A DNA stretch of 64,000 nt from Chloroflexota bacterium (GTDB lineage Bacteria; Chloroflexota; Dehalococcoidia; Lucifugimonadales; Lucifugimonadaceae). Of this stretch, positions 1-64,000 are shown piece by piece (position 1 is the first letter of the stretch; each line of letters starts with the position of its first letter). The position numbers and the translations under genes were made by a program. Location: assembly GCA_027624075.1 (NCBI GenBank), contig JAQBUH010000008.1, forward strand, positions 1 to 64,000. The letters are read 5' to 3'. The notes under the pieces are model-generated. The model made no database searches, had not been told where the DNA came from, and was given only the letters and a program-made list of their open reading frames with translations.

Positions 1-203
1 TGAAATGCTCTCCTTAACCACGGGCGGTGTACTCCTTCACTTGTTCTTAGTCGAACTGGAAGGCTACACCCCCTGCCTATTTACACACTTTCTGAGGCTA
101 CCTCCGACAGAGCACAGGGAGCCTGCTAGCATCACCGGCAGGACCGGGTTTCTGACTCGATCGCAAGCAGCAACCCGCCTGAGAAAGCTCCTCCCCACCT
201 CCG
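1..203. other. No gene seen at left edge
   Basis: The first 200 bases before the methyltransferase carry only short, overlapping open frames with no recognisable protein. They may hold the end of a transcript from outside the window or the methyltransferase promoter. I could not recognise an RNA or a repeat here. Confidence 0.4.
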
Positions 204-1130
204 GTGACCCCAATGACTCCTGGCAAGAATGGCCATAGCGTTAAGAGCGCGACTCCGTACGACCGCCGTCCGACCCGCACCAGCGCGTTCGGCGCTGGCG
301 GACGCATCAGCCACGACGCCTCGGCCTACTACGCCCGCGCGCTGCAGCCAGACGCCGCCGCGCTGAACGTGGCAGCGCAGCCCGAAAACCTGGCGCCTGA
401 GGAGTCGCTCGACCGCATCTTTGTCCACTCCAGTGTCCACATGCCAGAGTTGCCTGACCGCAGCGTCCACCTCATGGTCACGTCGCCGCCATACAACGTC
501 GGTAAGGACTACGACGAGGACCTCACCCTCGAGGATTACACGGCGCTGCTGCGAGATGTGCTCACCGAGACGTTCCGCGTGCTTGTCGACGGCGGCCGCG
601 CCTGCGTCAACGTGGCGAACCTGGGCCGCAAGCCGTACATACCGCTGCACGCCATCGTGATCGAACAGGCCACGCAGGCCGGCTTCTTCATGCGCGGCGA
701 GATCATCTGGGACAAGGGCGCCGGGGCCGGGACATCGACCGCCTGGGGAAGCTGGATGTCTGCGTCGAACCCCACGCTGCGGGACACGCACGAGTACATC
801 CTGGTGTTCCAGAAGCCGCCGTTTGGCCGGAAGAGGCCGGATGGACGGGCGCCGACTATCGGGCGGGACGAGTTCCTGCAGTTCACTAAGAGCGTGTGGG
901 AGTTTCCGCCTCAGTCCGCGAAGCGAGCGAGGCACCCCGCGCCGTTCCCCGTGGAACTGCCACGGAGGCTCGTGCAGCTTTACACCTTCTCTGGAGAGGT
1001 GGTGCTGGACCCGTTCATGGGCTCCGGCGCGACGGCGGTCGCAGCGGCGGGCGCTGGCAGGCGATATGTTGGCTACGAGCTGTCGCCTGAGTACGCGGAT
1101 ATCGCCAGGGAGCGGATAGCGGGCGGTTGA
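204..1130 (+). CDS. Beta-class site-specific DNA methyltransferase
   Basis: Amino-methyltransferase predicted to methylate adenine N6 or cytosine N4 in duplex DNA using S-adenosylmethionine. Catalytic motif IV is visible as TSPPYNVG at about residues 93-100, and the AdoMet-binding motif I comes late as DPFMGSGATAVAA near residue 266, followed by GRRYVGYE. This order (motif IV before I) is the beta-class arrangement. SPPY rather than DPPY is more common in N4-cytosine enzymes, but does not settle the base. The frame opens with GTG at 204 and an ATG lies three codons in; neither has a strong ribosome-binding site. No restriction endonuclease gene is adjacent, so it may be a solitary methyltransferase, although the partner could lie left of the window. 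Confidence 0.85.
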   Translation: MTPMTPGKNGHSVKSATPYDRRPTRTSAFGAGGRISHDASAYYARALQPDAAALNVAAQPENLAPEESLDRIFVHSSVHMPELPDRSVHLMVTSPPYNVGKDYDEDLTLEDYTALLRDVLTETFRVLVDGGRACVNVANLGRKPYIPLHAIVIEQATQAGFFMRGEIIWDKGAGAGTSTAWGSWMSASNPTLRDTHEYILVFQKPPFGRKRPDGRAPTIGRDEFLQFTKSVWEFPPQSAKRARHPAPFPVELPRRLVQLYTFSGEVVLDPFMGSGATAVAAAGAGRRYVGYELSPEYADIARERIAGG

Positions 1131-1231
1131 GCCGTCGAGTACGCCCCGGAGCGGTGGGCATCGCCGGTGAATGTGCCCGCGGCGACACATAGCCGCTGTG
1201 CCCCCGCCAGGCCTCATCCCGTGTAACCCGG

Positions 1232-2221
1232 CTAGTTGCGGTCGTCGTTTGCGCCAGAGTGCGGCGTGTAGTGGTCAGCCGGGATCGCGCCCATCTTGCC
1301 CGCCTGGTAGTCGGCGAACGCCTGGCGTAACTCATCCTGTGTGTTCATGACGAACGGGCCGTACCAGGCGACAGGCTCCCTGATCGGCTGCCCGCCGAGC
1401 AGCACAACCTCAAGCTCAGGCGTCTTCGAGTCCTGCTCCGCGTCTGCGCTCACCACGACGTGATCGCCATCGCCGAAGAGGATCGCCTGCCCTGTGTGGA
1501 CCGTGTGACCAACCGAACCCGCCTTCCCGCGGCCCGCCAGCACATATCCGAGTGCATTGAAGTGCGGATTCCAAGGCACCTCAAGGCGTGCGCCGGGGCT
1601 GACGGTGGCGTGGACCATCGTGATCGGCGAGTACGTGATTCCGGGGCCGTCGTGACCGCTCAGGCTGCCTGCGATCACCCGCAGCAGCGCGCCGCCGTCA
1701 TGCGACGAGATGAGCGAGAGGTTCTTTCGAGAGATGTCCTGGTAGCGGGGCGGCGCCCACTTCTTGTCCTTCGGCAGGTTCACCCACAGCTGCAGGCCGT
1801 GGACGACTCCGCCTTCGAGGACGATCTCCTCTGTCGGCGCCTCGATGTGCAGGATCCCCGCGCCCGCGGTCATCCACTGCGTGTCGCCGTCCGAGATTAT
1901 GCCGCCGCCACCCTGCGAGTCACGGTGCTTGAACACGCCGTCGAACATGTAGGTGACGGTCTCGAAGCCGCGGTGCGGGTGCCACGGAGTCCCCTTGGCC
2001 TCGCCTGCGCGGTACTCCACCTCGCCCATCTGGTCCATCATGATGAACGGGTCGAGGTGTTCGAGCGGGATGCCGGAGAACCCTCGCCTGACAGGAAAGC
2101 CTTCGCCTTCGAAGCCGCTTGGCGCTGTCGTGACGGCGCGTACGGGCCTCTCAACTGAGTCGAGCGCTGGCCTGTCTACACGAGGGAGCGCGAGGATGTT
2201 GTCTACTGTGACGGCGGGCAT
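1232..2221 (-). CDS. Pirin family protein
   Basis: Bicupin protein of the pirin family; members have quercetinase-like or regulatory roles and bind a metal in the N-terminal cupin. The metal-ligand region TPWHPHRGFETVTYM and the following GDTQWMTAGAGILHIE are clearly present, and the C-terminal cupin follows. The length of about 329 residues is typical. I start at the internal ATG (MPAVTVDNI), because the first 21 codons of the longer frame look non-coding and the internal ATG is preceded by an AG-rich stretch. It is convergent with the methyltransferase gene. The substrate cannot be told from sequence. Confidence 0.88.
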   Translation of the reverse strand: MPAVTVDNILALPRVDRPALDSVERPVRAVTTAPSGFEGEGFPVRRGFSGIPLEHLDPFIMMDQMGEVEYRAGEAKGTPWHPHRGFETVTYMFDGVFKHRDSQGGGGIISDGDTQWMTAGAGILHIEAPTEEIVLEGGVVHGLQLWVNLPKDKKWAPPRYQDISRKNLSLISSHDGGALLRVIAGSLSGHDGPGITYSPITMVHATVSPGARLEVPWNPHFNALGYVLAGRGKAGSVGHTVHTGQAILFGDGDHVVVSADAEQDSKTPELEVVLLGGQPIREPVAWYGPFVMNTQDELRQAFADYQAGKMGAIPADHYTPHSGANDDRN

Positions 2222-2407
2222 GTTCTCTGTTCCAGTCTCCGGCAGGCGCGCCGGTGTTATGTCTGCAGATAATTGTAGCAGCAACTACATTAGATATACA
2301 TAGCCGCCTGACAGATGCGGGCGCGAAGTTGGCCGGAGGCGCGCCAGCCAGCCCGCCCGCCCTGTCGTCTGGGCCATGTGGAGCGAAACGCCAGGCCAGC
2401 GGCAGGG

Positions 2408-2890
2408 CTAGGTGTCTATCACGTAGACCTTGAGCGGCGCCGGAGTGAAGCCGCTGCGAATTATGAAGTCTGCGTCGCGTTCGTCGCGGTCCTGCAGGAT
2501 GGAGTAGATGTGCTTCATGGCCTGACGCTTCGCATCTGCTCTCAGCGCGTCGACCAGCTGTTTGCCGACGCCCAGCCTGCGGAAGTCAGGGTGGACGGCA
2601 ATGGCGACCATGCGCACGCCCGGCGGGAGGCCGTAGCCGGAGCTCTGCCGCTCCGCCAGGAGGAAGCCGACGACACGGCCGTCGATCTCTGCCACCTGGG
2701 AGCCTGACCATGGCAGGGCCTGCGTGCCAAGCCGTGAGAAGGCAAGGAAGCGGTCGACATATTCGGCCCAGGTCGAGGAGCGGTCCTGTCCGAGGATGGC
2801 GGCGTCGAGCTCTCTGACGGCGTCTGCGTCATCTCGCTGGAGCCGCCTGACGGTTACCGCGCCTGTGTTCAATGCGGTTGATTCTGGCAT
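2408..2890 (-). CDS. GNAT family N-acetyltransferase
   Basis: Acetyltransferase of the GNAT fold, transferring an acetyl group from acetyl-CoA to an amine that cannot be predicted here. The core motif A is visible as VAIAVHPDFRRLGVGKQLVDALR, containing the R-x-x-G-x-G/A acetyl-CoA pyrophosphate loop. The start is set at MPESTALN because GAGGAGG sits at the right distance upstream; the longer frame has no such signal. About 160 residues, the usual size for a single GNAT domain. It stands alone between the pirin gene and the TPR gene. Confidence 0.85.
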   Translation of the reverse strand: MPESTALNTGAVTVRRLQRDDADAVRELDAAILGQDRSSTWAEYVDRFLAFSRLGTQALPWSGSQVAEIDGRVVGFLLAERQSSGYGLPPGVRMVAIAVHPDFRRLGVGKQLVDALRADAKRQAMKHIYSILQDRDERDADFIIRSGFTPAPLKVYVIDT

Positions 2891-3091
2891 GATGAGCCTC
2901 CTCTGTGCCGCTGCGGGTCCGCTCGCGCACCTTGCGGGCGTTAACCGGATCTTATCGGTCTTCGGCACTGCTCAGACCGCCGCATTATCGCATACGAGCG
3001 TGGAGGGCAAGTTTTCAAAGGAGACGGGCGGCGGTTTGCTCTTGGCGAGAGAGCCGGTTGCCATCACCGCGCCATATGGGGCTAACCGGCG

Positions 3092-3625
3092 CTAAGCCGG
3101 GCCGGCCTCGCGCTCCTCAACGGCCGCATCGAGCATTTCACGCAGTCTGGCCTCGTCCACGCCGAGTGCGATTGCCCGCCCAGCGTCAGCCCTCGACGCC
3201 TCGTCTTCACCGGTCTCTGCGTAGATGACCGCCCTGTTCGCATACGCCTCGGCCCAGTCCGGCCTGAGCCTGATCGTCTCTGAGTAGTCCTTGATCGCCT
3301 TGTCAGGCTCACCCATCGCGTGGCGGGCATTGCCGCGGTCGAGATAGGTGTCCGGATAGGCAGGCGTCAACCGCACCGCAGTGTCGTAGTCGAAGACCGC
3401 GGCGTCGAAGCCTCCGATCTCGGCGAAGGACGCGCCCCTGTGGTGGAACAGCTTTCCGGTGTTCGGTGAAAGCCTGATCGCCTCGGAGAACCGCTCGACG
3501 GCCCGCTTGTGGCTGCCTGACTCCGCCAGCCGGACGCCGTCCTGGTAGAGAGCGAGGGCGCGTTCGGGTGCGGTCAGGCGGGTGAGGCCGAGACGAAGTT
3601 TCAGGGTCTGCAGGAGGCGCGGCAT
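3092..3625 (-). CDS. Tetratricopeptide repeat protein
   Basis: A small all-helical protein of 177 residues made of about four TPR units, seen as repeated A-x-x-x-x-G-x-x-x-x-A-I-x-x-x-x-x-A-I-x-L patterns (for example KRAVERFSEAIRLSP, GEPDKAIKDYSETIRLRPDW, YANRAVIYAETGEDEAS). TPRs mediate protein-protein contacts; no enzyme domain, signal peptide or membrane segment is visible, so this is probably a cytoplasmic scaffold. The neighbours give no clue to the partner. Confidence 0.8.
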   Translation of the reverse strand: MPRLLQTLKLRLGLTRLTAPERALALYQDGVRLAESGSHKRAVERFSEAIRLSPNTGKLFHHRGASFAEIGGFDAAVFDYDTAVRLTPAYPDTYLDRGNARHAMGEPDKAIKDYSETIRLRPDWAEAYANRAVIYAETGEDEASRADAGRAIALGVDEARLREMLDAAVEEREAGPA

Positions 3626-3842
3626 CTCATCAGGCTAATACGCCGGCAGTGCAAACAGGGAGCAGTAGAGGCGCGTATCCGTGTGCTGCGGGTCTGAAAT
3701 CGTATTTCTATTTGCCGCCGCGAGGTCGAGAATTAAGTTTTGCCGCGTCGCCAGCAGGTCCCGTGTCGTGGGGCGGCGGGCCGTCCCGGTCCTGCTGGCG
3801 CCTTCAATCACGTCCGGGCCGGAGTTCATGGAGATTCACCAG

Positions 3843-5216
3843 ATGGCGGACCCGCAGCCCGGTCCGGGGGCGCTGGCGCGGGCGGTGTCTGGAGTGCGCC
3901 CTAAAATGCGAAGCAGAAACAGCCGGCCAATGGACCGGCTCCTCAAGCAGGGGCCACGGTCTCTTCGCCACCCTGTGTTTCAGCGCATCTGGCTGACCGG
4001 CACGGCGGCGTACATGGCCCGGTTCACCGACTTCACGGTGATCGCATGGCTGGTGGTCCAGCGCTCTGACGACGCGGCCGCCGTTGGCGCGCTGATATTC
4101 CTGCGGTTCATCTCGTTCTTTCTGTTTGGCCCTTTCGTCGGGCTCATCGCAGACCGCTTCCCGCGCATCCGCACCCTGCGAGTGACGCAGGCAGGACTTG
4201 CAATCACTGCCGCCTCACTCGGCCTGCTGCTGCTGCTCGGCGACGTCCAGTTGTGGCACATCTACCTGTACACATTCGCCAACGGCACCCTCTTCATGTT
4301 CGAGATCGCGGTGCGCAGGCCGTACATGAGCGCCGTCGTCGGGCCGCGGAACATCACCGCTGCGCTGGCGCTGGACATGATCTCGCTGAACGTGGCCTGG
4401 TTCGCGGGTGCGAACGCGGGCGGCGCCATCGTTGCCGTGCTTCCAGCCCAGTACCTCTACTTCGGCATCGCAGCGGTCTTTGCGATGAACTTTGTGCTCC
4501 TTCGTGACCTGCCGGTCCTGTTCAGGAGGGAGATGGCCGAGGGCAAAGAGTCTGCGCTGAAGTCTCTGCTCTCAGGCTTCAACTACGCCAGGAAGAACCG
4601 CCTGATACTCGGCGGTCTGATCGTTGTCGGCGTCCACAACTTCACCGGCTACACGTTCGAGTCGATGGCCGCAGTATTCGCGGCGGACATATTCGGCGCA
4701 GGGCCGTTGATGTTCGGGCTGCTGATGTCTGCGCAGGGACTTGGCTCGCTGGCAGTCTCGGTCTTCTTTGTGAAGTACGGCAGGCGGGTCAGGCGGCCAG
4801 CGCTCTTCATGATCGTCGGCGCTGTGGCCCAGCAAGCGGGCGCGTTCGCTTTCTCGTTCGCCGGTTTCGCCATGCTCGGCTTCGTGATGCTGCTGTTCCT
4901 GGGAATGCTCAGCATGGTGTTCGGCATCATGCACAATACGCTGGTGCTGACGGCCACGCCGGACCGTGTGAGAGGGAGGGTCGTGGGCCTGCAGATCCTC
5001 GCGATGGGCATGTTCCCGCTCGGCTCGCTCGCTGTTGGGCAACTTGGTGACCTGATCGGACTGCAGGAGGCGGTGCGGATCTTCTCCGGCGCGGGGATCG
5101 CGGCGCTGCTGGTGATCTTCCTGCTGTTTCCAGAGATGCGGAGACGGAGCAACTCGCCCAGCCAACTGCCATCATCGGCCGCTCACGCAGAATCCAGTGC
5201 GACGCAGGCGGCGTGA
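3843..5216 (+). CDS. MFS transporter (MFS_3/enterobactin-exporter-like)
   Basis: Integral membrane transporter of the major facilitator superfamily. After a charged N-terminal stretch the sequence VFQRIWLTGTAAYMARFTDF and LFGPFVGLIADRFPRIRTLR (the inter-helix 2-3 MFS signature) is followed by many hydrophobic helices, consistent with 12 transmembrane segments, and a polar C-terminal tail. It resembles the DUF894/MFS_3 group of putative exporters; the substrate is unknown. The open frame starts at 3681 but begins with unlikely sequence. ATG 3843 has GGAG nine bases upstream; ATGs at 3906 and 3930 are alternatives. Confidence 0.85.
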   Translation: MADPQPGPGALARAVSGVRPKMRSRNSRPMDRLLKQGPRSLRHPVFQRIWLTGTAAYMARFTDFTVIAWLVVQRSDDAAAVGALIFLRFISFFLFGPFVGLIADRFPRIRTLRVTQAGLAITAASLGLLLLLGDVQLWHIYLYTFANGTLFMFEIAVRRPYMSAVVGPRNITAALALDMISLNVAWFAGANAGGAIVAVLPAQYLYFGIAAVFAMNFVLLRDLPVLFRREMAEGKESALKSLLSGFNYARKNRLILGGLIVVGVHNFTGYTFESMAAVFAADIFGAGPLMFGLLMSAQGLGSLAVSVFFVKYGRRVRRPALFMIVGAVAQQAGAFAFSFAGFAMLGFVMLLFLGMLSMVFGIMHNTLVLTATPDRVRGRVVGLQILAMGMFPLGSLAVGQLGDLIGLQEAVRIFSGAGIAALLVIFLLFPEMRRRSNSPSQLPSSAAHAESSATQAA

Positions 5217-5231
5217 GAGGCCTGACCGGGG

Positions 5232-5708
5232 CTAATTCTCCAGGGAGCCTTCGGGCTTAGGCCCGCGCTCCACCATCTCGAGCCAGTTGCCGTCAGGGTC
5301 CTGGAAATAGATGGCAAGGCGCGCCCACGGGAACTCCATCTCCCGCACCTGGCGCGGCCCGAAGACGATTATCCGCTGAGCCTCCAGCCTCTCCCGCCAC
5401 ACTCGCACATCGTCCACCACCATCGCGGCGTGAGCGGAGCCGGGCCGGTTGCGGTCGTAGAGCCCCGGCTGCGGCTCGCCTGATGGCTCGATGTACTCGA
5501 TCAGCTCTATCGAGTGGCCGTCGCCGACCCCGACGTATGCCATCCTCATGCGCACAGACGGATAGCCGACCACCTCTGCGAGCCACGGGCTGTCTGACTC
5601 GGCGGGGCCGCGCTCAACGCGCATTCCCAGCAGGCCGGTGTAGAACTCGAGCGAGCGCTGGAGGTCGCGCACCACGAACCCTGTGTGGTATATCGATTCA
5701 ATGTGCAT
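5232..5708 (-). CDS. VOC family (glyoxalase/bleomycin-resistance fold) protein
   Basis: Vicinal-oxygen-chelate fold protein of about 158 residues with two beta-alpha-beta-beta-beta modules: HTGFVVRDLQRSLEFYTGLLGM at the N-terminus and a second module ending in YFQDPDGNWLEMVE. The metal-ligand positions H (HTGF) and E (LEMVE) are kept, so it is probably an active metal-dependent lyase, isomerase or dioxygenase rather than a binding protein; which reaction is unclear. The start at MHIESIYHTG is supported by GGAAAAGA upstream; the longer open frame adds 41 residues without homology features. Confidence 0.85.
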   Translation of the reverse strand: MHIESIYHTGFVVRDLQRSLEFYTGLLGMRVERGPAESDSPWLAEVVGYPSVRMRMAYVGVGDGHSIELIEYIEPSGEPQPGLYDRNRPGSAHAAMVVDDVRVWRERLEAQRIIVFGPRQVREMEFPWARLAIYFQDPDGNWLEMVERGPKPEGSLEN

Positions 5709-5893
5709 GGTCTTTTCCGTTGTTGTCCGCGGCTCGAAAGTGGCGATCTGGCTACCCGGCGCATCAGAGATGAGGCGTGCATGATAGACCGCGCAGACCG
5801 GCGCCAGACCTGCGCCGCACCTGAGCGGCACTCTCTTGCAAGTGCATTGCAGGCGGCGAGCATGCGCTCCGATGACGGGTAGAGAGGTACTGG

Positions 5894-6655
5894 ATGGCGA
5901 CTGAAACCGTGCGGTTCAAGAACGATGATGACGTGACTCTGGCCGCTGTGCTGGACACTCCAGACGGTGTACAGACCCGTGCCTGCGCTCTCTTCGCCCA
6001 CTGCTTCACATGCTCCAAGGACCTGCGGGCCGCGAAGGCGATATCGAAGGCGCTGGCAGACGGTGGAATTGCGGTGCTGCGCTTCGACTTCACAGGACTC
6101 GGTGAGAGCGAGGGAGAGTTCGCAGACAGCAACTTCTCATCGAACGTCAGCGACATCGTGGCCGCAGCGCGCTATCTCTCTGCCGAACAGGGCGGTCCAG
6201 GCATACTGATCGGCCACTCGCTCGGCGGCGCCGCGGTGCTGCGGGCGGCAGAGCAGATCGGCTCGGTGAAGGCGGTTGCCACGATTGGCGCGCCGGCAGA
6301 CCCTGAGCACGTGACGCGTCTGCTGTCCTCTTCTGAGAAGGAGATCGAGGAGAGCGGCGAGGCGGAGGTGACGCTGGACGGCCGCAGCTTCCGCTTCAAG
6401 AGGCAGTTCCTGGACGACCTGCGGGACGGGTCGATAGATGCGTGTGTCCGGCGACTGGGACGGGCGCTGATGATCTTCCACTCGCCCGCCGACGAGATCG
6501 TGCCGATTGAGAACGCCGCGACGCTGTTCGGACTGGCCCGCCACCCGAAGAGCTTCGTGTCGCTCGACGACGCAGATCACCTGCTGACGAAGACGCGTGA
6601 CGCCGAGTACGTGGCGCGGGTGCTTGCGGCGTGGGCAGACAGATACGTCTCGTAG
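5894..6655 (+). CDS. Alpha/beta hydrolase (OsmC-partner type)
   Basis: Cytoplasmic serine hydrolase of 253 residues. The nucleophile elbow GHSLGG places the serine near residue 109. The acid is likely the aspartate in HSPADEIVP and the histidine is in DDADHLL near the C-terminus. It matches the hydrolase half of the bifunctional alpha/beta-hydrolase/OsmC proteins (FAHCFTCSKDL, RFDFTGLGESEG), but the OsmC peroxidase domain is absent and no osmC gene follows. Substrate unknown. It is divergent from the VOC gene and convergent with the amidohydrolase gene. Confidence 0.85.
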   Translation: MATETVRFKNDDDVTLAAVLDTPDGVQTRACALFAHCFTCSKDLRAAKAISKALADGGIAVLRFDFTGLGESEGEFADSNFSSNVSDIVAAARYLSAEQGGPGILIGHSLGGAAVLRAAEQIGSVKAVATIGAPADPEHVTRLLSSSEKEIEESGEAEVTLDGRSFRFKRQFLDDLRDGSIDACVRRLGRALMIFHSPADEIVPIENAATLFGLARHPKSFVSLDDADHLLTKTRDAEYVARVLAAWADRYVS

Positions 6656-6785
6656 CGGGGCGCGTCCGAGTTGCGACGCAACTTGCGATGATTGAGCGGT
6701 GACGGCTGCGTCGCACATGCTCGATGCCTGGCTCAGGCCCCGTCTCGGTCACCGCGGCCTGATGCCCACGTCCGATGCCCGTTGC

Positions 6786-8003
6786 CTACGCCCGATCTGG
6801 CGCCCGTTCCGGCAGCCAGCCCCACGGGCGGGGGCCAAAGTCGATCGGCATCACCTCACCGGCGCGCACGGTGCTGACCGGCCTGAACGCCTGCGATCCC
6901 CTGTGCGAGCCGCCGGTCGCGTCCCTGAACACGAAATCGCCGTCTACAAGCTCAAGCAGAGTAATGTCTGCGTCGTAGCCAACTTCGATCGTCCCCGTCT
7001 CGTCGTCGATCCCGAGAACCTCGGCAGGCCGTGACGTGCTCATGCGGATAACGTCAGACAGCGGGATTCCGAGCGCCAGCATCTTCGACATGCACTCGAC
7101 CATCGAGTGAGTCGGCCCCGCGAATCGGCTCATCTGGGTGAAGTCGGAAGAGATGGTGTCCGGCACGAACCCCTGGTCGAGCACCTGCTTTGCAGACTCG
7201 AAGCTGAAGTTGGACCTGCCGACGCCGACATCGAAGATCACGCCCCGCTCCCGTGCGGCGCGGGCCTCCTCCAGGAGCTTCCCGCCGCTCAGGAGCGCGC
7301 CAACCTGGAAGCTGAGCGAGTGCGTGACAACGTCGCCTTTGGTGAGGACCTCTGAGAGGAGCTGCGGGGCGAGCTTTGCCGCGACAGGGTCCTGGCCCAG
7401 GATGTCTCCGACGTGGACCATGACGAACGCTCCGCTGTCTGCGCCATCTGCGATCTTCTTCGCGGCGCGGGGAAGCTCAATGCCAAGGGTGCTGATGGCT
7501 GGCGAGACCATGCGGACCTTGACGCCAACGATCACGTCCGGCCGGTAGTTGAGCGCGTCTATGCCGGCGTCGATGTTGATGTCGGCTGCGTCACGGACCT
7601 CAGGCGCACGGGTGACGCCGAGCGTGCCGACGTTCAGCAGCGCCAGCGTGCGGGTGCGGGCGTATGGGACGATGAAGTTGACGAAGCCGCCGATGTTGAA
7701 GGCGCCGGTTGACCCGGCGTCGAGGACGGTGGTGACGCCAGAGTGGACGCCTGCGGTGTCTGCGTCGCCCATCATGTCTTCAGCGCCAGCCCTGCGGAGG
7801 CCTGCCGCGACGTGGGTGTGGAGGTCAATGAGGCCGGGCGTGACGAGGAGGCCTGTGGCGTCGATGACGCGCCCCGCCGACGCAGGGTCGATGCCGGGCG
7901 CGACCTCGGTGATCTCACCCTCTGTGATGGCGATGTCCATGACGCCGTCGAGGTTGCGTGAAGGGTCGAGGACGCGGCCGTTCTTGATAAGCAGGTCTGT
8001 CAT
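6786..8003 (-). CDS. Amidohydrolase/deacetylase family metallohydrolase
   Basis: Amidohydrolase-superfamily enzyme related to dihydroorotase and the EF_0837/Atu3266 deacetylase group. Metal ligands appear as LIDLHTHV near residue 60 and later histidines (VMVHVGD, VVTHSLS), with the catalytic aspartate in ISSDFTQ. The characteristic SGVTTVLDAGSTG segment follows the HxH motif. It probably hydrolyses an N- or O-acyl group from a small molecule. The start MTDLLIKNGRV has a good AG-rich site (AGAAGAGAAA) and is where the family begins; the longer frame in the ORF track has a repetitive R/P/Q-rich leader that is unlikely to be translated. Confidence 0.85.
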   Translation of the reverse strand: MTDLLIKNGRVLDPSRNLDGVMDIAITEGEITEVAPGIDPASAGRVIDATGLLVTPGLIDLHTHVAAGLRRAGAEDMMGDADTAGVHSGVTTVLDAGSTGAFNIGGFVNFIVPYARTRTLALLNVGTLGVTRAPEVRDAADINIDAGIDALNYRPDVIVGVKVRMVSPAISTLGIELPRAAKKIADGADSGAFVMVHVGDILGQDPVAAKLAPQLLSEVLTKGDVVTHSLSFQVGALLSGGKLLEEARAARERGVIFDVGVGRSNFSFESAKQVLDQGFVPDTISSDFTQMSRFAGPTHSMVECMSKMLALGIPLSDVIRMSTSRPAEVLGIDDETGTIEVGYDADITLLELVDGDFVFRDATGGSHRGSQAFRPVSTVRAGEVMPIDFGPRPWGWLPERAPDRA

Positions 8004-8444
8004 TTTCTCTTCTCCCGTTTTCATTTGCCGTGGCTGCCCTGGCTGCCCTGGCTGCCGTGGCCGCCGTGGCCGCCGTGACCGTTGGAGTGTTGAGCGTGTC
8101 GCGGCGGGCTTTGCGAGCCTGTTATTTCGATGAGTGGTTTGCGGCCGGCTTGCGCCGTATCGTGCGAGCGGGCGCAGGCCCATGCGAGGCTAAAAGATTC
8201 TGTCATGGCGCCGGCGCAGACGCACCCAACGCACAATCTTCACGATCAACAATGCCTCCCCATCTCGCTCCCCGGCTGGCCCGGCCGGGTGCATGCCTGC
8301 GGGCGAGAGTTAGAGGGCGGGTTGCTGACCGGTATAGTGCGTCCGGGCGCCGCAGGTGGAGGGACGTTCGAGATCTGCCGGTCTGAGCTTCGGCGGGAGT
8401 TGGCCGGTGGGTGGATTCTCGATCACCATTTCACGATTCCCGGA
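8004..8444. other. Intergenic region with short G/C-rich repeat
   Basis: About 440 bases without a convincing gene. Near 8028-8085 a nine-base unit (CTGGCTGCC / GTGGCCGCC variants) is repeated in tandem. On the reverse strand this would read as Gly-His-Gly and Ser-Gln-Gly repeats in a doubtful 71-residue frame. The rest shows no clear promoter, RNA or protein signature. Confidence 0.4.
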
Positions 8445-9407
8445 TCACGAGTTCAGGACTAACACCAGTGCGCCCGTCCCCAGCCAGAGGATGATGTTCA
8501 GTCTCAGCGGACGGTCCGCCAGCAGCGTCTCTTCAGGCGCCTCGCCCCTTCCCTTCACATGCATCAGGTACAGATAGCGAAACAGCCCGTAAGCCACGAA
8601 CGGAATCGTCAGCATCATCGTGTTGTTCTCCGGCACATTCGATGACTCCGTGATGCCCGAAGAAAATGTGTACAGCGTATAGGACATGAGAGTGGCCGCA
8701 GCGACAATGACGATCAACTGATCCAGCAGGGCCTCTGAGTACTCCCGCAGAATCGACCTCTGGCTCTCAGCCCCTTCACCTGCGCCCGTCAGCTCAGACC
8801 TCCGCTTCACCAGCGCGATGAACAGCGCGCCCAGCGCGGTCACGACGTAAAGCCATGGCGAGATGTTCAGCGGAAGTCGTGCCGGCTCAAGCCCGGCAAG
8901 CCCGAACTCTGTGCCATTGATCGCCAGAGTCCCCGCAACCGCACGCAGGACGAAACCTGCCGCGATGGCCATCACGTCCAGGATCACCTGGTGCTTTAGC
9001 ACGATCGTGTAAGCGATATTGAGCACAACATAGCCCGCGCTAACCGCCAGCAGCGGGATGTTGATGATTGCAACAGCGCCGAGACCGGCCGCCGTGAGCA
9101 GTGTCGCAGCCGTCCACGCAAAGCGCGGTGAGACCAGTCCGGCGGCTATCGGCCGGTTCCGCTTGACCGGATGCGCCCGGTCCTGTTCGACGTCGCGCAG
9201 GTCGTTGAACAGGTAGACCGCGCCGGAGAGGGCAGAGAATGACAGGAAGGTGATGATCGCCTTCGACACGATGATGAGCATCTGGTCCAGCTGATCGCCG
9301 TCCCACCAGATGTTGACCGTGAAGAAGAGCGGCACCAGCACGAGCCCGTTCTTCACAGACTGCTTCGGACGGCAGGAAAGGATAAGGTTCTGGATAGTGC
9401 TGATCAA
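8445..9407 (-). CDS. Decaprenyl-phosphate phosphoribosyltransferase (UbiA family)
   Basis: Membrane prenyl-phosphate transferase of the UbiA superfamily; this subgroup makes decaprenylphosphoryl-5-phosphoribose, the first step toward decaprenylphosphoryl-arabinose for cell-envelope arabinan. The first Asp-rich motif is seen as NDLRDVEQDRAHPVKRNRP and the second as LDVMAIAAGFVLRAVAG, each between hydrophobic helices (about nine in total). The N-terminal sequence LILSCRPKQSVKN and the length of 320 residues fit the family. No DprE1/DprE2 epimerase genes are near, so the downstream pathway cannot be judged. The gene is divergent from tlyA. Confidence 0.85.
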   Translation of the reverse strand: MISTIQNLILSCRPKQSVKNGLVLVPLFFTVNIWWDGDQLDQMLIIVSKAIITFLSFSALSGAVYLFNDLRDVEQDRAHPVKRNRPIAAGLVSPRFAWTAATLLTAAGLGAVAIINIPLLAVSAGYVVLNIAYTIVLKHQVILDVMAIAAGFVLRAVAGTLAINGTEFGLAGLEPARLPLNISPWLYVVTALGALFIALVKRRSELTGAGEGAESQRSILREYSEALLDQLIVIVAAATLMSYTLYTFSSGITESSNVPENNTMMLTIPFVAYGLFRYLYLMHVKGRGEAPEETLLADRPLRLNIILWLGTGALVLVLNS

Positions 9408-9518
9408 TTTGGGTCCGGTCCCGGTTGCGGGCCATGCGCGGCAGGTCTGGTTTCTGGCACAGCCCGATCATATGAACTGGACGGCAATCAGGTCAACGAG
9501 CGAGGTTGCGAGATTCGG

Positions 9519-10352
9519 ATGAGTGGTGACTCCAGTACGCATCCCGGCCGGTCACAGCGTTCTCCCGGCAGGTCAAGGCTGGACCAGTTGCTCGTCGAGC
9601 TTGGCCATGCGCCAGACGCGGACGCTGCGGCGCGACTCATCATGGCCGGGAGCGTGAGGCTGGGCGGGAAAGACGCCGCCGCGGTTCTGACACCCGGCAT
9701 GCAGGTCAGCCGCAACGTCGAGCTATCGGTCACTGAGCCGCCGAAGTACGTGTCGCGGGCGGGCCTGAAGCTCGAGCACGGCCTCAACGAGTTCGGCATC
9801 GACGTGACAGGCCTGGCCGCACTCGACATCGGCGCCTCGACCGGAGGGTTCACGGACTGCCTGCTCCAGCGCTGCGTAAAACGCGTCTATGCGGTCGACT
9901 CCGGCCGCGGCCAGCTGCACTCCCGTCTCATCGCTGACGAGCGGGTGGTCAGCATGGAGCGGACGAACGCCAGGAACCGGTTCACGCTGCCAGAGAAGGT
10001 GGGGATAATCGTTGCCGATGTCTCCTTCATATCCCTGCTGACCGTCTTGCCGCCGTGCATGGAGCACCTTGCGCCGGGCGGCCACTGCGTTGCGCTGCTC
10101 AAGCCACAGTTCGAGGCGAGACGTGGCGAGGTGCCCCGCGGCGGCGTGATCCCGGATGACGCGGCGGGTAACGCCGTGCTGGAGGCGGTTGTCGAAAGGT
10201 TCCGGAAAGCGGCGCCGTCGAAGGGGCTGCTGGTGACCGGGATCACCGGCTCGCCAGTACGCGGCGACCGCGGAAACCGCGAGTTCCTTGTGCGGATCGC
10301 GCAGGCGGGCCACCGCGCAGTCCGCGTTGACCAGCAATACTCCACGGCATAG
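9519..10352 (+). CDS. tlyA: TlyA family rRNA 2'-O-methyltransferase
   Basis: RNA methyltransferase of 277 residues, the type that 2'-O-methylates cytidines in 16S and/or 23S rRNA and determines capreomycin sensitivity in mycobacteria. An N-terminal S4 RNA-binding domain (SRLDQLLVELGHAPDADAAARLI) is joined to an FtsJ-like methyltransferase domain with the AdoMet motif ALDIGASTGGFTDCLLQ and the conserved FISLLTVLPP and ALLKPQFEA segments. Often misnamed haemolysin A. It precedes purF by about 100 bases on the same strand, without clear coupling. Confidence 0.93.
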   Translation: MSGDSSTHPGRSQRSPGRSRLDQLLVELGHAPDADAAARLIMAGSVRLGGKDAAAVLTPGMQVSRNVELSVTEPPKYVSRAGLKLEHGLNEFGIDVTGLAALDIGASTGGFTDCLLQRCVKRVYAVDSGRGQLHSRLIADERVVSMERTNARNRFTLPEKVGIIVADVSFISLLTVLPPCMEHLAPGGHCVALLKPQFEARRGEVPRGGVIPDDAAGNAVLEAVVERFRKAAPSKGLLVTGITGSPVRGDRGNREFLVRIAQAGHRAVRVDQQYSTA

Positions 10353-10458
10353 AATTCAAGTTAAGCGGAGATCACACCCGGCGCGTCAGGCATGCATCTA
10401 ACCTAACGTCGGTTCCTCTTGCCGCCACAAGCGTCAAAATCCCGGGAAAGAACACCTC

Positions 10459-11982
10459 TTGCCATCTGAAACCGGATCTAAGTCGGCGCTCGGGCCGGCG
10501 TCGGGCCTGCCTGGTCCGCTCGAGATGCCCCCTTTGACACAATCCGGGCCGCATGGGCCATCGTTCGAGGATGACGACGACCGGCCGCGGGAGGCCTGTG
10601 GCGTCATAGGCGTCTACATACCCGGCCAGGACGTTGCGAGAATCACATTCTTCGGCCTCTTCGCCCTCCAGCACCGCGGCCAGGAGAGCGCCGGGATCGC
10701 AACATCAACAGGCGAGAGGGTCCGGCTGCACGCCCGGATGGGGCTCATCAGCCAGGTCTTCAGAGAAGAGGACCTCGCAGATATGCGGGGCCACCTTGCC
10801 GTCGGCCACACCCGCTACTCCACCATGGGCGGGAGCAAACAGCACAACGCGCAGCCGCTGATCGTGGACGGACCGCGCGGCCGTATCGCTGTCGGGCACA
10901 ACGGCAACGTGATCAATGCCAGGGAGTTGCGCACTGAGCTCAGTGAGCAGTGGGGCGTCACGTTCGACAGGTCGTCCGACACCGAAGTTGTCGCCGAGAT
11001 GTTTTCGAGAGCGCCCGGCAGGGACTGGTTCGAGGTCTCGTGGTACGCCATGCGCCGGCTCAAAGGCGCCTACTCGCTCGTAATCATGTCCAAAGACGAG
11101 CTAATCGCCGTCAGGGACCCTCTCGGCATCAGGCCGCTCTGCCTCGGCGAGCTGAACGGTGGCTACGTGGTGGCGTCCGAAACGGCGGCGCTGGACAACA
11201 TCGGCGCAACACTCATACGCGAGCTTAAGAACGGCGAGACGGTCGTCATCAACAAGAACGGGATTGAGGCCAGGGTCTGGCCTGCCGCTCGCAAGACGCA
11301 CTCCATGTGCCTGTTCGAGCAGATCTACTTCGCCCGCCCTGACAGCATCCTGAACGGGCGGCTGGCATACGACTCTCGACGGAAGATGGGCAAAGAGCTG
11401 TTCCTTGAGAGCGCGGTGGACGCGGACCTTGTGATCGGCATCCCGGACTCGTCCATCCCGCACGCCATCGGCTACGCCAACGCCTCCGGCATCCCTTACG
11501 GCGAGGGCATCATCCGCAACCGCTACGTTGGCCGCACCTTCATTGCCCCGGACCAGCGCATGCGGGACGTCGGCGTGCAGATGAAGTTCAATGTCATGCG
11601 CGGCATCATCGAGGGCAAGAGGATCATCGTTGTCGACGACTCGATCGTCCGCAGCACGACGACTGTGCGTGTCATCGGCATGCTCCGGAAGGCGGGGGCA
11701 AAGGAGATCCACGTCCGGGTCGCCGCGCCCGCCATCATCTCAACCTGCCACTTCGGCGTCGACATGGCGACTATGGCCGAACTGATAGCGGCCAACAAGA
11801 CCGTCGATGAGATCCGTGACCATATCGGCGCAGACTCGCTGGCATACCTCAGCGTCGAAGGCCTCAAGCGGGCGGTAGATGTGACAGACGATAGCTACTG
11901 CAAGGGCTGCTTCACCGGCCACTACCCGATTCCGGTCCAGCTTGAGATGGATAAGCTGGCGCTGGAGCCTGCCACGGTCTGA
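10459..11982 (+). CDS. purF: Amidophosphoribosyltransferase
   Basis: First committed enzyme of purine synthesis: converts PRPP and glutamine to 5-phosphoribosylamine. The class-II glutamine amidotransferase nucleophile cysteine is in REACGVIGVY, near residue 47, so a propeptide would be cleaved. Further glutaminase residues (LQHRGQESAGI, HTRYST) and the PRPP loop IIVVDDSIVRSTT are present. The cysteines in the CLFEQIYFARPD and SYCKGCFTG segments suggest the Fe-S-type enzyme. The frame opens at TTG 10459; ATG 10525 is an alternative start. purM and purH lie 2.7-4 kb downstream on the same strand. Confidence 0.95.
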   Translation: MPSETGSKSALGPASGLPGPLEMPPLTQSGPHGPSFEDDDDRPREACGVIGVYIPGQDVARITFFGLFALQHRGQESAGIATSTGERVRLHARMGLISQVFREEDLADMRGHLAVGHTRYSTMGGSKQHNAQPLIVDGPRGRIAVGHNGNVINARELRTELSEQWGVTFDRSSDTEVVAEMFSRAPGRDWFEVSWYAMRRLKGAYSLVIMSKDELIAVRDPLGIRPLCLGELNGGYVVASETAALDNIGATLIRELKNGETVVINKNGIEARVWPAARKTHSMCLFEQIYFARPDSILNGRLAYDSRRKMGKELFLESAVDADLVIGIPDSSIPHAIGYANASGIPYGEGIIRNRYVGRTFIAPDQRMRDVGVQMKFNVMRGIIEGKRIIVVDDSIVRSTTTVRVIGMLRKAGAKEIHVRVAAPAIISTCHFGVDMATMAELIAANKTVDEIRDHIGADSLAYLSVEGLKRAVDVTDDSYCKGCFTGHYPIPVQLEMDKLALEPATV

Positions 11983-12026
11983 CCGGCAGAGGTGTGATGA
12001 GCCGTCCGCTGGCGGCCGCTGCGGCA

Positions 12027-13862
12027 TCAGGCGGCCAGCGAATGCTCAAGCGGCAGCGTCAGGGTGAAGACAGAGCCTTCACCCTTCACGCTCGATACTG
12101 CGATATCACCGCCGAGCGCACGCGCCAGCTTCCTGGAGATCGCCAGCCCCAGCCCCGATCCCCGGTTCGACCGCGTCGCCCGGTTGTCGAGCCTGCTGAA
12201 CTCATCGAACAGCAGCGGCATCTCCTTCGCATCGATGCCAGCGCCGGAGTCTGTCACCGAAACCTGCACGCCGTCTGCTGCGACCGAAGCCTGCACCCTG
12301 ATCTCCCTGTACTCGCCTGAATACTTGCTTGCGTTCGAGACCAGGTTGGAGAGGATCTGCTTGACACGGTCGCGGTCCGACACAAGCCGCATGTCTGGCT
12401 CCGAGTAAGTTGCGACGAGCCTCTGGCCCTTTGCGTTCAGTATCGGCTCCATGGACGCCGCCACCTCCGTGACCGCCTCCTTCAATTCGAAGCCAGCCAG
12501 GATGACGTGCAGGTTGTTGGCCTCGATACTCGAAAAGTCCAGCAGGTCGTCGATCAATGCCTTCAGGCGCTGGCCGTTTCGCTGGATGATCTCGAAGTGC
12601 TGCTCGTCTCGCTCACTCAGTGAGCGGAACTTGTCTCGCCTGATACTGTCTGTGAACGCGATGATGCTGGTCAACGGCGTCCGCAGCTCGTGCGATATCG
12701 TTGAGATGAAGCGAGACTTGGTCTCGTTGGTGTCTGCCAGCTTCCTGTTCTCCAACTCAAGCTCTGCCCGCGCCTCCTTCTCCTCAGCCAGGCGCATCGT
12801 GCGGGAGAAAAGCTCGGCGGCGGCGACGGGTCCGCCGATCTGTAGTGCCAGCCGCTCAAACAGTGCCAGGTCACGCGGCGTGTAGGCGTCCGGTTGCAAC
12901 GCCCTTACGCTCAATGTGCCGATATGCCGGTCCCCTGCGATCAGTGGCACGAACATGGTTGAGCGGAGTCCGGTCTTCTCACTCATCCTGTAGCCCATCA
13001 GGTCAAGGTGCAGGGCGTCGTTCTCCTCCTGCGGCACGATCACGGCTTGCCTCGAACTCATGATCTGACTCGCGGGCACCTTTCCCAGCAGCCGCCGCGG
13101 ATGTTCGTCCCAGCCAGGCATAGGAATGCCGTAGACATGGCGATCGGTGATCGAGGTCGAGTCTTCATCCAGGACGGCCATCACCAGCCGATCGCACGGA
13201 ATGAGGCTCTTCACAGTGCTCACGAACTGGTCCCAGACAAGCCCGAAGTCGATCGTTGCGCTGGCAGTCCGGCCGATCTCCGCAAGCACAGTGCGCTCCC
13301 GCACATCCCGCTGGAGTTGATCCAGTTGGATAGCATTTATCACGGTTGGAGTGATGTGGCTGGCTGCTAGCTGGACCGCTTCTGATTGGCGCGCTGTGAA
13401 CGCTCCTTTTTTATGGGAGCGGAGCTGAATCGATCCGATCGGCTTTCCCCTGTACATCAACGGCGCCGCCAGGAGAGAAGGCAACCGTGCGGCACTATCT
13501 CGCAGGGCAGTAAACTCTGCAAGCACAGACGAGTCGAGACAGTCTGCGATGATGATCGGCTCTCCGGCGACCATCACCGATTCGGTTGCGGTCCCGGCCA
13601 GCGGGTGGGTGGCGTCCTGGTTCCAGTTCTCGATGCTCTCGCCGCGGACAAACGTGTCTGTGACGGTGCCGGAGTCAAAGTCGGCGAGCCGGATCGTGAT
13701 CCTGTCGTACTCCAGCAACCGCGAGAGCAGACTGTCCATTGCGGCGTAGACATCAGACGGGGATTCGCAATCGGCGGCAACCTGGGAGAACTCAGCCAAC
13801 AGTCCGTTCAACCTGTTCCTGCGGGACAGGTCTCGAAGATGGAATATCGAATCTAATCTCAT
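12027..13862 (-). CDS. GAF-domain sensor histidine kinase
   Basis: Soluble sensor kinase with two GAF domains (about residues 20-160 and 180-340), a HisKA dimerisation domain and an HATPase_c domain. The phospho-acceptor histidine is in FISTISHELRTPLTS. The ATPase shows the N box (ILSNLVSNASKYS), G1 (VTDSGAGID), F box (FDEFSRLD) and G2 (GSGLGLAIS). No transmembrane segment is seen, so the signal is probably intracellular, a ligand or redox state sensed by the GAF domains. No response regulator is adjacent: an orphan kinase. The frame extends to 14198, but the added 112 residues look non-coding; MRLDSIFHL at 13862 starts the recognisable protein. Confidence 0.88.
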   Translation of the reverse strand: MRLDSIFHLRDLSRRNRLNGLLAEFSQVAADCESPSDVYAAMDSLLSRLLEYDRITIRLADFDSGTVTDTFVRGESIENWNQDATHPLAGTATESVMVAGEPIIIADCLDSSVLAEFTALRDSAARLPSLLAAPLMYRGKPIGSIQLRSHKKGAFTARQSEAVQLAASHITPTVINAIQLDQLQRDVRERTVLAEIGRTASATIDFGLVWDQFVSTVKSLIPCDRLVMAVLDEDSTSITDRHVYGIPMPGWDEHPRRLLGKVPASQIMSSRQAVIVPQEENDALHLDLMGYRMSEKTGLRSTMFVPLIAGDRHIGTLSVRALQPDAYTPRDLALFERLALQIGGPVAAAELFSRTMRLAEEKEARAELELENRKLADTNETKSRFISTISHELRTPLTSIIAFTDSIRRDKFRSLSERDEQHFEIIQRNGQRLKALIDDLLDFSSIEANNLHVILAGFELKEAVTEVAASMEPILNAKGQRLVATYSEPDMRLVSDRDRVKQILSNLVSNASKYSGEYREIRVQASVAADGVQVSVTDSGAGIDAKEMPLLFDEFSRLDNRATRSNRGSGLGLAISRKLARALGGDIAVSSVKGEGSVFTLTLPLEHSLAA

Positions 13863-14196
13863 CTCGGGGTGAAACTCACTCCGGGCCTGCTGTCCATTCC
13901 GGTGCGAACAGTTCAGTTGGCCGGGATAGATAGCGGCTCTCTGACTGGCTTGTCCCGGTGACGCGGCAGAAATGGCATGAATATTTCCTGTCTCTCTCAA
14001 TGATGTTCTTGTTGAACTGGCAGCGGTTGACGTTCTGCACCTAACCGGGGATGGGGTCGAACGCCACCGTGTCCCGCCAGACTGGCTGGCCCTGTTACAG
14101 TTGCCCAATTGTTCCCGCCCGTTCCCGGCCAGTCCACCGAAGCCCCGTGTGACGCCAGTTCCAGCGTCGATAGCCGAATTGCCTTTCAACCACCCC
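13863..14196. other. Divergent intergenic region, histidine kinase / GIY-YIG gene
   Basis: About 330 bases between two divergent genes. The kinase frame stays open across it by chance or as an N-terminal extension. It presumably holds both promoters, but I recognise no operator or RNA. Confidence 0.35.
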
Positions 14197-14466
14197 ATGC
14201 GCCCTTACACCAGGGCAGACGTCATCTCAGTCGACCCCGGTCAGATAGGGGTCTACGGCATATTCCGTGGCAGCGCCGCCGTTTACATCGGCTCAGGCGA
14301 CATCTTTGCCCGCATGATCGGCCACCTGACAGGCGACAACACATGTGTCGCCCGTCAGGTGCCTGATCAATGGACCGCCTCGATCACCGGCGGAGACCCT
14401 TCTGAGCGAGAGGCGGAGCTGATCAGGGAATACTCGCCGGCCTGCAACAGGCGGATGAAGCCTTAG
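14197..14466 (+). CDS. Small GIY-YIG nuclease-like domain protein
   Basis: An 89-residue protein consisting of little more than a GIY-YIG-like core: GVYGIFRGSAAVYIGSGDI carries the two name-giving strands, and EREAELIREYSPACNRRM has the conserved acidic residue and the Asn of the family's end motif. Such single-domain proteins may be structure-specific nucleases or inactive relatives; a DNA target cannot be named. The ATG at 14197 is chosen because the family begins about here; the frame itself opens at 14101. The coding sequence contains a strong imperfect hairpin (see separate entry). Confidence 0.6.
   Translation: MRPYTRADVISVDPGQIGVYGIFRGSAAVYIGSGDIFARMIGHLTGDNTCVARQVPDQWTASITGGDPSEREAELIREYSPACNRRMKP
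14323..14361. repeat. 16-bp imperfect inverted repeat inside GIY-YIG gene
   Basis: CACCTGACAGGCGACA at 14323-14338 pairs with TGTCGCCCGTCAGGTG at 14346-14361, with one mismatch and a 7-base loop. The hairpin lies within codons for the middle of the GIY-YIG protein. Confidence 0.75.
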
Positions 14467-14663
14467 CCCGGGTTTTTCCAGGGGCATGTGGGCGTCTGCC
14501 ACACGCCCGCCGAACGCGCTGGCGAGGACCCTCGCAACCACTTCCCGTGCCTGCGCGGCATATACTTGCCACTTCGTAATCGCACCCGCTCCCGCCGGCG
14601 CACCGGTCCCGCCGACAGCCAGCCGGTGCCAGCCAGCGCCGTTAACTGAAAGCAACGCCCGCC

Positions 14664-15743
14664 ATGAACCCCGGAATTAAAGGCTCACCGAAAATGGGCG
14701 GCGCCAACCCCGGCCTCACCTATCGCGACGCCGGGGTCGACCTGGACGCCGCGGCCGCGGCCAAGGTTCGCATCATGGAGCTGGCAGGGCGGACCCTTGG
14801 GCCGAGCGTCCTGTCCGAGCAGGGCAGCTTTGGCGGCGTGATAGACCCCGGCGCAAACGCGGACACATTGCTTGTCTCAAGCACGGACAGCGTCGGCACC
14901 AAACTGCGGATCGCCCAGGCGATGGGCCGCCACGACACCATCGGCATCGACATCGTCAACCACTGCATAAACGACATCCTCCCGGCTGGCGCAACGCCGC
15001 TCTTCTTCCTGGACTACATCGGCCTCAGCAACTTCGACCAGGCCCTACTTTCGGAGATTCTCGAAGGTCTGAGCAAGGCCTGCGGCGACGCCGGGTGCGC
15101 GCTGCTCGGCGGCGAGACCGCAACGCTTCCCGGCATCTACCACGGCGATGACTACGACCTGGTTGGCTTCATTGTTGGCACGGTGCAGCGAGACAGGCTG
15201 ATCAGCCCTGAGAACACATCTGAGGGCGACGTGCTGATCGGGCTCCCATCGAGCGGCCTCCACACAAACGGATACTCGCTGGTCCGCAAGGTGTTCGGAA
15301 CTGACGATGACGCGTCTGTGTTGAGGGAGATGCTGCCGGGCGATGACACCAGGACGCTGGGTGAGGCGCTGCTTGAGCCTCATCGCTCCTATCTGCCGCT
15401 CCTGCGGGACGACTCAGGCAATGTTCGAAAAGAGGTCAGGGGACTGGCCCACATCACAGGCGGCGGGATATTCAAGAACATTCCGCGCGTTATCGCCAAA
15501 GGACTGGCGGCGGAGGTCGATGTCCGCAGCTGGGAGACGCCGCCCCTCTTCGCACACATACAGCGTACAGGCGGCATCGATGACCGCGAGATGTACCGGG
15601 TTTTCAACATGGGCATGGGCATGGTAGTCGTTGTTGCCGATGCCGACGCGGAGGCGCTTCTGACGTCGATAGACGGCGCATGGCGCGTTGGCCGGCTTGT
15701 GGCACGGACTGGCGATGAGCGAGTTATCGCAAAGGGGCTTTGA
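14664..15743 (+). CDS. purM: Phosphoribosylformylglycinamidine cyclo-ligase
   Basis: AIR synthetase, fifth step of purine synthesis: ATP-dependent ring closure of FGAM to AIR. The typical start LTYRDAGVDLDA, the substrate and ATP segments DSVGTKLRIAQAMGRHDTIGID, DILPAGATPLFFLDYI and GGETATLPGIY, and the C-terminal HITGGGIFKNIPRV are all present. At 359 residues it is close to full family length. The ATG at 14664 lacks an obvious ribosome-binding site; MGGANPG at 14694 is possible. It precedes purH by 282 bases on the same strand. Confidence 0.95.
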   Translation: MNPGIKGSPKMGGANPGLTYRDAGVDLDAAAAAKVRIMELAGRTLGPSVLSEQGSFGGVIDPGANADTLLVSSTDSVGTKLRIAQAMGRHDTIGIDIVNHCINDILPAGATPLFFLDYIGLSNFDQALLSEILEGLSKACGDAGCALLGGETATLPGIYHGDDYDLVGFIVGTVQRDRLISPENTSEGDVLIGLPSSGLHTNGYSLVRKVFGTDDDASVLREMLPGDDTRTLGEALLEPHRSYLPLLRDDSGNVRKEVRGLAHITGGGIFKNIPRVIAKGLAAEVDVRSWETPPLFAHIQRTGGIDDREMYRVFNMGMGMVVVVADADAEALLTSIDGAWRVGRLVARTGDERVIAKGL

Positions 15744-15783
15744 GCGCCCGGTTCCAGGAGATGATCCGGACAATTCGATACCC

Positions 15784-15838
15784 ACCTCTCCGCATGCTCC
15801 CAAAATGCTCCCAGGCAGGAGAGAGGAGTGCGGAGAGG
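15784..15838 (+). promoter_or_regulatory. Possible leader hairpin upstream of purH
   Basis: CCTCTCCGCA (15785-15794) is exactly complementary to TGCGGAGAGG (15829-15838), giving a 10-bp stem with a 34-base loop that itself contains the direct repeat TGCTCCC. It sits in the purM-purH gap about 190 bases before purH. It matches no riboswitch I know; it could be a purM terminator, an RNA leader or a mobile repeat. Confidence 0.35.
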
Positions 15839-16025
15839 GTGAGAACATGGTCGGGGGGCGCCGATTGAGTCTTCGGCAACTGGCGGCGGTTGCGTCCCCT
15901 TTCTCGCAAGCGGCGGCCATACAAGTCAATATTGATCGTGACCGGCACTCACACTCTGCCTCTCTACTCCGGTTCCAGGACAATGGAGCGAGAGGGATAC
16001 AACACCAGCGAACTTCAGGACGAAC

Positions 16026-17564
16026 ATGAGGGCACTTCTCAGCGCATATGACAGGACAGGGCTCGCGGAGTTTGCAACGGCTCTGGCCGGGCTGGGCTGC
16101 GAGCTGGTGAGCACAGGTGGGACACTGAGCCACCTGCGCTCCGCGGGGCTTGCCGTAACCCAGGTCGCAGACGTCACAGGCTCTCCTGAGATACTCGACG
16201 GCCGGGTAAAGACCTTGCACCCGGCGATTCACGGCGGTCTCCTGGCTCGCCGGGATGTTCCAGGGCACGTCGCGGAGCTCAAACAGCACGGCATCACGGG
16301 CATCGACGTCGTGGTGAACAACCTGTACCCGTTCGTGGAGACCGTCGCAAAGCCCGGTGTGACGCTGATCGACGCCCTGGAGAACATCGACATCGGCGGC
16401 CCCGCGATGACGCGCGCCGCGGCGAAAAACTTTCCGTCAGTGGTCATCGTGGTTGACCCGGCCGACTACACCGAGATTGCCGGCCTGCTGAAGGCGGGCG
16501 AGGTCCCGCTTGAGAGGCGTCGCCGGCTTGCCGCAAAGGCGTTCCAGCACGTCGCGCTGTACGACACTGCGATCTCTACCTATCTGCGCTCCGGCCTGCA
16601 AACCGGCGATACCTCGCCGGAGGCGGCTTTCCCTGCGGAGTGGACGGCAGGATGGAACCGCGTCGCCGTGCCTCGTTACGGCGAGAACCCGCACCAGATA
16701 GCGGCGGTCTTCGCCAACCCCGGCGAGACCGGCGGCATCGTGAATGCGAGGCGGCTACACGGCATCGACCTCTCGTACCTGAACTACTTCGACGGCGACG
16801 CAGCGTGGAACGCCGCAAACGCCTTCCCTGCGAACGCCGTCTCCATAGTCAAGCACGCAAACCCGTGCGGCCTTGCGGTGGACGGCGACCAGGCTGTCGC
16901 GTACCGCAAGGCTTTCGAGGGCGACCCGGTCTCGGCCTTCGGTGGCATTGTCGGCTTCAACACGGTTGTCACGACAGAGACCGCAACCGCCATGAAGGGC
17001 GTGCTCTTCGACGTGATAGTTGCGCCGGGTTACGAGCCGGAGGCGCTGGAGATATTCAAGAGGCGTAAACGGACGCGAGTCCTCGAGGTGAAACGGGCAA
17101 AGCCGCACTCGTTCGAGTTGCGCTCGGTCTCAGGCGGCGTGCTGGCCCAGCAGCCTGACGACCTCGTAGAAGACCCGCGCACATGGAAGGTCGCAACGAA
17201 GCGTGCGCCTTCTGCGCGGGAGCTGGCTGACCTCGCGTTCGCGTGGCAGGCGTGCCGCCTCATCCACTCGAACGCAATCGTCTTCGCGAAGGACAACGCA
17301 CTTATCGGCATGGGCGCCGGCCAACCTAACCGCGTCAACAGCGTTATGCTCGCAGGTCGGGCCGGTGGCGACGCCTCGAAGGGCAGCGTCATGGCCTCTG
17401 ACGCCTTCTTCCCGTTCCCTGACGGCATCGAGAGCGCGGCGGAGTACGGCATCACAGCGATCGCCCAGCCCGGAGGCTCCGTAAAGGACGACGAGGTCAC
17501 CGCGGCGGCGGACAGGCTCGGCCTGGCAATGGTCATGACCGGCACGAGGCATTTCCTGCACTGA
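16026..17564 (+). CDS. purH: Bifunctional AICAR formyltransferase / IMP cyclohydrolase
   Basis: Carries out the last two steps of IMP synthesis. The N-terminal IMP cyclohydrolase domain (MGS-like; ALLSAYDRTGLAEFA, VSTGGT, DGRVKTLHPAIHGG, NNLYPF) covers about 150 residues. The AICAR transformylase domain follows, with the catalytic Lys-His in SIVKHANPCG and the end signature SDAFFPFPDGIESAAEYG, then GTRHFLH. Full length at 512 residues. AGGAC upstream of ATG 16026 supports the start. With purF and purM it forms a loose same-strand purine cluster. Confidence 0.96.
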   Translation: MRALLSAYDRTGLAEFATALAGLGCELVSTGGTLSHLRSAGLAVTQVADVTGSPEILDGRVKTLHPAIHGGLLARRDVPGHVAELKQHGITGIDVVVNNLYPFVETVAKPGVTLIDALENIDIGGPAMTRAAAKNFPSVVIVVDPADYTEIAGLLKAGEVPLERRRRLAAKAFQHVALYDTAISTYLRSGLQTGDTSPEAAFPAEWTAGWNRVAVPRYGENPHQIAAVFANPGETGGIVNARRLHGIDLSYLNYFDGDAAWNAANAFPANAVSIVKHANPCGLAVDGDQAVAYRKAFEGDPVSAFGGIVGFNTVVTTETATAMKGVLFDVIVAPGYEPEALEIFKRRKRTRVLEVKRAKPHSFELRSVSGGVLAQQPDDLVEDPRTWKVATKRAPSARELADLAFAWQACRLIHSNAIVFAKDNALIGMGAGQPNRVNSVMLAGRAGGDASKGSVMASDAFFPFPDGIESAAEYGITAIAQPGGSVKDDEVTAAADRLGLAMVMTGTRHFLH

Positions 17565-17617
17565 CCAGGGCGCGCGCTCCGGCACAGGAAGACCTGAACG
17601 CAGACGGACATACGAGA

Positions 17618-18382
17618 TTGGCAACATCTGTCGAGATAGTGATTCCGGTGCTCAATGAGGAGCAGGGTCTGCCGCGCTGCGTCGAGACGCTCGTCGAGTT
17701 CACGTCCGGCTTGCCTGAGTACGACTGGAAGATAACCGTTGCGGATAACGGCTCAACTGACAGAACGCCAGAGGTCATCGCGCAGCTTGCGGAAAAATAT
17801 CCGAACGTCAGCACTGTCCGGCTTGAGGAACGCGGCCGCGGTCGCGCGCTAAAGCGGGCCTGGCTCGCAAGCGACGCGGACGTCCGCTGCTACATGGACG
17901 TGGACCTCTCGACCGACATCAAGGCGGTCCCTCAGCTTGTCTCGGCGATCGCCAGGGAAGGCTATGACGTTGCGACCGGCTCCAGGCTCAGCAAAGGCTC
18001 GGAGGTTATCGGCCGTAAGCTCACCCGAGAGATTACGTCACGCGGCTACAACGGACTCATCAAGCTCATGTTCTGGCCGCCGTTCAGGGACGCCCAGTGC
18101 GGCTTCAAAGCCGTCTCCCGCCGCGCCGCGGAAAGCCTCATGCCGCTCATCAAAAACAACGCCTGGTTCATGGACACCGAGATGCTCCTGCTAGCTGCCG
18201 CAGCCGGCTACCGGATCAAGGAGATCCCGGTTCGCTGGGTCGACGACCCGGACAGCAGAGTCAAGGTCGTGTCGACGGCGTGGGAGGACGTGAAGGGCCT
18301 CCTCCGCCTGCGTTTTGGTGGCAGACCGCGCCCTCCTGAGCCATACGGTGGGCCATCCGGCCCCGCCGGACAGGCTGGCTGA
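17618..18382 (+). CDS. GT2 glycosyltransferase (dolichyl-phosphate mannose synthase-like)
   Basis: Family 2 glycosyltransferase of 254 residues. The GT-A fold begins with VEIVIPVLNEEQGLPRCV, followed by VADNGSTDRTPEV and the metal-binding DVDLSTDI. The segment DAQCGFKAVSRRAAE is typical of polyprenyl-phosphate hexose synthases of the DPM1 type. No transmembrane segments follow, so it is the single-domain form, probably making a polyprenyl-phosphate sugar donor for envelope glycans. It starts at TTG 17618, 53 bases after purH, and could be cotranscribed with it. Confidence 0.85.
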   Translation: MATSVEIVIPVLNEEQGLPRCVETLVEFTSGLPEYDWKITVADNGSTDRTPEVIAQLAEKYPNVSTVRLEERGRGRALKRAWLASDADVRCYMDVDLSTDIKAVPQLVSAIAREGYDVATGSRLSKGSEVIGRKLTREITSRGYNGLIKLMFWPPFRDAQCGFKAVSRRAAESLMPLIKNNAWFMDTEMLLLAAAAGYRIKEIPVRWVDDPDSRVKVVSTAWEDVKGLLRLRFGGRPRPPEPYGGPSGPAGQAG

Positions 18383-18496
18383 ATCGTCGTAGAATGTCAC
18401 GGCTCTGCAGACTCACGCCTCCATGCGTGACCAGACAAGGGGACTGTTCCAGCGACGTCCGGCACAAGCCGGCCCCTGGGGCGCGGGGACAGAAAT

Positions 18497-19495
18497 ATGA
18501 CCACCCGAGACTTTGATATTCCACGAGCGGTGCTGGTTGGCGACACCGCTGACAACGAGCTTGTCCGCGCCCAGACCATTCTCCGCAACGAAGGCATCAA
18601 CCCGGATGTCGTGATGGAGTTCACCGTTGGCGGCAAAGGTATCTTCTGCGGCATCACCGAAGCCCGCTCACTGCTGTCGAAGATACTTCCTGAGACCGGG
18701 CGAGAGGTCTGGGCGCTGGATGAGGGCGCTGCGGTGACCGAAGGCGAGGTCGCGCTCAGGATTCGTGCGCCTTATGCCTCCTTTGGCCTCTACGAAACCG
18801 CCGTCTGCGGAACGCTTGCGTCTTCTACAGGCTGGGCGACGGCGGCGCGTGAGTGCGTCGACGCCGCACAGGGCATTCCCGTCGTCTCATACGGCGCACG
18901 GCACGTCCACCCGTCAGTCGTCGGCGTCATGGACTACTCGGCGGTCGTAGGCAAGTGCGTCGCCAACTCATCGCTCATCGGCGCCCGCCTCACCGGCCTC
19001 ACCCCCTCCGGCACCATGCCCCACGCCTTAGTCCTGCTCATCGGCGACACAGTCCGCACTGTGCTAGCTTTCGACCGGCATATGCCGGTCGAGGTGCCGC
19101 GCGTCGCGCTCGTTGACACCTTCAAGGATGAGGCGGAGGAGGCGATGGCGGTTGCGAAGGCGCTGCGTGAGCGCTTGCGGGGCATCAGGCTGGACACGCC
19201 GGCCCAGCGCGGCGGCGTTACGCCCGCTCTTGTCCACGAGGTGAGAGCGCGCCTCGACCAGGCCGGCTATAACCACGTCGATATCTATGTCAGCGGCGGC
19301 GTGACGCCAGAGCGCATCAGGGGTTTCGTCGATAGTGAGGCGCCGGTCAGTGTGTTCGCAGTCGGCTTCTACATAGCCAGCGCCCGGCCGGTCGCATTCA
19401 CCGCCGACATCAAGGAGATCGACGGACGGCCAATCGCCAAGCGTGGCCGGATCCCGGGCATCACCGTGAACCCGAGGCTTGCCCGGATCCTGTAG
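18497..19495 (+). CDS. Nicotinate phosphoribosyltransferase
   Basis: Joins nicotinate to PRPP to give nicotinate mononucleotide in NAD salvage. The alpha/beta barrel shows the base-binding SYGARHVHP segment and the PRPP-site segments VDTFKDEAEEA and DIYVSGGVTPERI, which match the NAPRTase family, here the compact 330-residue form. Cytoplasmic. ATG 18497 follows GGGGACAGAAAT, a weak ribosome-binding site. It ends a run of four same-strand genes starting at purM and is convergent with tilS. Confidence 0.88.
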   Translation: MTTRDFDIPRAVLVGDTADNELVRAQTILRNEGINPDVVMEFTVGGKGIFCGITEARSLLSKILPETGREVWALDEGAAVTEGEVALRIRAPYASFGLYETAVCGTLASSTGWATAARECVDAAQGIPVVSYGARHVHPSVVGVMDYSAVVGKCVANSSLIGARLTGLTPSGTMPHALVLLIGDTVRTVLAFDRHMPVEVPRVALVDTFKDEAEEAMAVAKALRERLRGIRLDTPAQRGGVTPALVHEVRARLDQAGYNHVDIYVSGGVTPERIRGFVDSEAPVSVFAVGFYIASARPVAFTADIKEIDGRPIAKRGRIPGITVNPRLARIL

Positions 19496-19559
19496 CGCGG
19501 GGAAGTGCGGTCTGCGAGTTGTTCGCACGCGGCGGGACGCAAGTTCCCTGGCGCGCCAG

Positions 19560-21059
19560 CTAATCCTCCGGCGAAAAGTGCTCGAACAGCAACGCCTCTT
19601 TCGCGCCCTCCGGCACCCTCGCCCATTCCGCCACCCGCTCGCCCGCCACCCAGCAGATACCGCGCTCGCCCACAACGAGCGGCACCCTGTCCCGCCACCT
19701 TGCAGGCAGGTGCTGGTTCACCAGGAAGTCCTGCAGCTTCATCTCGACCTGCATGCCGAGCGGCTGAAAGCGATCGCCGTCTGCACGCCCCCTCACCAGC
19801 AGCGTTTCGCCGACCGCGGCGGGGTCAACAGCGGCCTGCCACCGGGTCAGCGACCCGAGATCAGGCGCTGGCGACACACGCCTCGCGGTCAAGCTGCCGC
19901 CGCCTCTGAACGCCACTGACCCCGGCGACGCCAACCGCGATTCCCCAACCGATTCAGGGTACGGGCAGCCGTGCTCACCCTCTTCGCCAACGAACATCAC
20001 CGAGTCATGGTCCACCACCAGCCTCGCCCCGTTCGGCAGGTCGATTCCGCCCGTCGGAAGCTTGAGCACAGCGCCGGCAGCCGCCTCAAGCGACCTCATA
20101 TCCAGGTCCACTGTCGTCCCTGTGGCCCGTCCGTATGCCTCACGCAAAACATGGGCCAGCAACGCCGGCGGCAGAGCAGAGAGCGTCTCCCTCGACAGGG
20201 CGCCGTGCTCATCGAGAGTCGCGTCCTCAAGCGCTCGCGTAGCCAGGGCGTCGATAAGCTCGACATCCGCGCCGGCCGTGCTTGCCAGTCTTGCGAGAGC
20301 CTCCACGACGCCCGGATTGATCCGCTCCAGCTCAGGCAGCACGTTATGCCGGATGCGGTTGCGGGCGAAAGCAACGTCCCGGTTCGACTGGTCCTCACGC
20401 GGCGTAACCCCTTTCGACGCGCAGTAGGCGGCCGTGTGTGACCGGTTGTGCAGGAGCATTGGCCTCAGCACCTTGAGCGGCCTGGAACCCGGATAGGCAG
20501 GCAGGTCAGCGCGCTCCGTCACGTTCGCCATGCCGGAAACGCCGCGCAGGCCGGCGCCACGCGTCATAGCCAGCAGCACGGTCTCCGCCTGATCATCCAT
20601 TGTGTGCGCAGTCACGACCGCGTCGAGGTTTTGCGAGTGGACCGTACGGTGTACATACCGGTAGCGGAGGTCGCGTGCGGCGGCCTCGACAGAGATGCCG
20701 TTTTGGGACGCGTGGGCCCGGACATCGCCGCGGCCGACGTGAAGAGGAACCGATAAGCGTTTGCAGAGCTCGCGGCAGAAGCGCTCGTCTGCGTCTGATT
20801 CGCGGCCGCGCAGAGCGTGGTTGAAGTGTGCCGCCTCAAGTCGCGCCGCCCGCACGGGCACTGGCCCAGTTCCCGGCCCGGCCACACACTCCGCGAAGAC
20901 TTCGTGAAGGCCAAGCAGCAGGGAGGTCGAGTCAGTACCGCCAGAAAGAGCTACAAGGAGCCGCGCTGAGCCGGCGGCCTCGCACCGTTCTAAACCTTCC
21001 AGCAGTAACTCCAGGAACTGCTTCTGCGGCCCCCCGCCGGCGGGCTTCGGAGACCCCAC
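19560..21059 (-). CDS. tilS: tRNA(Ile)-lysidine synthase
   Basis: Converts C34 of the CAU-anticodon tRNA-Ile to lysidine using ATP and lysine, changing codon reading from AUG to AUA. The N-type ATP-pyrophosphatase P-loop is ALSGGTDSTSLL near residue 37. HFNHALRGRESDADE, HTMDDQAETVL and RNRIRHNVLPEL follow as in the family, and a TilS C-terminal substrate-binding domain ends the protein. Full length (499 residues). The GTG start lies two bases after the stop of the upstream CNNM/CorC-like gene, so the pair is probably translationally coupled. Confidence 0.93.
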   Translation of the reverse strand: MGSPKPAGGGPQKQFLELLLEGLERCEAAGSARLLVALSGGTDSTSLLLGLHEVFAECVAGPGTGPVPVRAARLEAAHFNHALRGRESDADERFCRELCKRLSVPLHVGRGDVRAHASQNGISVEAAARDLRYRYVHRTVHSQNLDAVVTAHTMDDQAETVLLAMTRGAGLRGVSGMANVTERADLPAYPGSRPLKVLRPMLLHNRSHTAAYCASKGVTPREDQSNRDVAFARNRIRHNVLPELERINPGVVEALARLASTAGADVELIDALATRALEDATLDEHGALSRETLSALPPALLAHVLREAYGRATGTTVDLDMRSLEAAAGAVLKLPTGGIDLPNGARLVVDHDSVMFVGEEGEHGCPYPESVGESRLASPGSVAFRGGGSLTARRVSPAPDLGSLTRWQAAVDPAAVGETLLVRGRADGDRFQPLGMQVEMKLQDFLVNQHLPARWRDRVPLVVGERGICWVAGERVAEWARVPEGAKEALLFEHFSPED

Positions 21060-21061
21060 AG

Positions 21062-22411
21062 TTAGGCCGTCCCTGTCCCGGTGGCGATCTGCTCTACGAT
21101 GGGCGGCTTGCGGCGCACCCGGATCGAAACGATGCGGTTTTCTTGCATTTCAGACACCTGCAAGCGAAGCGGGCCGAAGCGAATCCGGCTGCCCGTCACA
21201 GGGATGCTCTGCAGTTGCGCCAGGAAGAACCCGGCAACTGTCTCGTAGTCACCCTCGGGAATGCCGAGGTTAAGCTCGGTGTTCGCGTCTTCGATTGTCA
21301 TGCCGCCGTCTACCACGAACGTGTTCTCGCTGACCTCGATGAACCGGCGCTGCGGCCGGAGTCCCTCCTCACCTGTGCTGCCGACGATCTGCTCAACAAC
21401 CTTTATCAGCGTTACCAGGCCCGATATGCTGCCGAACTCGTCAACCGCCAGCGCAATCTTGTCTCCAGACTCCTGCATCCACTCGAACAGGTCGTCGAGC
21501 CGCTTCGTCTCCGGCACGAACATGACCGGACGCATGAGCTCTGTCACCGGCTGCGCCGGGTCAAACCGGTGTTTTGACTGGGAGACCATCACGTCCTTGA
21601 CAGAGAGAATTCCAACAACATCGTCATGCTCGTGGTCGTAGACCGGGAAGCGTGTGTGCGGGCGGTCCTGGTATGTCTCGAAGAACTCACCGAACGTTGT
21701 TCCGGCGTTGATCCAGACGATCTCCGGCCGCGGCGTCATGACGTCTCGCACCTCAAGCTCGTCGAACTTGAAGACGTTGTCCAGCATCGTGCCCTGGCTG
21801 GCATCAACCGTGCCCGCCGCCTCACCCTGGTCGATGAGTAGCCGAAGCTCACCCGCAGAGACCGCCGGGGCCCGCAGCGCCTCTCGTCCGCCAGCCAGCT
21901 TGACTATCCCGCGCGGAGGAAGCGTGAAGGCCCAGACTAGTGGGCTTGTCGCGCGCATCAGGAACAGGATCAGGCGCGCCGTGCTGAGCGCCCAGCGTTC
22001 AGCTATGAGCGTGGCGACCGACTTCGGTGTAAGTTCGCCGACAATTACGATGAGGATGGTGGCGGCGACGGTTGCGACGATGGTGGAGGCTGCGCTGGGC
22101 TCGCCTCCTCCGACGATTGTGATGGCGAGGCTTGCGCCGACCGTTGCGACAATGATGTTGAATATGTTGCCGAGGAGGAGGACGGTGCCGAAGAACCTCT
22201 CGTTATCTCCGAGAACCTTGAGGACCGCTTCGGCACGCTTGTCGCCCTCTTCCGCGAGATGGCTGATGCGGAAATGGCGCGACCCCAGGAGGGCCACCTC
22301 GGTCGCGCTGATGAACGCGCTTCCGATGAGGCCGATGACGATGATGGTGATTGAGACAAGCATTGCGACTGACGGTATCCGGATCGGTATGGAGCCGGAG
22401 CCGTTAATCAC
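21062..22411 (-). CDS. Hemolysin-family / CNNM-CorC-like membrane protein
   Basis: Integral membrane protein with an N-terminal DUF21/CNNM transmembrane domain (about residues 1-200, four hydrophobic segments; GSAFISATEVALLGSRHFRISHLAEEG is the family signature), a CBS-domain pair (DVMTPRPEIVWINAG and LSVKDVMVSQ) and a C-terminal CorC_HlyC domain (IEDANTELNLGIPEGDYETVAGFFL). Relatives are linked to magnesium or cobalt efflux; the older haemolysin name has little functional basis. It is directly followed by tilS. Confidence 0.9.
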   Translation of the reverse strand: MINGSGSIPIRIPSVAMLVSITIIVIGLIGSAFISATEVALLGSRHFRISHLAEEGDKRAEAVLKVLGDNERFFGTVLLLGNIFNIIVATVGASLAITIVGGGEPSAASTIVATVAATILIVIVGELTPKSVATLIAERWALSTARLILFLMRATSPLVWAFTLPPRGIVKLAGGREALRAPAVSAGELRLLIDQGEAAGTVDASQGTMLDNVFKFDELEVRDVMTPRPEIVWINAGTTFGEFFETYQDRPHTRFPVYDHEHDDVVGILSVKDVMVSQSKHRFDPAQPVTELMRPVMFVPETKRLDDLFEWMQESGDKIALAVDEFGSISGLVTLIKVVEQIVGSTGEEGLRPQRRFIEVSENTFVVDGGMTIEDANTELNLGIPEGDYETVAGFFLAQLQSIPVTGSRIRFGPLRLQVSEMQENRIVSIRVRRKPPIVEQIATGTGTA

Positions 22412-22650
22412 ATTCTAGCGTGCCGTAGGACGGGAGAATGCACGCGGCGGCGCCACAATGCCGTGAGGGAGCAGGATATGCCGCGGCTCAGGTCGGCAGA
22501 CTGCCTGCGTGAACAGGACGGCGGGCCGCTGGCACAACCGGTCAGTAATGACCGGCTCAAGCGGAACAAGCGCAAGACTCAGACGCTATTCCGGCGCGCC
22601 GCTTAGCCCCGGGTGGCACTGGAGGTGGCAGTGGCTAACCCGCCCGATCA

Positions 22651-22697
22651 AACGCCACTCAAGGCCGTTCAAGGCCTCCTCAACGCCACTCAAGGCC
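22651..22697. repeat. 16-bp direct repeat just downstream of recA
   Basis: AACGCCACTCAAGGCC occurs at 22651-22666 and again at 22682-22697, with a third partial copy (TTCAAGGCC) between them. It lies nine bases beyond the recA stop codon in the gap before the CNNM/CorC gene. Function unknown. Confidence 0.6.
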
Positions 22698-22705
22698 AAG
22701 AGACC

Positions 22706-23791
22706 CTAGTCGTCTTCGGCGTCCTCCGCGACGGAGACCTCTTGCAGGGCCGTCGCCGGTATCTGCCCGTCCGACCCGCGGATCTCCTGCTCGAGCCTGT
22801 CCCGGAAATCGTGGTTCTCTTTAAGAAACACCCTCGCCGACTCACGCCCCTGGCCAAGACGAGTCTCGCCATACGAGAAGAACGACCCGCTCTTCTTCAC
22901 GATGCCCATCTCGACGCCGAGGTCAATCAGCCCGCCCTCTTTGCTGATCCCCTCCTTGAAAAGGATGTCAAACTCCGTCTTGCGGAATGGCGGAGCAACC
23001 TTGTTCTTGACAACGCGGGCGCGGATACGGTTGCCGATGATGTCCTGGCCGACCTTGATCGACTCGGCCCTGCGCAGGTCTACCCGCACAGAGCTGTAGA
23101 ACTTCAACGCGCGGCCGCCGGGCGTCACCTCAGGGCTGCCGAAGATCACGCCGACCTTCTCACGGAGCTGGTTGATGAACAACGCAACCGTCTGCGTCTT
23201 GTGGATCGTCCCCGTCAGCTTGCGCAGCGCCTGTGACATTAGCCTCGCCTGCAGGCCAATGTGCGTGTCGCCCATCTCACCTTCAAGCTCAGACAGCGGG
23301 ACAAGCGCGGCAACACTGTCCAGCACAACAATATCCAGCGCTCCGCTGCGGACCAGGTAGTCGGTAATCTCAAGCGCCTGCTCGGCAGAGTCCGGCTGTG
23401 AGATCAACAGCTTCTCAACATCAACGCCTATCACCCGCGCATACGTCGGATCCATCGCGTGCTCAACATCGATGTACGCGGCACTCCCGCCAAGGCGCTG
23501 CGCCTCGGCGATTACCGAAAGAGCAAGCGTCGACTTTCCGGCCGACTCTGCGCCGAAGATCTCCACGATGCGGCCTCTCGGCAGCCCGCCGATCCCAAGC
23601 GCCATATCAAGCGAGATCGAACCGGTCGGTATTGCGCCGATGTTCCTGTCGATCGTGCTCTCGCTCATCCGCATGATGGCGCCGCGACCGAACGCCTTCT
23701 CTATCTGCGCCAGCGCGAGCTCAAGCGATTTATCCTTTTCGCTGGCCGCGCCGTTCGCCTTAACTGCGACAGATCCGTTTCGAGATGCCAA
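22706..23791 (-). CDS. recA: Recombinase A
   Basis: DNA strand-exchange protein and coprotease for LexA. The Walker A loop reads GAESAGKST near residues 80-88. The family signatures [14 protein letters not shown] and the L1/L2 regions ([46 protein letters not shown]) are intact, and the acidic C-terminal tail ends AEDAEDD. Full length at 361 residues. The start MASRNGSV is standard. A LexA-type palindrome lies about 90-110 bases upstream, so DNA-damage induction is likely. No recX follows. Confidence 0.97.
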
Positions 23792-23878
23792 GACCGCTAC
23801 TCTCCAGTCTGGTCTTTCGCCCGTGAGTGGGCAGCCGGGAATATGAGCCGCCAGCGACAGAGCGCCGGACGGGCAAAG

Positions 23879-23898
23879 ATTAGCACAGACGTTCTAAT
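23879..23898 (-). promoter_or_regulatory. Putative LexA-type SOS operator of recA
   Basis: ATTAGCACAGACGTTCTAAT is an inverted repeat with 8-base arms (one mismatch) around a 4-base spacer. Its core resembles the Gram-positive-type LexA box GAAC-N4-GTTC, with GCAC in the left arm. Position upstream of recA supports the role. No lexA gene is in the window, so the repressor's own motif cannot be compared. Confidence 0.5.
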
Positions 23899-23971
23899 AT
23901 CACAACAGCCCTGTCACAGTGGGAAACTTGCCTGACTCAGTCAACGAATCTATCCCGTTCCCGAGCGCGTG

Positions 23972-24898
23972 TCACTGTTTCTGGCCATGGCCAGTGCCCC
24001 TCGCAGACCGCCGCTCGACGAACTCGATAAACGCCCGAGCACTCGCCGGCATCCGCCTGTTTGCGTCGTACACCATGAAAAGGTCTCGCACAACAGGAGC
24101 GCCCGCGATCCGCACCGCTATCACCCGCGATGGCGCGTGCTGTTCAATAGCCCGCGTCGTAACGAACCCGATGCCAAGTCCGGCGTCAACGGCAGACACC
24201 ACAGCCTGCGTGCTGCCGAGAGTCAGCTCAGACCGCTCCCGCGGCAGCGACTGCCCGTGCCGCGCCAGCACCTCTGCAACGACTTCGTACGTGCCCGATC
24301 CGCGTTCTCTCCGCAGCATCCGCTCGCCCTCCAGCTCCGATGAGACGATCTCGCCCATCTTTGCGAACCGGTGCGACACAGGCACGGCAAGCACGATCTC
24401 GTCGCGCGCCACCGGAACGTAGATAAGGCCTTTGACGGCTGCGTTGGCGCCGGTGAAGCCTGCGTGGCACTCACCCGAAAGGACGTGCCCCGCGACCGCC
24501 GCAGAATCGGTGATCAGCGACTCGACGGAGACAGCGGGATGGACCTTCCTGAACTCGCTGGCAATCTCCGGCAGCAGATACTCGCCGGGCGTTGTGCTCG
24601 CCACAATCCTCAGAGTCTCCGCCATGCCGCCTGCGCCAGACTCCCCGCCGATGGCAGCCCGCAGAGCGTCGTACGCAGTCAGCGTGTCGAGCGCGTAGTC
24701 CAGCGCCAGGCGGCCCTCCGCAGTTGGCTCTGCGCCGGAGCGTCCCCGCACAAACAGGGTCGCGCCGAGTTCCTCCTCTACCCGCTCAACCAGCCTGCTC
24801 AACCCGGGCTGGCTCATACCGAGCCGCCTGGCAGCGGCCGTTATCGACCCTGTTTCGGCAACCGCACGAATTGCCCGCAACTGTGACACATCTACCAT
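23972..24898 (-). CDS. LysR family transcriptional regulator
   Basis: Typical LTTR of 308 residues: an N-terminal winged helix-turn-helix (LRAIRAVAETGSITAAARRLGMSQPGLSRLVERVEEELGATLF) and a periplasmic-binding-protein-like effector domain. It is divergent from the gene for an orphan PhnD-like binding lipoprotein, 99 bases apart. By the usual LTTR logic it probably regulates that gene and itself. The effector is unknown; CysB-like sulphur or oxyanion sensing is possible given the neighbour. Confidence 0.9.
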   Translation of the reverse strand: MVDVSQLRAIRAVAETGSITAAARRLGMSQPGLSRLVERVEEELGATLFVRGRSGAEPTAEGRLALDYALDTLTAYDALRAAIGGESGAGGMAETLRIVASTTPGEYLLPEIASEFRKVHPAVSVESLITDSAAVAGHVLSGECHAGFTGANAAVKGLIYVPVARDEIVLAVPVSHRFAKMGEIVSSELEGERMLRRERGSGTYEVVAEVLARHGQSLPRERSELTLGSTQAVVSAVDAGLGIGFVTTRAIEQHAPSRVIAVRIAGAPVVRDLFMVYDANRRMPASARAFIEFVERRSARGTGHGQKQ

Positions 24899-24997
24899 AA
24901 CTACCCCGCATCAATAACCGTTTCCGCAAGACCTGCGTAAGCTCAGGCCGCTGCATATAGTTGCGATCTCATACTGTGCCGTAGAGATACATAACTA

Positions 24998-25909
24998 ATG
25001 CGCATATTACTGGTCGCCGCCGCCCTGCTTCTGTCCGTCATCATCGCATGCTCGAACTCAGACGCCACCGGGTCCGGGGATGCTGGCGCAACTCGCCGCC
25101 CTGCCAACGTTCCGGCCCTGGTGATCGGTGGAATACCCGATCAGGATATATCGTTGCTCGAAGAGCGGTTTGGCGGAGTGGCACGATACCTGGAGGAGAA
25201 TACCGGCATCGAAGTAGAATACTGGCCTGCCATTTCGTACCCTGCGCTGGTCACCGCGTTCGAAAACGGTGATGTGCAGTTTAGCTGGTTCGGCGGCCTC
25301 ACAGGCGTCCAGGCACGCCGCGCTACACCCGGGGCGGTTGCCCTGCTGCAGCGCCCGCGTGACACCGAGTTCCACTCCGTCTTCATCGTGCGCTCAGGCC
25401 TCGAAGTCTCCTCCCTGGCCGGTCTTGCCGGACGCTCATTCACATTCGGGTCGGAGAGTTCGACATCCGGCCACCTGATGCCGCGCTTCTACCTGGCACA
25501 GGCAGGCATCGACCCTGAGTCCGACTTCCTCGGCAATCCGTCTTACTCAGGGTCCCATGACACGACATGGAAGCTGGTCGAGGCCGGGAGTTTCGACGCG
25601 GGCGCGCTCAACGCGGCGGTGTGGGAGAGGGCGGTTGCGGAGGGGCAGGTGGATATGTCGAAGGTGCGCGTGCTGGAGAATGTGGGCCCGTACTTCGACT
25701 ATCACTGGGTTGCCCACCCGGATATCGACGCGACTTACGGCGAGGGCACCGTTGAGCGGATCCGCACGGCGCTGCTGGAGCTCGACCCTTCGGTCCCGGA
25801 TGAGAAGCGGCTGCTGGACCTGTTCGAGTCTGACCGTTTCATAGACACCGGGAACGGTAACTACCTGGCTATCGAGGAGACTGCGAGGACGCTGGGGCTG
25901 ATCCGGTGA
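24998..25909 (+). CDS. PhnD-like (putative selenate/phosphonate) ABC substrate-binding lipoprotein
   Basis: Extracytoplasmic binding protein for an oxyanion-type ligand. The first 20 residues are a lipoprotein signal (hydrophobic LLVAAALLLSVIIAC with a lipobox-like cysteine). The motifs GGIPDQDISLLEERF and DVQFSWFGGLTGVQARR closely match the group annotated as putative selenate ABC-transporter binding proteins, related to PhnD. GSHDTTWKLVEAG and DAGALNAAVWER fit the second lobe. No permease or ATPase gene adjoins, so it must work with a transporter encoded elsewhere or act only in sensing. Probably controlled by the divergent LysR. Confidence 0.8.
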   Translation: MRILLVAAALLLSVIIACSNSDATGSGDAGATRRPANVPALVIGGIPDQDISLLEERFGGVARYLEENTGIEVEYWPAISYPALVTAFENGDVQFSWFGGLTGVQARRATPGAVALLQRPRDTEFHSVFIVRSGLEVSSLAGLAGRSFTFGSESSTSGHLMPRFYLAQAGIDPESDFLGNPSYSGSHDTTWKLVEAGSFDAGALNAAVWERAVAEGQVDMSKVRVLENVGPYFDYHWVAHPDIDATYGEGTVERIRTALLELDPSVPDEKRLLDLFESDRFIDTGNGNYLAIEETARTLGLIR

Positions 25910-25931
25910 GCCCGCGTGCGGGGGTTTTCTT
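25908..25931 (+). terminator. Likely intrinsic terminator after PhnD-like gene
   Basis: A short GC hairpin (CCCGC-GT-GCGGG) directly after the stop codon is followed by GGTTTTCTT. The stem is short, so confidence is moderate; it would separate this gene from the convergent E1-beta gene. Confidence 0.45.
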
Positions 25932-25947
25932 ATCGCCGATCAGCCGC

Positions 25948-26913
25948 CTACTCCAGCACGCGCCTGACCGCTTCCTTGATCTTCTCCGGGTTCGGGTACA
26001 CCAGCGACTCAAGCGCCGGGCTGAACGGGATGTGCACCTGCTCGGACGCCACCTTCTGAATTGGCGCCTGCAGCGACCAGAAGCCCTCCTGCGCAACGAT
26101 CGAGGCGATCTCGCTTGCCGCGCTGCAGACCTTGTGCGCGGGGTCGACGATCACGAGCCTGCCCGTCTTCTCAACCGAGGTGAGGATCGCCTGCTTGTCG
26201 AGCGGGACCAGGGTCCGCGGGTCGATTATCTCCGCTGAGACGCCTTCGTTCGCAAGGTCGTCCGCCGCTCGTTCGGCCATTCCGACGGCGCCTGCGATGG
26301 CGACAATCGTCACGTCAGTGCCTTCGCGAGCGATCCTCGCCTTGCCGAACGGGATGGCGTCCTGCCCTTCCGGCACCTCTCCGCGAGAGCCGAACAGCGT
26401 CCCGTCTTCAAAGACGATGCACGGGTCGTTGTCCCTGATCGCCTGCTTGAGCAGACCCTTCATGTCGGCGGGGTTCGACGGAACGATGATCTTAAGGCCG
26501 GGCATGTTCATGAACATCGGGTAGCTGCGGTCCGAGTGGTGCGCCGCTGAGCCTCCGCCGTAGAACATGGTGGCGCGGAAGACGACCGGGAGCGTTGCCT
26601 GGCCGCCGAACATGTAGCGCATCTTGGCGGCCTGGCTGATGAGCTGGTCCATTGCAACCCACATGAAGCTTGTCAGCGTTTCGACGACCGGCCGCATGCC
26701 GACCAGCGACGAGCCGATCGCGGCGCCAAAGAAGCCGTTCTCAGACAGTGGCGTGTCCAGCACCCGCTTCGCGCCGAACTTCGTGTACAGGTTCGCCGTT
26801 GCGCCGTACACCGCACGCCGGATGTCCTCGCCCAGGATATAGACGGTCTCGTCCCGCTCCATCTCTTCCATGAGCGCCTGGTTGATCGCCTCCACAAATA
26901 CCGTCTGTGCCAT
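25948..26913 (-). CDS. 2-oxoacid dehydrogenase E1 component, beta subunit
   Basis: Beta chain of a heterotetrameric thiamine-diphosphate E1, of the pyruvate, branched-chain oxoacid or acetoin dehydrogenase type. The N-terminal EAINQALMEEMERDETVYILGED and the transketolase pyrimidine-binding domain (TPLSENGFFGAAIGSSLVGMRPV) are followed by the transketolase C-terminal domain (VDPAHKVCSAASEIASIVAQEGF). 321 residues, full length. The alpha-chain gene is immediately upstream on the same strand. No E2 or E3 gene lies here, so the complex must be completed elsewhere, or the pair acts as an acetoin-type dehydrogenase. Substrate uncertain. Confidence 0.9.
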   Translation of the reverse strand: MAQTVFVEAINQALMEEMERDETVYILGEDIRRAVYGATANLYTKFGAKRVLDTPLSENGFFGAAIGSSLVGMRPVVETLTSFMWVAMDQLISQAAKMRYMFGGQATLPVVFRATMFYGGGSAAHHSDRSYPMFMNMPGLKIIVPSNPADMKGLLKQAIRDNDPCIVFEDGTLFGSRGEVPEGQDAIPFGKARIAREGTDVTIVAIAGAVGMAERAADDLANEGVSAEIIDPRTLVPLDKQAILTSVEKTGRLVIVDPAHKVCSAASEIASIVAQEGFWSLQAPIQKVASEQVHIPFSPALESLVYPNPEKIKEAVRRVLE

Positions 26914-27018
26914 TGTCTTGTCTCGTTTTCTTCTCGGGTTATTGCTGGTCGGTGACGCCCGGGGCCGTCATTGCCCGGTTGCCTCGCCGCACTGAAAATC
27001 CGGCACGCCGGCGGCCGC

Positions 27019-28008
27019 CTAGGGTTGCGGTATCGGGTCGGCCCACATGTCCTCGAACAGCGCCTCGGGGCCGGGGAACGGACTGTTGCGTGCGAACTCC
27101 GTCGCCTCCTCGACCTCTTGCTTGATCTGTGCGCTGATCGCCTCGCACTCATCCGCAGACGCAATGCCCTGGGCAACCAGCCGGTCCGTGTGGATCACGA
27201 GCGGGTCACGCTTTCGCCATTCGTTTATCGCCTTCTCGGTCCGGTACTCGCCCCTGCGGACGCGGCCGAGCCCGAGTGAGTGCTCCTCGTAGCGGTACGT
27301 GAGCCCCTCGATCAGCGTCGGGCCCTCTCCCGCCCTTGCCCTGCGCACCGCCTCGGTCGTCGCCTCGTACATGGCGATCACGTCCTGGCCGTCCACGAGA
27401 ACTCCCGGCATGTTGTAAGCCGAGGCGCGGTCGGAGATGTGCTCGACCGAGACGGAGTCGTGGTATGAAGTTGTGACTGCGAACTGGTTGTTCTCGCAGA
27501 CGAAGATGACGGGCAGGGACCAGAGTGACGCCAGGTTCATCGACTCATGGCATGCGCCCTGGTTTGAGGCGCCGTCTCCGAAGAAGACCATCGAGACGAA
27601 GTCGTCGCCCCTGAGGTGGGCGGCGAGCGCCGCGCCGGTTGCGACTGGGACCGATGACGCGACGATGCCGGACTCGCCGAGGATTCCGATGGAGAAGTCT
27701 GCAAGGTGCATTGAGCCGCCTTTGCCCTTGCAGTAGCCGTCGACCCTGCCGTACAGCTCGGCCATTGCGCCTTTGACGCTGCCGCCCTTGGCGAGCGGGT
27801 GGCCGTGTGACCTGTGGTTCCCGGCGATGTAGTCGGTGGGTTTGAGCGCCGCACAGGCGCCGACTGCGACGGCCTCTTCACCGATGTACGGGTGTGCCGC
27901 GCCCGTGAATTCGCCGGCGCTGTGCACCTCAATCACCTTTTCTTCGAAGTGACGGATGGTCCACATGCGGCGGAGCATCAGCATCAGCGTTTCTTTTGAG
28001 ACATCCAA
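27019..28008 (-). CDS. 2-oxoacid dehydrogenase E1 component, alpha subunit
   Basis: Alpha chain carrying the thiamine-diphosphate site: GDGASNQGACHESMNLASLWSLPVIFVCENN is the GDG-x(~28)-NN motif. The lipoyl-acceptor loop region (YRYEEHSLGLGRVRRGEYRT) is present. I start at the TTG of LDVSKETL at 28008 because GGGAG precedes it and homologues begin near MLRRMWTIRHFEEKV; the longer frame adds an unlikely leader. About 100 bases separate it from the beta-subunit gene, and the two are surely cotranscribed. Confidence 0.9.
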   Translation of the reverse strand: MDVSKETLMLMLRRMWTIRHFEEKVIEVHSAGEFTGAAHPYIGEEAVAVGACAALKPTDYIAGNHRSHGHPLAKGGSVKGAMAELYGRVDGYCKGKGGSMHLADFSIGILGESGIVASSVPVATGAALAAHLRGDDFVSMVFFGDGASNQGACHESMNLASLWSLPVIFVCENNQFAVTTSYHDSVSVEHISDRASAYNMPGVLVDGQDVIAMYEATTEAVRRARAGEGPTLIEGLTYRYEEHSLGLGRVRRGEYRTEKAINEWRKRDPLVIHTDRLVAQGIASADECEAISAQIKQEVEEATEFARNSPFPGPEALFEDMWADPIPQP

Positions 28009-28355
28009 GCGTGTCGCTCCCTGTATCTTCTGGGCGTAGCCGTGCCAGCATATTCGAACTGGCGTCAGTTCGTCTGCCAGTTCGTCTGAGCGTGGCTTGA
28101 GGCCTCTCTTGATGCGTGAGGCGCCGGACACTGGCGCTGCGGATTATAGACCCGTGGGGACAGATTGCACGCGCCGGGGCTCAAGTGGCCTGCTTGCCGG
28201 ACCGAAGGCAGGCGCCGGGCCGGCGCCGGGAAGGCGCCGGGAAGGCGCCGGATTCGCCGCGGTTACTTTTTAGCGGGCGGGCGTCAAAATACCCGCTCAC
28301 CACGCACCCTGCTTGCAGGTCAAGGGTGTCATCGCGGCCTTCCAGGAGCGGCCTT

Positions 28356-28412
28356 ACCGCTAAATCACGGTTAGCCGGGAGATGCGGAGTCAAGTTGGCT
28401 CTGTTGACATCA
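28356..28412 (+). repeat. Dispersed intergenic repeat, copy 1
   Basis: Begins CCGCTAAATCACGGTTAGCC and continues through GAGATGCGGAGTCAAGTTGG to CTCTGTTGACATCA. Shares its first half with copy 4 (28639-28687) and its second half with copy 3 (28501-28541). Confidence 0.65.
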
Positions 28413-28454
28413 CCTCTCCCTGCCAGGAGATGGTGACGGAGGGCGGGCTGTTAT

Positions 28455-28488
28455 TGTCATTCTGAGCTTGACTCAGAATCTCTCGGCT
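28455..28488 (-). repeat. Dispersed intergenic repeat, copy 2 (inverted)
   Basis: TGTCATTCTGAGCTTGACTC followed by AGAATCTCTCGGCT is, in reverse complement, the AGCCGAGAGATTCTGAGTCA form of the same element, so copies occur in both orientations. Confidence 0.6.
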
Positions 28489-28500
28489 GACCGATTTCCT

Positions 28501-28541
28501 GAGAGATGCTGAATCGAGTTGGCTCTGCTGACATCATTCTT
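28501..28541 (+). repeat. Dispersed intergenic repeat, copy 3
   Basis: GAGAGATGCTGAATCGAGTT then GGCTCTGCTGACATCATTC. Forms with copy 2 a potential large hairpin across 28455-28541. Confidence 0.6.
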
Positions 28542-28638
28542 TCCTCATTCGAGGAACAGGGGCGAGGATTAGTGAGAGCAGCTTCCGGGATTTGTCATGC
28601 CGACCTCGAGGCGCCAGCTGCCGGGTCGAGGTATCTTG

Positions 28639-28687
28639 CCGCTCAATCACGGTTAGCCGAGAGATGCTGAATCGAGTTCAGAATGAC
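28639..28687 (+). repeat. Dispersed intergenic repeat, copy 4
   Basis: CCGCTCAATCACGGTTAGCC then GAGAGATGCTGAATCGAGTT and CAGAATGAC. Nearly identical to the start of copy 1 over 20 bases. Confidence 0.65.
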
Positions 28688-28824
28688 AAAAACACCTTCC
28701 CCGTTAACTCCCTCTTTTCGCAGGTCGGGATGATGTCAACAGAGCCAATCAAGTTCAGGTTGACAGAACTGCGGTCGGGATGACAGATCCCTGAAGCCCC
28801 TCTCACAATCCATCACCCCTCTTT

Positions 28825-28872
28825 CTCGAACGTGGGCTCGAACGTGGGCTCGAACGTGGGCTCGAACGTGGG
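28825..28872. repeat. 12-bp tandem repeat, four units
   Basis: CTCGAACGTGGG is repeated four times without mismatch. In the reverse strand the frame would encode Pro-Thr-Phe-Glu repeats, but no credible gene surrounds it. Confidence 0.9.
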
Positions 28873-29076
28873 TAGGAGGATGTCATCAGAGCCATACAGA
28901 TTCGATGTGTACGGTCCTCCGGACATTCCAATTGGGCCGGAGAACGTCCCGCAGGGAACTTGCTCCACACGGTGACAAAGTGGTCGCCGGGTCCGGCACA
29001 GGCGTCGTTGCCGAAGTGCTGCGCGTATTGCGCGGAGCAAGCGTATGACTCACAGCCTGGCGCTGGTTTGGCCGGG

Positions 29077-30177
29077 CTAACTCCTGGTGACGGAGAGTTG
29101 CAGGGTCAGGCTGCCGCTCACGGCGTTTCCATCGTCTTCATATAGCGAAGATGTATAGACGCCGGGCTGTGACGCCAGCGTCCCGAGGTCAGCAACTATC
29201 TCGATATCCCCGCCCGACACAATCCATGTGCGGGCCACGATCACGTTGTCTGGCAGGTTCAGATAGCGGGTGCCTGGCTGCGGTGGCGGCACAATCCGTG
29301 CAATCGGAACACCACACTCTGCAGAGAAACCTCCGCCTACGCAGTAGGAGGTGAACTGTTCGATCTCCTCCGCTGTGCGAGCGACCGGCAATGGCTCATA
29401 GTGGACCTCAACGGTTGGGAACATTCGGAGACCGTCACGGTTGATGTCCGCCCGGATCCGCAATATCGTGCCATCGAACGTCGGCAGTACCGGAGCCGTC
29501 ACATCTCCGCCTTCGAAGTGTTGCACCAGTGCCAGGAAGCGGTCGCTGTATGCGATTCCGATGTTCACCTTGCGGTGAGCAGGGTCAAGGATGTTGTCCC
29601 TGTGGCCCCAGTCAGACCCGGCGTCTTCATAGACCATTGCGTACTGAAGGCGCTGAATGTCCTCGGAAGGGTCCACCTTCTCACAGGTGACATTGGACTG
29701 ACGGCATAGCTCGTTGAATTCCGCCTCGGAGAAACCTGTGCGGGCGGCGTTTTCGGAAATGTAGCTGGTGCCGCCGGTCTGGCTGTAGACCATGTAGGGC
29801 TTCCGTCCGTCCAGCCACCAGTGCCCCAGGTAACGGCTCTCGAGCATGTCATCCGCGTGCTGCTGCGCGGCAGGGTTGGTCCCCATCGAGACCGGAGGCA
29901 GGCCGTAAAGTTTGCGGTCCCCGTTGATGTATTCCAGGGCAAGCAGCTTGAGGTCTTCGACTGTCAGGTCTGACTTGGCGACCGACCGTGTCGGCGTCTC
30001 CTCCGGTTCACCCTGGGAAGATGCCGATGTGCCGGGCGCAGCTATAACCGGATTGGGCACTGCAACGGTCTTCTCGGTGGCAGACAGGTCCCTGGCGAAC
30101 TCCGCAACACGCGGATACTGGATCACGCTCACAAGGGCGAAGAATGACAGAACTGCTATTCCGGTTCTCCAGGACAT
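29077..30177 (-). CDS. CAP (SCP/PR1-like) domain protein, membrane-anchored
   Basis: Extracytoplasmic protein of 366 residues. Residues 4-22 (RTGIAVLSFFALVSVIQYP) form a membrane anchor or signal. After a low-complexity linker the CAP domain spans about residues 80-225: LLALEYINGDRKLYGLPPVS, NPAAQQHADDMLESRYLGHW and WGHRDNILDPAHRKVNIGI keep the family's histidine and glutamate positions. CAP proteins bind lipids or other ligands outside the cell; a precise role is unknown. The C-terminal 130 residues look like a beta-rich domain. No operon partner. Confidence 0.85.
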   Translation of the reverse strand: MSWRTGIAVLSFFALVSVIQYPRVAEFARDLSATEKTVAVPNPVIAAPGTSASSQGEPEETPTRSVAKSDLTVEDLKLLALEYINGDRKLYGLPPVSMGTNPAAQQHADDMLESRYLGHWWLDGRKPYMVYSQTGGTSYISENAARTGFSEAEFNELCRQSNVTCEKVDPSEDIQRLQYAMVYEDAGSDWGHRDNILDPAHRKVNIGIAYSDRFLALVQHFEGGDVTAPVLPTFDGTILRIRADINRDGLRMFPTVEVHYEPLPVARTAEEIEQFTSYCVGGGFSAECGVPIARIVPPPQPGTRYLNLPDNVIVARTWIVSGGDIEIVADLGTLASQPGVYTSSLYEDDGNAVSGSLTLQLSVTRS

Positions 30178-30748
30178 ATCAGTGGGCCTATCGACTGTGG
30201 ATGGAACCTGATCGGGGCTCAGGGGCTGGCGTGCCGGAAATTACGCGGACGCTTACGATTCAACCAGCCTCTAGCCTGTGTGGAAGTCTCGCGCTCGAAC
30301 CGGAATTTCCAGGGTTGTGAGGGAGTGGATTGAGATTGAGAATGGATACCGGTCACCTGCGGGAGGGGCGCGATGAGGCGGGTTCCGTCACCACCTTGTT
30401 GGCATCAGCAGTGAGATTTCGACAGGACGCGTTGCGTTTCGAGGTCCGCGTTGCGGTGGCGGACATCTGTCGAGAAGAGCTGGCCGTGTGTGAGGCGATC
30501 GGACACCTGCCGGTTGCGCCAGTTTCGGACACGATGCGCAGTGCCATGGCACGAACGCTTCGCCATGTCTGATGCCGGCGCGTGCACGCCACCCGCTTTC
30601 CCGGCTCATCCATCGAGCCAGTGGCGAGCTGGCATCAAGAGCGCGTGCGCATCAAACTCTGATCACACCCCTTTGCATCGGCGCTCCAATCTGCACTCCG
30701 CAGAATATGAAAACCCGCAAACCTTTCAGACGCTCCGGAGACACACCG
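30178..30748. other. Intergenic region, no convincing gene
   Basis: About 570 bases. Both strands have open frames of 60-120 codons, including an 80-codon + frame from TTG at 30330, but none has recognisable features, a good start signal or consistent codon use. It may contain the promoter of the divergent CAP-domain gene. Confidence 0.35.
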
Positions 30749-30976
30749 ATGACCTTGCACAAGCCGCACAACCCGGTAAAACTTACCCCGTACGCGTCCT
30801 ACGATGAGCGAGGTATCGCTCTGGAACGCTGCCCAAATTGCCAGAATGAGAAGATCTCGAAGACGCCGCGCCGCAAAGGCGGTCCAACGATGTATCACTG
30901 CCGAAGGTGCGGCTACTTGACGAACATCGACCTGGTGTTCGACACGCACCGTCTTCTATGCCACCGTGCCGCCTGA
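30749..30976 (+). CDS. Small zinc-ribbon protein
   Basis: A 75-residue protein with a CxxC-x(~21)-CxxC zinc ribbon (CPNCQNEKIS ... YHCRRCGYLTNID) in its centre. Such ribbons bind nucleic acid or structure small regulatory or ribosome-associated proteins; nothing more specific can be said. I choose ATG 30749 (MTLHKPHN) because CGGAG lies eight bases upstream; the ORF track opens at 30572 and an ATG at 30707 also exists. Confidence 0.55.
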   Translation: MTLHKPHNPVKLTPYASYDERGIALERCPNCQNEKISKTPRRKGGPTMYHCRRCGYLTNIDLVFDTHRLLCHRAA

Positions 30977-31057
30977 ACGTAAGGCAGCGGCCGGGCCAGT
31001 GATTGGACACTCACGAAAACATAGTTCAGCAAATGCGCTCGGAGATATGCAGCCGAG

Positions 31058-31414
31058 TTAGCTCTGCTCGAACTCCATCAGCGGCCTGACCTCCACCGAT
31101 CCGCCCTCGACGATTGGCATCTTCTTCGCTGACTCCGCCGCTTACTCCCATGAGTTTGCCTCGACAATGTAGAAGCCGCCGAACTGCTCCTTCGTCTCAG
31201 CGAACGGTCCATCTGTGACTGTTGCCTGTCCGGCCTGAATTCGCACGGTATGTGCGGTGCTTACCGGCATCAGAGCGTCTCCGGCCAGCATCTTCCCGGA
31301 CTTCTGAAGGTCCTCGGTATACGCAAACCACTCTCCAAGGTTCTGCCGCACGTCTTGCTCGCTGAGATTGGACCGGTCTGCTTCGGTTGAGTAGATCAGT
31401 AGAGCGAATCGCAT
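31058..31414 (-). pseudogene. YciI-family (DGPF domain) gene interrupted by in-frame stop
   Basis: The N-terminal part MRFALLIYSTEAD ... TVTDGPFAETKEQFGGFYIVEA is a clear YCII/DGPF-domain protein of the small dimeric ferredoxin-like fold. It starts at an ATG with AGGAG well placed. Translation stops at TAA (31142-31144) after NSWE, but the same frame continues for 27 codons as AAESAKKMP ... GGSVEVRPLMEF, which is the family's normal C-terminal end, before a second stop at 31058. One base change (for example GAA to TAA) explains the break. It is a recent nonsense mutation, a sequencing error, or an unproven readthrough case. Confidence 0.8.
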
Positions 31415-31581
31415 TTTGTTCTCCTGTCGCTGAAAGATGTCAGAACCACGACGAATCCGGACAGCTGGTTTCGACACGGCGTAACCGGGGATCTGCCGGC
31501 ACGAAGCGGGATTTTACGCTGAGCGTTCGAGTTTGCCGGGTGCGGTGACAGTCCTGGACCGTCGCTGGCTCAGATAACGAA

Positions 31582-31614
31582 GCGGGCCGCCCGGTTGCGA
31601 CCGGGGCGGCCCGC
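31582..31614 (-). terminator. Strong GC hairpin, terminator of spondin-domain gene
   Basis: GCGGGCCGCCC...GGT pairs with ACC...GGGGCGGCCCGC around a TGCG loop, about 14 paired bases. It lies some 30 bases after the stop codon of the reverse-strand spondin gene. The following T-run is weak (TTCGTT). Confidence 0.65.
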
Positions 31615-31645
31615 ATTCTGTTCAGGCGATTGGTGACTGGTGAAG

Positions 31646-32374
31646 CTAGTCGTCGTTACCGCCGCTGACGCGTGTGATCGTGATCACGACCGCCGGGTTG
31701 TGCCAGTCGTGCTCCGCAGGGACGAGATCGGCAATACCGTGAACACCGTTGCCAACGTAGACGTAGCCTTCTGCGCCTGCGGTGTCCCTCACGCCGCCGT
31801 TGCCACAGGGTGGCCCCGGAATGAACACGCAGTCTTCGTTGTTGGCCTCAGTCCCAGCGTCGTAGCCGGCTGAGACGTAACGCACACTCCCGCGCCGTGG
31901 CAGGTCAACTCCGCTCAGCCCGACGAACGTGTCGTTGGTTGTGACAAGCATCCCGGCGAGCGAGATCTGATCGGCGTCGCCTCTCGTTGTGATCATCGCA
32001 GACGCTGTCTCCCCTGGCAGAATCGGTCCACCGGCCCCTGTGAGAGTGATGACCTGTGCGACGCTAGAGCTGTCTTCGAGCATCTGTGCGAACGGCGCAA
32101 GAGTGGCGTCTTCTGCCAGTCCGGCGAATTCCGGACTGGCCGGCGCGCCTAACTGGAAGATCGGGTCCAGGGTCGATTTGTGAGTAGCCACCACCGCGGG
32201 TGAAAGGATCTGACCCCTGGTGATGTTAGTGATCGTTACTTTGTACCGTGCGCCACCGCGATCACCATCGTCACCTGAGGCTATCGAGGTGAGCGCGAAT
32301 ACTGCCGCGGCGGCAAGTGCCACTAGCACCGCCAGCGGAACGAGACTGCGACGTCTGGTTAGTTGGGCGACCAT
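31646..32374 (-). CDS. Spondin-domain secreted/anchored protein
   Basis: An exported protein with an N-terminal hydrophobic helix (LVPLAVLVALAAAAVFALTSI) and one spondin-like domain: YKVTITNITRGQILSPAVVATH starts it, and FQLGAPASPEFAGLAEDATLAPF and LTGAGGPILPGETAS continue the fold. Bacterial single-spondin proteins are of unknown function, probably surface-associated. The ATG at 32374 has AAAGGA upstream and is preferred to the ORF start six codons earlier. Stands alone, followed by a strong hairpin. Confidence 0.82.
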   Translation of the reverse strand: MVAQLTRRRSLVPLAVLVALAAAAVFALTSIASGDDGDRGGARYKVTITNITRGQILSPAVVATHKSTLDPIFQLGAPASPEFAGLAEDATLAPFAQMLEDSSSVAQVITLTGAGGPILPGETASAMITTRGDADQISLAGMLVTTNDTFVGLSGVDLPRRGSVRYVSAGYDAGTEANNEDCVFIPGPPCGNGGVRDTAGAEGYVYVGNGVHGIADLVPAEHDWHNPAVVITITRVSGGNDD

Positions 32375-32679
32375 AGCTGGATTCCTTTGCATACTGTTGA
32401 GCGCCGGCCGGCGTGTGACCTGCCGGCTCAGGCCGGATTGCGCTTCATTAACCGGCGGCGGAATCAGCTTAGGAACGGATGTGAGAACAGATCTTACGAA
32501 AGCATTACAATTCTCTTAACAGAGTCCCGGTAAACGATGACTACCGGCTCGTCAGGCGGCGCACCATACTGATCCGCCTGCGGTATCATTCCTGTTTTCG
32601 ATAGGGACGTCTGACCATCCAGAGGGTGAAGGTCCCGGTCGCGGCGGTCCGCGGGTTTCATTCAATTAAGGGGAGGTCG

Positions 32680-33312
32680 ATGGCGCTATTACTTGGTGAC
32701 AGGGTCCCGAATTTCCAACAGGATTCGACCGACGGCACGATCGATCTCTACGAGTATTTCGGCGATAGCTGGGGTGTTCTGTTCTCGCATCCGGCTGACT
32801 ACACCCCCGTCTGCACGACTGAGCTGGGCGCCGTTGCTGGAATGATGGGCGAGTTCGACAGGCGCAACGTTAAGGTGATTGCCCTGAGCGTGGACAAGAT
32901 CGGGAATCACGCAGGCTGGGTCAAAGATATCGAAGAGACCCAGAAGGTGAAGATGAACTTTCCGATCCTTGCAGACGGAGACAGATCCGTGTCAGAGCAG
33001 TACGGAATGATCCAGGCTGACGGCACGAACATGACTGTCAGGTCTGTGTTCATCATCGACCCGAAGAAGACCCTGCGGCTGACCTTGACCTATCCGGCAT
33101 CGACGGGACGAAACTTCGCCGAGATACTTCGTGTGATCGATTCGTTACAGCTCACAGACGGCTACAAGGTCGCAACGCCTGCGAACTGGCGGGACGGTGG
33201 CGATGTAGTGGTGCTCCCCGCGGTCTCAGACGAAGACGCAGACAGGATGTTCACCAAGGGAATCGACCGGCAGCGGCCGTACCTCAGGGTGACGCCTCAG
33301 CCGAACAAGTAG
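32680..33312 (+). CDS. 1-Cys peroxiredoxin (Prx6 type)
   Basis: Thiol peroxidase of 210 residues that reduces hydrogen peroxide and organic hydroperoxides. The active-site motif HPADYTPVCTTEL places the peroxidatic cysteine at residue 45 and the threonine and later arginine of the catalytic triad are kept. The long C-terminal extension (about residues 160-210) and sequence around LTLTYPASTGRNFAEILRVIDSLQ mark the Prx6 group. ATG 32680 is preceded by GGGGAGG, an unusually good ribosome-binding site. Monocistronic; convergent with mtnP. Confidence 0.93.
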   Translation: MALLLGDRVPNFQQDSTDGTIDLYEYFGDSWGVLFSHPADYTPVCTTELGAVAGMMGEFDRRNVKVIALSVDKIGNHAGWVKDIEETQKVKMNFPILADGDRSVSEQYGMIQADGTNMTVRSVFIIDPKKTLRLTLTYPASTGRNFAEILRVIDSLQLTDGYKVATPANWRDGGDVVVLPAVSDEDADRMFTKGIDRQRPYLRVTPQPNK

Positions 33313-33348
33313 GTCCGCAAAGGCAAATCGGCGCCGGCGTTGCCGGTC

Positions 33349-34248
33349 TCACCAGCCGCCGCTGCCGGAGATCCTGCCTGCAATCACTGAAAGGCGCCTC
33401 GCCATCTCAGGAGAGCGCTGCTGCGGCTCGGTCGCCACCGCATGTTCGAGCGAGCGGTGGCATCCCGAGCTGCAGGGGGCAGGCAGTCCGGCGATCAACG
33501 GCACTGCCGCCGAGACGAGGTCGCGCGCGTGGCCCGCGTTCTTGCGCAGGACCTCAAGCACCGAGGCGGTCGAGACGGCTGCGTGCTCGTCGTGCCAGCA
33601 GTCATAATCGGTCACCATCGCCACGGTTGAGTAGCAGATCTCTGCCTCCCGGGCGAGTTTCGCCTCTGGCATGTTCGTCATGCCGATCAGGTCGGCGCCC
33701 CAGGAGCGGTGCAGTTCGGACTCTGCGCGCGAAGAGAACTGCGGGCCTTCCATGACGACGTATGTGCCGCCTCGGGCAGCTTCGATTCCAAAAGAGTGGG
33801 CTGCGCTTGCCAGGCATTCGGCTGTTGCGGCACATACGGGATCAGCCATGCTGACGTGGGCTACAAAGCCGGTCCCAAAGAATGAGTTGTCACGGGCGAA
33901 CGTGCGGTCAATGTACTGGTCGACCAGCACGAACGTGCCCGGCGCAAGGTCCTCCCGCAGCGAGCCGACTGCGCTGAACGAGATGATCCTTGTCACCCCG
34001 GCGCGTTTCATCGCCTCTATGTTCGCACGGTAGTTGATTTCGCCCGGAGGGATCCTGTGACCGCGACCGTGCCGAGGCAAGAAAACCAGCCTGTGACCTT
34101 TGAAATCGCCGATCAACAGTTGGTCGGACGGCTCGCCAAACGCGCTCTCTATCGTGACCCACTGAGCGTCGCCGAACCCTGGCAGGTCATAGAGCCCTGT
34201 GCCACCGATGATTCCGATCGCGGGCGGAGAAGTTGGTTCAGTTGTCAT
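33349..34248 (-). CDS. mtnP: S-methyl-5'-thioadenosine phosphorylase
   Basis: Purine nucleoside phosphorylase family enzyme of the methionine salvage pathway that splits 5'-methylthioadenosine into adenine and methylthioribose-1-phosphate. IGIIGGTGLYDLPG, the phosphate-site LPRHGRGHRIPPGEINYRAN, ISFSAVGSLRED and the substrate segment GMTNMPEAKLAREAEICYSTVAMVTDYDCW are all present. The Asp residues in the last segment favour 6-aminopurines, thus MTAP. Start at MTTEPTSPPAIG. 299 residues, full length. Other mtn genes are not adjacent. Confidence 0.93.
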   Translation of the reverse strand: MTTEPTSPPAIGIIGGTGLYDLPGFGDAQWVTIESAFGEPSDQLLIGDFKGHRLVFLPRHGRGHRIPPGEINYRANIEAMKRAGVTRIISFSAVGSLREDLAPGTFVLVDQYIDRTFARDNSFFGTGFVAHVSMADPVCAATAECLASAAHSFGIEAARGGTYVVMEGPQFSSRAESELHRSWGADLIGMTNMPEAKLAREAEICYSTVAMVTDYDCWHDEHAAVSTASVLEVLRKNAGHARDLVSAAVPLIAGLPAPCSSGCHRSLEHAVATEPQQRSPEMARRLSVIAGRISGSGGW

Positions 34249-34301
34249 GGATGCCAAGTCTAACGGCACGCGGCGTCAACGAAGAAGGCGAACGGACGCG
34301 C

Positions 34302-34354
34302 AGAGCCGGACTGGCGGCGGGAAGTGGTCTCTCCCCATCTGCCAGTCAGGCTCT
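34302..34354 (-). terminator. Hairpin after the frameshifted secreted-protein gene
   Basis: AGAGCCGGACTGGC and GCCAGTCAGGCTCT form a 14-base stem with one mismatch. It lies between the stop of the reverse-strand secreted-protein gene and mtnP and probably terminates the former. Confidence 0.5.
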
Positions 34355-34400
34355 CCGTTGGGCGGACTAATGAGTCAGTTACCGCCTCGCGCCGTTTGTC

Positions 34401-35137
34401 TTACCTGGACTTCTGACTACCGGCATTTGCAGTGGCCGGGGTCTGAAGGCCCGGGGCGAAATCGATACCCTTGCCCGGATTCTCACGCTGCTGCAGCATT
34501 TCCCATTTCGTCATCCCGGCAGCGACGTCAACGATCACGTCATCTATGTACTGCGTAGGTGTATTCATGCTGGCGCCCCGCGGGCGGGTGACCTGGATGG
34601 CGACATCGTATGTGCCTTCCAGCAAGAACATCTCGGTGCATAGCGTTCCCCGGACAGTCTCGGCGGGTGCCATGCGCCCGACGAGAATCGAGTCGGCCAC
34701 GGCGCCATTGACCAGCAACTCGAAGAGTCCGCCGGTGTGGTTAGGGACCCACGGGTTCATTGTGGCTACGTTTGCAGAGATGGAGACGGTGGCGCCGCCG
34801 CGGCCGATCTCGAACTGCGCTGGCGCAGGCCGCCGCCTTCAAACAGGTCAGGATTCGAGTTGCGGCAGACAGGGTCGGGACCGCACCCGCCGTCGTCCAT
34901 GACCGCCTGGCCCGCCTTCAACTTGACGGCGAGGCTCGGCGTTGAGTCACCGTCAACATCGAACAGTTCCACGGCCGGCACGCCAATGGTGCCGGTCGAC
35001 GTTGTGTAGAGCTCCCAGCCGGACAGGTCGCCGGTCTCGAAATCGCCGTTCGTGCTCACTATCGCTGCCGAAGCTGCAACGGTCAGCGAGCCCATGAGCG
35101 CGAACGCTACGACCGGTACTATCATTCGTCTGAGCAA
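34401..35137 (-). pseudogene. Secreted beta-rich (CBM-like) protein gene with frameshift
   Basis: Two open frames in adjacent reading frames make one protein. The first (35137-34766) begins with a signal peptide (MLRRMIVPVVAFALMGSLTVAASA) and the NGDFETGDLSGWELYT start typical of carbohydrate-binding-like domains. Near 34822 the coding sense shifts: the other frame continues FEIGRGGATVSISANVATMN straight into the second frame (34760-34401), with GGLFELLVNGAVADSIL and a plausible C-terminus. One missing base explains it. About 245 residues if restored. Function unknown, exported. Confidence 0.7.
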
Positions 35138-35445
35138 GATTCACCTCCTGGCAGGCTGCGCAATGGCGAATGTGTGGGTCACCGCTGTCTGCGCAGTCGG
35201 ATCCAAAAGCTCAAGTGAGCAAGGACTCCCGATCCGGTTATATCGAGTGTTGGCGACCCGCTAACGGGACGCACCGGGTCCTGTGGTCGGAAAGAGTTGG
35301 GAGGAGGTGTTCGTTACGGGTGGCCGGAGGGTGAAAAGGGGCGGCCGGCTGAGATTGAGTTGAGTTTGGCCGCAGCCGCGTCTGCCAGTCCGGGCACAGG
35401 GTTGGCGCGGCGTGTCAATATGGATTGGATTACGTGTGGTCTCAT

Positions 35446-35533
35446 GCCGGGGTGGCGGAATGGCAGACGCAGCGGGCTTAAACCCCGCGGCCTGTTAAAG
35501 GGCGTGTGGGTTCGAATCCCACCCTCGGCACCA
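35446..35533 (+). tRNA. tRNA-Leu (anticodon TAA), CCA encoded
   Basis: A complete class-II tRNA. The acceptor arm GCCGGGG pairs with CCTCGGC (one G-T pair). The anticodon stem GCGGG/CCCGC encloses CTTAAAC, giving anticodon TAA. A long variable arm (GGCCTGTTAAAGGGCGT) and the T arm GTGGGTTCGAATCCCAC follow, and the gene ends ACCA. It marks the left border of the mosaic, phage-gene-containing region and is a plausible integration target. Confidence 0.96.
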
Positions 35534-35537
35534 TAGA

Positions 35538-35570
35538 CCTGGTCCTCCCTGGTCTTCGCGGGAGGCCAGG
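35538..35570 (+). terminator. Hairpin directly after tRNA-Leu
   Basis: CCTGGTCCTCCC pairs with GGGAGGCCAGG (one bulged T) five bases after the encoded CCA. There is no T-run, so it may be a weak terminator or part of an old attachment site. Confidence 0.45.
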
Positions 35571-35612
35571 CATGACCGGGTTGCGGCCGCTGGCTCCGAA
35601 TGCCACGGGCCG

Positions 35613-35831
35613 CTAGCCGCGCTGTTCCCAGTTATCAGCGAGCCGGTCGTATCGCTCATGCAGGGCGGTCACGGTCTCCGCCGCAATGGGCAGCCGTGAA
35701 TTCACCAGCTGAACATTGGATTCCAGGTGGTGACGGCGCTGCATCCCGACTATCGCCACATCGAATGAGAGGGGGTGCAGTGATGTGGGGTCGCCTTTGC
35801 GGCCGGGATGCTTTTTCCGTTTGTTACTCAT
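35613..35831 (-). pseudogene. Fusion remnant: small basic protein start joined to aldo/keto reductase end
   Basis: The frame begins MSNKRKKHPGRKGDPTSLHP, the start of a small lysine/arginine-rich protein whose ATG overlaps the stop of the restored DUF1828/1829 frame (TAATG). From about SFDVAIVGMQ onward the sequence instead reads like the C-terminal end of an aldo/keto reductase (AIVGMQRRHHLESNVQLVNS, then LPIAAETVTALHERYD). The rest of the reductase is absent. I infer a recombination junction near 35763, where an inserted operon cut into a reductase gene; the hybrid frame is probably not functional. Confidence 0.55.
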
Positions 35832-36634
35832 TACTCAGCTTCAGATGCCAATAGAACTTCGCTCAGTTGATCCTGATGACTCCACGAGATCAAATCGGTG
35901 ACCACGCCTTCAAAGGGGCGACGAGCATATTCAGTCCAAACATCTTGGCGGTTTGACCGATCATCGAGAACTACTTAAGGATGCCATACAGTCGTCTTTT
36001 CTAAGATGTTGTTGAAGCGATAACTCCAACGCTCCGCTATAGCGCGAGCGGCTGATTCGTTCGTCTGAGTTAATGGCTGGATCAACAGATTCCGACCTGA
36101 ATTCACATGGAACTTGATTTGCGTAGGCTCCCTTGCCCCCTGCACCTGATAGTCAGTGTCGTATTGCACTCCAGATCGAATTATCAACGTCTCAACTTCG
36201 GCATCGAAGTCCAGCCGCGTATGTGGCCGACGTTTCTCAACTAGCCTGCCCACATTGATCATCGCCTGTACCAAACCATGCACAGCAGTGGGGCCGCTGC
36301 TCACATCAGCCAGATCAACGCTAAGTTCATTGACCTGAAGGTCTGAGTGATATTGAGTTGCTATGCGCCGAATATCAGATAGAGTTTTCCGACTCAAAGC
36401 GAGACCGTTCTGATATAGGTACTCGATGGTTTCGCCGGAGTCTGTAAGCCTAGGTGTTCCTGAGATACCCTTCTCCAGAAATATCTCAAAGTAGTCACCG
36501 TCAGCTCTCATGAAAGGAGTAACGATCACACAAAAATGTGCGTTAGAAACCGTCTCAAACCGATCACCAAGGGAACGCACGTAGGCATTTGCGAGTTCTG
36601 AGCATGATTGATCAGCCATGTCTACGTCCCTCAC
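35831..36634 (-). pseudogene. DUF1828/DUF1829 protein gene with in-frame stop
   Basis: The first frame (36634-35975, 219 residues) has a DUF1828-like N-terminal domain (CSELANAYVRSLGD, FCVIVTPFMRADGDYFEIFLEKG, LTDSGETIEYLYQNGL) and the beginning of DUF1829 (LIIRSGVQYDTDYQVQG, ARAIAERWSYRFNN). It stops at TAA 35975-35977, yet the same frame runs on for 47 codons as VVLDDRSNRQDVWTEYARRP and LISWSHQDQLSEVLLASEAE, which fits the missing DUF1829 end. Its GTG start overlaps the upstream stop by four bases; ATG 36619, with GAGG nine bases upstream, is an alternative. Function unknown; found in accessory DNA. Noticeably A+T-richer than the surroundings. Confidence 0.65.
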
Positions 36635-37029
36635 ATTACTCTCTGATAAGTACCTTCAAGGGTTACGTTGCATTCAGCCAGGAATGCCATCAGTTCGTCG
36701 TTTGAGTCTCCGTACGTCATGTCATCTGGTACGTAAACCACACGGTCTTGATATTCGTCGGTGAGTCTGTGTTTGTGGGGGCCCTGAATGGTTTGTCCAT
36801 CCTCAGGATTGGTATGCCGAGCCCAATCCGATGCGCACAGACGCCGTACCGTAACGTTGTTGCAAAGGAGCGAATAGCTGTGACTTCTACCAGCAACAGC
36901 GCGCAACGAAAGCAGTGTTTCTGAGTTCAATGCAAACACTGTCGCTTCTATCTTCAGGCGTCCGCCATCATGACGCCAGCGTAGATTTTCACGAATTACT
37001 TTAGGTTCCTCCATTAAGAGTTCATGCAT
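36631..37029 (-). CDS. DUF6978-like protein, operon partner of DUF1828/1829
   Basis: A 132-residue protein of unknown function resembling the DUF6978 group: the central GPHKHRLTDEYQDRVVYVPDDMTYGD and the end ELMAFLAECNVTLEG are the recognisable parts. It overlaps the DUF1828/1829 gene by four bases (ATGTGA), so the two are cotranscribed and probably act together. Its first codons overlap head-to-head with the truncated terminase frame (divergent), showing that this is a junction. A defence, toxin-antitoxin or immunity role is only a guess from the location. ATG 37011 (MEEPKV) is an alternative start. Confidence 0.55.
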   Translation of the reverse strand: MHELLMEEPKVIRENLRWRHDGGRLKIEATVFALNSETLLSLRAVAGRSHSYSLLCNNVTVRRLCASDWARHTNPEDGQTIQGPHKHRLTDEYQDRVVYVPDDMTYGDSNDELMAFLAECNVTLEGTYQRVM

Positions 37030-38277
37030 CCGGAAGGCTCACTGGCGCTCGACCTGCAGCGGCTGTGGCCGGGAGTCAACTTCAGTTCCCGCATCGACCC
37101 CGGCGAGATCCGCGTCCCGGTTCCGTCTGCTGATGGGCGGAGCGTGGCGGGTCACTTCACAATCCGCACCAAGTCTGCTTTCGACCCGACCAGTCTCGGA
37201 ATGGAGTCGCCGGTCTGGATCATTCTGTGTGAGGCGGCGCGAGTTTCTCAGGACGTCTATCACCGTCTCCGGTCACGCTGTTCGGAGGCGAGACGCCGGT
37301 TCCCAGAGTTTGGCTGGCTACACATGGAAGGTACGTTTGAAGGGTCTCTCGGATGGTACCCGACGCTATGGACGCGCTGGCAGTCTGCGGCCATCCAGGA
37401 GCGAGAGGACGCCCGCTCCTTCTCGCTCCCTTCGCACTCCAACACGGCGCTGTTCCCTGGCGGTTTCGATGATCCGCAGATTTCCGCGCTCCGACGCGTG
37501 CTGCCAGAGGCAAAGTTCATGGAGCGTCACATGGGTGTTCCGGTCCCTCCATCCGGCCGCGTGCACAGCTCATTCGGCGCTGGTCTGCACGTGCGTGAGG
37601 TGAGGTACGACCCCGGGCAGCCTGTTTTCATCGGGATCGACCCCGGTTACTCCGGCCAGCCATCCACCTACGCCGTTGAGGTATGCCAGCTCAGGAAGTT
37701 CGAAAACGGTCACCGGCAGTGGCAGGTGATCGATGAGATCGCTATCAACCGGCACGCAATGCCGGGGTTCACGGTGGCCGACGTCTGCGACATTGCGATG
37801 AGCAGGCCGTGGTGGCAGAACCCTCACAAGACGGGCGTGATCGATGTCGCCGGCACCGCGCACGCCGGGGCGCAGGAGAGCAACGCTGAGGTGTGGCGCA
37901 GGCGGACCGGTCTCGTTCTCATGCACGAGAAGGTGAGCATCCTGCCGGGGATAGACCGGTTCGACACCTGCCTGAAAGTGGACGAGGAGACTGCCGAGCC
38001 CGGACTTGTCATCGACCCTGCGTGCGAGCTTCTGATCTCAGAGCTTGGCGGTGGGCCAAACCCTTTCGACGGCCAGTCGCATATGTATCGATGGAATACA
38101 GATAGAGCGGGCGACGTGATCGGCCGGGTGCCGCGTGACGAATACTGCGACGGGATCAAGGCGCTGACATACCTGTTCATCAACGTCATGGGATACGCCG
38201 GGCGCGGGCGACTCGGCGTAGCTGAGCCGGCGAGGATCAAGGTCAGGAGCCGAAGGCAGCGAGCGGGTCAGCGGTGA
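37024..38277 (+). CDS. Phage terminase large subunit, 5'-truncated
   Basis: DNA-packaging motor protein lacking its N-terminus. Visible parts are the Walker-B-like PVWIILCEAARV, the coupling segment WLHMEGTFEGSLGWYPTLWTRWQ, and the RNase-H-like nuclease domain with its acidic residues in FIGIDPGYSG, GVIDVAG and YCDGIKALTYL. A complete TerL would carry about 100-130 more residues with the Walker A loop before this; upstream lies the reverse-strand DUF6978/DUF1828 DNA instead. The product could at best be a nuclease fragment. It is the first of the phage morphogenesis genes, all on this strand. Confidence 0.8.
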   Translation: MHPEGSLALDLQRLWPGVNFSSRIDPGEIRVPVPSADGRSVAGHFTIRTKSAFDPTSLGMESPVWIILCEAARVSQDVYHRLRSRCSEARRRFPEFGWLHMEGTFEGSLGWYPTLWTRWQSAAIQEREDARSFSLPSHSNTALFPGGFDDPQISALRRVLPEAKFMERHMGVPVPPSGRVHSSFGAGLHVREVRYDPGQPVFIGIDPGYSGQPSTYAVEVCQLRKFENGHRQWQVIDEIAINRHAMPGFTVADVCDIAMSRPWWQNPHKTGVIDVAGTAHAGAQESNAEVWRRRTGLVLMHEKVSILPGIDRFDTCLKVDEETAEPGLVIDPACELLISELGGGPNPFDGQSHMYRWNTDRAGDVIGRVPRDEYCDGIKALTYLFINVMGYAGRGRLGVAEPARIKVRSRRQRAGQR

Positions 38278-38293
38278 GAACGTCGCCTCGAAT

Positions 38294-38785
38294 TTAGCCG
38301 CCCGCCTGCCGCAGCGCCTTCTCCAGTAGCTCAAGCGCCCTCAACGCGAACAGCTCCATGTTTTCGGCGCGGTCTGCCATCCCGGTCTCCAGCGTCTCGC
38401 TCAGCTCGACTGGCCCTGAGACCGCTACGCAGGTGTGACCCGCATCGTCGCCGTAGCGGTTGCCCGCCGGGCCGGCCGCTCCGGTCTCACTCAGTCCCCA
38501 GGTCGTGTTCAGTCGCTCTCGCGCCGCCGACGCACAGAGCAGCGCGTATGGCTCGGACGCCGACCGCATCCCAGGGTGCGCTTCCAGGTCAACCGCAAGA
38601 AACGCGTCACGGGCAGGGCCGGTGTATATCACCGCTCCACCCATGAAGTACGCCGAGGCGCCGGGTACCGAGAGCAGCGCGGCAGAGACGAGTCCGCCGC
38701 TTGAGGACTCCGAAACCGCAACGGTCTCCCGGCGGTCCTTCAGCAGTCCGCCAACTTTACCGGCCAGTTCATTCAGACGGCTCAT
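38294..38785 (-). CDS. CinA-family nicotinamide-nucleotide amidase domain protein
   Basis: Stand-alone CinA C-terminal domain (PncC type), which deamidates NMN to nicotinate mononucleotide. ETVAVSESSSGGLVSAALLSVPGASAYFMGGAVIYT and WGLSETGAAGPAGNRYGDDAGHTCVAV match the family, although the usual VAESCTGG start is altered to VSESSSGG, so activity is uncertain. Start at MSRLNEL with GGGAG upstream. It lies antisense between the terminase and the virion operon and is a cellular rather than phage gene. Confidence 0.82.
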   Translation of the reverse strand: MSRLNELAGKVGGLLKDRRETVAVSESSSGGLVSAALLSVPGASAYFMGGAVIYTGPARDAFLAVDLEAHPGMRSASEPYALLCASAARERLNTTWGLSETGAAGPAGNRYGDDAGHTCVAVSGPVELSETLETGMADRAENMELFALRALELLEKALRQAGG

Positions 38786-38979
38786 TGGATTCTCCCGCCG
38801 ACAGTAGAGCAGATCGCGTGAGTCCGGGCAACCGGCTTTCTGCGCCTGACACGTGGTCTTCAATTCGAGCCAGGAGCGACCCTATTCTGGACTTCAGGCG
38901 GCCAGTGTGACCAATCGGTCCAGAGCCGTTGGGTAGGCGGTTCGTAAAGCGCGGCTCTCTGTTTCAGCGGGGGATCCTT

Positions 38980-39984
38980 ATGCCTGACAACTTCACGAGT
39001 GAGCTTGTTGACTCGGCCGGCGAGGTCTTCGCTACAGACGCAATCGGAGGCTCGTCCGTTCACTATCCTATCGGCAAGCTGGCGTGGGGTCCGCTGAACA
39101 CGGCGAACCTGACGGACACCGCCAACCCTCTGCCGGTGCAGATCAACGGCAACGGGACATCGTCGAGCGCTCCGTTCTTTGTCCGCGGCGCCAATGACGA
39201 TTCCACAGTTCCCATCTCCGGTACGGTGAGCCCGGCCGCGGGCGCCTCTTTCGCCGTTGCAGTCGACTCCGCAGACATCATCCGCGCAAAGCTGGTCGAG
39301 TCTGACTCGAACGGCCCTGTCTTCTCAGAAGGCGACTCAGCGGTGGCGGCGAGGTTCTTCGCCGTTGGGTTTGAGAGCGACTCCGTCGCCAACGTGTTCA
39401 GCGTCATCTCATCTGGCAGGCCGCTACCCGTCCAGGGCGACACCGTCGTCTCTATCACCGGATACGTTGCGCCATCGACCGCTGTGACCGTGACGAACAT
39501 GTCTGACTCCACGGTGACCGTGAGTGGGACAGTTACGGTGCAGGGCAACGCGTCCGTGGCAATCGTCGCAGGGTCGTCTGTTTCGATTTCCAACGACTCC
39601 GCCGGTCAGATCGGGGTCGGTCTGAACGCCATCGGCGGCAACTCGGCGGGAGCGCTCCAGACATTTACAACAGTGCTCAGCTCCGCACTCGAGACCGTCA
39701 CGTCGAGCGCCGGCCGGCTCTACGGATACATGCTGACCAACCCTGACACGGCGGCGATCGTGTACGCAAAGATATTTTCAGACGACTCGACCGGGGTGAC
39801 CAAGGGTACGACGTCTCCTGTGCTCAACCTGGGAATACCTCCTGTTGGCGGCGCCAACGTGACCTTCGCCCAGGGAGTCTTGATGTCCAGCGGGATGTCT
39901 GTCATGGCGGCAGGCGGCGCCGGACTGACCGATACGTCAGCGCCCGGCAGCAACCTTGTGGTCAATCTGTTCTACAAGGGCTGA
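38980..39984 (+). CDS. Phage virion-associated protein (first gene of virion operon)
   Basis: A 334-residue, very Ser/Thr/Val-rich beta protein (VTVSGTVTVQGNASVAIVAG). The C-terminal third, RLYGYMLTNPDTAAIVYAKIFSDDS ... NVTFAQGVLMSSGMSVMA ... NLVVNLFYKG, resembles a type common in virion gene clusters of uncultured tailed phages. It is probably a surface or tail decoration protein; no capsid fold is recognisable. GCGGGGGAT precedes the ATG at 38980. It starts a run of six same-strand genes to 44071. Confidence 0.6.
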   Translation: MPDNFTSELVDSAGEVFATDAIGGSSVHYPIGKLAWGPLNTANLTDTANPLPVQINGNGTSSSAPFFVRGANDDSTVPISGTVSPAAGASFAVAVDSADIIRAKLVESDSNGPVFSEGDSAVAARFFAVGFESDSVANVFSVISSGRPLPVQGDTVVSITGYVAPSTAVTVTNMSDSTVTVSGTVTVQGNASVAIVAGSSVSISNDSAGQIGVGLNAIGGNSAGALQTFTTVLSSALETVTSSAGRLYGYMLTNPDTAAIVYAKIFSDDSTGVTKGTTSPVLNLGIPPVGGANVTFAQGVLMSSGMSVMAAGGAGLTDTSAPGSNLVVNLFYKG

Positions 39985-40070
39985 GCGGGCTGTCTCTATG
40001 TGGCTGTCCGGCTGGCCGCGCCCGGCGGCGAACGGTCCCGTTTCAAGGTGTGAAGGATTGAGGTGGTCCG

Positions 40071-40265
40071 ATGGGTTTCTGGTCGACGGTCCTGACGGCG
40101 CTTCGGTTCAGGTCGGGACGGCTGCCCGTGATTACGGAACCTCTGAGCGTGCGCCGGCTCCGCCTCGACGCGTCAGTTCCACGGTTACGGCGGGACACGG
40201 TGACGGTGCGCAGGGTGTTGAGTAACAGCAACGTGACCCACAGGGTTCGAGTGGAGGTGAAGTGA
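40071..40265 (+). CDS. Small basic phage-cluster protein
   Basis: A 64-residue arginine-rich protein (MGFWSTVLTALRFRSGRLPV...) of unknown function. The ATG has GAGGTGG at a good distance, and its TGA overlaps the ATG of the next gene (TGATG), so the two are translationally coupled, which supports it being real. Confidence 0.5.
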   Translation: MGFWSTVLTALRFRSGRLPVITEPLSVRRLRLDASVPRLRRDTVTVRRVLSNSNVTHRVRVEVK

Positions 40266-40612
40266 TGGCCAGGCAGTCATGGGGTGAGCCGGACGGTATT
40301 CCTGAAGGGTCAGATTTTTCATTGGAGGCGGTCCTGACCGTTAACGGCGCGATAGCTCCGTCCCAGGTGACCTCCAGCGGTGCGATCACGCTGTCGGTCG
40401 AGAACACGGTCGAGCCGATCATTCCTCTACTGATCGACGAGGTACGCGACGCGGTGGACGCGCCCTCGGGACTCGTGCGTTGGAATATCACCGATGCGCA
40501 GTCTTCCGCGTGGCCTGCGGGGACGTTCAACGGCGACATCAAGCTGATCGATTCGGGCGGGATGATCACGTACTGGCCGGTGAGTCTCAAGATCAGGAGC
40601 GTGATCGACTGA
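40265..40612 (+). CDS. Hypothetical virion-cluster protein
   Basis: A 115-residue acidic protein with beta-sheet-type sequence (GDIKLIDSGGMITYWPVSLKIRSVID at the end, VRWNITDAQSSAWPAG before). This resembles small tail or baseplate components acting on applied virion proteins in other phages, but I do not recognise a family. GGAGGTG precedes the ATG, which overlaps the preceding stop. The ORF-track start (GTG 40262) is one codon too early. Confidence 0.55.
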   Translation: MARQSWGEPDGIPEGSDFSLEAVLTVNGAIAPSQVTSSGAITLSVENTVEPIIPLLIDEVRDAVDAPSGLVRWNITDAQSSAWPAGTFNGDIKLIDSGGMITYWPVSLKIRSVID

Positions 40613-40673
40613 GTCTCCCCTGATCGATTTTCCGGCGAGGTTTAGAGAGCAGCGGATGTGAGGTGAAGGTGAG

Positions 40674-41942
40674 ATGCCGGCAACACAACGGCGGAACAGG
40701 AAGCAGCTTCGGCATTCGATAGGCCTGCTGCTGGGCGCGGTGCGGCACGAAGGTGGCGTTGTCGAATCTAGTCCGTCTGAGGCGTCACAGAACGCGGCGA
40801 AGATCACAGACACCACCCTCGCTTACGGCACAGACAACGAGCACCGCGGCAGGTGGGTCTATGCGACAGACGCAGGCGGCGCAACCCACGTCAGGCGCGT
40901 GTTTGCCTCTTCGCGGGACGAGCGCTCTATAACGGTGTCGAAAGCGTTCCCGGCCGTGCCAGACAGCACGTGGATATACGAGCTCTGGGATATCGATGTG
41001 CCGCCGGGCGTTGTGCATGAGTTCATCAACCAGGCGATCAGCGGCGTCACCCGCAAGGGCTCCGTCGAGGATGTTGACGACACCTTTCACACCGGCGGCC
41101 GTATCAACTCATTTGCTCTGTCTTCCAACTGGACAGGGGTAAGGGATCTTAACTGGCGGTCCGGGTTTGCCGGTCAGCAGATCGCATCGCTGGACCAGCC
41201 GTTGACCGAGCTTACCGCGAACGTGAGCGCCGTTGCCGACTCAGCGGATTTCCGCCAGGGGAGCGCGGCGGCACGGCTAGATGTGGGGGCTGCCGCCGCG
41301 GCCAATGAGGCGCTTGCGGAGGCGGGTTTTACCGCTGTGGACGGTCGAGGCTATGACCGCGTTGAGTTCTGGCACAAGTCGAACGGCGCCATCACCTCGT
41401 CGAACCTCGTCGTGCAACTCAGGCAGGGGTCGTCGACCCATGAGTCGATCCCCGTGCCGGCCACACTGGCCACGCAGAGCGGCCAGTGGCGATACGCCTC
41501 GATGGCACTCACCGCGCCAGAGCGTAACAACGCTATCAACGCGGTCCGCGTGGCGGCGGGGAGTAGCGACGGCGGCGCGATAACCGCATGGCTCGACGAC
41601 GTGAAGCTGGTCAGGTCTAACTCCGAAGTGTGGCATCGGGTGCCGCGCGAGTTCTGGCGAGTTGGCGCAGCCAGCAGGCAATTCACGCTCACAGATGACG
41701 CCCGGCTGCGGGTCACCGGTGTCCGGGCGCCAACGCTACTCGACTCAGACTCGCAAATCTGTGAGGTGGATACGCAGTATGTGATCAATTCGACAGCCGC
41801 AGGCGTGATGCGCTCCAGGAGCGACCGGCGAGGCGCAATCAGAGACGCCGCCATGCAGCAGGCGGACCTGTACGAGCAGATTGCGCAGACCCAGCGCCTC
41901 AGAATGAACACTCCAGCAAACATCAGGTGGGTGGACGACTAA
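40674..41942 (+). CDS. Large virion protein with carbohydrate-binding-like section
   Basis: A 422-residue protein. The N-terminal third (GRWVYATDAGGATHVRRVFASSRDERSITVSKAF) resembles phage tail proteins, and the middle (NVSAVADSADFRQGSAAARLD ... YDRVEFWHKSNGAITSSNLVVQL ... WLDDVKLVRS) reads like a jelly-roll CBM-type domain. The C-terminus is helical. Probably a tail, fibre or baseplate protein binding a surface glycan; inferred from layout. GGTGAAGGTGAG precedes the ATG. Its TAA overlaps the next ATG (TAATG). Confidence 0.55.
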   Translation: MPATQRRNRKQLRHSIGLLLGAVRHEGGVVESSPSEASQNAAKITDTTLAYGTDNEHRGRWVYATDAGGATHVRRVFASSRDERSITVSKAFPAVPDSTWIYELWDIDVPPGVVHEFINQAISGVTRKGSVEDVDDTFHTGGRINSFALSSNWTGVRDLNWRSGFAGQQIASLDQPLTELTANVSAVADSADFRQGSAAARLDVGAAAAANEALAEAGFTAVDGRGYDRVEFWHKSNGAITSSNLVVQLRQGSSTHESIPVPATLATQSGQWRYASMALTAPERNNAINAVRVAAGSSDGGAITAWLDDVKLVRSNSEVWHRVPREFWRVGAASRQFTLTDDARLRVTGVRAPTLLDSDSQICEVDTQYVINSTAAGVMRSRSDRRGAIRDAAMQQADLYEQIAQTQRLRMNTPANIRWVDD

Positions 41943-43777
41943 TGGCAAATCCAGCTGTGACCGGAAAAGGGCAGATCTGGCTGGACGGCCGGACCTACTC
42001 AATCGACGGCCCCGTCCAGAGAGAACTGGCGACGCGCTTTGCTCCCAAGACCGTAATCTGGGACTACACAGATGAGTCGAATCCGCTGGTTTCGACTGCC
42101 ACGTGGCGGTCATGGAACGGTGGGTTCGGGCTCGAAACTGTTCGCAGCGCAGACGACTTCAACCGTCACCGGTGGAGTTCCCTCTACACCCGGTTGCCGA
42201 ACCACCTGATGCTGGGGCCGAGCATACGTGAGTTCGGGGGTGGGCTCGGCACCTTCCTCAGCCGTTACTTTGACTTCAACGACGATCTGTATGTGATCGA
42301 CGGGAACAAGGTTCACTTCTACGACGACGCAAACGACAGCTTCGTGCTGGCGCCGGTCCGGATACTCTCTACCGACGTGACAGACGCCACGACCGGAGTG
42401 CTCAACGGCGAGCCGGTGACCGTGATAGCGCAGGGTATCGCGACTGACTGGTCGTCCAACGCAAGTGACTCAGCCGCGTGGAACCGTGATCTGACTGACA
42501 TGACCAGGGTCACTTTCTGGAGAGACCTCCTGTGGGGCACAGACTCTTCGGACCAGCTGTTTTTCACGAACGATCTCAACGATGGTTGGACCCAGGTCGC
42601 GACGCTTCCTGAGCCTTCAGCAGATGTCGTAAACCTGTTTGCCGGGCCGTCAGGAGATCGCGGCGACCCTGAGGCCCTGTACCTCGCCACTCGCCGGGGC
42701 CTGTGGGTGTACGACAACCTCAGCGAACGGTTCCGCAGCACCGGTCTCACGATGCCGCGCTCAAACGCGTCAGCGGCCGCGTGGAACGGATCGGTGTACT
42801 ACACCAACGAGCAACGTGTTTTCCGGTTCACGCCAGGGCCAACGAATGTTGTGGATGATCTAACGCCGGTCGTCGTCTCAGACAGCGTTACTCCCGGAGA
42901 GTTGCTGGGTCACTACCAGGAGGCGCACCCGGGTATTGACGGCGTGTTCTTCCTCACCAGCGGCAAGCCGCACATTCACCAGTGGGACGGCAAGGCGTGG
43001 AGCAGCCTGCCGGGCGATGGGAACGGCGGCTTCCAGGCCAGCGAAGACATGGGTGGCATGTTCCTGTCGACGGCCAAGGGCAAGCACCGCCTTGTGTACG
43101 GTCATCTCAAGTTGTTCGCCTTCAACGGGAGCGTGCGAATAAATCTGCCTGTGCTGAGCACGGACCTCATCGGTCAGAGCGGCCAGGGCTTCATGCACAT
43201 CGGACAGCTCGTCACGCCCTGGTTCGACGGATTCGTCTCGGGGCGAGACAAGCTAGCGGTGAGCATCGGCCTTGAGGTCTCGATTCCAGACTCCGCGGAA
43301 ACTCTCCGGATCACCTATTCGAAGGATGACGGTGCCGTGGCCGGGCAGATTCTCGAACTGAACGATCCGGGTTATCACGCGATCACTGTGCCGATACGAG
43401 ACAAGGATGGTAAGGCCACCGGTGTGCTGTTCGACAGAATCTCACTCGGAGTTGAGATGGAGATCGACCTCGCTGACGCGTCACATCTCCTGCACAGCCC
43501 TGACTTGAAGCGCCTATCGCTGAACTACATCAAGGCCCAGCCCATCCGGTGGGCGTACAGTTTCCTCATCCAGCCGGAAAGTGGTGAGAGCGGCGCTGAG
43601 ATCAGGCGGTCCCTGGAAAAAACGTTCGAGAAGCAGTCCCTGGTCGGGTTCGCATTCCATGATCCGGCTTCGGACTTCGAGGAGGAAAAGCTCGTGACGC
43701 CGATAAGCCTCAGGAGTGAGGAGATTACGGGCCTGGAGGAGCGGGGCAAGTTTCGGATTGTGGTCACGGAGGTCTAG
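41942..43777 (+). CDS. Large virion protein, beta-propeller-like
   Basis: A 611-residue protein with repeated strand-turn units (DDLYVIDGNKVHFYDDANDSF, LWGTDSSDQLFFTNDLNDGW, ALYLATRRGLWVYDNLSERF, SVYYTNEQRVFRFTPG, GVFFLTSGKPHIHQWDGKAW) that suggest a propeller in the first two thirds, then a beta-sandwich end. Such proteins occur in phage tail tips and fibres. The ATG overlaps the upstream TAA, and the next gene begins directly after its stop. The ORF-track start at 41927 is inside the upstream gene and less likely. Confidence 0.6.
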   Translation: MANPAVTGKGQIWLDGRTYSIDGPVQRELATRFAPKTVIWDYTDESNPLVSTATWRSWNGGFGLETVRSADDFNRHRWSSLYTRLPNHLMLGPSIREFGGGLGTFLSRYFDFNDDLYVIDGNKVHFYDDANDSFVLAPVRILSTDVTDATTGVLNGEPVTVIAQGIATDWSSNASDSAAWNRDLTDMTRVTFWRDLLWGTDSSDQLFFTNDLNDGWTQVATLPEPSADVVNLFAGPSGDRGDPEALYLATRRGLWVYDNLSERFRSTGLTMPRSNASAAAWNGSVYYTNEQRVFRFTPGPTNVVDDLTPVVVSDSVTPGELLGHYQEAHPGIDGVFFLTSGKPHIHQWDGKAWSSLPGDGNGGFQASEDMGGMFLSTAKGKHRLVYGHLKLFAFNGSVRINLPVLSTDLIGQSGQGFMHIGQLVTPWFDGFVSGRDKLAVSIGLEVSIPDSAETLRITYSKDDGAVAGQILELNDPGYHAITVPIRDKDGKATGVLFDRISLGVEMEIDLADASHLLHSPDLKRLSLNYIKAQPIRWAYSFLIQPESGESGAEIRRSLEKTFEKQSLVGFAFHDPASDFEEEKLVTPISLRSEEITGLEERGKFRIVVTEV

Positions 43778-44071
43778 ATGGCAAGGGTAATCATTGCGTC
43801 GCTCAGTGTTGCGGACTCTGTGAGCGCGGTCCAACTGCAGTCTGCGCCAAGGCCCAGGGTGCGGTCTGTAGTGTTCAAGGCACGCGTTGGAAACATCGCC
43901 TCGATCTATCTCGCATCAGACTCCGCCGCGAAGTCGGCCGGGTTCGAGCTTGCGCCGGGAGATCGCGAAGAGTGGTGCGCGCTGCCGGCCACCCTGAAAG
44001 GGTCCACGTACTGGATCTGGGGCGCCTCATCCGGGGACAGGCTCGACTACGCGCTGCTGCTCGAAGAGTGA
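43778..44071 (+). CDS. Small virion-cluster protein
   Basis: A 97-residue beta-rich protein (VVFKARVGNIASIYLASDSAAKSAGFELAPGDREEW ... ALLLEE). The pattern of an N-terminal beta sheet with FELAPGD resembles small phage head-tail or tail decoration proteins. The ATG follows the stop of the preceding gene after no gap, so it belongs to the same operon and closes it. Confidence 0.55.
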   Translation: MARVIIASLSVADSVSAVQLQSAPRPRVRSVVFKARVGNIASIYLASDSAAKSAGFELAPGDREEWCALPATLKGSTYWIWGASSGDRLDYALLLEE

Positions 44072-44307
44072 TCGGGAGGCGGGCCTGTGCCGGTCTCTGT
44101 GCCGGTCCGCCGCCGGACTCCCGCCTGGGTTTAGCGCTCACCTGATGTAGAGTATCGCCGCACCCCTGGCGAAACCGGGTCCATCTGTGAATGTCGAGGT
44201 TGGCCGTGCGGAGCCGACGGGTTAGCAGGCGGCCCCTCGCCGTTCACAGAAGGCGTCGGCCGGTATCGCCTGTGAGTGAGTCCGGGGCTGCAGAAAGACG
44301 CTGACCA

Positions 44308-45438
44308 TTGGCCACCTCATATGACGTAATCGTTGCCGGCGTCGGCGGGATGGGCAGCGCCACGGTCTACGAGCTTGCAAAGCGCGGCAGGCGTGTGCTT
44401 GGTCTCGAGAAGTTCGACATCCCGAACGACCAGGGCTCCTCACACGGTGTCAACCGCATCATCCGCCTCGCCTACTACGAGCATCCCTCCTATGTGCCGC
44501 TCCTTCGCCGGTCTTATGAGCTTTGGCGTGAGATAGAGGAACGCGTACAGGAAAAGCTGTTATTCACAACTGGCTCAGTCGACACAGACACCGAAAGCGG
44601 CGAGGTCTTTCGCGGCTCACTGAACTCATGCCAGCTACACGATATTCCGCACGAGGTCCTGACTGCGGCAGAGACGAACCAACGCTTCCCCGGCTACCGG
44701 CTGCCAGGCGGTCACTACTCGTTATTACAGCCGGACGGCGGATTCCTGCTCTCTGAGCGGTGCATCGTCGCATATGCCAACGCCGCGATGGGCCTCGGCG
44801 CCGAGGTCCATGCCCGTGAGGCGGTGCTCGGATGGGACGCGACAGGCTCAGGGACTGTCAGGGTTACCACAGACCGGGGCGACTATGAAGCCGGATCGCT
44901 CGTCATCACGGCAGGCGCATGGAGCGAGAAGCTCATCCCGCAACTTGCAGGTCGCGCCGTCCCCGAGCGGCAGGTGCTCGCGTGGCTGCAGCCGGAAGAC
45001 CCGCATCTATTCTCACCGGACCGTTTTCCAGTATTCAACGCCATGTTTGAGGAAGGCCGCTACTACGGCTTCCCGGTCTTCGGAATCCCCGGGTTCAAGA
45101 TCGGCCGGTACCACCACCTGGACGAGCAGGTCGACGCAGACAACGTGCAGCGTGAAGTGACACGGGAGGATGAGGCGGTCCTGCGTTCAGCCGTGGCCCG
45201 CTACTTCCCTGCGGCGAACGGCAACGTGATGAGCATGAAGACCTGCATGTTCACAAACTCGCCGGACGAGCACTTCATCATTGGCGCGTTGCCGGAGCTC
45301 CCGCAGGTCTCCTTCGCAGCAGGTTTCTCCGGCCATGGGTTCAAGTTCTGCAGCGTGGTCGGTGAGATCATGGCTGACCTCGCGACGCGGCGGCAGACCG
45401 TTCACGACATCGCAATGTTCCGGCCAGGCCGCTTCTAG
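44308..45438 (+). CDS. N-methyl-L-tryptophan/sarcosine oxidase (SolA-like)
   Basis: FAD-dependent amine oxidase of the monomeric sarcosine oxidase family, oxidatively demethylating an N-methyl amino acid with release of hydrogen peroxide and formaldehyde. The FAD Rossmann motif is DVIVAGVGGMGSATVYELAKRG and LEKFDIPNDQGSSHGVNRIIRLAYYEHPSYVPL follows as in the family. The covalent flavin cysteine is probably in MKTCMFTNSPDEHFIIG, and GFSGHGFKF ends the fold. 376 residues, full length. TTG start at 44308. A metabolic gene sitting between two blocks of phage genes. Confidence 0.9.
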   Translation: MATSYDVIVAGVGGMGSATVYELAKRGRRVLGLEKFDIPNDQGSSHGVNRIIRLAYYEHPSYVPLLRRSYELWREIEERVQEKLLFTTGSVDTDTESGEVFRGSLNSCQLHDIPHEVLTAAETNQRFPGYRLPGGHYSLLQPDGGFLLSERCIVAYANAAMGLGAEVHAREAVLGWDATGSGTVRVTTDRGDYEAGSLVITAGAWSEKLIPQLAGRAVPERQVLAWLQPEDPHLFSPDRFPVFNAMFEEGRYYGFPVFGIPGFKIGRYHHLDEQVDADNVQREVTREDEAVLRSAVARYFPAANGNVMSMKTCMFTNSPDEHFIIGALPELPQVSFAAGFSGHGFKFCSVVGEIMADLATRRQTVHDIAMFRPGRF

Positions 45439-45484
45439 GTGCGGGGTCGGAGCCGGAGCCGTTGCTGGCGAGACCAATTCCGCG

Positions 45485-46060
45485 TCAGCCACCGAGCGGA
45501 GAAGACTCCAGGACGTGATACTCGCCACCGCGAGCCGGCCCGACTCGTCCGATAAGTTCTATTGTCTCGAACCGCATGAGTCCACTCACGTCGATCTTCT
45601 CGAGGCTCGGCCGCATCAGCGGCACCTCTTCCGGCTTCGCACTCAGCAACGCCGTTGTGTGCGGCCAGTAGTTAGAGTCCACCGAGAATATTCGTTTCGT
45701 TAGCGGGTGTAACGCGGCGACCAACGCGTCGTGAAGCGCGGTGTGAGCAATTACCGGCTTCAACGTGAACGCACATCCCCAGTCTCCGACGCGCGTATCG
45801 CTGAGATCGACCTCGGTCTCGAACGGCGGGTGCTGCGCGGCAACCTGACCGATCGCGGCCTTCACCGCGTCAAGATCGTCCGGCCCCCAGAAATTGTCCA
45901 GTGAACAGTGCGGCCTGGTAGCCAGATCATCGGCGCCGACCAGTTTGTGGAACTTCCTGATCTCGCTCGCCTGTGGCTCCGGCAGGTGAGCCATCACGCC
46001 GTAGATCCGGTATCCGAACTTGTCGTTAGGGAGCGTTGTGTCATCGATAATGCGGACCAT
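45485..46060 (-). CDS. 2H phosphoesterase (2'-5' RNA ligase-like) protein
   Basis: A 191-residue protein with two H-x-[ST] motifs, PHCSLDNF and PHTTAL, the hallmark of the 2H superfamily (LigT, CPDase, thpR). The sequence YGVMAHLPEPQASEIRKFHKLV starts the first lobe. It may hydrolyse or ligate cyclic phosphodiesters, or modulate 2'-5' linked nucleotides; no more can be said. ATG 46060 has GGAGG upstream. An inverted repeat lies about 85 bases before the start. Confidence 0.65.
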   Translation of the reverse strand: MVRIIDDTTLPNDKFGYRIYGVMAHLPEPQASEIRKFHKLVGADDLATRPHCSLDNFWGPDDLDAVKAAIGQVAAQHPPFETEVDLSDTRVGDWGCAFTLKPVIAHTALHDALVAALHPLTKRIFSVDSNYWPHTTALLSAKPEEVPLMRPSLEKIDVSGLMRFETIELIGRVGPARGGEYHVLESSPLGG

Positions 46061-46145
46061 TGGAAACCTCCACTCTATGGCTATGCTTTGCCTTATCCAT
46101 AGTCCGGGATGCGGCAAAGTTCCCGGAAATTATGCACATGGCTGC

Positions 46146-46178
46146 GAACATACGCTGTACATGTGCTTGCGTATGTTC
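46146..46178. promoter_or_regulatory. 10-bp perfect inverted repeat, possible operator
   Basis: GAACATACGC (46146-46155) and GCGTATGTTC (46169-46178) pair perfectly with a 13-base loop. It lies in the promoter position of the 2H phosphoesterase gene. The 10-mer GCGAACATAC recurs at 62059, before the phosphotransferase gene, within another inverted repeat. Confidence 0.45.
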
Positions 46179-46210
46179 AATCGACCGGCATAGGCCACGG
46201 TCAGCGCGTC

Positions 46211-46732
46211 TCACCGCGGAAACCAGTGCCGCTTCTCCACAAGACCTCGGACGTACATGAGTTGGCCCACGTGCGCCAGCCCGCCGTGGACCGCTCGAAA
46301 GATCAACGCGGCAACCGTCGCGTCGCCAGAGTCGCCGGCCAGAGCAGTTGTCGACTCGAGGTCGGCCAGTGCTGCGACATGCCGGCGCAGGTACGCGTGT
46401 GCCGCCGCCGCATATTCGCTTAGCGCACCCGCCGAGTCCGGGCGGACCGCGTTCACCTGTTCGTCCGTGTGGCCCCTGCCGTGGTTCGCTGGGTCCGGCG
46501 GCAGCCCGAACCTTGTGTGCCAGCCGTCTGATATCCAGAGTTGATCATGTCCAGAAAGAGCCGCCGCCCTGGCGTCCTGAAGCCGCGCCATGTGCCACGC
46601 GAGCCATCCCATGGAGTTCGCCTCAGGCGATGGCCGCCACATCAATTGCTCAAGCTCCATTCCATCGAGTGAGAGTTGAAGCTCCGTCTGGATGTCGTCC
46701 AGCACCTTGAGCACAAATTCGTTAAGACCCAT
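46211..46732 (-). CDS. DinB family protein
   Basis: Four-helix-bundle protein of the DinB/YfiT superfamily, 173 residues. The metal-type histidines appear in GWLAWHMARLQDAR and GGLAHVGQLMYVRGL; the latter is the third-helix motif HxxQ/H of the family. Members act as thiol-dependent S-transferases or are uncharacterised. AGGTGA precedes the ATG at 46732. It is directly downstream of a second gene of the same fold, suggesting that the two share a thiol cofactor or arose by duplication. Confidence 0.85.
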   Translation of the reverse strand: MGLNEFVLKVLDDIQTELQLSLDGMELEQLMWRPSPEANSMGWLAWHMARLQDARAAALSGHDQLWISDGWHTRFGLPPDPANHGRGHTDEQVNAVRPDSAGALSEYAAAAHAYLRRHVAALADLESTTALAGDSGDATVAALIFRAVHGGLAHVGQLMYVRGLVEKRHWFPR

Positions 46733-46754
46733 ATCTGTCACCTGCTGCCACAGC

Positions 46755-47534
46755 CTATGTCAAACTGGCGGAAATCTTCCTGAGAAACTCTGCGTGAACC
46801 GGGTCGCCAGACACGCTCAAGTCGCTGAGCGGCCCGCGTCCCCACAGCCAGAGATCGAACGCGGCCGGCTCTCCGCTGATCTCGCAATCCCACTCGGCCA
46901 GGTCCTGCTCCAGCATCACCGCAGGGACCTGTGACAACTCCCGGCCGCGCCTGGTGACGCCGGAGAACTTCGCCTCACGAAGCGACCAGTGGCGGTTCTG
47001 CGTGCTCAGTCTAATGATGGCCGAACCCGGTTCCGGCTTCGCCCCTGGCGGAGAACTCGAGATGAAAAGAGTCAGCGCCTCATCGATGCCGTCTTCCGCC
47101 AGGAGAGGGTCGATCGGCGTGACTGCGCCATGTGCAAGCTCAGCGTCGACGCGGTGAATGAGGGTTTCGTGCGCCATACGCCGGAGCCAGAACCCCGCAG
47201 TCTGGTCCGCCTCATGCCAGCTCCACACAGCGGTCGCTGGATCGACAGCGCTGAGCGCCTTGACCAGCAGGGAAGAGCCCTCACTGAACCAGTCGACAAG
47301 ATCGCCTGTCTGTGGCTCCATCGTGAAGTCCCTGTCCGTGAGGCGTTCTCTTACGACAAACGCCTTCTGGCGGTGTAACCGGCCGGTGTGAGCTATCAGG
47401 TCGCGCACCGTCCAGCCGGGGCACGACGGAACAGGCGCGTCCAGCCCGCGTCGGGCCGCCGCACAGAGCGCATCCGAGTCGTGCTTAATCGCGTGCAGGA
47501 ACTGTTCGGCGGTTGGAGCCATGTAGTCGCTCAC
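46755..47534 (-). CDS. Maleylpyruvate isomerase-family mycothiol-dependent protein
   Basis: A 259-residue MDMPI_N/DinB-fold protein: LHAIKHDSDALCAAARRGLDAPVPSCPGWTVRDLIAHTGRLHRQ is the usual start, with the metal ligand histidine in LIAHTGRLHR and others in LRRMAHETLIHRVDAEL. A C-terminal SCP2-like section (EWDCEISGEPAAFDLWLWGRGPL) follows. The family uses mycothiol or a similar thiol to isomerise or transfer groups; substrate unknown. Upstream of the DinB gene by 22 bases and probably cotranscribed with it. Confidence 0.85.
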   Translation of the reverse strand: MSDYMAPTAEQFLHAIKHDSDALCAAARRGLDAPVPSCPGWTVRDLIAHTGRLHRQKAFVVRERLTDRDFTMEPQTGDLVDWFSEGSSLLVKALSAVDPATAVWSWHEADQTAGFWLRRMAHETLIHRVDAELAHGAVTPIDPLLAEDGIDEALTLFISSSPPGAKPEPGSAIIRLSTQNRHWSLREAKFSGVTRRGRELSQVPAVMLEQDLAEWDCEISGEPAAFDLWLWGRGPLSDLSVSGDPVHAEFLRKISASLT

Positions 47535-47821
47535 TGAATGGGCTTCGATAGGCCTGCTGGACTGGAAGCATGTTGGTAAAGGCGCCGATTGTACTCCAGG
47601 TCACGGACGAGTCCGGGCACCGCTAAAACCCTCGGCATCACACCCTGATCCAACCTTATTCCAATCCAGTGCCAACGGTTGCCAACACCTGACGCACACC
47701 GTCCGCACGCGTGCCTCAGGCAGTCTCAGTAACTGATACGCGCTCACGAGCCGTTCGCATGGCCAGGCCGGTTGGACTGATCAGTTGGACAAGTCGGGCA
47801 GATGAACTGAGGTAATCGGCT

Positions 47822-48937
47822 GTGACTCGTTGGGTAAGTCTGATTGCTTCGGTCACCGTACTGTTCGCAGCCACAGGCTGTGCCCCCGGTGTTGGCGCAG
47901 AGTCACCGCCTGTGAGTGAAACCCCCGCGATCCCCGGTCCTGCAGGACGTGCGGTGGCTGCGTTCCCGACCTCCACGCCTTGGCCAAGGTTCGGGCCTCC
48001 TCCCGTTACGTCTGCGTCTATCACGGTCACCGCCATTGCTGTAACGCCAGCTCCAGTCGGATCCTCGACGGCAGGGGGTTTGCCTGGCTCGGCGGGGTCG
48101 TCTGCGCCAAATCCAGAGCCGGACATGGCCGTGGACCCCGTCGACCCATCAGACATGCAAGCTTCACCGACGCCCACCGCTGGTCCGGCGCCAACTCCTA
48201 CGGCGATGCCGCCTCTGACTCCGCCGGACAGCTCAGGGACCTTCGTGCCTGCCGTTGCGAAGAACTACGTTGTTCCTGATGAGTGGCACGCAGTTGTCGG
48301 TGACGATGAGATAGTTATTGCACACTCGTCCGGCGCCGCCCGGATCACCCTGCGAGAGCATCGCGTCGACCGGTCAGAGATTCTGTCCCTGCGCGAAATA
48401 ATCTCGCTCGGCGAACCGGATCGCTTCATCGACTGGAGTGAGCGGTCACTCTTGGCTTCGAGGGCGCTGAGCGATCTTGCCCATGAGTTCTCGTACTCCG
48501 GGACGAAACGTGGCGAGCCGTATGTGGCGACTGTGCAGTGGCGTTTGCGCGGAGAGCTGCTCATCGAGGTGGTAACCGAGATGGCTGCGGCACGCTGGTC
48601 CGGCGATTCAAAACTGCGCAACACTGCCGCCCTGGCAGCCGCTTCGTTTAATCCTCTCCCGGACGCGGCTCTTGCATCGGCCGTCGAGATCGAGGGCCAG
48701 CTACTGGTGAGGTTCAACCAGCGGCGCAGCGGGATCTTCCTGTCTTCGGATAGCAGAGCGGGACGGACAGAGTTGACATGCCGTGAAGTGCTCTACGACT
48801 TGCTTTCGCCGCCAGTCTACGTCGGTTCCGGCGTCTGGCTGGTGTTTGCAGTCGGCGACCAGGGCGCGCAGGTATGGCAGATCTTCGAGCCTTCGCTGTC
48901 CATCGTGCCGTCCGCTCACAACACCAGCGGCTGCTGA
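47822..48937 (+). CDS. Lipoprotein with Pro/Ala-rich linker, unknown function
   Basis: A 371-residue envelope lipoprotein: the signal MTRWVSLIASVTVLFAATGC has a typical lipobox (AATGC). A long disordered Pro/Ala/Thr-rich linker extends to about residue 145. The globular part (WHAVVGDDEIVIAHSSGAARITLREHRVD ... AVEIEGQLLVRFNQRRSG) has no family that I recognise; its strand pattern suggests a beta-rich fold. The GTG start at 47822 fits the signal sequence. Its end overlaps antisense with a truncated methyltransferase remnant. Confidence 0.65.
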   Translation: MTRWVSLIASVTVLFAATGCAPGVGAESPPVSETPAIPGPAGRAVAAFPTSTPWPRFGPPPVTSASITVTAIAVTPAPVGSSTAGGLPGSAGSSAPNPEPDMAVDPVDPSDMQASPTPTAGPAPTPTAMPPLTPPDSSGTFVPAVAKNYVVPDEWHAVVGDDEIVIAHSSGAARITLREHRVDRSEILSLREIISLGEPDRFIDWSERSLLASRALSDLAHEFSYSGTKRGEPYVATVQWRLRGELLIEVVTEMAAARWSGDSKLRNTAALAAASFNPLPDAALASAVEIEGQLLVRFNQRRSGIFLSSDSRAGRTELTCREVLYDLLSPPVYVGSGVWLVFAVGDQGAQVWQIFEPSLSIVPSAHNTSGC

Positions 48938-49008
48938 AGATCGAGCATCGCCAGGCTCGCGTCGAATAACCGGCTCACAAGCTCGTCTGCCGATCTGTGC
49001 GTAGTCAT
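48916..49008 (-). pseudogene. 5' stub of a SAM-dependent methyltransferase gene
   Basis: A reverse-strand frame starts MTTHRSADELVSRLFDASLA and MLDLQQPLVL, then stops. AGGAGG stands eight bases before its ATG, a better site than most genes here have. The sequence matches the beginning of class-I methyltransferases of the type DELVxRLFxAxLAxLDLLxVY. The rest of the gene is missing, replaced by the end of the lipoprotein gene. I infer a deletion/insertion junction near 48930. Confidence 0.55.
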
Positions 49009-49422
49009 CCAAAAAACCTCCTGGCGTGAGACTGCTCGATATTTCTTACTGCGTCATTTCGGGCGGCTATTTCAGGAAGGTGGAATTGCGTCGGCAATCG
49101 TACATCGAAGATGTGCGGCGGTTGAACCGGACGCGATTCGAACCTGCAAAATATTTTTGGGAGGTCTGTCAGCAAGATTTTCGCCGATGCCAGTTACCGT
49201 TGCCACCGGACGCGTGCCGCACGGTTGCCGGCCTGGTAACCGTCGAGTCTCACGGTCCTGTTACGCGGCTACTCTCGGTGTTGCCTGCGAGGCCTGCTCG
49301 CAGACGCGTTTTAGCGTGCAAGCCGATTTCGTACTACCATTCCGCGCCAGGGCAGCGTTCGAGCCAACAACTAGCCATGGGCTCGGTCAATAAGTGATTC
49401 CGGCACATCTGGAGCAGTAAAA
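49009..49422. other. Intergenic region, no gene seen
   Basis: About 410 bases with a few shadow frames and somewhat higher A+T in 49020-49190. It lies upstream of the dehydrogenase and of the methyltransferase stub, so it should contain both promoters. No RNA or repeat recognised. Confidence 0.35.
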
Positions 49423-50439
49423 GTGAAAGCCGCCGTCTACCAGGGTAAACAGCGTTTCGAAGTGACCGACATTGCCGCGCCGGAGCCGGGTCCGGGCCAG
49501 GTCCAGATTAAGGTGCGGCGTTCCGCGATCTGCGGCACAGACGTCCACGCATTCATGTACGGCCTTGCGCCAGCGGGCTCGGTCCTTGGTCATGAGTTCG
49601 CGGGCACGATCTCAAAGCTGGGCAAGGGCGTGACACGGTGGAAGGCGGGCGACCGCGTCATCGGCGGTGGCGGCGAGTGGCCGGAAGGGAAGGCGCCACC
49701 GACCCGGTCCCACCCGCGCTATAACTACCGCACCATGGGTTTTGCGGACACTCGAACGCGAGGCTATGCCGAATACACGGTGCTGGACGAGTGGGCGCCG
49801 TTGCCAATACCCGCAGGTGTGACAGATGAGGCCGCTTCAATTACGGAGCCTTGCTCCGTTGCCGTACACGCCGTCCGGCGATCAGCCCTGCGGCTAGGAG
49901 ACACCGTCGGCGTAATTGGAGCGGGCCCGATCGGCCTGCTGGTGACTCAGGCGGCGCTCGCCGCGGGCGCAAGCCGGGTGATCGTTTCGGAGCCGGCGCC
50001 TGCCCGTGCCGCTGCGGCGCGCCAGTCAGGCGCGGCCGAAGTGGTTGACCCGTTTGAGGTTGACGCGGTCGAACGCATCGTTGAGTTGACCGGCGGAGTG
50101 GGCCCGGACGTGGTGTTTGATTGCGCGGGTCTCAAGAACACATTGGACCAGGCATTTCTCTCTGTCCGGCGCTCTGGCCAGGTGATTCTTGTCGCGGTGC
50201 CGTGGGAGCCGCTGCCGATCTTGCCGTCTGACTGGATGGCGCGCGAGATCGATTTCCGGGCAAGCTGGGGCGGATTGCCCGAGGACTGGCGCATCTCACT
50301 CGACCTGATGCGGCTCGGTAAGGTGAACGCCGGAGTGTTGATCTCCGAAAATAGCTTGATCGACCTCGAGCAGATCCAGGAGACGTTCGAGGCATTGATG
50401 AATCCGTCTGTACAGGTCCAGACGGTTTTCCGGCTGTAG
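49423..50439 (+). CDS. Zinc-type alcohol/polyol dehydrogenase (MDR family)
   Basis: Medium-chain dehydrogenase/reductase of 338 residues. Catalytic zinc ligands are C37 (AICGTD) and H57-E58 (GHEFAGTI). The nucleotide-binding motif is VGVIGAGPIGLLVTQAALAAGASRVIV. The four cysteines that bind structural zinc are absent: that loop reads GGGGEWPEGKAPPTRSHPR. The group resembles sorbitol/threonine dehydrogenases; substrate unknown. GTG 49423 is supported by GGAG nine bases upstream. An RraA-family gene follows on the same strand, suggesting a shared sugar-acid or aromatic-acid catabolic task. Confidence 0.88.
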   Translation: MKAAVYQGKQRFEVTDIAAPEPGPGQVQIKVRRSAICGTDVHAFMYGLAPAGSVLGHEFAGTISKLGKGVTRWKAGDRVIGGGGEWPEGKAPPTRSHPRYNYRTMGFADTRTRGYAEYTVLDEWAPLPIPAGVTDEAASITEPCSVAVHAVRRSALRLGDTVGVIGAGPIGLLVTQAALAAGASRVIVSEPAPARAAAARQSGAAEVVDPFEVDAVERIVELTGGVGPDVVFDCAGLKNTLDQAFLSVRRSGQVILVAVPWEPLPILPSDWMAREIDFRASWGGLPEDWRISLDLMRLGKVNAGVLISENSLIDLEQIQETFEALMNPSVQVQTVFRL

Positions 50440-50564
50440 ATCGCTCGGTCATGTCACGAGACGCATAAGATGACGCCTGACTGGAGCCGGGCAGACCAAT
50501 TTCCGGCCGTTGACCGTTTCGCTTTTCCATTCAAACCCATCACCTCCAGACAGGAATCCTCTCC

Positions 50565-51281
50565 ATGACTAAAGCCACGGCGCCACTCACTGCTGAGCAG
50601 CTTGCGGCCATCACGAGGCTCGACACTCCGACCATTGCCAACGCGCTTGAAGAGCTCAACATCCGGCCTCGCACAGAAGGCTTCATGCGGCCAGAGATTC
50701 GCTGCGTTTCGCCGGTAAATGGCACGGTCGTCGGATACGCCGTGACAGGCCTCATCTCCGCCAGGCACCGGTCGCCAAAGGCACTCGGCCGAGCAGACTA
50801 CTGGAACGCGATAGTCGCTATCCCCGCGCCGCGCATGGTCGTCCTTCACGACATCGACTACCCGGACTGCATCGGCTCCTACTGGGGTGAAGTGCAGGGC
50901 AACACCGCGCTTGGCCTGGACTGCGTGGGAGCGGTTACCGATGGTGGTGTGCGAGACCTCAAGGAGGCCCAGGAGATGGGCTTCCCGTTCTGGGCGAAGG
51001 ACGTGATGGTATCCCACGGCTATATTCACGCACTTGAGTTCAATGTGCCGATCGGAATCGGTGGAGTTCTCGTGCGTCCGGGTGACCTGATCGCCGCCGA
51101 CATCCACGGCGTGATCGAGATTCCGCTGAGCGCCGCGCCGAAACTTCCCGAAGTCGCCCGCATGCTGACGGAGCGAGAGTCCATCGTCATCAAGGCCGCC
51201 AGGGCAGCTGGCGCATCACCGGAAACGCTGGGCGCGGCCTGGAATGCGGCGTCAAAGATCGGGGCTGAGCAGACCTACTAG
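50565..51281 (+). CDS. RraA family protein (HMG/CHA aldolase-like)
   Basis: A 238-residue protein of the RraA/dimethylmenaquinone-methyltransferase-like fold. Most catabolic members are class-II 4-hydroxy-4-methyl-2-oxoglutarate or oxalocitramalate aldolases or decarboxylases; RraA proper inhibits RNase E. LDTPTIANALEELNIRPRTEGF starts the fold, GAVTDGGVRDLKEAQEMGFPFWAK holds the metal- and pyruvate-binding Asp and Arg, and DLIAADIHGVIEIP closes it. The catalytic residues look intact, so an aldolase role is likelier than RNase inhibition. AGGA precedes ATG 50565. 125 bases after the dehydrogenase. Confidence 0.85.
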   Translation: MTKATAPLTAEQLAAITRLDTPTIANALEELNIRPRTEGFMRPEIRCVSPVNGTVVGYAVTGLISARHRSPKALGRADYWNAIVAIPAPRMVVLHDIDYPDCIGSYWGEVQGNTALGLDCVGAVTDGGVRDLKEAQEMGFPFWAKDVMVSHGYIHALEFNVPIGIGGVLVRPGDLIAADIHGVIEIPLSAAPKLPEVARMLTERESIVIKAARAAGASPETLGAAWNAASKIGAEQTY

Positions 51282-51411
51282 CTCCGGCGCCAGACACGCC
51301 GGCCAGACACGCCGGGAAGGAGATAGGGACTGCCTGGCGCTACCATCAGAACCACAGGCAGACTCACAAGTGGTCTGTGTTGTGTGTTTGATGCTCGCCG
51401 GGAGGTGCAGG

Positions 51412-51864
51412 GTGGCTCAGCCGGATATCTATGTCCCAAGAGGTGCGGTGATTGACGAACGCGCAGGGTTCGTTACCGCAGGCGGCGTTCAGTATGTGCA
51501 GTCATGGCTTGTGGGGCGTGCGCCTGAGAGCGGCGAGCGGGTCTTCAAGCACGAGTTCAAGCTGGTCTACAGAGGCGAGTCCGAGATGTTCGGGGTGCTT
51601 GCCGAGGAGAGCGCCTCGGAGTCGCAGGTAGAGGACCTGGCCGCGTGGGTCAGCGAGCGGACCGCCGCCAGGATCGTTGAGCGACTGCGCCGCCGCGGGT
51701 CGCGCCTCACTCCTGAGCAACTCGCCGATCCGAGTCACTGGGACGCCAGGAGAGAACTCGCCACAATCTGGCGTGACTACAGGAATTGGTCGAAACGTGT
51801 TCGTTCAGGCGGGACGGCAAGAGTCTATGTGCCCGGCTTTTCTGCGCCGGGTCAGGCCCCTTGA
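51412..51864 (+). CDS. Hypothetical protein, possible phage-cluster gene
   Basis: A 150-residue protein (MAQPDIYVPRGAVIDERAGF...; VFKHEFKLVYRGESEMFGVLAEESASE; then a long charged helix VEDLAAWVSERTAARIVERLRRRGS). No family recognised. The GTG at 51412 has GGGAGGTG right upstream, whereas the ORF-track start at 51244 lies inside the RraA gene. It lies 130 bases after RraA and before the second phage block; I group it with the phage genes only because of strand and style. Confidence 0.45.
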   Translation: MAQPDIYVPRGAVIDERAGFVTAGGVQYVQSWLVGRAPESGERVFKHEFKLVYRGESEMFGVLAEESASESQVEDLAAWVSERTAARIVERLRRRGSRLTPEQLADPSHWDARRELATIWRDYRNWSKRVRSGGTARVYVPGFSAPGQAP

Positions 51865-52694
51865 CACCGGAACAACCCCGGAGCAACTTCGGAGCAAGGT
51901 CTGTCTGATCAGCGCGTCATGGCGCCTGCGCGAGTGTCTGCCGTAATCGTTCAATGAGCAGGCAATTGCGCACGCGCTCGGGGACCAATCGGGACGCTAC
52001 CAGGTCTCGACGTTCCAGTCATCCGGTCTGGAGATGCCGGCCCTGCGCGCCGTTTGCAGCCGGTGGGTCAACTGTGCCTGCTGAAGTGCCCGGGCGGCTC
52101 GCTTAAGCTCTCGAACAGCCTGATCTCGATCGACCGTTGAGGCAGAAAGCTTCGCGTCTGCAATCCGCAGCAAATACTGCGAGCGTGCCCGGGTTACTGA
52201 CAGGTTTCGGTCCATTGCGGTTTGTGCCCTTCATCATCGGGTGTCTTGCCGGATTCGCTGCCGGATTCGCCGAGTGTGTGCCATGGGCCAATCGGCCAAT
52301 CGGCCAATCAGCCGGGTCACCACATGCCTGCCACAACCTGATTGTCTCCACAATGCACGGCGGTGAGATGAGAGGCGACACCTGCCGCGGTTGCTGCCTG
52401 ACGCTGGAGATCTCACATGAGCCCATCACGTGCCCGGCACGGAGCAGGCCGCCGGGCCGGATCGCGGTTTGCGCAACCGGTTGGTCCCCATTCTGTCCTC
52501 GCACTGGCAGCGCTATGCGACGGTTCGCCGGGACACAACTCTCGATGTCCGGATCTGTGCTGCATGCACTCCTCCAGCCCTCATGTGCCGCTGTGCCGGC
52601 GGTACCGGACACGGCGGTCTCTGTGCCTGCTCAGCCAGCCCGCAAAATGGTGGACTGAGGCTGCGCTCGAACCGTGAAGTCAGGAGGCTGTGTG
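51865..52694. other. Mostly non-coding gap before second phage block
   Basis: Over 800 bases. It contains one possible small reverse-strand gene (51997-52215, separate entry) and short direct repeats, GCCGGATTCGCT/GCCGGATTCGCC (about 52250) and three copies of GGCCAATC (about 52285-52310). The open frames on both strands otherwise look like shadows. Confidence 0.35.
51997..52215 (-). CDS. Small helical protein, doubtful
   Basis: A 72-residue frame rich in Ala, Arg, Gln and Leu with a regular helical pattern (DQAVRELKRAARALQQAQLTHRLQTARRAG) and a polar end DDWNVETW. Only a weak AAGGG site precedes its ATG. It may be a real small phage or host protein, or chance. No family recognised. Confidence 0.35.
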   Translation of the reverse strand: MDRNLSVTRARSQYLLRIADAKLSASTVDRDQAVRELKRAARALQQAQLTHRLQTARRAGISRPDDWNVETW

Positions 52695-53780
52695 GTGCAA
52701 GAATCGATGGCACGTGACGAGAGTGATGAGCCGGTGGATGCAACTGCCCTGAAATCAGGCAGCGGCCCGGTGGACTCACCGCCGGAGTCAAGGTCCGCCG
52801 GACCGCGCGACGTCTGTCTCCTTGGATATGCGGAGGAGACGCGCGACCTTGTGTTCGGACTTCCGGAGACTACTGAGATCTGGGCCATCAATATGGCGCA
52901 CGTCTTTATTTTTGGCCCGCAAGGACCAAAGACCCGGGCAGCCGCTACTTACTGGTTCCAGATTCACCCTCGAGACTGGGCGGCGGCAGGGAAGGCTCCG
53001 ACCGGTTTCTTCGGCAGGCCAAAAGAGCATCTCGATTTTCTTGCCAGGTTCCAGGGCACGGTCTGGATGCAGGCTGCCGACCCCGACATACCGAACTCCA
53101 GGCGATATCCACTCGAGGACGTGATTGCGGCGTCGGGCCGTCGTTACTTCACCTCTACGTTCGCCTACCAGCTGGCCCTTGCCTGGTACGAACACGCCGT
53201 GCTGGGCCGGAGCATCGGGAAGCTGCGTGTGTACGGCGTAAACCTGACCAGCATGGACGAGTACATCCACCAGAAGTCATGCGTCGAGTACTGGCTCGGC
53301 AGGCTGGAGCAGCTGGGAGTCGATATCGAGATTCCGGGTGCGTCCGCGTTGCTCCAGGGCAGGCTGTACGCCATCGGTGAGTCAGACCTGTCGAACCACG
53401 CCTTCGAGCGCCTGCAGTTCTGGAAGAGCAAGTACACCGAGGCGTGGGCGAACATCAACACGTCGAACAGCATGAAGGCGGAACTGAAGTTCTGGGCCGC
53501 CCAACTGTCCGCCATCGCGGAGGCTCATCCGGACGAGATCAACGCGGAGATCAGGGCCAGGATTCAGAGTGTATTCGACCGGCGCTCGGCGAACCTCAAC
53601 GCGCTCCAGGAGCGGTCCGGCGCCGAGTTGAACGGGGCGCTTGGCATGGTGAAGGACAACCAGCACTGGCTTGCGATCACCGGCGGGATTGACCACAGGG
53701 CGCCGCAGCTCCCTGACCTGAGACTGCCCGCCGAGTACCTGAGCGGTGACTGGACGGTCCCTGAGCCGAAGGCAATTTAG
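52695..53780 (+). CDS. Phage-cluster Rossmann-like protein
   Basis: A 361-residue protein. The N-terminal half has a Rossmann-like pattern, DVCLLGYAEETRDLVFGLPETTEIWAINMAHVF, then WFQIHPRDW, WMQAADPDIPNSRRYPLEDV and FTSTFAYQLALAWYEHAVLG ... LRVYGVNLTSMDEY. This set recurs in proteins encoded beside terminase/portal genes of uncultured phages, with unknown function; a nucleotide-sugar or glycosyl enzyme is possible. The C-terminal third is helical (AAQLSAIAEAHPDEINAEIRAR). AGGAGG seven bases before the GTG at 52695 decides the start. Confidence 0.55.
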   Translation: MQESMARDESDEPVDATALKSGSGPVDSPPESRSAGPRDVCLLGYAEETRDLVFGLPETTEIWAINMAHVFIFGPQGPKTRAAATYWFQIHPRDWAAAGKAPTGFFGRPKEHLDFLARFQGTVWMQAADPDIPNSRRYPLEDVIAASGRRYFTSTFAYQLALAWYEHAVLGRSIGKLRVYGVNLTSMDEYIHQKSCVEYWLGRLEQLGVDIEIPGASALLQGRLYAIGESDLSNHAFERLQFWKSKYTEAWANINTSNSMKAELKFWAAQLSAIAEAHPDEINAEIRARIQSVFDRRSANLNALQERSGAELNGALGMVKDNQHWLAITGGIDHRAPQLPDLRLPAEYLSGDWTVPEPKAI

Positions 53781-53809
53781 CCGCCAGTCTGCTACCCGTT
53801 CACTGGCGC

Positions 53810-53980
53810 ATGACACCTCGCTTTGAACGCCCTTACCGCCGAAATAGTCTGAAAACAGAGGCGCCAGAAGCGCCAAACCACTCATCTGTAGAGCCGGCGG
53901 AAAGCCTCTCTGCACAGATCAATGGAACCAGGGAGTGTGCGGATTGGCTATCGACAACGGGCGATTTGCAGGAAGAGTGA
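53810..53980 (+). CDS. Possible 56-residue ORF coupled to portal gene
   Basis: ATG 53810 opens a 56-codon frame (MTPRFERPYRRNSLKTEAPE ... CADWLSTTGDLQEE) too short for the ORF track. Its TGA overlaps a GTG in the portal frame (GTGA at 53977), suggesting coupling. No ribosome-binding site or family is recognised, so it may be chance. Confidence 0.35.
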   Translation: MTPRFERPYRRNSLKTEAPEAPNHSSVEPAESLSAQINGTRECADWLSTTGDLQEE

Positions 53981-56166
53981 CCGGGTCGACCGGCGTGATT
54001 GACGCCCGTCCGGCCGCAGCTGGCGAGCATTCGCCTCCCGATGCGGCTGGCGGGCGGGCGGAAAGATCTGCTGGAGTCCGCCCAGGCGTGGCGTCTCCCG
54101 TGGAGATGCACCTGGGACGACTCGCCGAACTCGCGCCCGACATCGGCGCGCGGATAGAGCAGAAGTTCAGAAACCTGTCGAGCGTGCATGACCGCATGGA
54201 CGCTGACTACTCGCTCTACGCACTGGACCACTGGCAGCCAGACGTCGCCGAGGCGCTGTCGCCGGAAGATATCTACACCACGAACGAGCCACGCGTGCTG
54301 GCCGAAAAGGTGATCTCATTCATCACGGCCACCGAGCTCGTGGTGAGGGCGCCCAACGATGACGCGCGTGAGCGGCAGGAGTCTGCCAATGACCTCGCCG
54401 AACAGCTCGCCATCGGCATGCTCAACAACATCGACCGCCGGCACCGCCGGTTGGGCCATCCGCCTGTCGTAGACGCGCTGGCATTCTTCAGCGTAGTCCG
54501 AGGCCGGTACGCAGCGGCGCGCGCCGTGCTCCGCAAGCGGCCAAACGGCGAGACGTTTGAGGACATTCTTCCCCTGGACCCACGGCACCTGTGCGTTCAG
54601 CCAGGCGTCGAGGAGCCACTGTGGGCTGCCTATCGGCTCCGTCGCTCAGTGCTGGAGGTCCGCGAGGAGTTTCCTCACTTCGCATTCGAAAACGGCCACT
54701 GGTCCGATGACGGCGAAGGCGTGGATGTGTTCGAGTACTTTGCTCGTGAGGAGAACCCTGAGTTCGACGTTACTTCACGCGACCCGTTCCGGCGCCATCC
54801 GTTCATCTACGTGGCTGGCACGATTGTTGACGGCCAGTGGGCGCGGCTCCCGCACAACCTCCACATGCTGACGTTCCCGGTGGTCGTGGCCCCTGTCGGG
54901 CCTCAACCGATGCTTGCGCCAACGGAAAAAGAAGACTCTCCTGATGTGCACTTCGGAGAGAGTATTTTCGCCGAGAACCGCGGTGTCTGGGACAGGTTGA
55001 ACCGGGCGACATCGTACGTTCTAGACCTGACCGGCAAAGCCTCCGACCCGCGCAAGAAGGTGTTCTCGCTGGACGGCACGAAGTCCCTTGATGACGGCGC
55101 CAATGACAAAGGCGCCGAGATCAACCTTTCGACAGCTAACCAGGAAGACGTGCAGAGCTTTCCTGAGGCAGACATCAATAGCGCCGTCGCCCTGTTGATC
55201 CAACAGTTGCAGAAAGACGCCGTTGCCGGAGGTCTGCCGCCACAGGCGTTCGGCCTGCTGGATAAGCCGCTTTCATCTGTCGCACTGAGGCAACTTGGCA
55301 ACAACCTGGAGCACCGCGTCCTGCCGCGAATGAGAGCGGTTGCCCGCTGTATCGAGGGCTGCCTGGAGAACCTGATCGCGCAGTATGAGACTGGCGCCTT
55401 CAACCCCATCAGTGTGTCTGGAAGACGGTTCGACAACCACCGTTTCGCCAACCGGCTGATCGAGCCTGAGGACCTGGCCGGGCACGACCCGCTTGAGGTC
55501 TCGATGGCCCTTGCGCTGCCGGAGGATGAGGTGACCCGATGGACCGTGGCGCAGATGGCCATGCAGCCCACTCTGAACGGTGAGCCGCTGGCTTCGCTGG
55601 AGTGGGTGCGTGAGCGTGTCTTGAAGATGCAGTCGCACCGGCACATCCAGAGTCAGAACCGGGAGGCCCAGGCTGTTTCGCAGGACCCTCTTGCCCAGGC
55701 GATGGGCATGTTCACGGCGGCGCTCAAGGATGGAGACAACGCACTCGCCGCGATCTGGTTCGACAGGCTTCAAGTTCTGCACTTGCAGAGGCAGGTAGAG
55801 GGACAGACAGCGGTGAGGCGGCTCCTGGCGGAACGTCCTTCCGGCGCTGGCCCTTCAGGTGTTGGCAAAGAGGCGGAAAGCGCAGGGTTGCCGGATCTCG
55901 CGTCCCTGCTGGGCGAGTCTGCCGCCGGGAGTTCGCCTCTTAACGGTGGGAGCACGCTATTTAGTCCGAATCCGCTCGACGCTGTGCCGCGGCTCAACCA
56001 TGCGCTGAATCCGGCGAACGGGGCCATACCGTTCGCGCAGGCGGCCGGCGTCGGGAGCGCGCCGTCTGCGCCGGACATCAGGATGGCGGGAGCTGCAAGC
56101 CAGGGCGTTACGAGACCAGGTCTGGTTGGCGCAGACGGTGAGCCGTTGACCAGCACAGTGTCCTGA
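53977..56166 (+). CDS. Phage portal-like protein
   Basis: About 729 residues, probably the dodecameric portal at the capsid vertex. Portal-like stretches are LAELAPDIGARIEQKFRNLSSVHDRMDADYSLYALDHW near the start, the core ILPLDPRHLCVQPGVEEPLWAAYRLRRS, the wing GESIFAENRGVWDRLNRATSYVLDL, and the clip-side PEADINSAVALLIQQLQKDAVAGGLPPQAFGLLDKPLSSVALRQL with the typical LPPQ/S-A-L-R pattern. The C-terminal 150 residues are low-complexity Gly/Ala/Pro. Start uncertain: GTG 53935, GTG 53977 (overlaps a short ORF) and ATG 54102 are candidates. The identification rests on pattern and context. Confidence 0.65.
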   Translation: MTGSTGVIDARPAAAGEHSPPDAAGGRAERSAGVRPGVASPVEMHLGRLAELAPDIGARIEQKFRNLSSVHDRMDADYSLYALDHWQPDVAEALSPEDIYTTNEPRVLAEKVISFITATELVVRAPNDDARERQESANDLAEQLAIGMLNNIDRRHRRLGHPPVVDALAFFSVVRGRYAAARAVLRKRPNGETFEDILPLDPRHLCVQPGVEEPLWAAYRLRRSVLEVREEFPHFAFENGHWSDDGEGVDVFEYFAREENPEFDVTSRDPFRRHPFIYVAGTIVDGQWARLPHNLHMLTFPVVVAPVGPQPMLAPTEKEDSPDVHFGESIFAENRGVWDRLNRATSYVLDLTGKASDPRKKVFSLDGTKSLDDGANDKGAEINLSTANQEDVQSFPEADINSAVALLIQQLQKDAVAGGLPPQAFGLLDKPLSSVALRQLGNNLEHRVLPRMRAVARCIEGCLENLIAQYETGAFNPISVSGRRFDNHRFANRLIEPEDLAGHDPLEVSMALALPEDEVTRWTVAQMAMQPTLNGEPLASLEWVRERVLKMQSHRHIQSQNREAQAVSQDPLAQAMGMFTAALKDGDNALAAIWFDRLQVLHLQRQVEGQTAVRRLLAERPSGAGPSGVGKEAESAGLPDLASLLGESAAGSSPLNGGSTLFSPNPLDAVPRLNHALNPANGAIPFAQAAGVGSAPSAPDIRMAGAASQGVTRPGLVGADGEPLTSTVS

Positions 56167-56248
56167 GTGAGTGGCGTCTGAGAGCGGTCATCGCAGGCAA
56201 TCAGTCACGCCGCCGGTTGCCTAACTGGTTGGAATAAGGGGTAAGGCC

Positions 56249-57817
56249 ATGTTCTTCAGTGTTTTTGTCCCAGGGTTTGGGAGCGTGTTCGTGGACGCCG
56301 GCAGCCCAGCGCTGGCGAATGCGGCGGTGCGTCAGTACCTGAGCCGCAACCGGGTCCGGCTCGAAGAGGGCGCAGACATTGGGGTTGCAGTCCTGGTCGG
56401 TGCCGGCCAGATCGGAAACAACCTGTTGCTGAACAGCGGTGGTGTTCCGGTCCTTCCTCCTGTTCAAACACCTCCGGTGACGCCAGTGACGCCAGTGACG
56501 GCGCCGGAGCCGGTTGTGGATGATGCTGAGCCGCAGGACAGTGAGCCGGGGATGCCGGCATCGCCCGGTCCGGGTTCTGGCGCGGGAGATGGCCCGGCGA
56601 CAGAGGACGGCACTGGCTCAGAGCCGTCTCCGCCTGCACAGCCCCCCGCTCAGCCAGTTGTCGAGCGGCTGTTCAGGTTCGACGTGCCGGTCATCGGCGA
56701 CCTGTATGTGCTCGCAACCACGGCAGGTGATGCAGTTTCCGCTGGCCAGGCCCACGTCGAGCTGTTCCGGGAAAGCAGCGGACTTCCCGCCGGATTCCGC
56801 CTCGGCCTGCCAGAAACGCTCGCAGTCGGCGACTTGCCTGCGGGCGCCGACCCGAACTTCGTGATCGATTCGACAGGTCTGATACGTGACGATCTCCTGA
56901 CAGGCGCCTCTTCTGCGCCCGATCAGGGCGAACCTCCAACGGTTCCGGTTTCCGCGCAGTCCGGGCAGGCGTTTTTTGTTGGCAAGGTTATCGGGGCAAA
57001 CGGCGTTCCCGGATTCTTCCGCTTAGACGCCAGAGACACAAGAGACACGTCAGAGGCTCGTGCCATTCTCGAGTCCCGGTTCGGGCCAGCCTTCCGGGTG
57101 GAGATCGTAAGTTCTCCGGAATTCCTGTTCGACACAGACACTGACTTCGTCGCTTCTCTCCAGCGCAGCCAGCTTGGAGACGTGGACGCGTTCGTCCAGA
57201 CACTTGCGCTGGTGACGGCTCCGGAGGCCACTGAGACGGCCGGCGAAAACTCAGGAGGGCCACTGTTCGGCGATGGCAGCCTTCCGGTGGACGTTCAGCA
57301 GTTCCCATTCGCCAGTTTCCAGAACGCGGTTGCGGCGCTTGGGCTCGACCCCGAGGGCGCGCTTGGCAGCACGATAAGCCGGCAGTTCGACACTCTGGCC
57401 CCTGTGGCGCAGATCGGCTCATTGACAGGCACCGTCGGGCCGATCGGTCAGTCGCCGGGCGCGCTAGAGGGATTCTTCCGGGACCAGTTCGGAAATATTG
57501 GCATCGCAGCGCAGACTTTTCGAGACCTGCTGGCCGGGCAAACGAGCGGGGACCTGAGCGCAGACCAGCTGCTGGCGTTCCGGGCACTGGCGAATCCGGA
57601 TGTGTCCACCAGCCGAGGGCGAGGCGCAGCTGGAGACGTCTTCGGGCTTGCCAGGGCCGCTGCGGAAGACCGGTTCGGATCATTCGTGGCGTCGCGGCTC
57701 CTGCCAACAAATCAGCGACTGTTTCGGGAACTGGAGCGGCAGCTCGCTGACGGTCTGCCAGACACCAGCTTTCTGGAGTTTGCACGGAGCCAGAACCTGT
57801 TGCCTGTGCCTGTATGA
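56249..57817 (+). CDS. Phage structural protein with triplicated small domain
   Basis: A 522-residue protein in which a small domain of about 50 residues appears three times: FFSVFVPGFGSVFVDAGSPALANAAVRQYL (residues 1-50), FRFDVPVIGDLYVLATTAGDAVSAGQAHVELF (about 142-190) and AFFVGKVIGANGVPGFFRLDARDTRDTSEARAIL (about 238-290). Pro/Thr/Ala-rich linkers join them. The C-terminal 200 residues are helical with FRDQFGNIGIAAQTFRDLLAG. Probably an internal or neck protein following the portal gene; no named family recognised. A further small gene follows. Confidence 0.5.
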   Translation: MFFSVFVPGFGSVFVDAGSPALANAAVRQYLSRNRVRLEEGADIGVAVLVGAGQIGNNLLLNSGGVPVLPPVQTPPVTPVTPVTAPEPVVDDAEPQDSEPGMPASPGPGSGAGDGPATEDGTGSEPSPPAQPPAQPVVERLFRFDVPVIGDLYVLATTAGDAVSAGQAHVELFRESSGLPAGFRLGLPETLAVGDLPAGADPNFVIDSTGLIRDDLLTGASSAPDQGEPPTVPVSAQSGQAFFVGKVIGANGVPGFFRLDARDTRDTSEARAILESRFGPAFRVEIVSSPEFLFDTDTDFVASLQRSQLGDVDAFVQTLALVTAPEATETAGENSGGPLFGDGSLPVDVQQFPFASFQNAVAALGLDPEGALGSTISRQFDTLAPVAQIGSLTGTVGPIGQSPGALEGFFRDQFGNIGIAAQTFRDLLAGQTSGDLSADQLLAFRALANPDVSTSRGRGAAGDVFGLARAAAEDRFGSFVASRLLPTNQRLFRELERQLADGLPDTSFLEFARSQNLLPVPV

Positions 57818-57924
57818 GCCGGGATTGATCTGGAGACCGCCAGTTCGAGACAGGCGAATATCGTGGAGTAGCGCGGAAGCCCCGGCAAAATCCCGGCCAA
57901 CCCGCAAACCAGAGAGGGAGATCG

Positions 57925-58308
57925 ATGGTCAATCAGCAGATCGAGACGCAGCAGAGCGGTGGCTTGAACGCAGCCGGGTTCGACACTTCATTGATCGATC
58001 CGGGTGTCCAGGAGGCGTTTCTCAGGCTGCTCGAAGGCACGGACCTTGGCGAGCGGACTCTGTTTCAGTCGATCTCGCCGTTCGACTCGTCTCCAGGCCA
58101 GGGGCTCCAGTTCCAGGGGCTGTTCACTCCGACGTTCAACAGGTTCCTGGGCGAGCTTGGCGCCCAGATCCGGTCCGGCCAGGAGCCGTCGCTTACCTTC
58201 AACCAGTTCCTGACAGAAGAGTTCGACCCGCGGCGCGCCCTTCTTCAACTGCCGGACAGGCGGACAGACGTCGCCGCTGGCGGCACAGTCTTCAGGTTTA
58301 ACCAGTGA
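57925..58308 (+). CDS. Small phage-cluster protein
   Basis: A 127-residue protein rich in Gln, Phe and Leu (EAFLRLLEGTDLGERTLFQSIS, FQGLFTPTFNRFLGELGAQI, LTFNQFLTEEFDPRRALLQLP). The last part resembles the C-terminal region of the preceding protein in style. The ATG has AGAGAGGGAGA just upstream. No known family. Confidence 0.55.
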   Translation: MVNQQIETQQSGGLNAAGFDTSLIDPGVQEAFLRLLEGTDLGERTLFQSISPFDSSPGQGLQFQGLFTPTFNRFLGELGAQIRSGQEPSLTFNQFLTEEFDPRRALLQLPDRRTDVAAGGTVFRFNQ

Positions 58309-58385
58309 TGCCCTGGACAGGACGTCTTACGGGGCAGGCCGGAGACACTCTTGGGAGGTAAGAGACATCCTGGAGTGGTCCGCTG

Positions 58386-58523
58386 ATGTTCAGAAGTTTC
58401 CTGACCAGTGTGGAACGTGAGACAGCAGCATTTCAGGACTTTCTGAACAGCAGTCCTGGGATTGAGACCCTGCCAGCGCCGGAGCTGGATAACGTGCCGG
58501 TCCTGTCTGCAAAGGCCAGGTAA
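58386..58523 (+). CDS. Possible 45-residue phage-cluster ORF
   Basis: MFRSFLTSVERETAAFQDFL followed by NSSPGIETLPAPELDNV and a basic end. GGAG stands ten bases before the ATG. It continues the + strand series of small genes, but overlaps a reverse-strand membrane-protein frame, so at most one of the two is likely real over the shared part. Confidence 0.4.
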   Translation: MFRSFLTSVERETAAFQDFLNSSPGIETLPAPELDNVPVLSAKAR

Positions 58524-58672
58524 TCCGCGGGGACCACGGGCGTCGGAGCTATTTCGGCCGTTGGCTTCGAGGCCGTTGGCGTCGGGGCTGCGTTCGCCGT
58601 GGGCGATCTGGCACGCGCGAATACCGCAACTCCGAGAGCAGCGAGCAGTACCCAAAGCGTTAAAGGCCACAT
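58433..58672 (-). CDS. Possible small membrane protein downstream of M81 peptidase
   Basis: A 79-residue frame with a strong N-terminal transmembrane helix (MWPLTLWVLLAALGVAVFARA) and an Ala/Pro/Thr-rich tail. Its ATG follows the peptidase stop by six bases on the same strand, which suggests coupling. The last third is antisense to the 45-residue + frame. Confidence 0.35.
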   Translation of the reverse strand: MWPLTLWVLLAALGVAVFARARSPTANAAPTPTASKPTAEIAPTPVVPADYLAFADRTGTLSSSGAGRVSIPGLLFRKS

Positions 58673-58678
58673 GCGCGT

Positions 58679-60157
58679 TTAGTACCGCTCGACCACCGGG
58701 TTGAATTTCGCGTCTTCATCCAGCGGGTACATCGGCCGCGCGCAGACGGTGTGGCCGAGAGACCGCAGGTTCGCCGATGTCGCTCCCGGGGCGTCAACGT
58801 TGATGTTCTCCTCTACCCAGTCATTGAAGAACTGCGGCTCGCAGTGCGGTGACTTAACCACCGTCGAGTGAAAATCCTTCGGGTCGAGGCCGTTCGCGAA
58901 GAAGAGCGCCCGGTCCACGTGCATGACCGGTTTTGTCGTGGCGACCAGCGTGACCTTGCCGCCCCTGAGAACCGCTGTCCTTCCCGGAAACTGCCTGAAC
59001 ACCCATGTTTCGAGATCAAACGAAGCCTCCGATAGCGATACCACTTCAAGCTCCATGTCGAGCGGCTTGTAGCGCGGGTCCAAAGACCCGCCAACCCTGG
59101 CGTTGATCCTTGACCCAACACCTGCGGCATATGCCATCGCCACAAGCGGCGGGTCGGCAATCGGGGCAAGCACGGTGTGTGGATAGCTCTGCCGGACCAT
59201 CTCGGAGACAATGGCGTTCGAGTTACCCGATGCGCCAGAGCTTGTGGCGTCGGCGGCGTCTGTGAACGCGACCGGGCCTCTCATCCCTGCAGCGCGTGAG
59301 ACTGCCTCTTCGAGCCCAACAAGCGCAGCTTGCATCCGGGCCCGGTTGGGCCAGAATGCGGCGGTCATCTCCAGTGCGCCACGTTCGGCCGCATCCGCGT
59401 CTCCATCCGTGTATACAAAAGCCTGTGAGCACAACTCCGGAACATCTGTGAACGGGTTGCAGATCAGGAATCCAGCAGACAGAACGCCCGGCGCCCTTTC
59501 AAGAGCCTTTGCCTGGCGGATCTGAGAGCCGAACAGACCTGTCTCCGTAATCAGTTCGTTGCCGCGGACCAGCGCAGGCACGCGGACGCGCACCCCAACC
59601 GGGGAGGCGCCGTCATTGACGATGCGGAGCAGCAGCTTTGCAGCCCGTCTGCCCGTGTCTGCAAAATCGACGTGCGGGTAGGTGTGGTAAGAGGTCACGG
59701 CGTTGGCGTGCCTCATCATGCGCGCCGTCAGCACGCCATGCAGATCGAGCGAAATCACTATCGGCACAGATTCGCCGAGGATCTTACGTGCCTCTTGCAA
59801 CAGGTATCCCTCCGGGTCGAGCTCTTCGGTGGTACCCATTGACCCGTGCAACGAGAAGTACGCGCCGTCGATTTTGCCGGCGTGTGGCTTCAGCGCGTCC
59901 AGGAATTCCGTGGCCATGCGGACGAAGCTGGCGTGCTCAAGCGGCCCCGCCGCGTCGCCCTGCGCATGCCAGGTCGGCACGATCTCACAACCTGCCGACT
60001 CGAACTCGGCTATCGCGCCCCCGGCAGTGCTGTTCTTGCCTCGATTTCCGGTGATCAGCTCTTCGCCACGCAGAATCGTGAAAAAGTCATACAGACACAG
60101 GACAGGGTTGAACGTGGAGATCTCCTGCTCACAGCCGGTTACCAGGATTCGTGGCAT
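58679..60157 (-). CDS. M81 family metallopeptidase (MlrC-like)
   Basis: Zinc-dependent peptidase of the M81 family, homologous to MlrC, which degrades linear microcystin peptides; the true substrate here is unknown. ILVTGCEQEISTFNPV starts the protein. FSLHGSMGTTEELDPEGYLLQEAR, ISLDLHGVLTARMMRHANAVTSYHTYPHVDFADTGRRAA (zinc ligands D/H) and the family's C-terminal DUF1485-type domain with VFVTDAADATSSGASGNSNA-like sequence (FTDAADATSSGASG) are present. 492 residues, full length. Common in SAR202-like Chloroflexota. Sits antisense between two phage genes. Confidence 0.92.
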   Translation of the reverse strand: MPRILVTGCEQEISTFNPVLCLYDFFTILRGEELITGNRGKNSTAGGAIAEFESAGCEIVPTWHAQGDAAGPLEHASFVRMATEFLDALKPHAGKIDGAYFSLHGSMGTTEELDPEGYLLQEARKILGESVPIVISLDLHGVLTARMMRHANAVTSYHTYPHVDFADTGRRAAKLLLRIVNDGASPVGVRVRVPALVRGNELITETGLFGSQIRQAKALERAPGVLSAGFLICNPFTDVPELCSQAFVYTDGDADAAERGALEMTAAFWPNRARMQAALVGLEEAVSRAAGMRGPVAFTDAADATSSGASGNSNAIVSEMVRQSYPHTVLAPIADPPLVAMAYAAGVGSRINARVGGSLDPRYKPLDMELEVVSLSEASFDLETWVFRQFPGRTAVLRGGKVTLVATTKPVMHVDRALFFANGLDPKDFHSTVVKSPHCEPQFFNDWVEENINVDAPGATSANLRSLGHTVCARPMYPLDEDAKFNPVVERY

Positions 60158-60503
60158 TAATCATCCTCACAATCAGTGTTTTGCCGATACTCAGGCAGAT
60201 TGTACCGTTGGCAGTTGCTGTGCCGGACGAGGCACACGGTCCAGGCCGGACATCGCTGCGCCTTATTGGAGACCTGTTAACCACGCGTCATCGGCTGAGC
60301 GTGCGAGAGTGCCTCGTACCAGTAACCGCGCCCGGCCGGGGTGAGGTCAGGCACGTTCGCTACGAAGTTGGCTCATGTGTGGCGCCTGACATGACCGTTT
60401 GTGTTCCGGAGCGCTCTCACTGAACATCTACAGGGAACGTCAGGTCAGTTCAGCGATGAGGCAGGTTGGCGCCGTGCCCGGGAAATCCATCAGTCGAGAA
60501 GAA

Positions 60504-60932
60504 ATGGCAACCACGCAATCAGCCGGGGACTCGTGCGCGCCGGCGCCCGCAAACGGCAGAGGCAACCTTGCCAAGCACAAGCGCTCGACGCCGAAAAAAG
60601 GTGGAGTAAGCGACGCGCCGCAAGAGCAGGGCAGCGATGCGGTCCATTCGCTTCAACCAGCGCTGATTGGCCAGCCTTGCCCGGACGAGAGAGCTGACGC
60701 CGAACTACTCTCGGTCACTCCGGAAGACTACGTCCCGACGGATTCAGAGATAAAGAGCGAGCTATGGCGAATTGCGACGGGAGAAGGTTCCGAGGCGTCC
60801 CGTGTGTCGGCTCTACGGGCGCTCGCTGACATCATGGGACTGATGCGCACCGCTCCCCCGGAGCTTCCGGAGGCCATGTCGGCCATCATGGACGCGCTGT
60901 CTCAAGGGCTCTCGAGGCCACCTGTGTCCTGA
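60504..60932 (+). CDS. Terminase small subunit-like protein
   Basis: A 142-residue protein: a lysine/glycine-rich disordered N-terminal half (AKHKRSTPKKGG), then a helical end DSEIKSELWRIATGEGSEASRVSALRALADIMGLM. The repeated pattern ELxRIAxGxGSxASRVSALRALADI is what I associate with small phage packaging or TerS-like proteins. ATG 60504 follows GAGAAGAA; the ORF track opens earlier at 60399 (alternative ATG 60456). Its position, 22 kb after the TerL fragment, is unusual. Confidence 0.45.
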   Translation: MATTQSAGDSCAPAPANGRGNLAKHKRSTPKKGGVSDAPQEQGSDAVHSLQPALIGQPCPDERADAELLSVTPEDYVPTDSEIKSELWRIATGEGSEASRVSALRALADIMGLMRTAPPELPEAMSAIMDALSQGLSRPPVS

Positions 60933-61004
60933 TCCGGGCGGGCGGTCTGTCCATCCAAACGGCCCACTCAGAGAGCCCGACGGGCAAAGTCCGGACGACC
61001 TGTT

Positions 61005-61904
61005 TCATGAGAGCTCCGACTTTAACCGCTCCAACGCCCAACGACCGAATTCAGCGAACCCAATGTCGCCATGCTCCGTTGCCCACGAAACGGCTCCCAG
61101 GGCGTTGACGAGGCAGATCAACTTCAGCTGCCCCTCTTCCTCATCGGTCGGCTTGCGCCCGTAGCCGTCGAAGAAAGCGTCGCGCAGCATGGGCTCCGGT
61201 AGCCAGTGATCGTTGACCATGCGCTGGACATCCTCCAGCCAGAAACCCGGCCTCGCACGTTCCCAGTCGATGAGTCCCAGTGAGACCCGGCTGTTTGACC
61301 GATGAATCAGCCAGTTGCGCGGCGAGAAGTCTGAATGCGTCGGCACGACTGGAAGGCCATCGAACTGGCCGTCTCTTGTCGCAACGCGCTCGGCCCACCT
61401 GAGAGTCTCTGCGTCGACATATGGCGAGGCGCTCTCAAGCAGCGCCTCGATCATCGCACGGTCGTATAGACGTGGGTTGCCGGCAAGGCGTGGATCGACG
61501 TCCAGCCGATGTATTTTCGACGCGATCCACCCGGCGGTCCTGTGCATCTCGATTTGATCTTCAATGCCTGCATCTGCGTCTGGCAGGATCTCACCGTGCA
61601 GTTCGGTGATTATCAAGGCGCCAAGCTCCGGCGAGTCGGCGACAACTTCGGGACAGGTCCAGCGAACGGAGCCTTCCAACAGTGGCGCCCACTGCGTTAG
61701 CGCCACGGTTTCAGCGTGATAGTGGCTGCGGAATTCGTGCCGCTTCAAGTAGTATCCGGCGCCGTCTGCGGCCTCAATCCTCCACGTGATCGACTTGCGT
61801 CCGAATTCACGCGATCTGTCTGTAATGGCAATGTTGTTGCCCAGTATTCCGGCGACGAAGTCATGTAATAGTTCGTTGCCGTGCCGGGATGAAAATTGTT
61901 CCAT
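61005..61904 (-). CDS. Aminoglycoside phosphotransferase (APH) family kinase
   Basis: Small-molecule kinase of the APH/choline-kinase fold, 299 residues. The catalytic loop HSDFSPRNWLIHR contains the HxDxxxxN motif and the metal-binding Asp follows in LGLIDWERARPGFWLEDVQRM. Most genome members phosphorylate unknown alcohols or sugars; antibiotic resistance should not be assumed. The ATG at 61904 is preferred to the TTG at 61922. Upstream is an inverted repeat sharing a 10-mer with one at 46.1 kb. Confidence 0.85.
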   Translation of the reverse strand: MEQFSSRHGNELLHDFVAGILGNNIAITDRSREFGRKSITWRIEAADGAGYYLKRHEFRSHYHAETVALTQWAPLLEGSVRWTCPEVVADSPELGALIITELHGEILPDADAGIEDQIEMHRTAGWIASKIHRLDVDPRLAGNPRLYDRAMIEALLESASPYVDAETLRWAERVATRDGQFDGLPVVPTHSDFSPRNWLIHRSNSRVSLGLIDWERARPGFWLEDVQRMVNDHWLPEPMLRDAFFDGYGRKPTDEEEGQLKLICLVNALGAVSWATEHGDIGFAEFGRWALERLKSELS

Positions 61905-62044
61905 AGAGATTGATCTGCTCAAGTATTGCGGCCGCTCTGCCGCTCTGCGGCGGCGTCAGGCGTTCAAAGGATATCGGGCTGTCGCAAGACCCGGAAACCT
62001 CGGCTTGTTGCGGCGAGAACGCGGTCTGCTGCCAGCCATATGTC

Positions 62045-62069
62045 TGTATGTACTGAGAGCGAACATACA
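62045..62069. promoter_or_regulatory. Inverted repeat upstream of APH-family gene
   Basis: TGTATGT (62045-62051) and ACATACA (62063-62069) are complementary around an 11-base spacer. The right arm overlaps the 10-mer GCGAACATAC (62059-62068), also found at 46144-46153 before the 2H phosphoesterase gene. Confidence 0.4.
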
Positions 62070-62664
62070 TATATATGCGGAACATTCGCCGCCACAGCCG
62101 GCGCCGGATGTGTTCTGGTTGACGCCGGGCGTCCCGGATAATAACGAGGAAGCCGCTGCTCGCTCCACCGGCGCCAAAATGAGAGTTTAGGAAACTACGC
62201 TCAATGTTCAAAATGCCGAGTTCTTGTAGACTGCCTGAATAGAGAAAGAATACAGAACAAAACTTGCACACATCGTCCGGAACTGTTCGTGAGTAAATGC
62301 CTTATATAAGGTCAACTATAATAACGAGTATTTCCGCAATGGCCAGACTGGCGTCTATCGAAGACCTGGCCGGACGACCGCGCTGTTACGCGTAATAAAA
62401 GTGCCTCTTGAAAAAGGGCACCGGGCACGTTCAACTCCAGAAGCGTCTCGCTCGCATCGAAAACTACCGTTCGTGGCATGTAAGCTCCGCCTCCGTGCCT
62501 CCTGTTGAGCAGGCCCGGAGTGTAGGCCGCCATGCAGCTGCGTCACGCCCGCATGTAAAACGGCAGCGCAACAACCGCTAACCGGAAACTGCACAGAGCT
62601 GACCCGAGTTCGGATACTCTGTGCCAGCAGGCGGGCCGGGCTTACGCGAACCAGGGAGCGAGAC
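62070..62664. other. A+T-richer gap with gene remnant
   Basis: About 600 bases between the phosphotransferase and epimerase genes, visibly richer in A+T from 62190 to 62400. It includes the perfect palindrome CCTTATATAAGG (62300-62311) and the HAD remnant described separately; otherwise no gene is seen. Confidence 0.45.
62312..62479 (-). pseudogene. 5' remnant of a HAD (haloacid dehalogenase-like) hydrolase gene
   Basis: ATG 62479 (MPRTVVFDASETLLELNVPG) follows GGAGGCGGAG and matches the start of type-II haloacid dehalogenases, VFDAxETLLxLxxLxxLF, with the nucleophile Asp present. After about 25 codons the sequence loses the pattern and stops. Only the beginning of the gene remains; the rest was probably deleted. 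Confidence 0.5.
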
Positions 62665-63414
62665 ATGAAAGTTGGAATCACCGGGGCTGAGGGGCGAATT
62701 GGCGGCTACCTGCGTGCCGGACTTGACGCCGGCCATGAGATCACCTCGCTCACCCTGACGCCGCAGCAGTTCGAGTCGACGGTTGTCGATATCTCCGACG
62801 CTGAGGCGATGAGCGGCGTGTTCTACGGCCTCGACGCTGTTATCCACCTTGCAGGCGATCCCAGCCCGGCAGGCAGTTGGGAGAGCATGCTCAAGAACAA
62901 CATCGTCGGCACGTTCAACGTTCTCGAAGAGGCGCGCCGCGCCGGGGTCAAGAAGGTTGTCTTTGCGAGCACCAACCACACGCAGCACGGTGAGACGATG
63001 GGCGATTCGCCAAACGTGCTCGGCACATCGCAGCGCGTGATGCTGCGTCTCGGAGACTACTTCAACCCGAGCTCGATATACGGCGCCTCAAAGGCGACCG
63101 GCGAGATCTATGGCCGATTGTTCGCCAGACATCACGGCGTGCAGTTCGTGGCGATGCGTATCGGCGCGATTGGCGATGATGACTCGCCGGTCAGGGCGGT
63201 CGGCAGACCTTCCGAGGACTATGTCCGCGCCATGTACCTGAGCAGGCGTGACCTTGTGACAGCCTTCCAGAAGGCGCTGGAGATCGACCGGGAGTTCACG
63301 CTGGCATACGTCATCAGTAACAACGGCCGGCGCATCTTCGACTTGCGGGAGACCAATGAGGTGCTCGGCTTCTACCCGCAGGATGACGCGGAGACGTTTT
63401 TTCGAGCTGAGTGA
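62665..63414 (+). CDS. NAD(P)-dependent epimerase/dehydratase (uronate dehydrogenase-like)
   Basis: Extended short-chain dehydrogenase of 249 residues with the Rossmann motif GITGAEGRIGGYL, VDISDAEAMSGVFYGLDAVIHLAG, and the catalytic YGASK (SSIYGASKATGEIYGRLFARHHG) with a preceding Ser/Thr (FASTNHTQHG). The short length and ASTNH motif are close to uronate (hexuronate) dehydrogenases, which oxidise galacturonate or glucuronate to the lactone; the substrate is not proven. GAGCGAGAC precedes the ATG. Monocistronic as far as the window shows. Confidence 0.88.
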   Translation: MKVGITGAEGRIGGYLRAGLDAGHEITSLTLTPQQFESTVVDISDAEAMSGVFYGLDAVIHLAGDPSPAGSWESMLKNNIVGTFNVLEEARRAGVKKVVFASTNHTQHGETMGDSPNVLGTSQRVMLRLGDYFNPSSIYGASKATGEIYGRLFARHHGVQFVAMRIGAIGDDDSPVRAVGRPSEDYVRAMYLSRRDLVTAFQKALEIDREFTLAYVISNNGRRIFDLRETNEVLGFYPQDDAETFFRAE

Positions 63415-63574
63415 GCCTGTCGTCCTCACTCTGGCGACTCTGGCGCTCCGGCAATCATGCGCCCAACCCTCAGCAGGTTTGTGGCCCTCCACCGGCGTAC
63501 CGGACCTGAAATGCCTGCAAACTCGAATCGACGCCATCGATAAGTTGTGCGCCCATCGCCGTGTGGAGCAAGCC

Positions 63575-64000
63575 GTGTTCCTCGATATATTCCTCGTGAT
63601 GCTCACAATCGCAGCCACCGCCGCCGCGTTCTGGCAGTTCACCGCGCGAAACAGGCCGCTCTTTGCCATCTTCTCGCTCGAAGGCCCGGCCATCATTGAG
63701 CAGACCGTCTACTCTCGCATGAAGATTGTGCTGCGGAACTGGGGCGGGACTCCGGCGCAGAACACCATCATCACGCTGGACGTCTCCGCCTACAGCCAAA
63801 AAGGCCCGCGCAAGGCCATGCGCTGGACCGGCCGTATCAACGGGCCTGTCTACCCCGGCCAGGAGTATTCGATAGTGCCTGACCTCGATTTTCGTGAGCC
63901 GCTCAAATCTGGCTACAAGTTCACGCTCACATCAAACATCCAGTGCTCCTCGACCGTGCCGGTCGGCCTGAGGCAGATGAAAATAGTCCGGCTGCTCAGT
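63575..64000 (+). CDS. Membrane-anchored protein, cut by window edge
   Basis: A frame open to the last base (142 codons, absent from the ORF track). It begins with an N-terminal membrane helix (VFLDIFLVMLTIAATAAAFW) followed by a beta-rich soluble part (LFAIFSLEGPAIIEQTVYS, KIVLRNWGGTPAQNTIITLD). GGAG six bases before the GTG supports the start. The NxGxTPAxNT pattern is seen in small envelope proteins of unknown role. The rest lies outside the window. Confidence 0.6.
   Translation, partial: MFLDIFLVMLTIAATAAAFWQFTARNRPLFAIFSLEGPAIIEQTVYSRMKIVLRNWGGTPAQNTIITLDVSAYSQKGPRKAMRWTGRINGPVYPGQEYSIVPDLDFREPLKSGYKFTLTSNIQCSSTVPVGLRQMKIVRLLS

Follow-up and report, generated by a model that had tools for sequence, protein, structure and literature searches.

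A decayed copy of the DUF6978/DUF1828 candidate defence pair in a Chloroflexota genome, and a profile link between DUF6978 and the toxin TumE

A broken gene pair in a foreign segment

The stretch of DNA analysed here, 64,000 nucleotides in length (the window), carries two overlapping reverse-strand genes between a tRNA gene and phage genes. The features of the locus are the following:

35446..35533, forward strand: tRNA-Leu(UAA), a neighbour conserved in the genus (tRNA prediction and relatives' DNA)
35613..35762, reverse strand: remnant of an aldo/keto reductase C-terminus, read through from the small protein (70-73% identical DNA in the related genomes G400, G401 and G404)
35763..35831, reverse strand: start of a small basic protein, MSNKRKKHPGRKGDPTSLHPLSF, broken off at the junction after ~23 codons (the same genome has a paralogue)
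35763..37017, no strand assigned: foreign segment of 1,255 bp with the broken pair (relatives' homology breakpoints and low G+C)
35834..35974, reverse strand: tail of gene 2 past the premature stop, DUF1829-like, in the same frame (BLASTP to a relative's C-terminus, E 6e-4)
35975..36634, reverse strand: gene 2, DUF1828 part, PDC-M24B, putative antitoxin or sensor, 219 aa (PF08861, PDC-M24B)
36631..37029, reverse strand: gene 1, DUF6978, PDC-M24A, TumE-like putative toxin, 132 aa (PF22398, PDC-M24A)
37024..38277, forward strand: terminase large subunit, 5'-truncated (phrog_2, E 3.2e-9)

Genes 1 and 2 share 4 bases, and domain searches bear out both the reading frames and the families given in a preliminary description of this DNA: gene 1 matches DUF6978/PF22398 at E 7.2e-9 and gene 2 matches DUF1828/PF08861 at E 5.4e-11, both above the curated Pfam cut-off. 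Both proteins also match the PADLOC-DB models of a single candidate defence system, PDC-M24 (gene 1 to component A, E 3.5e-10; gene 2 to component B, E 1.9e-18), which was catalogued in 2023 with no function given. The preliminary description had put the module forward as possibly undescribed; this is wrong in part, as the pair is catalogued, though our literature search for a function of DUF1828 or DUF6978 in the searchable library found none. A search against NCBIfam returned insignificant matches only, and profile searches of PDB sequences with gene 1 or gene 2 gave nothing useful. A promoter scan of 35550-37400, uninformative in itself, predicted none.

The window copy matches PDC-M24 in that its genes are adjacent, on one strand and overlapping, and it differs in being broken at both genes. 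Gene 1 opens with four codons (37018-37029) that derive from the terminase gene on the opposite strand, so its own start and N-terminus are lost; the closest relative in our sample of the phylum, 42% identical, starts a few residues earlier. A single in-frame stop cuts gene 2 short at codon 220 of 267, as read in one draft assembly in which an error at this position is possible. A frameshift was considered and rejected, because the sequence after the stop stays in frame. Among homologues of gene 2, DUF1828 is found in 20/20 and DUF1829 in 19/20; in the window gene the likeness to DUF1829 is confined to the tail past the stop (E 6e-4). The window copy is probably dead.

The G+C content of 35763-37017 is 49.3%, compared with a window mean of 62.3%, and lies below that of all 251 same-size sliding windows; the segment is therefore foreign in composition, in keeping with the earlier remark that these genes are richer in A+T than their surroundings. 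The reported neighbours are also in place, with tRNA-Leu(UAA) on one side and the terminase fragment on the other. We compared the DNA of the tRNA-Leu region with that of six other species of the genus. On the left, the match to the relatives ends at 35762, within an aldo/keto reductase gene that is complete in G400, G401 and G404 and adjoins the tRNA in G400 (the copy at locus L105 is PF00248). On the right, the match restarts at 37018, within the relatives' terminase large-subunit gene, whose full-length counterpart lies at L108:8374-9942 and whose N-terminal part is lost in the window. The insert has truncated gene 1 at its start, the small reading frame next to gene 2 (gene 3) at its end and, on either side, the reductase and terminase genes.

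The distance from the tRNA to the point equivalent to 37018 is ~7.4 kb in G400, ~5.5 kb in G403 and 1.5 kb in the window. The stretch that is replaced includes, in the relatives, genes for a major head protein and a scaffold-like protein, together with the N-terminal part of the terminase. This region is absent from the whole assembly of the window's genome, as is the head (capsid) protein of the genus, so the 1,255-bp foreign fragment most likely stands in place of 5.5-7 kb that the relatives retain. We regard a chimeric assembly as an improbable source of this arrangement, and a real insertion as the likelier one: the genome is a draft in 60 contigs, 89% complete, and two abrupt breakpoints fall inside 1.3 kb, but a chimera would usually keep the replaced DNA and the capsid protein on another contig, and both are missing from the assembly.

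The pair in other genomes

DUF1828 occurs in 23 and DUF6978 in 13 of 400 genomes sampled from the phylum (the window's own genome counted), and in all 13 genomes that bear DUF6978 it stands directly beside DUF1828. Of 71 DUF1828 loci, drawn from the phylum genomes together with viral contigs, phages and plasmids, 60 have a frame that matches the DUF6978 profile immediately upstream and in the same orientation; most of these frames overlap the DUF1828 gene or lie at most a few tens of bases from it. The figure counts loci, not independent events, as a small number of near-identical copies are among the 71. The 11 loci that have no same-strand DUF6978 neighbour are mostly short DUF1828 fragments or lie at a contig edge. 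Genes 1 and 2 form an almost obligate two-gene unit. Counting co-occurrence had been proposed as a check on a module of three genes; the count upholds the pair and fails for the third gene, which is taken up below.

At two loci (L125 and L130), the DUF6978-profile frame and DUF1828 are on opposite strands, and the pair may be arranged divergently there. At L131-L134, prophage loci in viral contigs, short proteins of 125-144 aa with DUF1828 alone are encoded after DNA methyltransferase-like genes, and DUF6978 is missing; these are either remnants or cases of DUF1828 partnered with other genes. At L030 and L032, from two genomes of a single genus, an ORF of 80-93 aa, DUF4926-like by eye, follows gene 2.

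The pair is spread across phages, plasmids, bacteria and haloarchaea. No relatives came up when genome contigs were scanned with the single window protein; alignment-based scans found one haloarchaeal locus and 29 viral loci. In Lactobacillus prophage Lj965, Staphylococcus phage 37 and the Streptococcus phages Javan249, Javan642 and MissF, the pair has the repressor on one side and the integrase on the other; it adjoins the integrase side in Latilactobacillus phage P3 and the integrase in the satellite phage Javan357, and plasmids and a halovirus carry it as well. Elsewhere it stands next to genes for DNA methyltransferases of type III or another kind, for an HmaB-like/DUF1156 methylase and for an AbiLi/PDC-M38A-like ATPase.

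A profile relationship between DUF6978 and TumE

In the alignment of gene 1 homologues, K10, H72, H85 and H87 are invariant and R63 and N74 nearly so. We compared the DUF6978 profile with that of TumE (PF20126) by hhalign and obtained a probability of 88%, a score of 40 and a pairwise E-value of 3.3e-6, the last referring to a single comparison with a family that was picked because of its motif; the R.D..H..H.H stretch was aligned. The 40 scrambled or reversed controls scored no higher than 15.1 and the unrelated family DUF1828 scored 16.4. An earlier comparison with four sequences had given TumE a probability of only 12%, and enlarging both alignments raised the figure. One DUF6978 member matches the Pfam TumE model at E 0.003, which is below the Pfam cut-off; gene 1 of the window matched DUF6978 only in the Pfam search, with no TumE match above the cut-off, and a TumE scan of the viral contigs found none. 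We consider it well supported, though not proven, that DUF6978 is related by profile to the toxin TumE, and this link is new.

TumE is a validated toxin that targets translation, and an RNase activity has been proposed for it and is unproven (PMC10584680). The AlphaFold model of gene 1 (pLDDT 90.5) combines alpha helices with antiparallel beta strands, the architecture of TumE of the TumE-TumA system (DUF6516, PF20126), with which gene 1 also shares an R.D..H....H.H profile. A Foldseek search of the PDB with this model found no match, and TumE has likewise been reported to lack one (PMC10584680); against viral models, Foldseek returned only an uncharacterised siphovirus protein (E 1.4e-3). The two systems differ in gene order and partner: in known systems the TumE gene is mostly downstream of its antitoxin gene, but DUF6978 precedes its partner, which is a DUF1828-DUF1829 protein and not a known TumA.

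The predicted fold of gene 2

We modelled an intact homologue of gene 2 (pLDDT 91.3, pTM 0.53). Foldseek matched the model to the PD-(D/E)XK nucleases Bax1, Cdn1, Card1, Can2 and PspGI with probability 1.00 and TM-scores of 0.31-0.38. From the order of its elements, the model appears to contain two PD-(D/E)XK-like folds in tandem. No obvious (D/E)xK catalytic pair was seen by eye in alignments of either half, and the folds probably lack nuclease activity. Gene 2 thus resembles in fold the PD-(D/E)XK nucleases that carry sensor domains (Card1, Can2, Cdn1); unlike them, it has no clear catalytic motif, shows no sign of a CARF domain and is not CRISPR-linked here.

A second likeness comes from HipAD (also DS-6 or PDC-M66), a system that protects E. 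coli and consists of a HipA-like kinase and a DUF3037-DUF1829 protein, DS-6B (PMC13092281). DUF1829 is common to the putative neutralising partners of both systems, whereas the HipAD toxin is a kinase and DUF1828 does not occur there; no HipA-like kinase ORF lies beside gene 1 or gene 2 in the window. In Retron-Sda1, a related HipA/DUF3037 system, loss of the DUF3037 partner of the HipA-like kinase was toxic and loss of the kinase removed defence (PMC12548924).

A putative toxin and its proposed neutraliser

On balance, we lean towards reading the insert as a decayed copy of mobile PDC-M24, and PDC-M24 as a mobile anti-phage toxin-antitoxin system made up of a TumE-like toxin and a DUF1828-DUF1829 antitoxin or sensor. 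In intact copies, gene 1 would be a toxin of the TumE superfamily that halts translation, probably through RNA cleavage by its invariant histidines. Gene 2 would bind and neutralise this toxin, and its PD-(D/E)XK-like folds may also sense infection, such that a phage that upsets the control exerted by gene 2 would release the toxin and the infection would abort. The likeness to TumE, the fold of gene 2, the DUF1829 domain of HipAD and the behaviour of Retron-Sda1 together favour gene 1 as the toxin, gene 2 as its neutraliser or sensor, and abortive infection as the outcome. The preliminary description had guessed at defence or a toxin-antitoxin module; this accords with the pairing at 60 of the 71 loci, the prophage locus, the defence genes nearby, the PADLOC listing and the TumE likeness, with the qualification that the window copy is a decayed remnant.

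A bolder version of this reading is conceivable but doubtful. DUF6978 and TumE would form one toxin superfamily, and DUF1828-DUF1829 would be a new kind of antitoxin built of two catalytically dead folds of the restriction-nuclease type, which would release the toxin on detecting nucleic acid or nucleases of a phage; prophages would carry the pair to exclude competitors.

We think it unlikely that the roles are reversed, with gene 2 as an effector that cuts phage or cellular DNA through its PD-(D/E)XK-like domains and gene 1 as a sensor or regulatory subunit. The nuclease matches at Foldseek probability 1.00 and the occurrence of gene 2 without gene 1 at some loci are what this arrangement would draw on, but the TM-scores are low, neither half has an obvious catalytic pair, most of the loci with gene 2 alone hold short DUF1828 fragments, and the strongest invariant polar set lies in gene 1.

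Slightly less likely again is a module for prophage maintenance or superinfection immunity that targets the lysogeny circuit of the prophage itself and does not serve general phage defence. The consistent position between repressor and integrase is what such a module might show; the presence of the pair on plasmids, beside chromosomal restriction-modification genes, and in bacteria and haloarchaea argues against it.

The window copy is a fossil, yet it points to a widespread candidate defence pair. The listing of that pair as candidate defence was already known; the TumE link and the PD-(D/E)XK-like fold of gene 2 are new here. Together with the DUF1829 link to HipAD, they turn a pairing of two domains of unknown function into something that can be tested concretely.

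The small reading frame next to gene 2

The preliminary description had joined the small basic protein to genes 1 and 2 in one accessory module. The ORF at 35613-35831 is a chimera, in which ~23 codons of the small basic protein are fused to the reductase C-terminus. The small-protein motif is found within ~2 kb downstream of DUF1828 at 0 of 62 loci, and of only 3 raw matches from a pattern scan across viral contigs, none had such an ORF; the protein is not a regular member of the pair. Its paralogue in contig C56 of the same genome is coupled to a PemK/MazF-type toxin gene, so the small protein keeps other company. With a chimeric ORF that is a junction artefact and not one co-occurrence in 62 loci, the three-gene idea therefore falls, and we rejected it as very improbable despite the TAATG overlap that joins the end of the gene 2 frame to the small ORF and despite the toxin gene beside the paralogue.

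At that second site (G000:C56 ~48074-48566; L075:5075-5567), a 49-aa protein (MAFKRLKHLGRRSDSTSLHPLSFDEAMDAL...) that resembles the N-terminus of gene 3 overlaps the PemK/MazF-type toxin gene. This protein is possibly an unrecognised small partner of PemK/MazF-type toxins.

Neighbouring phage genes

In the window (37024-43777 and 52674-57817) and at loci L105 and L108, phage genes for head and packaging proteins (terminase, major head protein, portal-like and structural-like) are scattered among housekeeping genes, in an order that related species share. Among 5 of the 7 genomes available for the genus, the head protein has an identity of 92-95%, although the DNA around it is only ~70-75% identical to that of the window. 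These scattered genes look domesticated, perhaps as a gene transfer agent, which would be damaged in the window's genome.
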